DNA from: Halobacteriovoraceae bacterium
GTDB taxonomy: Bacteria; Bdellovibrionota; Bacteriovoracia; Bacteriovoracales; Bacteriovoracaceae
Length of the DNA: 35,107 bases
Assembly: GCA_002706205.1 (NCBI GenBank)
Contig: PAKC01000025.1
Location: 1 to 35,107, forward strand
Direction of reading: 5' to 3'
Of this stretch, positions 1 to 35,107 are shown piece after piece (positions within the stretch are counted from its first letter, which is position 1; the number at the start of each line of letters is the position of its first letter). A model generated the notes under the pieces. The model was not told the DNA's origin. It saw only the letters and a program-made list of their open reading frames with translations, and searched no databases. The position numbers and the translations under genes were made by a program.

Positions 1-151
1 AATATGAGGTTGAAAGTTCAAGATACTCATAAGTAATTAAAAGAAAGTAAATTATTTAGTTGAAAAGTGGTCATCCATATGAGGTCGGTTAAGAATTTTT
101 ATTATATATTAAATACTTGGCCAACTTAGTAAGATGATGCAAGTTTTTCTT

Positions 152-192
152 GGTGTCTAAAATTTGACACCCCCTCCCAACTCAGCTAGCAT
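152..192 (+). promoter_or_regulatory. Putative sigma70-type promoter TTGACA(164-169)-N17-TAGCAT(187-192), with the -35 inside inverted repeat GGTGTC(152-157)...GACACC(166-171)
   Basis: Motif and spacing read directly; lies about 30-70 nt upstream of the ATG at 222. Confidence 0.45.
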
Positions 193-221
193 TTTAAATG
201 AGAGATTGAGGAGAAAAATCA

Positions 222-1769
222 ATGAATGATTTACAATTTTTACACGATTCTTACCAGGATAAAGGTTCACAAAATCAACTTAGCACTGAAGCGGATGAAC
301 TGGAGTCTTTTGGTTTAAATCCCAAAATATTAATTGTCGAAGATGATAAGGTCTTAGGTTTGAGCATTAAAAAGTTTTTGATGAAAACTTTAAAATGCGA
401 AGTTGAGTTATTTGTGAATTCAATGGATTGTTTGAGCCATTTGTTAAATATGCCAAATCGAAGCACTCCATTTTGTTTGATCACTGATATTAGTTTAGAG
501 CATGGAGCAGATGGGTTACATTTGATCGATAACTTAAAAGATAAAAACTTTAATTTTGTGTCGATTGTGATGACAGGTTTTGCTTCTATTGAAACAGCAA
601 TCGCTGCGACGAAGAAAGGCGTTTATCACTATTTAACTAAGCCTTTTGAACTTGAAGTTTTACAAAAGTTAGTGATGGAGGCGATTTCAAATAAATTAGG
701 GATAGCTGTTAGCTTACTTAGGTCAAAGTCAACATTAGCGGAGAGTAAAAATCAAAAACAACTCGGAAAAATACAAATCGAAGAGCCTACAGATGAAGAC
801 TTTTTTTGTGGGATGATTGGTCGTTCCAAGGTGATGAAAGATGTTTTTGAGCGAATTGAAAAGGTGGCCCTTACAGAGTCTACAGTTCTTGTGACAGGAG
901 CTTCGGGGACAGGAAAAGAATTAGTGGCAGGCGCGATTCATAAGCTCTCCTCAAGAAATCATAAAAATCAAGTCTCAGTTAATTGTGGGGCCATACCAAG
1001 AGATCTCTTAGAGAGTGAATTATTTGGGCATACCAAAGGATCATTTACGGGAGCGATCTCAGATCGTAAAGGGCGATTTGAAACAGCTCACGAGGGAACG
1101 ATTTTTTTAGATGAAATTGGTGATATGCCTCATCTCTTACAAGTGAAGTTATTGCGTGTTTTACAGAGTAAAATTATAGAACCGGTTGGCTCAACGAATC
1201 CAATAAATGTAGATACTAGAGTAATCGCAGCTACCCATAGAGATTTAGAGAAAATGGTTGAAGATAATACTTTTCGTGAAGACTTGTTTTATCGTTTGAA
1301 TGTTATTCCTATCAAAGTTCCTGCACTTAAGGAAAGAAAGGAAGACATACCTTTACTCATTTCATATTTTGCTAATCGTTTTGTTAGTGCAGATTATTCG
1401 AATGCTATTAGCTTCTCTCAAGAAGCCTTAGGAATGCTGTTAAATTATGATTGGCCAGGCAATGTTCGAGAGTTAGAAAATATTATTGAACGACTTGTTA
1501 TCTTAAGAGGAGGGAATGAAATCCTTCCAGAAGATTTACCGGCAAAAATATTTAGACATAATCCTTTATCTACTGATCATTATAAACATATTTTTGAATT
1601 ACCAGAAGATGGAGTTGATCTAAAAAAAGTTTTATCAGATATTGAAGACTCGCTTATCTTACAGGCCCTTAGTTATACTGAAGGCAATAAGAACCAAGCC
1701 TCAAAACTTTTAAGCTTGAATCGAACAACTTTAATAGAAAAAATGAAAAAGAAATCTCTTCATATTTAA
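222..1769 (+). CDS. Sigma54-dependent response regulator (REC-AAA+-Fis), probable flagellar regulator
   Basis: REC domain (ILIVEDD, LITDISL), Walker [15 protein letters not shown] loop, Walker [19 protein letters not shown]-terminal Fis HTH. Confidence 0.93.
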
Positions 1770-1774
1770 GTTGA

Positions 1775-2773
1775 ATGACTCCTCTAGAACTTAGAGAATT
1801 AATCATTAAAACTAAGAGCCAAACTTCAGTTGAGAAAATTCTCGAACTTAATCGAATACTTGATACTTTTTTTATTAAAGATCTTGAAAAAGTTGAAGCC
1901 ACTATCCTGTCCTCAAAAGATGAAGCTTATGCTGGGATTCAGCCAGATGCTTTGTTGACGCCTTATTTGGATTATTACCATATATTAGCTGATTTAGAGG
2001 ATGAAGAAGTCTTACTAGACGTAGGTGCAGGACATGCTCGAGGAGTTTTTTTATCTCAGTTTTTGGGTTTAAAAAACTGCTTGGGGGTGGAAAATATTCA
2101 ACAAAGAGTGAGTTTTGTAAAAAAGGCACTAAAGAGATTAAATTTGTGTTCTGAGGCTATTTGTTTAGGTGATATGACAGTGAATCTCAAAATGGCCGAT
2201 GCTTATTATCTGTACTTACCCAAGAATAAGGCGCTCGATTTGGTGCTATCTCATATTTTAATGAGATCAACTCATAGAACTCAAAAGATTTATGCTTGTG
2301 AATCCCATGGTGATCTTATTGATTATTTAAATCAGCTTAGCTGTCTCAAACTAATGGGAAAGATAAAATGTTCTTTACCTAGGCATAATAATTGGATCCA
2401 TAAGTATGAGGTTGTTTATCAAGCTTCAAGTGAGAAAGGTATAAACGATTTGGCCCATTGGTATTTGTTGAATATTAATAAAAAATACCTATGTTCTTTT
2501 CGTTATCTCCATTCTAAGTCGGGTCTTTCTTATGAGTGGTTAGTTTCTTTGGAGTATTTAGAACTCGTTTTTTATCATGGCCATTTAAGCTTTAAAACTA
2601 AGAGTGGCAGGATTATAGCAATGGAGCGGGAGGAAAAATTTTTAAACTTTTTCTGTGACTCTCAATTAGAAAAAATATCTCACTCTATAAAACCTTCAGA
2701 AAAACTTCTAAGAAAAGAGAATAAGCTTTTTATTGAATTGTCTAATGGGCATATTCAAGAAGTTTTTTCCTAG
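1775..2773 (+). CDS. Class I SAM-dependent methyltransferase-like protein
   Basis: Motif I-like LLDVGAGHARGVFLSQF followed by GVEN; begins 5 nt after the upstream stop. Confidence 0.6.
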   Translation: MTPLELRELIIKTKSQTSVEKILELNRILDTFFIKDLEKVEATILSSKDEAYAGIQPDALLTPYLDYYHILADLEDEEVLLDVGAGHARGVFLSQFLGLKNCLGVENIQQRVSFVKKALKRLNLCSEAICLGDMTVNLKMADAYYLYLPKNKALDLVLSHILMRSTHRTQKIYACESHGDLIDYLNQLSCLKLMGKIKCSLPRHNNWIHKYEVVYQASSEKGINDLAHWYLLNINKKYLCSFRYLHSKSGLSYEWLVSLEYLELVFYHGHLSFKTKSGRIIAMEREEKFLNFFCDSQLEKISHSIKPSEKLLRKENKLFIELSNGHIQEVFS

Positions 2774-2917
2774 AGATTTTTGCTCAAGCATTTTCCTGTA
2801 TAAAGCACTAAAATCAATAAGTTAAGTTTATGTTTGTTTTTTGACGGGAAAAAAAATTCCTAGGAGTAAAATTTTCCTTTTTTCATCTCCAAAATATAGT
2901 ACAATAGTTAAGGGAGA

Positions 2918-2940
2918 AGGTTTAATAGGATGTTAAACCT
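2918..2940. promoter_or_regulatory. 8-bp perfect inverted repeat AGGTTTAA-N7-TTAAACCT upstream of the TPR-like gene
   Basis: Read directly; lies 31 nt before the ATG at 2971. Confidence 0.35.
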
Positions 2941-2970
2941 CAATAAAAAGTAAACAGGACGTTTTGAACA

Positions 2971-5736
2971 ATGAAGTTATGTTTCAATTTTTTGACATTC
3001 TTCTTACTATGCACAGCATTTGCTAGTAATCTTTTTGCCCAGTCATTAGTTCAAAAGTCTGAGAAGTCCTATTTGCGTTGGACAATATCTTCTTTAAAAG
3101 AACAATTAAAAATTAATAAGTCTCAAAATAAAGTTATTCTTCAAAGTATCGATGCTGAGTTTTTTGAAAAACTTTCAGAAGATATAGCAAAAATTTCTCG
3201 TAAAAAAGATTATCATTCAAGTTTTCGCTTCTTTGAGCCTAAAGTTCCAGGAGATGCTTACAAGTTAGAAGTTGTATTAAAAGATAATTCTATTGAGCTT
3301 TTTAATTTTTATAAATCAGATCAACAAGCTTATATTTTAGATTTTTGGGTTAATCAAGATGTCGTAGCGGTTAAAGAGGCAGCTGTCCAGGCCCCTCCTA
3401 AAGTGGCAAAGCTTAATACACCTCCTACAAAGACAAAAACAAAGCCTAGAGCTAAAAAGAAAACTTCAGACAAAGTTGAGAAAGTTTTAGCCGTTGATAA
3501 GACTGCTCGTCTTAAAGTTATTAACCCTGAGGAAGTGATTTCAAATCAAAGCAGTAAGGGGTATCGCGATTTTAGATATGGAGCAGCTTTTCTTTGGAAT
3601 TACGATGCTTTTATTCCTCCTTTAGCCGATGATATTTCTTTGAATATTAAAGCTCCGGACTTTTTGTATCATATTAAAGATAGAGAGTATTTAGCAGATA
3701 AAAAACAGGCCCATATGCAGCTTAATATAAACTTTTATCGCAAAGAGCAATGGGGTTTAATGACGAGATCAATTAAGCTTTATGAAGAGAAGTATGGAAG
3801 AGATAATAATAAAAATTTAAATGATTTTATGAAAGCTGTTTCAATGATTAAGAATGTCATTAAAACAAAAATTAAGCCAGTCTATTCCAGCAAAATGGAT
3901 GAAGCAGGGGATATTGTTCCTGCTAAAGACTTTTCGAAGGCTGGTGTGTTGGCAGCTGCGAGAAATATCCTCACTAATATTATTGATTCTTCTGAAGACT
4001 ATGAATTAAATAAAGCAGTTCTACGTTATTTAATTCAATATTCTAAAGATGAAAAAGATTATATTCAAGCTCTGAATTATGCTAAATCTCTTTATGTAAA
4101 AGCCTCTGAAGACTTTGATGATGAAATGATTATCTATAGCTCAAAAGTTATTTTAAATTCTTTAGCAAATTTAAAACAAATTGAAAAAATAAAAGAATTC
4201 TTAGGTAATAAAGCAGTTATGCGAGTTCTTCCTAAGCAAGTCGGCTTGGCCTATATTTCCTATGTTCATTTATATCAAGATGAAACATCCCAGGTGATAG
4301 CACAGTTTAAAACAAATCAAGCATCACTTGTTAAACCCATTCATCCCAGTATTCTTTTTAATACAGCAGAGTCATTTTTTAGACAAGGCGAATATAAAAA
4401 GGCAGTTAAACTTTTTGATGAACTCATTGATAAATATTCAAGTTTAACTAAAACAGGTCAAGCAAGGTTAAGGATAGCTTTGTCCTATGACTTATTAAAT
4501 GAAGATGTTGATAAAACTCTAAGATTATATCAAGATGCGATTAATAAGTCGTCAGACTTAAAAACTCGGTATGAAGCGAAAATGCGTTATGTCGGTTTAA
4601 GGGTTGCTAGAAATAAATCTTTAAATGATAAAGACGTAGAAACAATTGCGTTTTTACAAGCGACAGAGGGCGAGAGAAGAAATTTAGATCTTCAGTTAAA
4701 AAAGCTTTTATGGTTAACACGTCTGAGAACAATGTTGAGTTCAGAGAAGTATTCTGAAGCATTATCATATTTATCAGCGTTACCTTTAGATAATCTGAGA
4801 CAGATTGATCAAAGAACTTTTCATGGGGATGGTGCTGAGGTCGTTTTAGGAGTTATTCAAGAAAGTTATATTAAAGAAGATTATGCTAGAGCTGTTAAAC
4901 TCTGGGAAATTTATAAAAAACGATATAATAATAAGGTCGCAAGAAATCCTTATTTGAATTTTATCGTAGCAGACAGTTATATAAAATTAGGGTTATTTAA
5001 GTCTTATCAAAGAGTTCTTTCAGACTTAAAAAGTATTAATGAAAAACGTGTACGACGTTTCCCTTTATGGGTTAAACCTTATAAAAAAATATCATCAAGT
5101 GATTATGTTTTAGAGTTAGAAATAAACTCTCTGTTAAAACAAAATGATTATAAAGGCTTAGCGAAATTGTTGGAGAAAAATAAAAATAATAAGAATATAA
5201 ATTATAAATTTTACAATGGGCTTGTTTCCTATCATTTGAAAAAATATAATGAAGGGGTAACAAGTTTTGAATCTTTACTTGTTAAGCCTAATCTCAATAA
5301 TATTCTTACACCAGGACAAAATTTAACAATGCTGAAAGCCTATCTTGAATCTTTATATGAGTCTTCTGAACCCAAGGTGTTTCGTCGAAAAAATGCGGCT
5401 TTGACGAATGATTTGAGAAGAAATTTACGCCCAAAATACAAAGAGCTAGTTGGAAGAGCGGACTATTTATATATTGAATCACTTTTTTCTGAAGAGAATA
5501 TTAATTATGAGTTATTGACAGCTAAAACAGAGGAATTTTTAGCTGACTTTTCGCAATCTCAATATTTGATGAGGGTTAAGTATATTGGCGCTGTTGCCCA
5601 AATTAATAATCGCAATGAGAATAAAGGCAGGAAGCTTTTAGAGGAATTGCTAAATGATAAAAATGTACCGGAGTATTTAAAAGGGTTAGCGAGATCGGAG
5701 TTATCTACGCTTGAATTAAAGAATAAGACAATTTAA
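2971..5736 (+). CDS. Large exported TPR-like repeat protein
   Basis: N-terminal signal peptide (MKLCFNFLTFFLLCTAFASNLFAQS); helical TPR-like segments such as LFNTAESFFRQGEYKKAVKLFDELIDKY. Confidence 0.7.
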   Translation: MKLCFNFLTFFLLCTAFASNLFAQSLVQKSEKSYLRWTISSLKEQLKINKSQNKVILQSIDAEFFEKLSEDIAKISRKKDYHSSFRFFEPKVPGDAYKLEVVLKDNSIELFNFYKSDQQAYILDFWVNQDVVAVKEAAVQAPPKVAKLNTPPTKTKTKPRAKKKTSDKVEKVLAVDKTARLKVINPEEVISNQSSKGYRDFRYGAAFLWNYDAFIPPLADDISLNIKAPDFLYHIKDREYLADKKQAHMQLNINFYRKEQWGLMTRSIKLYEEKYGRDNNKNLNDFMKAVSMIKNVIKTKIKPVYSSKMDEAGDIVPAKDFSKAGVLAAARNILTNIIDSSEDYELNKAVLRYLIQYSKDEKDYIQALNYAKSLYVKASEDFDDEMIIYSSKVILNSLANLKQIEKIKEFLGNKAVMRVLPKQVGLAYISYVHLYQDETSQVIAQFKTNQASLVKPIHPSILFNTAESFFRQGEYKKAVKLFDELIDKYSSLTKTGQARLRIALSYDLLNEDVDKTLRLYQDAINKSSDLKTRYEAKMRYVGLRVARNKSLNDKDVETIAFLQATEGERRNLDLQLKKLLWLTRLRTMLSSEKYSEALSYLSALPLDNLRQIDQRTFHGDGAEVVLGVIQESYIKEDYARAVKLWEIYKKRYNNKVARNPYLNFIVADSYIKLGLFKSYQRVLSDLKSINEKRVRRFPLWVKPYKKISSSDYVLELEINSLLKQNDYKGLAKLLEKNKNNKNINYKFYNGLVSYHLKKYNEGVTSFESLLVKPNLNNILTPGQNLTMLKAYLESLYESSEPKVFRRKNAALTNDLRRNLRPKYKELVGRADYLYIESLFSEENINYELLTAKTEEFLADFSQSQYLMRVKYIGAVAQINNRNENKGRKLLEELLNDKNVPEYLKGLARSELSTLELKNKTI

Positions 5737-5759
5737 TTATAACAAAGACAGGAGGTCTA

Positions 5760-6698
5760 ATGTTTGCATCAGAATTAAGGTTGGTAGGAAATCACCCAAA
5801 GTTTATCAAGGCTATTGAATTTGCAGGAAATGTGGCAGTCACTAAAGCACCAGTTCTTATTGTTGGAGAATCTGGGTCTGGGAAGAAAACAATTTGTCAG
5901 TTCATCCATACAAAGTCGGCGAGATCATCATTACCTTTATTAACAGTTGATTGTTCTCAAGAGGCACAGACAGTTGAAAATGAAATTCTTGGTTATAGAG
6001 ATGAAGAAGGACGTTTTAATAAAGGTGTTCTTGAAAGATCAAATGGGGGATCAGTTATCCTATCCAATATTGATGCTTTAGATGAGAAATTTCAAAAGAG
6101 ACTCTATCAAATTTTACAAGAACTTTCTGATTATGACTTAGATGTTCGTGTCATGGCCACAACATCAAAGAACCTCTCTAAATACGTTGGAGCAGGAAGA
6201 TTTTATCGTGCCCTTTATACTTATTTCTCCGGTTCACAAATAACGCTTATACCTCTTAGAGAGCGCGACAGTGATATCGAAGAATTAGCAAGCTTTTTTG
6301 CAAATGAATACGCGAAAGAGAATAATAGAGGTGAAGTCAATTTTTCTGATGAAGCAAAAAAGAAAATCGCAAGTTTTTATTGGGCCCATAATGTTGCAGA
6401 GTTGAAGTCAGTGATTGAAAGTACAATTGAAAATTCTAGTGGTGAAGAGATTGATGTAAGCGCAATTGAGATTGGAGAGAAGAAAGCAGAAACGGTAGCA
6501 AATGATATCGATGAAGATGGAATGAGATTAATGTCTTTAAAAGAAGCTGAGAGACTTCTTATTAAAAAGGCACTTATTCATACTTCTGAAAACAGAACTC
6601 AAGCAGCAAAGATTCTTGGCGTCTCTATTAGAACATTAAGAAATAAAATTAATGAATATAGAGGTGAAGGAAATAATTACTTTGTAAACTTAAGGTAA
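5760..6698 (+). CDS. Degenerate sigma54-activator-like AAA+ protein with Fis-type HTH
   Basis: Walker A GESGSGKKT and C-terminal AAKILGVSIRTLRNKINEY; no REC domain, no GAFTGA, Walker B DE replaced by SN. Confidence 0.85.
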   Translation: MFASELRLVGNHPKFIKAIEFAGNVAVTKAPVLIVGESGSGKKTICQFIHTKSARSSLPLLTVDCSQEAQTVENEILGYRDEEGRFNKGVLERSNGGSVILSNIDALDEKFQKRLYQILQELSDYDLDVRVMATTSKNLSKYVGAGRFYRALYTYFSGSQITLIPLRERDSDIEELASFFANEYAKENNRGEVNFSDEAKKKIASFYWAHNVAELKSVIESTIENSSGEEIDVSAIEIGEKKAETVANDIDEDGMRLMSLKEAERLLIKKALIHTSENRTQAAKILGVSIRTLRNKINEYRGEGNNYFVNLR

Positions 6699-6703
6699 GT
6701 TTT

Positions 6704-7111
6704 ATGAACGTCAATGACAAAACATTACAAGCATTAGCTGCGGCGACAAAATTTCGTGAGATGAGACAAGAGATTATCTCATCTAATATCGCAAATAAAG
6801 ATGTTCCTGGTTATAAGTCCAAAAGAATAGACTTTGAAAAAGCTTTGGCCAGGGCCTTAGATGTTGATGGACAAATGGGAATGAATACTGATGGACCTCG
6901 ACATTATGATGTTGGTAGTGGTGGGTTTAATAATTTACAACCCGAAGTCTATGAAGACCCTAATGGTGTCGTAAGTGAAGATGGTAATACTGTCGATGTT
7001 CAAGAAGAGATGGCCTTAATGGCCGAAAATAAAGTGATGTATGATGCTTTAGTCCAGCTTATGAATAAAAAACTTGGACTGATGAAGTACACAATAAACT
7101 CTGAAAGGTAA
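6704..7111 (+). CDS. flgB: Flagellar basal-body rod protein FlgB
   Basis: SSNIANKDVPGYKSKRIDFEKAL and order before flgC. Confidence 0.93.
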   Translation: MNVNDKTLQALAAATKFREMRQEIISSNIANKDVPGYKSKRIDFEKALARALDVDGQMGMNTDGPRHYDVGSGGFNNLQPEVYEDPNGVVSEDGNTVDVQEEMALMAENKVMYDALVQLMNKKLGLMKYTINSER

Positions 7112-7120
7112 GGATAAAGT

Positions 7121-7558
7121 ATGGATTTGCTTAAAAGTATGAAAATAAGTGCTAGTGGTTTAAGAGCTAACTTAAAACGTACGGAAGCTATAAACTCTAA
7201 TATTGCTAATGCTCAAACAACGAGAACAGCTGAAGGGGGTCCATATAGACCTAAAAAAGTTGTGTTTGGTTCAGAGCCAGCGAGAGATTCATTTTCTGAA
7301 GTTTTAGAGGGAGAAATTGATGCCCAAGCTCAGACGGTTCATGCAACTGAAGTTATTAATAGTGATAAGCCACCAGTATTGAAGTACGATCCTACTCACC
7401 CCGATGCAAATAAGGAAGGTTACGTGGCCTATCCGAATATTAATGTCATGGTTGAGATGGCCGACCTTTTAACGGCCCAAAGAGCTTATGAAGCAAACAT
7501 GAAGAGTTTAAAAATTACCAAAGGTATGGCCCAGAAAGCCTTAGAGATTGGTAGATAA
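7121..7558 (+). CDS. flgC: Flagellar basal-body rod protein FlgC
   Basis: SGLRANLKRTEAINSNIANAQTTR; C-terminal MADLLTAQRAYEANMKSLKITKGM. Confidence 0.95.
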   Translation: MDLLKSMKISASGLRANLKRTEAINSNIANAQTTRTAEGGPYRPKKVVFGSEPARDSFSEVLEGEIDAQAQTVHATEVINSDKPPVLKYDPTHPDANKEGYVAYPNINVMVEMADLLTAQRAYEANMKSLKITKGMAQKALEIGR

Positions 7559-7573
7559 AAGAGGAGATAACTT

Positions 7574-7933
7574 ATGGCCATTCATTCTGTTGGACAAATG
7601 GCAAGTACATTAAAAAATTATAATGTCGATAACTGGTCGAAGTCGGTTGAGCTAGGAAGCAAAGTTGACTTTAGAGGGGACTTCCCTCCGATGGAAGAAG
7701 CCTCTGAGTCGAATCAATCTTTTGGTGACTTTCTTGCTAATTCAATTGCTAAGGTTAATGGCTTACAGCAAGATGCTAATGTGGCCATGCAAAAGTTAGC
7801 AAGTGGCGAGTCCAAGAACTTACATGAAACACTTTTAGCAGTAGAGAAAGCGGATATTGCTTTTAAACAAATGAACCAAGTTCGGTTAAAAGTTATTGAC
7901 GCATATAAAGAAATAATGAAAATGCAGGTTTAA
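7574..7933 (+). CDS. fliE: Flagellar hook-basal body complex protein FliE
   Basis: SGESKNLHETLLAVEKADIAFKQMNQVRLKVIDAYKEIMKMQV. Confidence 0.93.
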   Translation: MAIHSVGQMASTLKNYNVDNWSKSVELGSKVDFRGDFPPMEEASESNQSFGDFLANSIAKVNGLQQDANVAMQKLASGESKNLHETLLAVEKADIAFKQMNQVRLKVIDAYKEIMKMQV

Positions 7934-7970
7934 TCAAGAAGAATATGAAGATTGAATCAGGAGGATTCAC

Positions 7971-9659
7971 TTGCAAGAATTTTTAAATCAGGTTGTAGAA
8001 AATTTTATTGAGTTTTATCGTTCATTAGACTCTCGAAGAAGAGTGAGTTTGTTTCTCATAAGTGGAGCGATTGTTTTTGCGATGGTTATGATTGTAATTT
8101 GGGCCACAAAGACTCAATACAAACTCCTTTATTCAGATCTAAGTAAAGAAGACTCAGCTAAAATTCAACAGATTTTAAATAATGGGAAAATTGCTTTCCA
8201 ACCCAAAAAAGGGGGCCAAGAAATCTATGTCCCAGAAGATCAAGTTGATAATATGCGACTTGAAATTGCTAAAATGGGAGTCAATTTTAATTCAACTGTT
8301 GGTTATGAGGTTTTTGATAATCAGGCTTTTGGAACAACCAGCTTTGTTCAAAAGATTAATAAGCAAAGGGCCTTAGAGGGCGAGCTTATGAAAACCATTA
8401 AACATATCAGGGGAATTAAAAGGGCGAGAGTTCACCTTTCATTACCTGAGTCTAGTCCCTTTGTTTCAGAGAAAAAACCACCTGGAGCATCTGTCGTTTT
8501 AGATTTAGAGCGAGGTTTAACCCTAACCAAAGAAGAGATTAAAGGGATTCAACATTTAGTTTCGGCAAGTGTTGATGGCATGCGTGTGAAAAATGTTGTT
8601 ATTATTGATTCAAAAGGTGAAAAACTAACTGAAAATATTGGTGACCCAATGGCCCAACATACGGCCAATCGCTTAGCTTTGGAGTCCAAAGTTAATGGAC
8701 AATATGAAAGCCAAATTGAAGAAATATTAAAAAGAGTTGTTGGAGAAGGAAAAGTTATTGCTAAAGTCAATGCTAAAATGGACTTTACTGAATCTTATCA
8801 AACAAAGACTTTATATGACGGTGAAAACACTGCCGTGTATTCAGAAGTTAATAATAAGCAAAACTTAGAAGGCTCTAGACCTTCGCCACAAGGAATACCT
8901 GGAGCAAGAAGTAATCTTCCTGGAGAACAACCTCAACCAGGAATACCAGAGACGAGAAATAATGTAGATAAATCTCTGGTTACAAGAAATTATAATGTTC
9001 CAAAAACAGTGATCAAGTCAAAAAAACCAACTGCAGAGATTCAAGCTTTATCTGTAGCTGTTATGGTCGATGGCAAAAGGATCCCTGTTTTAGATGAAAA
9101 TGGTGAAGCCGTTTTAAATGAAGACGGGCTGCCTGTAACAAAGTATGAGCCTTGGAGTGATGCCGAAATTGCTAACTTTCAAGCCATTGTGGCTTCGGCG
9201 ATTGGAATAAGTGAAGCAAGGGGTGATAAAATTGTCATTAAAAATATGGAGTTTGCTAAAGAAGATCTTTCTGAGGCAGAAGCTTTATTAAGACAAAGAG
9301 AGAATAGAGAAATAATTAAAAATTTAACAAAGTACCTTATGATAGGTGTTTTGATCTCATTGCTTTTCTTTGTTGTTGTCAGACCTTTTATCCAGTGGGT
9401 AACGGAAAATACTGTTGAGTCTATTGAGGACTTTCTTCCAAAAACCATTGAAGAACTGGAGAAGATTCAGGCCAATCAAAAGCTTCCCGGACTGGAAGAT
9501 GCTTTACCCACAATTGAAGATAAGATGAATCCAGAAAAGATTGAAGGAAATATGATAAGAGAACGAATTATAAATCTAGTAGAGGCCAATCCGGCTAAGG
9601 CAGCACAAGTTGTTCATGAAATGATTCATTCTCAAGAGACAAGTAGAGAGATAGCTTAA
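7971..9659 (+). CDS. fliF: Flagellar MS-ring protein FliF (TTG start)
   Basis: LLYSDLSKEDSAKIQQILN, RARVHLSLPESSPFV, two terminal TM segments; AGGAGG-like SD before TTG. Confidence 0.96.
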   Translation: MQEFLNQVVENFIEFYRSLDSRRRVSLFLISGAIVFAMVMIVIWATKTQYKLLYSDLSKEDSAKIQQILNNGKIAFQPKKGGQEIYVPEDQVDNMRLEIAKMGVNFNSTVGYEVFDNQAFGTTSFVQKINKQRALEGELMKTIKHIRGIKRARVHLSLPESSPFVSEKKPPGASVVLDLERGLTLTKEEIKGIQHLVSASVDGMRVKNVVIIDSKGEKLTENIGDPMAQHTANRLALESKVNGQYESQIEEILKRVVGEGKVIAKVNAKMDFTESYQTKTLYDGENTAVYSEVNNKQNLEGSRPSPQGIPGARSNLPGEQPQPGIPETRNNVDKSLVTRNYNVPKTVIKSKKPTAEIQALSVAVMVDGKRIPVLDENGEAVLNEDGLPVTKYEPWSDAEIANFQAIVASAIGISEARGDKIVIKNMEFAKEDLSEAEALLRQRENREIIKNLTKYLMIGVLISLLFFVVVRPFIQWVTENTVESIEDFLPKTIEELEKIQANQKLPGLEDALPTIEDKMNPEKIEGNMIRERIINLVEANPAKAAQVVHEMIHSQETSREIA

Positions 9660-9673
9660 TATAGAGGTTTAAA

Positions 9674-10711
9674 ATGGCAGATTCAAGTAAGACGTTAGAG
9701 CCCGATGTAGAGTATGCATTACTGACTGGCTTAGACAAATCGGCAATTTTGATGAGTTCGTTGGGACCGAGTCCTGCAAAGCTTATTTTTCAGCATATGA
9801 AAGATAATGATGTAAAACGTCTTATCAATCAAATGGCGGTCTTAACAAAATCCCCTATATGGATGGTTAAAAAAGTTTTGGAGGAATTTTACTCCGCTTT
9901 AAATGAAGATAATGACCTTTTGTTTTCAGAGAATAAAGGAAAGGATTTTATTCTTGGAACTTTGGGTGAAGATAGAGCCAAGCAATTATTAGGACAAGTT
10001 GTAGAGGTTGGATCGGCCAATACTTTAGAGTCTTTAGAATTAGTTGATACGAGAACATTGGCTAACTTTTTAATTAATGAACATCCTCAAACTATAGCTT
10101 TGATTATCGCGCATTTATCTACGGAAAGAAAAGTTGATGTTTTACGAAAACTGCCAGAAGGGCTTCAAGCCGAGGTGGTTCTAAGAGTTGCCAACCTTGA
10201 CTTCGTTTCACCAGAGCTGATTGCTCAGTTAGATGATGTACTTAAGACAGAGCTTTCGACTCTTGGTTCAATTGATACCCAACAACTTGGTGGTGTAGAG
10301 CCAATTGCAGACATGCTTAATATGATGGATAAAAACTCTGAGAAAAATGTTATGGCCAGAGTAGAAGAAAAAGATCCTGAGTTAGCCGAAGAAATTAGAA
10401 AACTCATGTTTGTTTTTGAAGATCTGGTTTATGTTGATGGAAAAGGTATTCAAGAGTTGCTCAAAGTTGTGGATAATCAGAAACTTACCATTGCACTTAA
10501 AACGGCTCCAGAGGAAATCAAATCACTTCTATTTAAAAATATGTCTAATCGTGCGGCGACATTATTACAAGAAGATCTTGAGGCCCTTGGACCAACAAAA
10601 CTTTCAGATGTTGAGAAAGCACAACAAGAAATTGTCCAACAGGTGAAAGATCTAGAGGCCAAAGGAAAAGCTGTTATTAGTAGAGGCGGAGAAGGTGATT
10701 CATTTGTCTAG
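9674..10711 (+). CDS. fliG: Flagellar motor switch protein FliG
   Basis: FLINEHPQTIALIIAHLSTERKVDVLRKLPEGLQAEVVLRVANLD and LFKNMSNRAATLLQEDLEALGP. Confidence 0.97.
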   Translation: MADSSKTLEPDVEYALLTGLDKSAILMSSLGPSPAKLIFQHMKDNDVKRLINQMAVLTKSPIWMVKKVLEEFYSALNEDNDLLFSENKGKDFILGTLGEDRAKQLLGQVVEVGSANTLESLELVDTRTLANFLINEHPQTIALIIAHLSTERKVDVLRKLPEGLQAEVVLRVANLDFVSPELIAQLDDVLKTELSTLGSIDTQQLGGVEPIADMLNMMDKNSEKNVMARVEEKDPELAEEIRKLMFVFEDLVYVDGKGIQELLKVVDNQKLTIALKTAPEEIKSLLFKNMSNRAATLLQEDLEALGPTKLSDVEKAQQEIVQQVKDLEAKGKAVISRGGEGDSFV

Positions 10712-10729
10712 TAATAAGGAGAATGTTTA

Positions 10730-11536
10730 GTGAGTGTTTTAAAAAATCAGACAAGTGTTAAAGACTATAACTTTGGTGAATTAAATCCAGCAGGTGAAGT
10801 GATGAGTTCTGCTAATGAGGACTTCCATTTCATATCATTAAACGATGCTGAAAATTTAAAACATGAGCTTACTCCTGAGAAAATTCGCAAAGAAAGAAGA
10901 CATGAAGCAGCGACATCTTTTGAGATCTTTCCAGTTGTCAAAGAACATAGAGGCTTACAAAAACAGGCTACAGATGATTATGAGAAAAGAGTGGAAGAAG
11001 AAGTGGCCAGAAGGGTAGAGAATCTTAAGCATCAGGCAGTGCAAGAAGGCTATGAACATGGGCTCAAGGAAGGACATGAAAAGGCTTATGCTGAAGCTAA
11101 ACTGGAATTTGAAGAGAAGATTAATCATTTTGTTGAGCAACTTAATTCCATCCAAACACAAGTGAAGGATATCTATTCGAGCTCCAAAGAGAATGCCTAT
11201 CTGATGGTTAAAAACTTATCTAAATGGGTGATCTTAAAAGAAGTCGATGAGAAATATTACTTAGCAAGACTTTTAGAAAAACTTATTCATGAAATAAACT
11301 CAAAAGCTAATTTGGTCGTGCATGTTAATGAGGAAGCTTTTGGTTATATGCCAGAAATTATTAAAATTGTAGAAAGAAAAGTGGGCAAGTTAACAAATGT
11401 TCGGGTCGAAACTGATTTTGAAATGAGTGAAAATGGAATAAAACTTGAGTCTGAAAACACTGTTATCGATGGTTCTTTGGATGCTCAATTTAAATCTATT
11501 GATAAACTTTTTCATAGTGTAGGTTTGAATGAATAA
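10730..11536 (+). CDS. fliH: Flagellar assembly protein FliH (GTG start)
   Basis: Charged coiled-coil region, FliH-like C-terminus, position between fliG and fliI. Confidence 0.8.
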   Translation: MSVLKNQTSVKDYNFGELNPAGEVMSSANEDFHFISLNDAENLKHELTPEKIRKERRHEAATSFEIFPVVKEHRGLQKQATDDYEKRVEEEVARRVENLKHQAVQEGYEHGLKEGHEKAYAEAKLEFEEKINHFVEQLNSIQTQVKDIYSSSKENAYLMVKNLSKWVILKEVDEKYYLARLLEKLIHEINSKANLVVHVNEEAFGYMPEIIKIVERKVGKLTNVRVETDFEMSENGIKLESENTVIDGSLDAQFKSIDKLFHSVGLNE

Positions 11537-12902
11537 TGACGTTTTAGATTTTTCTCAAATTTATCGTGAATTTGAATCAAGTACTCCCTACCAAAATATT
11601 GGTAAAGTTCTTTCTAGTCATGGAATGCTCTTTGAAGCAACACTTCCTCGTGCTGTTATGGGATGTTGTGTTGAGTTTAGAACTCAAACAGGCCAGACAT
11701 GTTTAGGTGAGGTGGTAGGAATTAATGGAGAAAGATGTAAAGTCATGCCGTATGATGACCTACCAGGAATTAATTCAGAAACTAAAATATATCTCAAAGA
11801 TTTAACCACAACAGTTAAGGTCTCAGATGCTATGTTGGGTCGAGTTGTTGATTTTCAAGGTAATCCTATTGACGGTAAGGGGCCTTTGCATGAAGAAGGA
11901 TTAGAAACAAGATCAATATTTGGAGAACCTATTAATCCTCTTGAAAGACCCCCTATTCGGCAGCCTTTGGATACAGGTGTAAACGCTATTAATTCTTTTA
12001 TCACCGCTGGGAAAGGTCAGAGGATGGCGATTATGGCCGGTTCGGGGGTAGGGAAGTCGACCTTAATGGGGATGATTGCTCGAAATACTTCTGCGGATAT
12101 TAATGTTATAGCTCTTATTGGTGAACGGGGACGTGAAGTTTTAGAGTTTATTGAATCAGACTTAGGAGAAGAGGGGCTTAAGCGTTCAGTTATTGTTGTG
12201 GCCACCTCAGATAAGTCGCCCTTAATTCGGGCTAAAGCTGCGTATACAGCGACGACTATTGCGGAATATTTTAGAGACCAAAATAATGATGTTATTTTGA
12301 TGATGGATTCGATTACAAGATTTGCAATGGCCAATAGAGAGATTGGTATGAGTTCTGGTGAACCCCCAGGGCAAAAAGGCTATGGGCCTTCAGTGTTTGC
12401 AAAACTACCAAAACTGATGGAAAGGGCCGGAACAAAAAAAGACTCTGGCTCAATTACAGGAATATATACAGTCTTAGTTGAAGGTGGAGATATGGATGAG
12501 CCTATTGCAGATGCAGTAAGGGCCATATCTGATGGGCATATTGTCTTAAGTCGAGAACTGGCAGCTCGAAATCATTATCCTGCCATTGACGTCTTAGAGT
12601 CAGTATCAAGAGTTATGGGGAAAGTTGTTCCAAGAGAACATACGATTGTCTCTGGACATTTAAGAGATTTATTAGGGGCGTATAAAGAGTCGGAAGACTT
12701 AATAAATGTTGGGGCTTATGCTCCTGGAACAAACCCTAAGGTCGACAAAGCTATGGTTGTTTATAATGATCTTATCAATCTTCTTCAACAAAGGGTTGAA
12801 GAGTCATCTAGCATCGATGATATTTACGATCGTATGGTTGATATTGCTCGAAAAGGTGAAGCACAAGTCGATCCTGGTTTTTCCCAAGAGGATGAATCAT
12901 GA
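11529..12902 (+). CDS. fliI: Flagellum-specific ATPase FliI
   Basis: GSGVGKSTLMGMIARN, ALIGERGREVLEFIE, ILMMDSITRFAMANREIGMSSGEPPGQKGYGPSVF. Confidence 0.97.
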   Translation: MNNDVLDFSQIYREFESSTPYQNIGKVLSSHGMLFEATLPRAVMGCCVEFRTQTGQTCLGEVVGINGERCKVMPYDDLPGINSETKIYLKDLTTTVKVSDAMLGRVVDFQGNPIDGKGPLHEEGLETRSIFGEPINPLERPPIRQPLDTGVNAINSFITAGKGQRMAIMAGSGVGKSTLMGMIARNTSADINVIALIGERGREVLEFIESDLGEEGLKRSVIVVATSDKSPLIRAKAAYTATTIAEYFRDQNNDVILMMDSITRFAMANREIGMSSGEPPGQKGYGPSVFAKLPKLMERAGTKKDSGSITGIYTVLVEGGDMDEPIADAVRAISDGHIVLSRELAARNHYPAIDVLESVSRVMGKVVPREHTIVSGHLRDLLGAYKESEDLINVGAYAPGTNPKVDKAMVVYNDLINLLQQRVEESSSIDDIYDRMVDIARKGEAQVDPGFSQEDES

Positions 12903-13342
12903 AAGGATATAAATTTAAATTAGAGGCATTACTCAAAATAAGAAAATTAAAAGAAGAGCAGTGTAAGATGGAGTTGGGAAGATTACAGGTTCAGATTTCA
13001 CAACATAAAAACAGAATAGAAGAAAATCAAAAAAGTGTTCAGACTTCTTATGATTCACATGAAGTTGCTATGGGGGAAGGAATCACAGGGCAAGAAGTAA
13101 GATTTCACCCTTATTTTGTGGCAGGGAAGATGGCCGCAATCAAGCAACATCAAGAAGAAATTCATCGTTTAGAGTCAATCGTAGAGGAGAGGACACAAGA
13201 GCTGGCTCAACTTCGTGCTAAAGTAAAAGTATTAGATAAAATGAAAGAAAAAGAAAAAGATATTTATAAGAAAGAGCTTGAGAAAAAACAATATCAAGAT
13301 ATTGAAGAGCAGGTTCAAAATTGGAAACAATATTTAAAATAG
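12899..13342 (+). CDS. fliJ: Flagellar export protein FliJ
   Basis: MKGYKFKLEALLKIRKLKEEQ coiled coil; directly after fliI. Confidence 0.85.
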   Translation: MKGYKFKLEALLKIRKLKEEQCKMELGRLQVQISQHKNRIEENQKSVQTSYDSHEVAMGEGITGQEVRFHPYFVAGKMAAIKQHQEEIHRLESIVEERTQELAQLRAKVKVLDKMKEKEKDIYKKELEKKQYQDIEEQVQNWKQYLK

Positions 13343-13891
13343 GTGAGGGTTATGTTGAAAAGAAAAGTATTGTTTATAATGATAAGTTTTTTTTGCTTTT
13401 CTTCTTATGCCAAGGAAGAAAAGAAAATATACAGTCAAAAAGAGTTTGAAAAAAAAGTAAAAGAGGAAGTCGATAGACAAATTGAGCTTCTAAAAAAGAA
13501 ATCTATAGCCCAGTTAACTAAAGAATTAATGGATAAAGAAAGAAGTCTTGCAAAGCAAGTGGAACAGTTAAAACTTAGAGAAGAACAAATTAAGCTAAAT
13601 GAATCATCATTAGCGAAAAAAATTGTAGAACTTGAAAAAACTAAAAAGAAAATTATTGGCTGTATTGATGAAAATAAAAAGGGAGAAAGTATGCGTGTGA
13701 GGCAACTTGTGGATGTCGTCTCTGGAATGAAGCCTCAAAAAGCAGCTGACCTTTTATCAGTACAGGAAGAAAATATATCAGTTAAAATTTTACAAAAGAT
13801 TAAACCAGAGCGAGCAGCTAAGATATTTAATCTCATGGATAAGGAAGTTTCTGCCCGACTTCAAAAATTATATCTTAATATGCAACAATAA
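13343..13891 (+). CDS. MotE/MgtE-N-like flagellar protein
   Basis: Signal/TM, coiled coil, then VDVVSGMKPQKAADLLSVQ...ILQKIKPERAAKIFNLMDKEVSARL. Confidence 0.7.
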   Translation: MRVMLKRKVLFIMISFFCFSSYAKEEKKIYSQKEFEKKVKEEVDRQIELLKKKSIAQLTKELMDKERSLAKQVEQLKLREEQIKLNESSLAKKIVELEKTKKKIIGCIDENKKGESMRVRQLVDVVSGMKPQKAADLLSVQEENISVKILQKIKPERAAKIFNLMDKEVSARLQKLYLNMQQ

Positions 13892-13920
13892 GACACTGAG
13901 AGTTATAAAAGGAGAAAAGT

Positions 13921-15216
13921 CTGAACATATTTAACGCATCCCAAATTCATTCAAAGCAGATGCCTCAGTCTGGTAAGGGTGATGTTTTAGATATGCTTAG
14001 CGCACAATTAAATCTGGATCCAGAAACAATAAAGTTACTTGAACAACAAAGTCTTGAAAATGGTGTTAGCTTTGAAAGCTTATTGGAAGGTGCGCAAAAA
14101 GGAAAAGATCCTCAAGCGATGATTGATCTTTTAAAGCAACAAAAGGATCAAGGAATAGCTCAAAATTTAACTAAGGATCAAGGACAAATCCAAAACCTCA
14201 TTAAGAATGATCAAGGCTCTGCTGAGCTTAAAAATATTTTGGGGCAAAAAGAATCTAAAGCATCTGGGCAAAATGGCTTAGATAAATCTTTAAATTTGAT
14301 TAACTCACAAAAAGATGTGGCCCAAGCAAAACTTAATTCAAAAAATTTAGATCAAACTCATTTAGGACAAAAAGTGAGTCTTGGAAAGAATTTGGATAAG
14401 TCTCAATTAGCTCAAATGAACGAAGCCACGAGTAAAGCTTCTGCACAAAAAAATATAAATAATAATTTACTTGATCTTAACAGCTTTATGCAAAAACAAA
14501 GTCCTGCGATGCAGGCGAATGCGGCTAAAAAAGCTTATCAACCAATTTCGCAATCGTTGTTTACAAAAAAGGTTGATGCCTCTTTACCCGAGGTGGTTTC
14601 GATACCTACTAAAGAGACTAAAATACAAGACCTACTTTTGGCCCAAGGAAATAAAGACTCTTCTGCGGGAGACATGTTGAATGAGTCTTTTTCTCAGTCT
14701 CAGCAGGCCAAATCTCTTATGAATACACAAAATTCAAGTCAGGCGGGAAAAGTTTTTGATTTGAATATGTTATCTCAAACACAAACAACACAAGAAGTTA
14801 TATCTAAGGTTCAAGATTATATTTTACAAGCAAAGGCCAGTGGGCAACCAGAGTTAAATGTTAGCTTTGAGCAAGATAAATTAGGTCGAGTTGATCTGAG
14901 AGTTCAAAAGGCACAAGGTGATCATTTAAATATTCATATTGGAACGAGTAGTGCCGATGCAACGAAATTCTTCTCACAAAATCAAAGAGATCTTCTCGGA
15001 CATCTTGCTCAAGCAGGTATTCAAGTCAATGACTTTAAGCTAGAGAGTTCGCAGAATATGTCAAATCAAAATAGCTCACAAGATGGTGCAAAAGATCATC
15101 TGGCAAGACAAGGTTCTCAAGGTCAACAACACCAGTCGCAATCAGGACAAAGAGATCAAGAAAGTCGTAAAAGAGAGGAACTCTGGAATCATTATTATGA
15201 CCAGGAAGTAGCATAG
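13921..15216 (+). CDS. fliK: Flagellar hook-length control protein FliK, probable CTG start at 13921 (ORF track starts at ATG 13960)
   Basis: Q/S/N-rich central region, C-terminal hook-length domain (LNVSFEQDKLGRVDLRVQ... NQRDLLGHLAQAGIQVNDFKLE); GGAG at 13911 spaced for CTG 13921. Confidence 0.8.
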   Translation: MNIFNASQIHSKQMPQSGKGDVLDMLSAQLNLDPETIKLLEQQSLENGVSFESLLEGAQKGKDPQAMIDLLKQQKDQGIAQNLTKDQGQIQNLIKNDQGSAELKNILGQKESKASGQNGLDKSLNLINSQKDVAQAKLNSKNLDQTHLGQKVSLGKNLDKSQLAQMNEATSKASAQKNINNNLLDLNSFMQKQSPAMQANAAKKAYQPISQSLFTKKVDASLPEVVSIPTKETKIQDLLLAQGNKDSSAGDMLNESFSQSQQAKSLMNTQNSSQAGKVFDLNMLSQTQTTQEVISKVQDYILQAKASGQPELNVSFEQDKLGRVDLRVQKAQGDHLNIHIGTSSADATKFFSQNQRDLLGHLAQAGIQVNDFKLESSQNMSNQNSSQDGAKDHLARQGSQGQQHQSQSGQRDQESRKREELWNHYYDQEVA

Positions 15217-15217
15217 T

Positions 15218-16249
15218 ATGCCAGAAATTGGAAGACCAGTAACAGCAAGAGATCAATCATACGCAAATGTTCAAATGGCACCACGTAAAGATGTGAGTGC
15301 TGCAAAAGCTCTTTTGGAAAAACAAAATATTTCAGAAAAAGAAAAAGAAAGACTCATAAATAAGATTCAAGGTTATAAACCCAAAAATGATTTGATTGTT
15401 GATGGGAAAAACCATAATAAAATGGGCAAAGATGAATTCTTAAAGCTTTTAACTGTACAGTTACAGAATCAAGATCCAATGAATCCTATGAAACAAGAAA
15501 AAATGGCCGCTGAGCTTGCCCAGTTTTCACAATTAGAACAACTTTCAAATTTAAATGCAAAATTTGATGGCCTAACCAAAAACCAACAGGTGCAAGATAA
15601 GTTTTATGGTGCTAGCTTTTTAGGAAAAGAAGTTGTGACTTCAGGTTCTTCTTTGAAGTATGAGGGAGAAGGAACAGATGCTGACATTCTTTTTACACTT
15701 CCAAAACCTGCAGCCAAGGTTTTAGTTCGAATTTTTGATAGTAAGAACAATATGGTAGGCGAAATGTGGAAAGAGAATATAGGTCGCGGTAACCAAACAG
15801 TGACTTGGGATGGAATGCAACTTGATAACTCTTATTCTGGAGCAGGGGAATTTAGAACACAAGTTTTTGCGTGGGATCAGTCTGCAGATCCAATAGCTGT
15901 TGAAACAAAAACTACAGGTTTAGTTCAGTCAGTTTTTTTCGAGAATGGAGAAACTGTTCTCAAAGTTGATGGCAAAAAGGTGTTCTTAAGAGATGTTGAT
16001 AGCTTTCATTCTGCAAAAACCACAGAGGGCAATAACTCTTTTCAGAATAGACCATCAGTTAATAAAGGACAGCAGATGGCAGCACTTTACGGTCGTTCGG
16101 GGGAGCAAAAAAGTTCCAGTGAAAAATTGCCTCTTGCACAAAATGAACAAGCTAAAGTAAACTTAAATAACATGAATAAGAAAAATAATATAAAGTCTTA
16201 TCAACAACAAATTCCAACAACAGGAATTACTGATGTGTATGATGACTAA
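15218..16249 (+). CDS. flgD: Flagellar hook assembly scaffold FlgD
   Basis: MGKDEFLKLLTVQLQNQDPMNPMKQEKMAAELAQFSQLEQLSNL. Confidence 0.95.
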   Translation: MPEIGRPVTARDQSYANVQMAPRKDVSAAKALLEKQNISEKEKERLINKIQGYKPKNDLIVDGKNHNKMGKDEFLKLLTVQLQNQDPMNPMKQEKMAAELAQFSQLEQLSNLNAKFDGLTKNQQVQDKFYGASFLGKEVVTSGSSLKYEGEGTDADILFTLPKPAAKVLVRIFDSKNNMVGEMWKENIGRGNQTVTWDGMQLDNSYSGAGEFRTQVFAWDQSADPIAVETKTTGLVQSVFFENGETVLKVDGKKVFLRDVDSFHSAKTTEGNNSFQNRPSVNKGQQMAALYGRSGEQKSSSEKLPLAQNEQAKVNLNNMNKKNNIKSYQQQIPTTGITDVYDD

Positions 16250-16262
16250 AAAGTAGGTTTTT

Positions 16263-16673
16263 TTGACAAAGAATATTAACAACATCCTTATTCCTAATGT
16301 AACAAAGACGTCTAATCAGAAAAAAGTCGATGTTTCAAATAGGCTACCTAAAAACGTAGAGGTAAGTGAGTTTAAAAGTCTTCTTGATCAAAAAATCGAG
16401 CAGAAACCCTTACACGGGGGGATAAGTCTTAGTACACACGCTGCTAAAAGACTTGAGGAAAGAAAAATTGACTTTAATGGCGATGAGTACACAAAAGTGA
16501 AGGATGCTATCGGTAAATTACGAGCAAAAGGCGGACAGAATTCATTAATTGTATCTGATAAAGCCGCTTATATAGTTGATGTTAAAAATAATAAATTAGT
16601 AACAGCAGTAGATAAAGGAAGTATGTCGGAGAATATTTTTACAAAAATTGATTCGACGATGTTTATAAATTAA
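16263..16673 (+). CDS. Flagellar operon protein, TIGR02530-like (TTG start)
   Basis: LSTHAAKRLEERKIDFNGDEYTKVKDAIGKLRAKGGQNSLIVSDKAAYIVDVKNNKLVTA; position between flgD and flgE. Confidence 0.85.
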   Translation: MTKNINNILIPNVTKTSNQKKVDVSNRLPKNVEVSEFKSLLDQKIEQKPLHGGISLSTHAAKRLEERKIDFNGDEYTKVKDAIGKLRAKGGQNSLIVSDKAAYIVDVKNNKLVTAVDKGSMSENIFTKIDSTMFIN

Positions 16674-16694
16674 GAGAGAAACTATTTAGGAAAC

Positions 16695-16742
16695 AAGGTT
16701 GGTCCTATCCGGAAACCTTAAGTTTGTGATCTTTATATCACA
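16695..16742 (+). promoter_or_regulatory. Two consecutive predicted hairpins in the flgE 5' leader
   Basis: AAGGTT-GG-TCC-TATCC-GGA-AACCTT, then TGTGAT-CTTTAT-ATCACA (16725-16730/16737-16742). Confidence 0.35.
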
Positions 16743-16781
16743 GCAGCCTAAGTAGAAAATTGAGGTCTAGGAGGGACATAC

Positions 16782-18062
16782 ATGGGAATTTTATCTTCAT
16801 TTAACATTGGTGTATCTGGTTTACATGCGGCAGGAAGTGCTATGAGTGTAACTGGTGATAATATTGCCAATGCCGGAACATTTGGTTTTAAAGGTTCAAG
16901 GGCCGAGTTTCAAGATTTACTTTCAAAATCATTAAAAGGTATTGATGGGGGAGATCAGATTGGATCTGGTACGAAACTAGCTCACGTAACACCAAAATTT
17001 ACACAAGGTAATATTAATCGAACAGAAAATATTACGGATTTGGCCCTAAATGGTAATGGGTTTTTTGCTCTTGAAACACCTAAAGGGAGAGGGTTTACAA
17101 GAGATGGTTCTTTTCATTTTGATAAAGACGGGCAATTGATTAATGGTGATGGTCATCCTGTTCTAGGCTTCAAGGCCAATGAAGAAGGGAAAATTACCGA
17201 AAAACTTGGACGGATAAAGTTAGGAAATACAACAATTCCGGCTCAACCAACAAAAAATGTTAATGTTTCAATGAACTTAGACTCTAGAGCAGACATTCAA
17301 CAGTTTGATATTAATAATCCCGAAGATACATCAAACTTTAATACAAGTATTGCTGTTTATGATAATGTTGGTACACAAAGGCTAGTGACAATGTATTTTA
17401 ACAAAGTTGCTGATGGCCAATGGCAATATCATGCTACGATACCAGGAGAAGATGCTCAGGGTGGACAACCTGGTACTTTAGTTGAAATGGCAACTGGAAC
17501 TTTACAGTTTGATCCAAAAGGAAAGCTTCAATCAGAGACATCTACATTGAATGCCTTTAACTTTAACAAAGGTGCACAAGCTGGCCAAGAAATAAAATTT
17601 GATTTTGGTAAGTCGTTAACAGAAGGCGGAGAAGGTGATGATGCAACAACGCAATTTGGATCTGATTCATCAATAGCGAGACATACTCAAGATGGGGCGA
17701 GTGCAGCAACTCTTTCATCTTTATCATTTAACGATGATGGTGTGTTAACGGCAGCATATGATAATGGTGTGATGAGAGATATTGCGCAAGTTTCTGTGGC
17801 AAAGTTTGAAAACAATGAAGGTTTGTTTAAAATGGGTAAAAACCTTTTTAAAGAAACTAGAAAATCTGGTCAGGCTGCAGTTGGTAAACCTGGTGCCGAT
17901 GGAAGAGGAGACATTATGGCCAAGTCAATTGAGCTTTCTAATGTCGATATCGCTGATGAGTTTATTAATTTAATGAATGCTCAAAGAAACTTCCAGGCCA
18001 ACACAAAAACTATTACAACTGCAGACCAAATGTTGCAAGAAGTTCTTAATATTAAACGATAA
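16782..18062 (+). CDS. flgE: Flagellar hook protein FlgE
   Basis: N-terminal FNIGVSGLHAAGSAMSVTGDNIANAGTFGFKGSRAEF; C-terminal NLMNAQRNFQANTKTITTADQMLQEVLNIKR. Confidence 0.95.
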   Translation: MGILSSFNIGVSGLHAAGSAMSVTGDNIANAGTFGFKGSRAEFQDLLSKSLKGIDGGDQIGSGTKLAHVTPKFTQGNINRTENITDLALNGNGFFALETPKGRGFTRDGSFHFDKDGQLINGDGHPVLGFKANEEGKITEKLGRIKLGNTTIPAQPTKNVNVSMNLDSRADIQQFDINNPEDTSNFNTSIAVYDNVGTQRLVTMYFNKVADGQWQYHATIPGEDAQGGQPGTLVEMATGTLQFDPKGKLQSETSTLNAFNFNKGAQAGQEIKFDFGKSLTEGGEGDDATTQFGSDSSIARHTQDGASAATLSSLSFNDDGVLTAAYDNGVMRDIAQVSVAKFENNEGLFKMGKNLFKETRKSGQAAVGKPGADGRGDIMAKSIELSNVDIADEFINLMNAQRNFQANTKTITTADQMLQEVLNIKR

Positions 18063-18087
18063 TAAATAAAATTTTATGCAGTTACAA

Positions 18088-18112
18088 GGCCAGATTTTAT
18101 CTGGCCTTTTTT
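18088..18112 (+). terminator. Rho-independent terminator after flgE
   Basis: GGCCAGA-TTTTA-TCTGGCC followed by TTTTTT. Confidence 0.9.
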
Positions 18113-18128
18113 ATTGGTTCGTGTTGGT

Positions 18129-21100
18129 CTAAGATAAATATTCCGACTGAGCTGTTGTGTCTTGCTCATTTAATATAAGAGGTTGCCCAATATTTTCTGT
18201 TATATTTAAGGATTTTTCTTTTTGGTAGAGTAAGATTGGAACAACAAATAAAGTCATTCCTGTGGCAAAGATAAGACCGAAGCATACCGCAATACCGAGT
18301 GGTTGTAAGATTTTTCCTCCATCACCTAGGCCTAAGGCAACAGGAAACATACCAAGAATTGTTGTTAATGAAGTTATAAGAATAGGTCTAAGCCTTTTTT
18401 TAGTCGCGGAAAGAATAAGATCAAGACCCCTAAGACCCTTCTTTCTAAGCTCATTAGTGACTTCTGTTAAAAGAATGGAATTATTGACAGTTATCCCATT
18501 GAGAAGAATGATTCCAAGTGCAGAGTTTAGGGAAAGATAAGAGTTAAAGACATACAAAGCAATGAGAACACCACTAATGCCCAAAGGGATAGTCATCATT
18601 ATGATGGATACTTGTTTTACGGATTGAAATTGCATCCAAAGCAAAAAGAAAATGAGTCCTATTGATAGGATCAGTGACTGGGCCAATTGATTTAGGGAAC
18701 TCTTAAGTTCTTTTTGAGGATATTGGATTTCTAGGCTTACTTGATCCGAAGTTATAATGGTATCTAAATTATTTTTTATTTTATTCGCCATTTTCTTGGC
18801 CAAAACCTCCCAGTTATTATTTTCATCATCAAGAAATGCTGAGAGAGTCACTTGCTCTTGTCCATCTCTGACGTGTGTGGAGGAAATAGTTTTGACTGAT
18901 TCAAACTGACCAAGAGCTTTAAGGGGGATGACTTTATTTTGGATTTTAAGTGGATAGTTTTCTAAAAACTTAATTTGGGTATATCTTTCATCTCTTAAAC
19001 TCATTTCGATACTAACTTGTTCATTATTGACTTCGAGATCCCCAAGTTTAGAGGGCTCCTGAGAAAGCTGTGAAATATCTGCAATGTCTGACAAACTTAA
19101 GTCTGAGCCGGCCCTTTGTAAGATATTCCATCTTATAGGATCAGGTTTAAAAGTGTAGGAGTATTGTGAATTGTTGGCAGGATTCACTTTAATTCTTTGA
19201 TATGTTCCATCTTCATTTAAAAAAGCCTTAAGCCGAGAAGCTGTTTGATAAAGTTCTTCACCACTGCCGGTAATCGTGACCAAAAAGTGTTTCTCCTCAG
19301 GAAGGGGAAGTTGGGCGGGATTCCAAGTTGAGATATAATAGTTTCTGTTGGCGGTATTGGTAAAAAGCTCTTTAAGTTTTAGTTTGGCTGCGTCTAGGTT
19401 TTTTCTTTGAAGCATTTTAAACATGATTTGTCCGCCATTGCGATTGTGCATCTCAAGCCATGTATAATCAACTTGCTTGGGGTCTAGAGTCGCTAAAGCT
19501 TTTTTTTCAACTTCTTGTAAAATATTATCCATGTGTCGTGCACTTTGAGTATCATAAGCATTGACATACATATATATCCAGTCAGAGCCTGGCTTTCCAA
19601 TAACCTCCTTGGGAAGATGAGGAAAAATCGTAAAACCAGTTATTCCTAAGAGGGTGAATGGGATACAAATAGCAAAAAACTTTTTAAACCTTTTCTTTAT
19701 TAATACGGTTAGGAGGTTTTCATAATGCTGTTCAAACTTCGTAAAGGGTTTATCTAAAGGAGCCTTTTGCTCCTTCTGTGAATTGAGAATAACAACACGA
19801 ACAGCAGGAACAATGACTAAGGCGACTAAGCCTGAAATGGCGTGAGAAAATATAACGGCACGAGCAAGATCCCCTAAGACAGCATTTGTAAGGTCAGAAG
19901 TGAAGGCCATAGGAATGAAAACAATCAAGGTTGTTGAAATACTTAAAATGACGGGAAGAGCGACCTCTGAAACGGCCTCATAAACTAATTGAAGTCTTTG
20001 TTGAAAGCGATCAAGTGGCTTGTTGAGCTTATTCCAAACTTCTTTATGTTTAAAAATATTTTCTAAGACAACGACAGAGGCATCCACATTCATTCCAGCT
20101 GCCAAGGCCAAACCACCAAGAGAAATGAGATTAAGGTTCATATCAATCATGCCCATGGCAATGAAAGAGATAACCATACTTAGAGGAATTTCAATCGCGG
20201 CAGTGGCAATATTTTTAAAGCCACCAATAAAAAGATAGAGGACAAGAACCGCCATTAAGGTTGCAACTAAAACATCTTTACTAAGACTTAAGACGGAACT
20301 TTTAATAGCTTCTGAGGGATCAACAATAAGCTTCGTTTTTAAAGACTTGGGAAGCAAGTGCTTTTTATCTCGCAAAACTTTCATGATATCTTCACTCATC
20401 GTCTTTATATTGGCTCCTGATTTTGGGTTAGCAAAAAGAATCAATGAGTTGAGACCATTGGTTTTAAAACTTCTTTCACGGTGTAGGTCTTTTCCATAAT
20501 TAATTATAGCGAGGTCACTTAGTTGAATAAAAATTTTGTCATTAATAACAATATTCATCCGTTTTAATTCTTCTAAGTTTTCGATACTCGATTGAATTTG
20601 AAATCGCTGCCCTTTTGCTCCAATTTTTATATTACTTCCACTAAATGAATCGAGGGCCGCGCGTATTTGCGCTCTAATTGTTTTTGGAAAAATATTATAT
20701 TGTGCTAGTTTTTCTGGTAAAAGTTTTATATTCAGGCTGTATTTTTCTGGATTCCATATTCTTGCATTTTCAGCATCTTTAATTTTATCAAGTTCTGGCT
20801 TGAGGATGGGATGTATAATGGAATAAAGCTTTCGAATCCCTATCTCGCTAGAGTATAAACTTGCTGCAAAAAAACCGGAATTACTATTTCTTTGCCAGAC
20901 TCCCATCATATCAGCTATTTCTCTTGGAAGTTGGGAGGAAATTGAAGCCGCAACAAGTTCAACTTCTTTGAGGGCCATGTCATAAGCTGTTCCCCACGCA
21001 AATTCGATTTCATAAAAAGCACTCTCTTCTCTATAATAAGCATCAATCTCGTCAATTTTTGTTTGATTATTGGAAATCTTCTCTAGCTGTGCTTCGATTT

Positions 21101-21290
21101 GCGAACCAAAGTCAGCTCTAAACTTTTTAGCAGAATATGTTCCATAAGGAACCCAAAGATTTACACTTGGTTTTGATGTTGCTGGATACATGGAAATGGG
21201 AAGTTTATATCCACTATAAATACCGTATAAAACGATGAGAGAAACACAAACAAAAAGCCGCTTAGGATTAGAGAGTATCTTTTTTAACAT
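18129..21290 (-). CDS. RND-family efflux transporter inner-membrane subunit (probable start MLKKILS at 21290; ORF open to 21335)
   Basis: About 1050 aa with two repeated TM/periplasmic halves; GMNVDASVVVLENIF, ILLNGITVNNSILLTEV, RPILITSLTTILGMFPVALGLGDG. Confidence 0.92.
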   Translation of the reverse strand: MLKKILSNPKRLFVCVSLIVLYGIYSGYKLPISMYPATSKPSVNLWVPYGTYSAKKFRADFGSQIEAQLEKISNNQTKIDEIDAYYREESAFYEIEFAWGTAYDMALKEVELVAASISSQLPREIADMMGVWQRNSNSGFFAASLYSSEIGIRKLYSIIHPILKPELDKIKDAENARIWNPEKYSLNIKLLPEKLAQYNIFPKTIRAQIRAALDSFSGSNIKIGAKGQRFQIQSSIENLEELKRMNIVINDKIFIQLSDLAIINYGKDLHRERSFKTNGLNSLILFANPKSGANIKTMSEDIMKVLRDKKHLLPKSLKTKLIVDPSEAIKSSVLSLSKDVLVATLMAVLVLYLFIGGFKNIATAAIEIPLSMVISFIAMGMIDMNLNLISLGGLALAAGMNVDASVVVLENIFKHKEVWNKLNKPLDRFQQRLQLVYEAVSEVALPVILSISTTLIVFIPMAFTSDLTNAVLGDLARAVIFSHAISGLVALVIVPAVRVVILNSQKEQKAPLDKPFTKFEQHYENLLTVLIKKRFKKFFAICIPFTLLGITGFTIFPHLPKEVIGKPGSDWIYMYVNAYDTQSARHMDNILQEVEKKALATLDPKQVDYTWLEMHNRNGGQIMFKMLQRKNLDAAKLKLKELFTNTANRNYYISTWNPAQLPLPEEKHFLVTITGSGEELYQTASRLKAFLNEDGTYQRIKVNPANNSQYSYTFKPDPIRWNILQRAGSDLSLSDIADISQLSQEPSKLGDLEVNNEQVSIEMSLRDERYTQIKFLENYPLKIQNKVIPLKALGQFESVKTISSTHVRDGQEQVTLSAFLDDENNNWEVLAKKMANKIKNNLDTIITSDQVSLEIQYPQKELKSSLNQLAQSLILSIGLIFFLLWMQFQSVKQVSIIMMTIPLGISGVLIALYVFNSYLSLNSALGIILLNGITVNNSILLTEVTNELRKKGLRGLDLILSATKKRLRPILITSLTTILGMFPVALGLGDGGKILQPLGIAVCFGLIFATGMTLFVVPILLYQKEKSLNITENIGQPLILNEQDTTAQSEYLS

Positions 21291-22149
21291 TTTTGTCTCT
21301 AGAGGCTGGAGGCGTGAAATTAACAGTTTCTCCATCCTTTAGAAAACGAGGAGAGCTTGTTACGTATAAAAGGTTTTCTTGAAGACCCTGAGTCACCTCA
21401 AAGCTTTCACCAAAACGTTTACCAAGTGAAATCTTTTTCTTTTTTATTTGATTTTTATTTTCGATAAAGGCGAGATAGGGATCTTTGCCAATATAATAAA
21501 GGGCCTTTTCAGGTACTAAATACTTCTTTTGTTTTTCCAAGGTAATTTCAGCCAACCCAATAAGTCCAGGAACAAGTTTGTGCTGACTTAGGATTTCTAA
21601 TTCACCACTAACAGTCCCTGTTAGCGGATCAACTGCAGTGCCAATGCCCTTAATCTTAACTGGTATTTTTTTTCCGTCTAGAGAGGAAAATTGAATAAAG
21701 CCTTTTAGGTTTGGTTTAATTCTTTGGTAATCAACAGCAGAGATTTCAATTTTACCGTAGAGCTCTTGAGGTGAATTGATCGTCATTATTTTTTCACCTT
21801 TTGATATATACTGACCATTGGTGACGTGAATTGATGCAACAACACCAGTTACCGGAGCTTCTAAAACTCTAGGCTCATAATGTTGACTAAAATCTTGGTT
21901 TCTAAGAGAAAGCAAGGGGGAGCCCCTTTTGACTTTTTGCCCTAGTTTTACAATTCTTTTTTGGACAATATAGTTAAAGTCAGCTGTTATTTCAGAGTGA
22001 ACTTTACTAAGAACTTCGACTGGGAAAAAAAGCTTTTTTTCAATTGTCTGTTTGGTGACTGTTTTGACTTCAACAGTTGGGGATTTTTCCAGTCCAAATG
22101 TATATAGGGGAATTAACCAAATGGCGGTTAATATTAATATTGCTTTCAT
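21268..22149 (-). CDS. RND periplasmic adaptor (HlyD/MFP family)
   Basis: Signal peptide; lipoyl-like halves (VLEAPVTGVVASIHVTNGQYISKGEKIMTI); overlaps the RND gene. Confidence 0.9.
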   Translation of the reverse strand: MKAILILTAIWLIPLYTFGLEKSPTVEVKTVTKQTIEKKLFFPVEVLSKVHSEITADFNYIVQKRIVKLGQKVKRGSPLLSLRNQDFSQHYEPRVLEAPVTGVVASIHVTNGQYISKGEKIMTINSPQELYGKIEISAVDYQRIKPNLKGFIQFSSLDGKKIPVKIKGIGTAVDPLTGTVSGELEILSQHKLVPGLIGLAEITLEKQKKYLVPEKALYYIGKDPYLAFIENKNQIKKKKISLGKRFGESFEVTQGLQENLLYVTSSPRFLKDGETVNFTPPASRDKNVKKDTL

Positions 22150-22212
22150 ATCTCACTCCTATCAGTTGAGTTAGCATCGAAGAGATGCCATCGCAAAGCA
22201 AGTGTGCAAATA

Positions 22213-22746
22213 TTATATTGCTTGGCACATATCAATGAGATGTTTATTAAGTTTACTTATCAGGTCTTCGGAGGGGATAAGTTGTTGATATTCAATTCCG
22301 GTTAAGTCAAAAATTTTTTTCGCAATCTTAGTACTTTCGGTTGTGGCATGTTTATCTGAAAGATAGACAACCTTTTTTATTTTTACACTTGCCAGTAACT
22401 TAGCACATTCATTACAGGGAAAGAGTGTGACATAGCAGGTAGAATTATTGAGACTGCGAGGGGAGTGTAAAATAGCATTAGCTTCAGAGTGAACAACATA
22501 TCCATATTTTTGATGTTCTAGGGGTTGGTTTTTGTCTTTTCCCCATGGAAGTTGGTTTTCATTAATTCCAGCAATAAAACCATTATAGCCCATTGTAAGT
22601 TGATGGTTGTTTTCATCAACAAAAACACAACCAACTTTTGTGGCCGGATCTTTGGATTTAAAACTGGCCATCATTGCTTGCAGCATGAAGTATTCATCCC
22701 AACTGAGAATCGACTTTACAGAAAAATAATTAGGGTTATCTTTCAT
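22213..22746 (-). CDS. Deoxycytidylate (dCMP) deaminase-like protein
   Basis: Zinc motifs HSEANAI and PCNECAK; DPATKVGCVFVDENN. Confidence 0.85.
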   Translation of the reverse strand: MKDNPNYFSVKSILSWDEYFMLQAMMASFKSKDPATKVGCVFVDENNHQLTMGYNGFIAGINENQLPWGKDKNQPLEHQKYGYVVHSEANAILHSPRSLNNSTCYVTLFPCNECAKLLASVKIKKVVYLSDKHATTESTKIAKKIFDLTGIEYQQLIPSEDLISKLNKHLIDMCQAI

Positions 22747-23740
22747 CCGTTATATTTCCTATTTCTGAAAAGTTTTCACTTGAGTTGGAAAATGCTTCCA
22801 TTCCTTCTTTAATAACATCGTCATAATTGTAAGTACCTTGAGGTTCTTCTGACTTTTCATTTGTGCTTTGATTTGTACATAAAACTAAAAATTGATCTAA
22901 ACTTAGTCTTAAAGTTGATATTTGATCAAGAATAACACTTACATCTTCGTGTTCAGACTCCATTTCTTCGATTAAAATTTTTCCTAAAACTTTATTCGTT
23001 CTTTGAAGAAGAGTTTTTAAGCTTTTATATTCTTTGGGAAGCTGAGGAGAGTTGACAATACTGTTTACTGCATATTGTAGCCCTTGCTCATTTACTTTTT
23101 TAACAATATCTTTTACTTCTTTAGCCGATTTTTCAGTAACTAAGTCAGCGATATGTTCTTGTTCATCTTGAGGTAGTCTAATAAGCTCATTGGCTTGAGT
23201 CGCATTTAATACCCCTTGGGAGCGTAAAGCTTTAACTTTATCTGATGATTTTTCTTCCCGATCAATGGCGGACTTGATCACTTTTTTTGAGAGGCCAGTC
23301 TTTTCGGCGGTAATATCAATAAAAGAACGTTTGTTGTTGGGAAGTTCTTTTTTTATTTCATTTGAATCAGGTGTACTTAAGTCTTCTTCTGAAAACTTAG
23401 TAGCTTCTGGGTAAAGTTGTTCATACAGTTCTCTGCCTCTAGCTAAAGATTTTTCAACTTCAATTTTTGTCAGATCTTTTCTTACGAGGTTTTCATCAAT
23501 AGAAATTAACTCTTCTTCTTGTTGGTTTTTTTTAACTATGACCACAGGAACATCTTTATGCCCTAGTTCTTTGAGAGCACAATAGCGTCTTCCACCAGCA
23601 ATAAGTTTGTTTTCTTCATTGATAACAAGTGGATTAATTAAGCCAACAGTCTCAATACTTTTTTTAAGTTGTTCGATATTTGTGTCAAGTCTAAGATAAT
23701 CATTTTCAGTTTGAATTTTTGAAATATCGACCAATTGCAT
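22736..23740 (-). CDS. ParB-like N-terminal domain protein
   Basis: IETVGLINPLVINEENKLIAGGRRYCALKELGHKDVPVVIV, IDENLVRKDLTKIEVE, followed by a KorB/HTH-like helical region. Confidence 0.85.
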   Translation of the reverse strand: MQLVDISKIQTENDYLRLDTNIEQLKKSIETVGLINPLVINEENKLIAGGRRYCALKELGHKDVPVVIVKKNQQEEELISIDENLVRKDLTKIEVEKSLARGRELYEQLYPEATKFSEEDLSTPDSNEIKKELPNNKRSFIDITAEKTGLSKKVIKSAIDREEKSSDKVKALRSQGVLNATQANELIRLPQDEQEHIADLVTEKSAKEVKDIVKKVNEQGLQYAVNSIVNSPQLPKEYKSLKTLLQRTNKVLGKILIEEMESEHEDVSVILDQISTLRLSLDQFLVLCTNQSTNEKSEEPQGTYNYDDVIKEGMEAFSNSSENFSEIGNITDER

Positions 23741-23861
23741 TAAATCTCCCTTGGCTAAATCTATTGGTTTGTTAACCTACATAGCTGATCCCAATTTGTC
23801 ATGAAAAATTTAAGTAATTTCGGGGTTGTTTAAAGCGAATTTTATTTAGTTTTTTTAGAAT

Positions 23862-24101
23862 TCAGTCCTTTAGGCCATCATTACCAATTGCAGCGACGGG
23901 ACATGCTTCAAGCGCATTTTCGCATTCTTCTTTTTCAGATTCAGTTTTAGGCTGTTTGGCCACATAAGCATGGCCATCATCATCATTCATAAAGAAAAAG
24001 TCGGGAGCTTCAACACAACATGCATCACACGCAATACATTGATGATCAACATAGTATTCGCCATTGATATTTTGTTCCCATTTTGCTGACTTATCTGCCA
24101 T
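23862..24101 (-). CDS. Single-cluster [4Fe-4S] ferredoxin
   Basis: CIACDACCVEAPDFF and distal ACPVAAI. Confidence 0.9.
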   Translation of the reverse strand: MADKSAKWEQNINGEYYVDHQCIACDACCVEAPDFFFMNDDDGHAYVAKQPKTESEKEECENALEACPVAAIGNDGLKD

Positions 24102-24109
24102 TGCATTCC

Positions 24110-24144
24110 CAAATAATAAAAAAGGTAGACTCTAAGCCTACCTT
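24110..24144 (-). terminator. Rho-independent terminator after the SurA_N-like gene
   Basis: Minus-strand AAGGTAG...CTACCTT stem (24122-24128/24138-24144) followed by T-rich tract. Confidence 0.75.
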
Positions 24145-24172
24145 CATACCTGAAAAATGTTTTAAAATCTAC

Positions 24173-25414
24173 TTATAAAAATAAATTTGGAGAAGTTACA
24201 ACTTTGGTATTTTGTGACATAAATTTCAGAATATTATTTTGGATATATTGGGCATTGTTTGATGTTGATGCTTTTAGAGCTTGTGCAAGGCCCTTTTCAG
24301 AAACTTCATTTTGTTCAAAAGTTTTGAGCTTCATAAAACCGACCATTGTTGGATTGTCTGTCTTGAGTACTTTTTGCGTATTTTTATTCTTTAAGACACT
24401 GTAAAACTCTTCTTCATTAAATTTTGTTCCTTGAAAACTTGGATTTATGATCTGCATTTGATAATGAGATTCAAAGTTTAAATTATATTTTTGGGCCAAG
24501 TTTTTTATTGAACTATAATTGCCAGCTTTAAAGGCTTCTTCTAATTGTTGTGTTAGCTTTGTATTAAACTTTTTTAACTCTTCACGTTTAGTTCTTTGAA
24601 GATGTTGTTTTGCCAGCTCATATTTCATCGATGTAAAGTTTTTAATTTTTTGGGGCTTTGCCTTCGACTTTTGAGCTTGGGCTTGAGCATTGGCTGCTTT
24701 TATTTGAGCTGCATAAGTTTCATGTAAGGACTTTAATAGGGTTTCATTCTTAGTGTCGTTAATAAAATTCTGCACTTCTTTTTTACTAAGGGGAAGAAAT
24801 TCAGTCATAGACTCTTTGTTAAAAGTTAGAACGGCTACTTTAACCTCTGCTTTTTGTAATTGGATAAGATCTTTACTGAGTGTACGAGAATCTTGGATTG
24901 AAGTTATAAGCTCTTGCAGTTTTTCTGATTTAATTTGTTTGGCGACATCTTCTTCATAATCAGCAGGACTTATATTATTAGCTTGTAATAAGCCTTTATA
25001 ACGATTGACATCAAATTTATCTCCCGTTTGAAAGAATTTACTGTTTTTAATATCTTCTTTGATATGCTTTTGACTGGCCCCAAAACCGAGTTTGCTTGCA
25101 AAATTTAACATATGCTTTTGTTGGATAAGTCCTTGAAGTACGCTTTCACGAATTTTCATTTGTTTGATTTGTTGATTCGTTAAGCTTTTTCCCCCCATCA
25201 TCTCAGAGTAGCGAGAAAGTTGCATATTTAGCATTTGATTGTATTCCGAAGCTGAAATTGTAGTTCCCCCAACACTGGCGACTTCATTTGGATTATTGCC
25301 AAAACCTTGGAATCCAGTGAGAACAAAACTTATAATGATGGCACCCATAATAACTGAGATGGCAATATAAGAGAACTTATTGGACAAATTTTTCATTCGA
25401 TTTCCTTTTATCAT
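24173..25414 (-). CDS. PpiD/SurA_N-like membrane-anchored periplasmic chaperone without a recognisable parvulin domain (start may be 25396)
   Basis: N-terminal TM anchor, VASVGGTTISASEYNQMLNMQLSRYSEMMG...IRESVLQGLIQQKHMLNFASKLGF. Confidence 0.8.
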   Translation of the reverse strand: MIKGNRMKNLSNKFSYIAISVIMGAIIISFVLTGFQGFGNNPNEVASVGGTTISASEYNQMLNMQLSRYSEMMGGKSLTNQQIKQMKIRESVLQGLIQQKHMLNFASKLGFGASQKHIKEDIKNSKFFQTGDKFDVNRYKGLLQANNISPADYEEDVAKQIKSEKLQELITSIQDSRTLSKDLIQLQKAEVKVAVLTFNKESMTEFLPLSKKEVQNFINDTKNETLLKSLHETYAAQIKAANAQAQAQKSKAKPQKIKNFTSMKYELAKQHLQRTKREELKKFNTKLTQQLEEAFKAGNYSSIKNLAQKYNLNFESHYQMQIINPSFQGTKFNEEEFYSVLKNKNTQKVLKTDNPTMVGFMKLKTFEQNEVSEKGLAQALKASTSNNAQYIQNNILKFMSQNTKVVTSPNLFL

Positions 25415-25569
25415 TTAGCTAAATACATAATTTGCAGTTACAAGGTATAAATTTTATAATGAAAATACTTAAAGTCAATTCTGGGCACCGCGCAAATTCT
25501 TTAATTATTGGCATACAGCTGAGTATTGGTTAATCTAGACTAAGTATTGAAAATAAAGGGAGTTTTCTT

Positions 25570-26457
25570 TTGAAGAATCTTAACTTTGATTCATCTCGAT
25601 GGGTTTTATTAAATAATATTTTGGTTGGGGCCATTGCTTTATATGGTGTGGCCAATCATAACTATAAGGTTAACGACCTTTCGGTTTTTCAAAAAATGAT
25701 GATTGAGGTTCTTGCGCCGCTTCAAAGAGGGACAATGTCTTTGAAGGAAAGTCTAGCTTATACAATTGATCATTATGTCACCATCGTGAATACGAGTAAA
25801 GAAAACGAAAAGCTACGCAAGAAAATGGTTAGCTTGGAGAATCAAATTTTTTCCCTTACTGAAGTTAAAAAAGAAAATGAAAGATTAAAACAGCTGCTGC
25901 AGTTTGGAAAAGAAATTCCTAGAGAAAAAGTTTTGGCGCAAATTGTGAGTTGGGATTCGTCTAATGAATTTAAAGTATTGCGAATTAATAAAGGATCTGT
26001 TGATGGTCTTAAGCTTATGGCCCCAGTAATTACGATGACAGGGCTTGTTGGTTATGTTTACCGACTATCACCTAACTATGCAGACATCCTTACGATTTTA
26101 GATCAGAATAATAGAATTGATGCTATTGTTGCTCGAACTCGAACCCATGGAATTGTTGAAGGACATTCAGGTTTTAAGTGTCGATTAAAATATGTTTCTA
26201 GAACGGAGAAACTACAGGTTGATGATGAGATTATTACTGCTGGCTTAGGTGAGATTTACCCAAAAGGTATAAGGGTTGGAAGGATAAGTAAAATTGATAA
26301 AGAAAACTTTGGTATAACTCAAAAAATTGAAATTACTCCAAGTGTTAATTTTCATAAATTGGAAGAAGTTGTTGTGCTTATAGAAAACGGGCAAACAAAA
26401 GAGGTTAAGCTTCCGCAAACAAGTTCTAGTATCGACGATGTTGAAGGTGTGAAATGA
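25570..26457 (+). CDS. mreC: Rod shape-determining protein MreC (TTG start)
   Basis: Coiled coil then LKQLLQFGKEIPREKVLAQIVSWDSSNEFKVLRINKGSVDGLKLMAPVITMTGLVGYV. Confidence 0.93.
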   Translation: MKNLNFDSSRWVLLNNILVGAIALYGVANHNYKVNDLSVFQKMMIEVLAPLQRGTMSLKESLAYTIDHYVTIVNTSKENEKLRKKMVSLENQIFSLTEVKKENERLKQLLQFGKEIPREKVLAQIVSWDSSNEFKVLRINKGSVDGLKLMAPVITMTGLVGYVYRLSPNYADILTILDQNNRIDAIVARTRTHGIVEGHSGFKCRLKYVSRTEKLQVDDEIITAGLGEIYPKGIRVGRISKIDKENFGITQKIEITPSVNFHKLEEVVVLIENGQTKEVKLPQTSSSIDDVEGVK

Positions 26458-26984
26458 GATATTCATTAAAAGATATTTTTCTAGGAGTCTTTAAAACGGC
26501 AATTCTTTTGGTTTTTTTAGAAATATTCTGTTCTGCTATTTTGCCTGCATTTGGAATCCTAGAGTTTAAACCTGCTTTTAATGTTTTGATTATTTTATTT
26601 TTGGCGTTTAAGCTAGAGGCTCCTTTTTTACCTTTTCTTATTTTGTTTTTTCAGTATATTCATTCGGCTTTTTCTGTAGAGGGCTGGGCTTCAGGAACTC
26701 TGGCTGGAGTTATTATTGCTATGTCGGTTAAATATGTAAAAGATATGCTAAATTTCTCTACCGCTATTAGTACCATTGTTGTTGTTCAAATATTTCAGAT
26801 TGCATGGTTCATCCTCATTGCCTTTATTCTTTCTTTAAAGTTAGGTGATTTCTCTAATTTCTTTTCTATTTTTATAAAATATTTACCTGAAAGCTTTTTT
26901 CTTTCTTTAATATCTCACCACTTTTTTAAATTATTAGACAATTTCTGGAAGGTGGGAAAAAGTTCCCATGGGGTAAGATATTAA
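26454..26984 (+). CDS. mreD: Rod shape-determining protein MreD-like
   Basis: Small multi-TM protein between mreC and the PBP2 gene; overlaps mreC by 4 nt. Confidence 0.8.
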   Translation: MRYSLKDIFLGVFKTAILLVFLEIFCSAILPAFGILEFKPAFNVLIILFLAFKLEAPFLPFLILFFQYIHSAFSVEGWASGTLAGVIIAMSVKYVKDMLNFSTAISTIVVVQIFQIAWFILIAFILSLKLGDFSNFFSIFIKYLPESFFLSLISHHFFKLLDNFWKVGKSSHGVRY

Positions 26985-28995
26985 TGTTTGGTGATGAAGA
27001 ACTTATAAAAATTCATAAATCCAGAGCAACTCAAGTTGCTAATATTATCATATTCTGTTTTGCGATTGTTTTTATTAGACTTTGGTATTTACAAATTTAT
27101 AAAGGTGAACTTTATCATACATTTTCAATTCAGAACCGTTTAAGAGAAGAGACCGTTTGGGCCCCTCGAGGTATGATTTATAGTCGTAACGATCAACTTT
27201 TGGTGGATAATATTCCTCGTTTTGATGCTGTTGTTACGAGACAGTTTTTACATGATAAAAAAGAAACACTGAAAAGACTCTCAGAAATTTTACAAATGGA
27301 AGTAAAAGATATTGAAAAAATAATTAAAAAGAACTCTTTTCAGGCAAGATATCGCCCTATCATCATTAAGAAAAATATTGATCTAGAGGAAGTTGCTAAA
27401 ATTGAAACCGAAAATGCCTCATTGCCTGGTGTTTCAGTAGAGACTTTTATTAGTAGAGAGTATATCGATAAAGAAGTTGGAGCACATGCCCTAGGTTATA
27501 TATCAGAGATCTCTCAAGCTCAATTACCCAAATATCAAAAACGAGATAAAGTGGAATATAAGCTGGGTGACTTTATTGGGCAGTTTGGGATTGAAGAAAT
27601 AATGGATAAAACCCTTAGAGGTATTAATGGACATGAGTTTGTTGAGGTGGATGCTCTTGGAAGGAAAAAGAAGTATATAAACACAGATAACTTGTTTAAA
27701 GGTATTGAAAACAGGGCGCCTAAACCTGGGAATAATTTAAAATTAACACTTGATAGAGATATGCAAAAAGTTGCCTATAAGGCGATGGAAGGAAAGTCTG
27801 GCTCTGTTGTGGCAATCGATGTCAGCTCAGGTGAGCTTCTTACCATGATTTCAACACCAGCATTTGATCCTTCTAAGTTTTCACGTGGACTGACTCAAGA
27901 GTATTGGTCGTCATTAATTAATAATGAAGAAAAGCCAATGGGTGATAGAAGTATTCAAAATCATTTTCCTCCAGGATCAACTTTTAAACCTTTTACTGCA
28001 ATTACTGCTTTAGAAGAGGGATTAATTGATGAAAATTCAAAAATTCGTTGTCATGGATCTTTTCGACTTGGAAGAAGGGTGTACAGAAGCTGGAGAAGAT
28101 GGGGATCTGAAAAAGTGGATGTTACTGATGCCTTAAAAAAGTCGTGTAATATCTTTTTTTATAAAGTTGCTTCTGAAATGGATATCGACGTCTTGGCGAG
28201 ATATGCTAAAATGTTTGGCTTTGGCCGAAAAACAGGAGTGAGATTACCCAGAGAGGTTTCAGGCTTGATACCGACAAAGGAATGGAAGCTTAAAAGAAAT
28301 GGGGTTCCCTGGCAGCAAGGAGAGACCTTATCTTGTTCTATTGGACAATCTTACGTTTTGGTTTCAACTCTTCAACTGGCCAATGCTTATGCAGCAATAG
28401 CGACTAAAGGGAGATTATATAAACCTTATATTGTGAAAGAGGTTTTAGATAATCAAGGAAATATTTTACGTGCAACTCAACCTGAATTATTAAGGAGAAT
28501 CGAGTTACAACCAAAAACATGGGACCTGATTCACGAAGGTCTTTATAAAGTCGTTAATACGCCTAAGGGAACGGCTTGGTGGAGAAGAGGTTTTGGAAAT
28601 CAGATGGCCGGAAAAACGGGGACATCTCAAGTTGTTCGGGCCCAAAATGATGAAGAACTTTACTCAAAATGTAGTGAAAAAGAATATAAGTATCGGCATC
28701 ACGGAGTTTTTGTCGCTTTGCCCCTTATGACGATCCAAAAATTGCTGTTGCAGCCTTGGTTGAACATGGTTGTGGAGGCTCTTCTGCCGCGGCTCCTGTT
28801 GTCGAGAAGGTTGTTAATACTTATATGAAAAAATATTTGCCAGAAGAATATGAGGAAAATGTGGCAAAAGAAAAAGCTCAGTACAGTCGTTATTTGAAAA
28901 AAAGACGGCAAGAAAGAAAAAAGAAAGAAGAAGCTAAGAAACAACAAGAGGAGAGTGAAAGCTCATCACAGGTTGATGATTCACAAGAGGAATAG
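26984..28995 (+). pseudogene. mrdA: Penicillin-binding protein 2, reading frame interrupted by an apparent 1-nt deletion near 28717-28720 (ORFs 26984-28828 and 28756-28995 are two parts of one gene)
   Basis: PBP2 dimerisation and transpeptidase motifs STFK (PPGSTFKPFTAI), SCN (KKSCNIFFYKVAS), KTGTS; downstream frame continues as APYDDPKIAVAALVEHGCGGSSAAAPVVEKV. Confidence 0.88.
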
Positions 28996-28998
28996 AAT

Positions 28999-30108
28999 TT
29001 GAAACAAACGATTTTAGATTATTTAAAGAAGTATGATTTTAGTTTCATAGGAAGCATGTATGCGATCTTCTTTTTAGGTATTTTGAATCTTTATTCTATT
29101 ACTCATGCCCAAACAAGTTCTAAAGTGGAGAGTATTTTTGGAAGTCAGTTAAAATGGTTTGTTTTAGCTAATGTCGTAGTTTTTGTTGTTGCCTTTTTCC
29201 CTCCAAAAACACTTTTTAGGCTTTCATATTGGGCATATGCAGTTAATGTTTTTCTTCTTATTTTAGTTTTGATTTTGGGGGAAAAAGGGATGGGGGCCCA
29301 AAGGTGGCTTGTGATTGGTGGTTTTAGGCTCCAACCATCTGAACTCATGAAAATCTCATTAGCATTAGCGCTTAGTCGATATTACGCTCGCGCTCATCCT
29401 GAGAAAATGCTTTTGTTAAAAGATCTTTTAATTCCTTTTATTATAACCATTGTCCCTACTGTTCTTATCGTTTTACAGCCCGATCTTGGAACGGGGTTAC
29501 TCTTAATTCTTATTTTTCTCGTTATTTCTTTTTATAAAAGATTGAGATGGAAATCTATTGGGATTATTAGTGTAATAGGGATAATTTCCGGACTTCTAAT
29601 GTATAATTTTGGTCTTAAGGAATATCAGAAAAAAAGAATCTTAACTTTTATTGATCCCCAAGCGGATGCGCAAGGCTCTGGTTATAATGCTATTCAATCT
29701 CAAATTGCAATTGGCTCAGGTCGGTTTCTTGGAAAAGGTTTTAAAAACTCATCTCAAGCATCTTTAAATTATTTGCCTGAGAATCATACAGACTTTGTTT
29801 TTTCTATTTTCAATGAGGAGCATGGCTTTTTTGGCTCAATTGTCTTGGTTTCTTTATATTTGATATTATTTTTACGATTTGTCTGGCTTGCAGGTGCAGT
29901 ACTGCGTTTTTATGACTCCGTCTTAGCGATTGGGATTATGTCGATTTTCTTTTGGCATACTTTTATCAATATGTGTATGGTGATGGGATTAATGCCAATT
30001 GTAGGACTCCCTCTGCCCTTTATGAGTTATGGTGGTTCTAGTTTAATAACTTTTGCAATCTGTATCGGAATTTCAACGAGTCTAAGTAATTCTCGAAATT
30101 TTTTCTAA
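28999..30108 (+). CDS. mrdB: Rod shape-determining protein RodA (SEDS family, TTG start)
   Basis: GAQRWLVIGGFRLQPSELMKISLALALSRYY, LQPDLGTGLLLI, AIGSGRFLGKGFKNSSQASLNYLPENHTDFVFSIFNEEHGF. Confidence 0.95.
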   Translation: MKQTILDYLKKYDFSFIGSMYAIFFLGILNLYSITHAQTSSKVESIFGSQLKWFVLANVVVFVVAFFPPKTLFRLSYWAYAVNVFLLILVLILGEKGMGAQRWLVIGGFRLQPSELMKISLALALSRYYARAHPEKMLLLKDLLIPFIITIVPTVLIVLQPDLGTGLLLILIFLVISFYKRLRWKSIGIISVIGIISGLLMYNFGLKEYQKKRILTFIDPQADAQGSGYNAIQSQIAIGSGRFLGKGFKNSSQASLNYLPENHTDFVFSIFNEEHGFFGSIVLVSLYLILFLRFVWLAGAVLRFYDSVLAIGIMSIFFWHTFINMCMVMGLMPIVGLPLPFMSYGGSSLITFAICIGISTSLSNSRNFF

Positions 30109-30188
30109 TGGGTACCAGCAGACTTGTGGTAGAGATTTGCGTTATTTGTTTGACGCAAGCCTTGACCACAAGTCTGCTGGTACCTATT
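30107..30188. repeat. Long inverted repeat with nested hairpin directly after rodA
   Basis: Perfect 20-nt arms GGTACCAGCAGACTTGTGGT (30111-30130) and ACCACAAGTCTGCTGGTACC (30165-30184); inner TTGCGT (30137-30142)/ACGCAA (30153-30158). Confidence 0.95.
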
Positions 30189-30239
30189 TTGCAAATTAAG
30201 AGGGAAAGCGCCTAATATGGGCATAAAAAAGGGTAGATT

Positions 30240-30452
30240 ATGTATAAATTTTTGACAGTTGTTTTAGTTTTAAGCTTCTCTCAGTTAAGTTTAGGGAATG
30301 ATTTGGTTCCAGGAATGAATACGCATAACTTGGTTAGGCTTAAATTATGGTATGAAGGGATTGAGCTGGAGAAATCAAGCAAGGTGGATGAGGCAAAATT
30401 AAGTACAGAATTCTTGCCTGAAGAAATTCTAGTTCCTCTGGAGCAGTATTAA
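30240..30452 (+). CDS. Small exported protein of unknown function (70 aa)
   Basis: Signal peptide MYKFLTVVLVLSFSQLSLGN; isolated short ORF. Confidence 0.55.
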   Translation: MYKFLTVVLVLSFSQLSLGNDLVPGMNTHNLVRLKLWYEGIELEKSSKVDEAKLSTEFLPEEILVPLEQY

Positions 30453-30458
30453 TATATT

Positions 30459-30494
30459 TGCAAGTTATCATTTTTTAGTACTATAATGGTATTA
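30459..30494 (+). promoter_or_regulatory. Putative sigma70 promoter TTGCAA(30459-30464)-N17-TATAAT(30482-30487) placing the start site at or near the marR-like ATG
   Basis: Motifs and spacing read directly. Confidence 0.55.
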
Positions 30495-30955
30495 TGAAAA
30501 AGATATCTGAAGTAGGAAGCTTATTAAAAAAAATTTATCGTGTTTATTCACAGGCCCTTTTAAGAGATTTACAAGAAAAAGGGTTTTTAGATCTTAGACC
30601 AAGTTTTTTGGAGATATTGATTTACTTGTGTGAGTATGAAGCTTCTTCTATTAAAGAAATCGGTGAAGCGTGCGGCTTAAAAAAACAGACTATGACTAGT
30701 CACCTCAATGAGTTAGAGAAACGTGGTTATATTATCAGACGGCCTGGACAAAAAGATAAGCGTGAATTACAGGTTCATTTAACAGCTTATGGAGAAAAGT
30801 TTAAGTTTGCCTTAATTGAAGTTACAAGTATTCTTGAACAGGACTATACTGAAACATTAGGTGAAGTTGAATTTGATAGAGTTTTAATGACTCTAGAAAA
30901 TTTTTATACAAAAATTGAATCCAAAAATGAAAGTCAGCAAATTCTAGATATTTAG
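30494..30955 (+). CDS. MarR-family transcriptional regulator
   Basis: SIKEIGEACGLKKQTMTSHLNELEKRGYIIRRPGQKDKRELQVHLTAYGEKF winged HTH. Confidence 0.88.
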   Translation: MKKISEVGSLLKKIYRVYSQALLRDLQEKGFLDLRPSFLEILIYLCEYEASSIKEIGEACGLKKQTMTSHLNELEKRGYIIRRPGQKDKRELQVHLTAYGEKFKFALIEVTSILEQDYTETLGEVEFDRVLMTLENFYTKIESKNESQQILDI

Positions 30956-31485
30956 GCGAGTTTAAGAGTAGACTCACTTTGTTGTGAGGAGTTTTTTCCT
31001 GGCCAATACCGGTATCCACCCGAAATATTATTGAGATTATAATAACCAAGCTTTGAGAGTTTTTTACAGGCCAATATTGAGCGAACACCATCTTCAGAGA
31101 TGACAAAAATAAAAGTTTTTTTTCCGGGTAAAAGATGAGTCGAAAACTCTAAGTCTTCGAGAGGAATTTTTTTAGCTTCAGCTATTTCTAGGCTGGGCTG
31201 AAAAACTTGTTTGCTTACATCTAAAAAGACAAAGTCTCTATTAGGGTCTTGATATATTCTATAAGCTTTTTCTGGTGAAAGGTCTAAGTAAGACATTTCA
31301 TTGACTATAAAATCGTTTGATAATTCTTCACCATTTTTCATTCTACATAAAAAAGACTTAAGCAAAAATTTTTTTTTATGGGCACTTTGTTCTAAGAACT
31401 TTACTCGATTTTCTAAATACTCTAACCTTTTAACGAGTTGATTATATTTTTCAAAAATAGAATTTTTTTTATCCAGAGGTCTCAT
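30952..31485 (-). CDS. Rhodanese-like domain protein with N-terminal coiled coil
   Basis: FVFLDVSK, TFIFVISEDGVRSILACKKLSKLGYYNLNNISGGYRYW; active-site Cys position is Ser. Confidence 0.75.
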   Translation of the reverse strand: MRPLDKKNSIFEKYNQLVKRLEYLENRVKFLEQSAHKKKFLLKSFLCRMKNGEELSNDFIVNEMSYLDLSPEKAYRIYQDPNRDFVFLDVSKQVFQPSLEIAEAKKIPLEDLEFSTHLLPGKKTFIFVISEDGVRSILACKKLSKLGYYNLNNISGGYRYWPGKNSSQQSESTLKLA

Positions 31486-31517
31486 ACCAATAAAATTATA
31501 ACGCGCCCCTTTTGGGA

Positions 31518-32408
31518 TTAAAAGAAAGGGTAAATAGTACCAAAATGGATTTGAGCAATAATAATAGAAGTTAAAAGCGCACAGGTCAGGTATACTGTTC
31601 CGATATAGATTCCATGGCCAAGGTGTTTTTCTGATTCTTCACTTCCTTGAGAATCACTCTCGTTAATTCTAAAGACATACATGATGCCGTAGCGAAAAAT
31701 AGGCATAATCAAAACTCCAAGGAGTGTTTTTAGAATAACCTGAATCATATAGGAAGTAATATCATGATGCTCATGTGAAAAAGAAGAGGTGATAATGACA
31801 GTATTTCCGAGCAAAAAACCTGAGTATGCCCAGGCTAAACCTAGATTCTTTTGTATCATGAGACTATTGAATGAAAGTTTAGAAACATATTTAAAAAGTC
31901 TGGTACTAAAGCCAAATAGAACGAGTGAGAATAGCCAGAGGATAATGAGGATAATAATGGAATTTTCAGACTCTTTAAAAATAGTCTTAATGATGAAGGC
32001 CAGACAAATGGCATTTGTAAAGCTAACGATTCCATAGGCTGCGTTTTTCTTCTTTAAAACTTCATCTTTATAATCGAAATTATAAAAAAGAATATTTTCT
32101 AGTATGTAGATAGAAAGTAAATAAAAGGAGAAACCGACGATACTCCAAATAAAAAAGTGAAAAGTACTTATTGAAATTCCAATATATTCATTAAATTCAA
32201 GAGTTGAAAAAATTAAAGCGACTCCAATTAGACGAGAAAAAATATGTAATGTATCGATATAGTTTTCCGAAGGATAAATTCTTTTTAAGATTTGTTTCTT
32301 ACGTGAAGGGTAGAAAAATATATGTGCATACTTATAAAGAAAAAGGGCCAAGCATATAAAACAGGTAAAAAGAATTCTTATAAGTAGTTTGTCAAAAATT
32401 TCATTCAT
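31518..32408 (-). CDS. Multi-TM membrane protein, probable duplicated DUF350
   Basis: Two internal motifs KKNAAYGIVSFTNAICLAFII and QKNLGLAWAYSGFLLGNTVII resemble DUF350 N-x-A-x-A helices. Confidence 0.6.
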   Translation of the reverse strand: MNEIFDKLLIRILFTCFICLALFLYKYAHIFFYPSRKKQILKRIYPSENYIDTLHIFSRLIGVALIFSTLEFNEYIGISISTFHFFIWSIVGFSFYLLSIYILENILFYNFDYKDEVLKKKNAAYGIVSFTNAICLAFIIKTIFKESENSIIILIILWLFSLVLFGFSTRLFKYVSKLSFNSLMIQKNLGLAWAYSGFLLGNTVIITSSFSHEHHDITSYMIQVILKTLLGVLIMPIFRYGIMYVFRINESDSQGSEESEKHLGHGIYIGTVYLTCALLTSIIIAQIHFGTIYPFF

Positions 32409-32417
32409 ATATTTTTC

Positions 32418-33086
32418 CTAATTTATAAAATTCTCTTTGAGATAGGTTTGTAAAAAACTTTTTAAATCTACTTTTTCCGGTTTTTGTCTTTCAAAATATT
32501 TGGGAAAAGCCGCTTGAGTAATACTTCCTTTGATACCAAATTCCTTATTTTCACCATAGTAGGGAATATTTTTTTCTTGATTGGCGATGATTTCATTATA
32601 AATTTGGATATTAGGCACAAAATCATTCCATTCTAAGTATTTGGGTATTTGCCGATAAACTCGAAAAAAACGCCAGACTTTTTGTGAATTTTGAGTCACC
32701 CAACTTCCAAAGCTCCGATTTCCTATAAAAACACTTCCAGGTGGAAGAGGGGTAAAGCTTTCTCTACTATCTTCTTTATATCGTCTAAAGATAGACATAC
32801 CTAAAAATGGTTTTTTCTTTTCTGTATAGGAACGAGAGGTTCGAATGATGATTTCATCGTACGCTTGAAATCCATAAATGATTTTGTACTTGTGATAAAA
32901 AGTTTTGATGAGAAATCCTGTAGAGTGAATATCAGTAAGGATCACGCTAACTGGAGCTCCATTTATGATTTCAGCGAGGGCTTCATCATTATTAATATAT
33001 TTCACACCAAATTCGGTGGGAGATAAGCTCTTTGAGAGGCCTAAATAAACAAGTAAAAGAATACCGTAGAGAATAAACTTATTCAT
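32418..33086 (-). CDS. Exported or membrane-anchored protein of unknown function
   Basis: N-terminal hydrophobic segment MNKFILYGILLLVYLGLSKS; overlaps the HD gene; no family recognised. Confidence 0.65.
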   Translation of the reverse strand: MNKFILYGILLLVYLGLSKSLSPTEFGVKYINNDEALAEIINGAPVSVILTDIHSTGFLIKTFYHKYKIIYGFQAYDEIIIRTSRSYTEKKKPFLGMSIFRRYKEDSRESFTPLPPGSVFIGNRSFGSWVTQNSQKVWRFFRVYRQIPKYLEWNDFVPNIQIYNEIIANQEKNIPYYGENKEFGIKGSITQAAFPKYFERQKPEKVDLKSFLQTYLKENFIN

Positions 33087-34380
33087 ATTGTATAATTTTT
33101 AATATCTCTTGTTGTTGTTTGGTTGATAATTTTTGGTATTCGCAATGTAAGCGATTAACACTGTGTGATTGACTAAATTTTTCAAAAAGGTCAGTGGCTT
33201 CATTAATATTTCTAATGTGTATTTGACCACCAGCAATTCTAGAATCTCGAATAACTTTAAGTGGATACTTATTAGAATTATCTTCACTATTGGCATAGTA
33301 TTTTGAAAGTCTACCACTAGACTGACATTTGATATAATCAATCTGCTCGCTTTTGAGGTAGTTTTCGAGTTTATGGATGAGGTGAATGTGTTCTTGTCCA
33401 AAGGTTTCGAATATCTTTTCAGGAATAGAGTTTCGAATAATCTTCTTCGCCCATTTATTTTCACTGGAGTTTAGTACTTTCATAAGAAAATGATCATCAT
33501 GTTGTAAATACTCTTCAATATTTGAAGGAATAGAGTATTCCTGGGGAGCTGAAGAAAAATATCTCTCAAGCATTTTTTCACTACAAACAGATTTGTAATG
33601 AAAGTACACCATTAAAAACATGTGAAAGCGTGAAAGTAAAAAATCATCAAATGTCGCAACGGCCCTTTCAGAAATCCCCAAATAGGCTTTATTTTCGATA
33701 TGACCAGCGGAGAGATTATCAATAATCCAGTCTAGATCAAACTTACCATAACTAACTCCACAAAAATAACTGTCACGCAAAAGATAATCCATTCGATCAC
33801 AATCCATTTCACTTGAAACAAGTTGGTGTAAAAGTGGAAAATAATTAATATTTTTATGAGTGAAATATTCAGATGTTTGAGTCGAGCCTATAATTAACTC
33901 TGCGACTTGCTCTGGGCGAATACCATATTTGTCTTTTAGCTCTTGGAATGATTCAGTAAAACTTGAATCGATAATAGATTTTATTGTGTAGTCTTCGTGT
34001 GTTGCTTGCCTATCTTGTTGGGGAGAAAACTGGCTTGGTAAGCCTAGTTTTGAAACATTGGGCATGACAAATTCTGTTGTATGACTTAAAGGAGCATGTC
34101 CAATGTCATGGAGCAAACAAGCTAATCTTACTGTTTGGTGGATACGTTCAAGATCTTGATCAATCTTAATATCATGAAAAATGCGATGAAAAACTTTTGA
34201 AGCAATATCCATCACACCGATTGAGTGAAGGTAACGAGTATGAGTCGCTCCTGGAAATATATTTTCTGTAAAGCCTAGTTGTTTTATTCTTTTTAAGCGC
34301 TGAAAGAATGGTGACTCTAAGATAGATATTTCTTCATCACGGACTTTTATTGAGCCATGGACTGGATCTCTAATTTCCAT
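33079..34380 (-). CDS. HD-domain phosphohydrolase, SAMHD1/dGTPase-like
   Basis: IRDPVHGSIKV, FQRLKRIKQLGFTENIFPGATHTRYLHSIGVM, ACLLHDIGHAPLSHTTE, SSEMDCDRMDYLLRDSYFCGVSYG. Confidence 0.9.
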   Translation of the reverse strand: MEIRDPVHGSIKVRDEEISILESPFFQRLKRIKQLGFTENIFPGATHTRYLHSIGVMDIASKVFHRIFHDIKIDQDLERIHQTVRLACLLHDIGHAPLSHTTEFVMPNVSKLGLPSQFSPQQDRQATHEDYTIKSIIDSSFTESFQELKDKYGIRPEQVAELIIGSTQTSEYFTHKNINYFPLLHQLVSSEMDCDRMDYLLRDSYFCGVSYGKFDLDWIIDNLSAGHIENKAYLGISERAVATFDDFLLSRFHMFLMVYFHYKSVCSEKMLERYFSSAPQEYSIPSNIEEYLQHDDHFLMKVLNSSENKWAKKIIRNSIPEKIFETFGQEHIHLIHKLENYLKSEQIDYIKCQSSGRLSKYYANSEDNSNKYPLKVIRDSRIAGGQIHIRNINEATDLFEKFSQSHSVNRLHCEYQKLSTKQQQEILKIIQYE

Positions 34381-34633
34381 TTTCTGACCTAATCTTTTCA
34401 GCGTGGTCCTCTAACCATTTTGATATATCGGCTGACTCAAATAGGGGATTTCCATCAATATATAAGCAAGGAACAGTACTTCTTTTTGTTATCTTAATAT
34501 GATGATCCCTATATTCAGGGTTTTTTAAAGTATTTTTAAGCTCAATTTTATTTTCAAGATGAAGCATTTTTATAGTTCTTAAAACTATTTGGCAAAATGG
34601 ACATTGGTCGTAATAGTAAAGTTCAATTTTCAT
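34370..34633 (-). CDS. Glutaredoxin/GST-N-like thioredoxin-fold protein
   Basis: YYDQCPFCQIVLRTIKML, STVPCLYIDGNPLFESADISKWLEDH. Confidence 0.88.
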   Translation of the reverse strand: MKIELYYYDQCPFCQIVLRTIKMLHLENKIELKNTLKNPEYRDHHIKITKRSTVPCLYIDGNPLFESADISKWLEDHAEKIRSENGN

Positions 34634-34644
34634 AACTAGTTAAT

Positions 34645-34676
34645 AAAAAAAAAGTGGCCGTTTGGCCACTTTTTTT
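34645..34676. terminator. Bidirectional Rho-independent terminator
   Basis: A9-GTGGCC-GTTT-GGCCAC-T7; U-tract in both orientations. Confidence 0.88.
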
Positions 34677-35107
34677 AATACATATCGTCATCTTTATCAT
34701 CATCTGGCGCTTCAAGGTCGTATCCAACAGGTTTACCACTGGAGGCGTATTCAGCGTCCTCATCATATGGCTCCTCTTCTTTTTCTACTTCTTCAGGAGA
34801 GTCTAAACCTTCATCATAGCTCCAGCCGTAGCCAAATGCATTTGAGTCACTCTCATCATCGGGATTGTACTCATCAGCGAGTAAATGATTAGGTGCTTCT
34901 TCGTTATTGCTAGGTTTAGGTTCAATAATCTCATTTAGCTCTTCATTATCATTTGTCTCTGGCTCGTAAATCGTTTTTTCTGAAGGAACTGGAGCCGCTT
35001 TGAGTTTCTCAACTTTTACTTCATCATGAGCTTTTGTTTCAGCTTTTTTATTGGTGGCCTTTTTAGCAGTTTTCTTCTTAGTTGCCTTTTTAGCAGTTTT
35101 CTTCTTA
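34675..35107 (-). CDS. Partial CDS (5' end beyond window): Lys/Ala/Thr repeat followed by a strongly acidic C-terminal tail; not in the ORF track
   Basis: Minus frame open from 35106 to stop at 34675: KKKTAKKATKKKTAKKATNKKAETKAHDEVKVEKL...PEEVEKEEEPYDEDAEYASSGKPVGYDLEAPDDDKDDDMY*. Confidence 0.75.
   Translation of the reverse strand, partial: KKKTAKKATKKKTAKKATNKKAETKAHDEVKVEKLKAAPVPSEKTIYEPETNDNEELNEIIEPKPSNNEEAPNHLLADEYNPDDESDSNAFGYGWSYDEGLDSPEEVEKEEEPYDEDAEYASSGKPVGYDLEAPDDDKDDDMY
35054..35107. repeat. 27-bp tandem repeat, two copies, probably continuing beyond the window
   Basis: GTGGCCTTTTTAGCAGTTTTCTTCTTA (35054-35080) and GTTGCCTTTTTAGCAGTTTTCTTCTTA (35081-35107) differ at one base. 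Confidence 0.92.

Follow-up and report, generated by a model that had tools for sequence, protein, structure and literature searches.

The window analysed here is a stretch of 35,107 nt (contig PAKC01000025.1) from a Halobacteriovoraceae bacterium, and the features described below lie on its forward strand. The gene under study (5760–6698) encodes a protein of 312 aa related to sigma54 enhancer-binding proteins (bEBPs); its start is preceded by AGGAGG, and its stop lies 5 nt before flgB (6704–7111), the distance to the flagellar genes given in the original prediction. flgB is followed by flgC, fliE, fliF, fliG, fliH and fliI, all named from translations and gene order. Upstream, a gene for a TPR protein (2971–5736; identified from its ORF, Pfam and gene order) is the first gene of the presumed operon. 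The window also encodes an intact REC-AAA+-HTH regulator at 222–1769, recognized by Pfam and by its place in the tree as a paralogue with a different HTH. Two more low-scoring bEBP-like proteins were seen in the same genome (L206, 1231–3207; L211, reverse strand, 1389–2888); their N-terminal parts are GAF-type or of another kind, and no GAFTGA could be seen on reading. A PBP2-like ORF at 26984–28828 has an apparent frame change near its end (about 28700), which could be an assembly error or a real frameshift.

Pfam identified Sigma54_activat (83 bits, compared with 240 bits for the 222–1769 protein), AAA_lid and HTH_8 domains in the 5760–6698 product, and no REC domain. The AAA+ sigma54 interaction domain fold was recovered both by Pfam and in a structure model (mean pLDDT 88.7), which Foldseek placed among bEBP AAA+ domains with 7v2b (VpsR) in the matches; FleQ and VpsR chains matched the protein by fold and by sequence. 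The status of each motif was read from a per-position alignment with intact relatives, using PspF numbering. The Walker A segment GESGSGKK (residues 36–43; 5865–5888) is intact, with G36 present in 69 of 70 orthologues and E37, G39, G41 and K42 in all 70. YRDEEGRFNKG stands in place of GAFTGA, within a segment (ILGYRDEEGRFNKGVLE; residues 76–92; 5985–6035) that replaces the sigma54-contacting L1/GAFTGA loop according to both alignment and model. This replacement is shorter than the GAFTGA loop, conforms in most copies to the conserved pattern LG-x-RD-x-E-G-[RK]-F-x-[KR]-G and was modelled as a short beta-hairpin (strands 78–80 and 86–88, pLDDT about 95). The Walker B segment GSVILSNID (residues 97–105; 6048–6074) is degenerate, with S at the D107 position (where most members of the window's family have A or S) and N at the E108 position. 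The switch Asn has become D (PspF N64 position), and the sensor-II Arg of WPGNVREL has become A, with the Trp and Asn of that motif retained. Both canonical arginine fingers are gone (R162 and R168 each replaced by Y), not just one as had been thought; an invariant Arg sits one residue past the R162 position. Of the features of a sigma54-activating bEBP, the protein thus keeps the AAA+ fold but lacks GAFTGA, the switch Asn, the DE of Walker B, the canonical arginine fingers and the sensor-II Arg. It ends in a Fis-type HTH (residues 257–301; 6528–6662), nearly invariant in the 70 orthologues, and a family-specific tail terminating in YFVNLR (6663–6695), which intact relatives lack and in which F308, L311 and R312 are invariant.

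The alignment and Pfam thus bore out the original prediction on the lost GAFTGA, the Ser-Asn in Walker B, the retained Walker A and Fis-type HTH, and the missing REC domain. Its expectation that remodelling of sigma54 holoenzyme should be beyond this protein, which draws on established bEBP biochemistry, is supported, and the degeneracy is greater than that described, the switch Asn and sensor-II Arg being lost as well. On the basis of sequence, Pfam and model, the gene product is referred to here as a pseudo-bEBP, that is, a FlbD-like, REC-less and predicted sigma54-incompetent AAA+ protein with a Fis-type HTH.

Each of the 129 genomes of the order that were searched gave matches to the pseudo-bEBP, and nearly all of them had an orthologue at 50–83 % identity. 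The genomes without a full-length orthologue were mostly incomplete assemblies, and no frameshifted or missing copy was established in a complete flagellated genome among those searched. flgB lies 1–51 bp downstream in 67 of 70 loci and the TPR gene lies upstream in nearly all. In the 70 aligned copies the degenerate positions are fixed or nearly so and the HTH is almost invariant, and both the degeneracy and the linkage to flgB, whose conservation the original prediction had proposed to check, proved to be general. The pN/pS was 0.08 for the HTH, 0.24 for the replacement loop and 0.23 for the Walker B segment, values that are rough because synonymous sites are close to saturated. The window's family has also acquired new invariant residues (R150 and the YFVNLR tail). 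The idea that orthologues might retain GAFTGA and Walker B, this copy being merely decayed, held in its first part, since such orthologues exist outside the order; inside it, however, the derived motifs are common to the aligned copies and under purifying selection, so the pseudo-bEBP is not merely decayed.

The locus order [TPR gene]-bEBP-flgB-flgC is common to most families of the Bdellovibrionota, and an intact FlbD-like activator occupies the same place in families f2, f5, f6, f8–f12, f14, f23, f25 and f26. Variants occur in otherwise intact members, L183 having GAFVGA with IDD and L169 having GAFTNA. GAFTGA is likewise absent in Bdellovibrionaceae (f3; 46 of 46 genes) and in f22 (19 of 19 genes, some of them sharing a genome). 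These degenerate proteins share their operon place and HTH with the window's family (f1), but they differ from it in having other deletions and, in many copies, in keeping the fingers and sensor II; f3 also retains the sigma54 promoter. At the f3 loci L188–L192, L267–L286 and L294–L298, no GAFTGA was seen, several copies had no recognizable Walker A and the sigma54 promoter was kept nearly throughout.

In the phylogenetic tree the flgB-linked family was separate from the paralogues of its own genomes (100/100), and by both synteny and clade the gene in the window belongs to the FlbD-like flgB-linked clade of the Bdellovibrionota. The window's family formed one clade on a long stem (1.52), f22 was nested beside intact members, and f1 and f3 were sisters at 91/93 on long branches. 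These positions suggest that GAFTGA was lost at least twice, perhaps three times; f1 and f3 could perhaps stem from one loss or from two. The ancestor would have been a REC-less FlbD-like sigma54 activator encoded before flgB across the phylum, and along the branch leading to the window's family the features for sigma54 contact and for coupling to ATP hydrolysis would have been lost, whilst Walker A and the DNA-binding domain were kept.

A sigma54 promoter (TGGCAY-N6-TGC) was found upstream of the TPR gene in 18 of 23 intact loci (about 0.04–0.08 in shuffles) and in none of the 85 loci of the window's family. The change cannot be put down to the disappearance of sigma54, since rpoN was present in 118 of 125 genomes of the order. 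The promoter was found in 0/3 and 0/7 loci of f22 and in 4/5 and 15/16 loci of f3, the two sets in each case being the same family, with the second scored with a slightly looser pattern. As Bdellovibrionaceae without GAFTGA retain the promoter (15/16), a strict link between the loss of the loop and that of the promoter does not hold across the phylum and was rejected.

The promoter region of the window's family contains a conserved block in which an element, C, is followed at a spacing of 19 nt by a sigma70-type −10 (51 of 67 loci vs 0.4 expected). In the window, element C (GAGTAAAATTTTCCTTT, 2864–2880), which may be bound by a protein or act as an UP-like element for RNA polymerase and which has no other exact match in its genome, lies 19 nt before TACAAT (2900–2905). 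Element B (GGGAAAAAAAATTCC, 2846–2860) is kept in similar form across the order. An element common to the intact lineages and f3, TGTCA-N5-TYGWC-NGG, has a weak copy (10/12) at 2831–2848; it was detected in 40/85 f1, 13/23 intact and 4/5 f3 loci, compared with 1.6, 0.5 and 0.35 in shuffles, although fewer than half of the f1 loci reach 10/12 and the counts are not independent, since the consensus was partly read from the sequences scored and the loci are related. The leader of the TPR gene contains a CsrA-site-like hairpin with AGGA in its loop (GGTTTAATAGGATGTTAAACC, 2919–2939) and a second such hairpin (2952–2964), weak in this copy, that holds the gene's ribosome site. AGGA-loop hairpins before this gene were enriched in the family (61 stems of 5 or more vs 3.6 in shuffles), and csrA was present in 12 of 12 genomes tested, including that of the window, which suggests regulation of the TPR leader by CsrA. 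The leader in the window, however, folds only slightly better than shuffles (z −1.4), and the window gave no Rfam matches. The original prediction had no means of seeing that other families have intact orthologues at this locus, that the promoter differs between sigma54 and sigma70-type, or that conserved elements precede the operon.

Genus g27 (G065–G068) and G064 (g26) gave no flgB, no FlhA and at most a weak fliF-like match, yet they keep the pseudo-bEBP with the same motif changes, so a purely flagellar role is not supported. Element C with the −10 at 19 nt was also kept in three g27 loci. The gene downstream of the pseudo-bEBP in these lineages encodes a protein of 422–531 aa whose N-terminus resembles FliF/YscJ (Pfam scores of 32, 23.5 and 59 bits, of which 23.5 is just under the cut-off). 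Such a diverged FliF/YscJ-like membrane protein was seen directly after the pseudo-bEBP at L138 (9955–11247), L136 (5669–6937), L052 (reverse strand, 3500–4993) and L050 (5939–7534). In the tree g27 stood beside the flagellated L022 and was not joined to G064, whose own place had weak support; this separation suggests two losses. On a broader and tentative view, in which our confidence is low, sigma54 activators at this locus would have become sigma54-independent regulators at least twice in the phylum, with the sigma54 promoter also lost in two of three cases, and in species that have no flagella the regulator and a FliF-like membrane protein would persist together as a module serving some non-flagellar task.

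The pseudo-bEBP probably, though by no means certainly, derives from FlbD and regulates its own operon independently of sigma54, acting at a sigma70-type promoter in the manner of NtrC of Rhodobacter capsulatus or Caulobacter and of VpsR. Selection on the HTH, Walker A and new loop, together with a sigma70-type promoter with conserved upstream elements, points to this reading, and bEBPs lacking GAFTGA are known to act at sigma70 promoters (PMC10274813). The promoter of the operon would have switched from sigma54 to sigma70-type in step with the loss of activator features; the pseudo-bEBP, probably as a nucleotide-bound oligomer, would bind the conserved elements between about −85 and −32, and its own presumably co-transcribed TPR-regulator-flgBC-fliE... 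operon would be regulated without sigma54. The element positions near −41 and −60 appear to suit activation slightly better than repression. Among the readings that the original prediction offered, that of a DNA-binding regulator fits best. Against regulation of its own operon, element C may instead serve as an UP-like element for RNA polymerase, it occurs at one promoter only whilst an HTH so conserved might serve more sites, and the loss of GAFTGA with a retained sigma54 promoter in Bdellovibrionaceae also weighs against the sigma70-type reading.

A plain DNA-binding repressor or roadblock is unlikely; here the HTH alone would matter, the AAA+ domain would be a dimer scaffold and the operon would be under negative feedback, corresponding to the repressing half of FlbD action, as in the repression of fliF by FlbD through ftr4 (PMC3930126). 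The constraint on the HTH is indeed far above that on the rest of the protein, and several Bdellovibrionaceae copies without a recognizable Walker A still have the HTH. In the window's family, however, Walker A does not vary and selection acts on the replacement loop, which indicates that the AAA+ domain still does something, and the elements are located before the −10, not over the start. It is quite improbable that the protein is an anti-activator, a pseudo-subunit that joins hexamers of an intact bEBP such as the 222–1769 product, so that sigma54-dependent transcription of flagellar genes is poisoned or tuned. The positions that serve the subunit interface (both canonical arginine fingers and sensor II) have been lost, despite the retained AAA+ fold and Walker A, and the HTH, not the AAA+ surfaces, is most constrained. 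rpoN and intact bEBPs are present, and an orthologue of the 222–1769 gene is near the pseudo-bEBP gene in part of the loci, including in a lineage without flagellar genes, but among loci whose flank is long enough just a portion have it beside the operon, and in many it was not found within the flank. The loss of the catalytic motifs might also mark a relic in slow decay, kept only by its operon context, but this is ruled out for practical purposes by conservation and pN/pS, the reading frame being intact in almost all genomes of the order that were searched, pN/pS lying well under 1, invariant residues having been gained and the gene being kept where flgB was not found.

Single bEBPs without GAFTGA were already known; here intact and degenerate orthologues share a locus with their presumed target promoter across a phylum, which would give a stepwise view of a sigma54 enhancer-binding protein becoming a sigma70-type regulator. 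If this is true, flagellar control at this operon in the mostly predatory Bacteriovoracaceae stands outside the sigma54 scheme. In the open-access literature, to which the search was confined (subscription journals lay outside it), no description of a pseudo-bEBP at the flgB locus was found.

The best NCBIfam match of the pseudo-bEBP was FlbD (NF050807; 186.6 bits, below the cut-off of 750). FlbD of Caulobacter crescentus, a flagellar bEBP that works on flagellar promoters both as a repressor and as an activator (PMC3930126, PMC3096577), is alike over the AAA+ domain and HTH but differs in having a REC domain, which the pseudo-bEBP lacks, and in activating sigma54 promoters. FliX, the partner of FlbD, was not found in any of the 12 genomes of the phylum searched (a control search found it in Caulobacter), and a FliX-FlbD system was rejected on this ground. 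NtrC of R. capsulatus and Caulobacter resembles the pseudo-bEBP in its deleted L1/GAFTGA and regulates sigma70 promoters (PMC10274813), as the promoter sequence suggests for the pseudo-bEBP; these proteins are, however, REC-bearing nitrogen regulators, and Caulobacter NtrC requires Walker A and B residues, whereas the pseudo-bEBP has lost Walker B. VpsR of Vibrio cholerae, which also has a bEBP fold without GAFTGA and acts at sigma70 promoters (PMC10274813), differs in its N-terminal receiver-like domain and in binding c-di-GMP, its likeness to the pseudo-bEBP being one of fold and sequence only.
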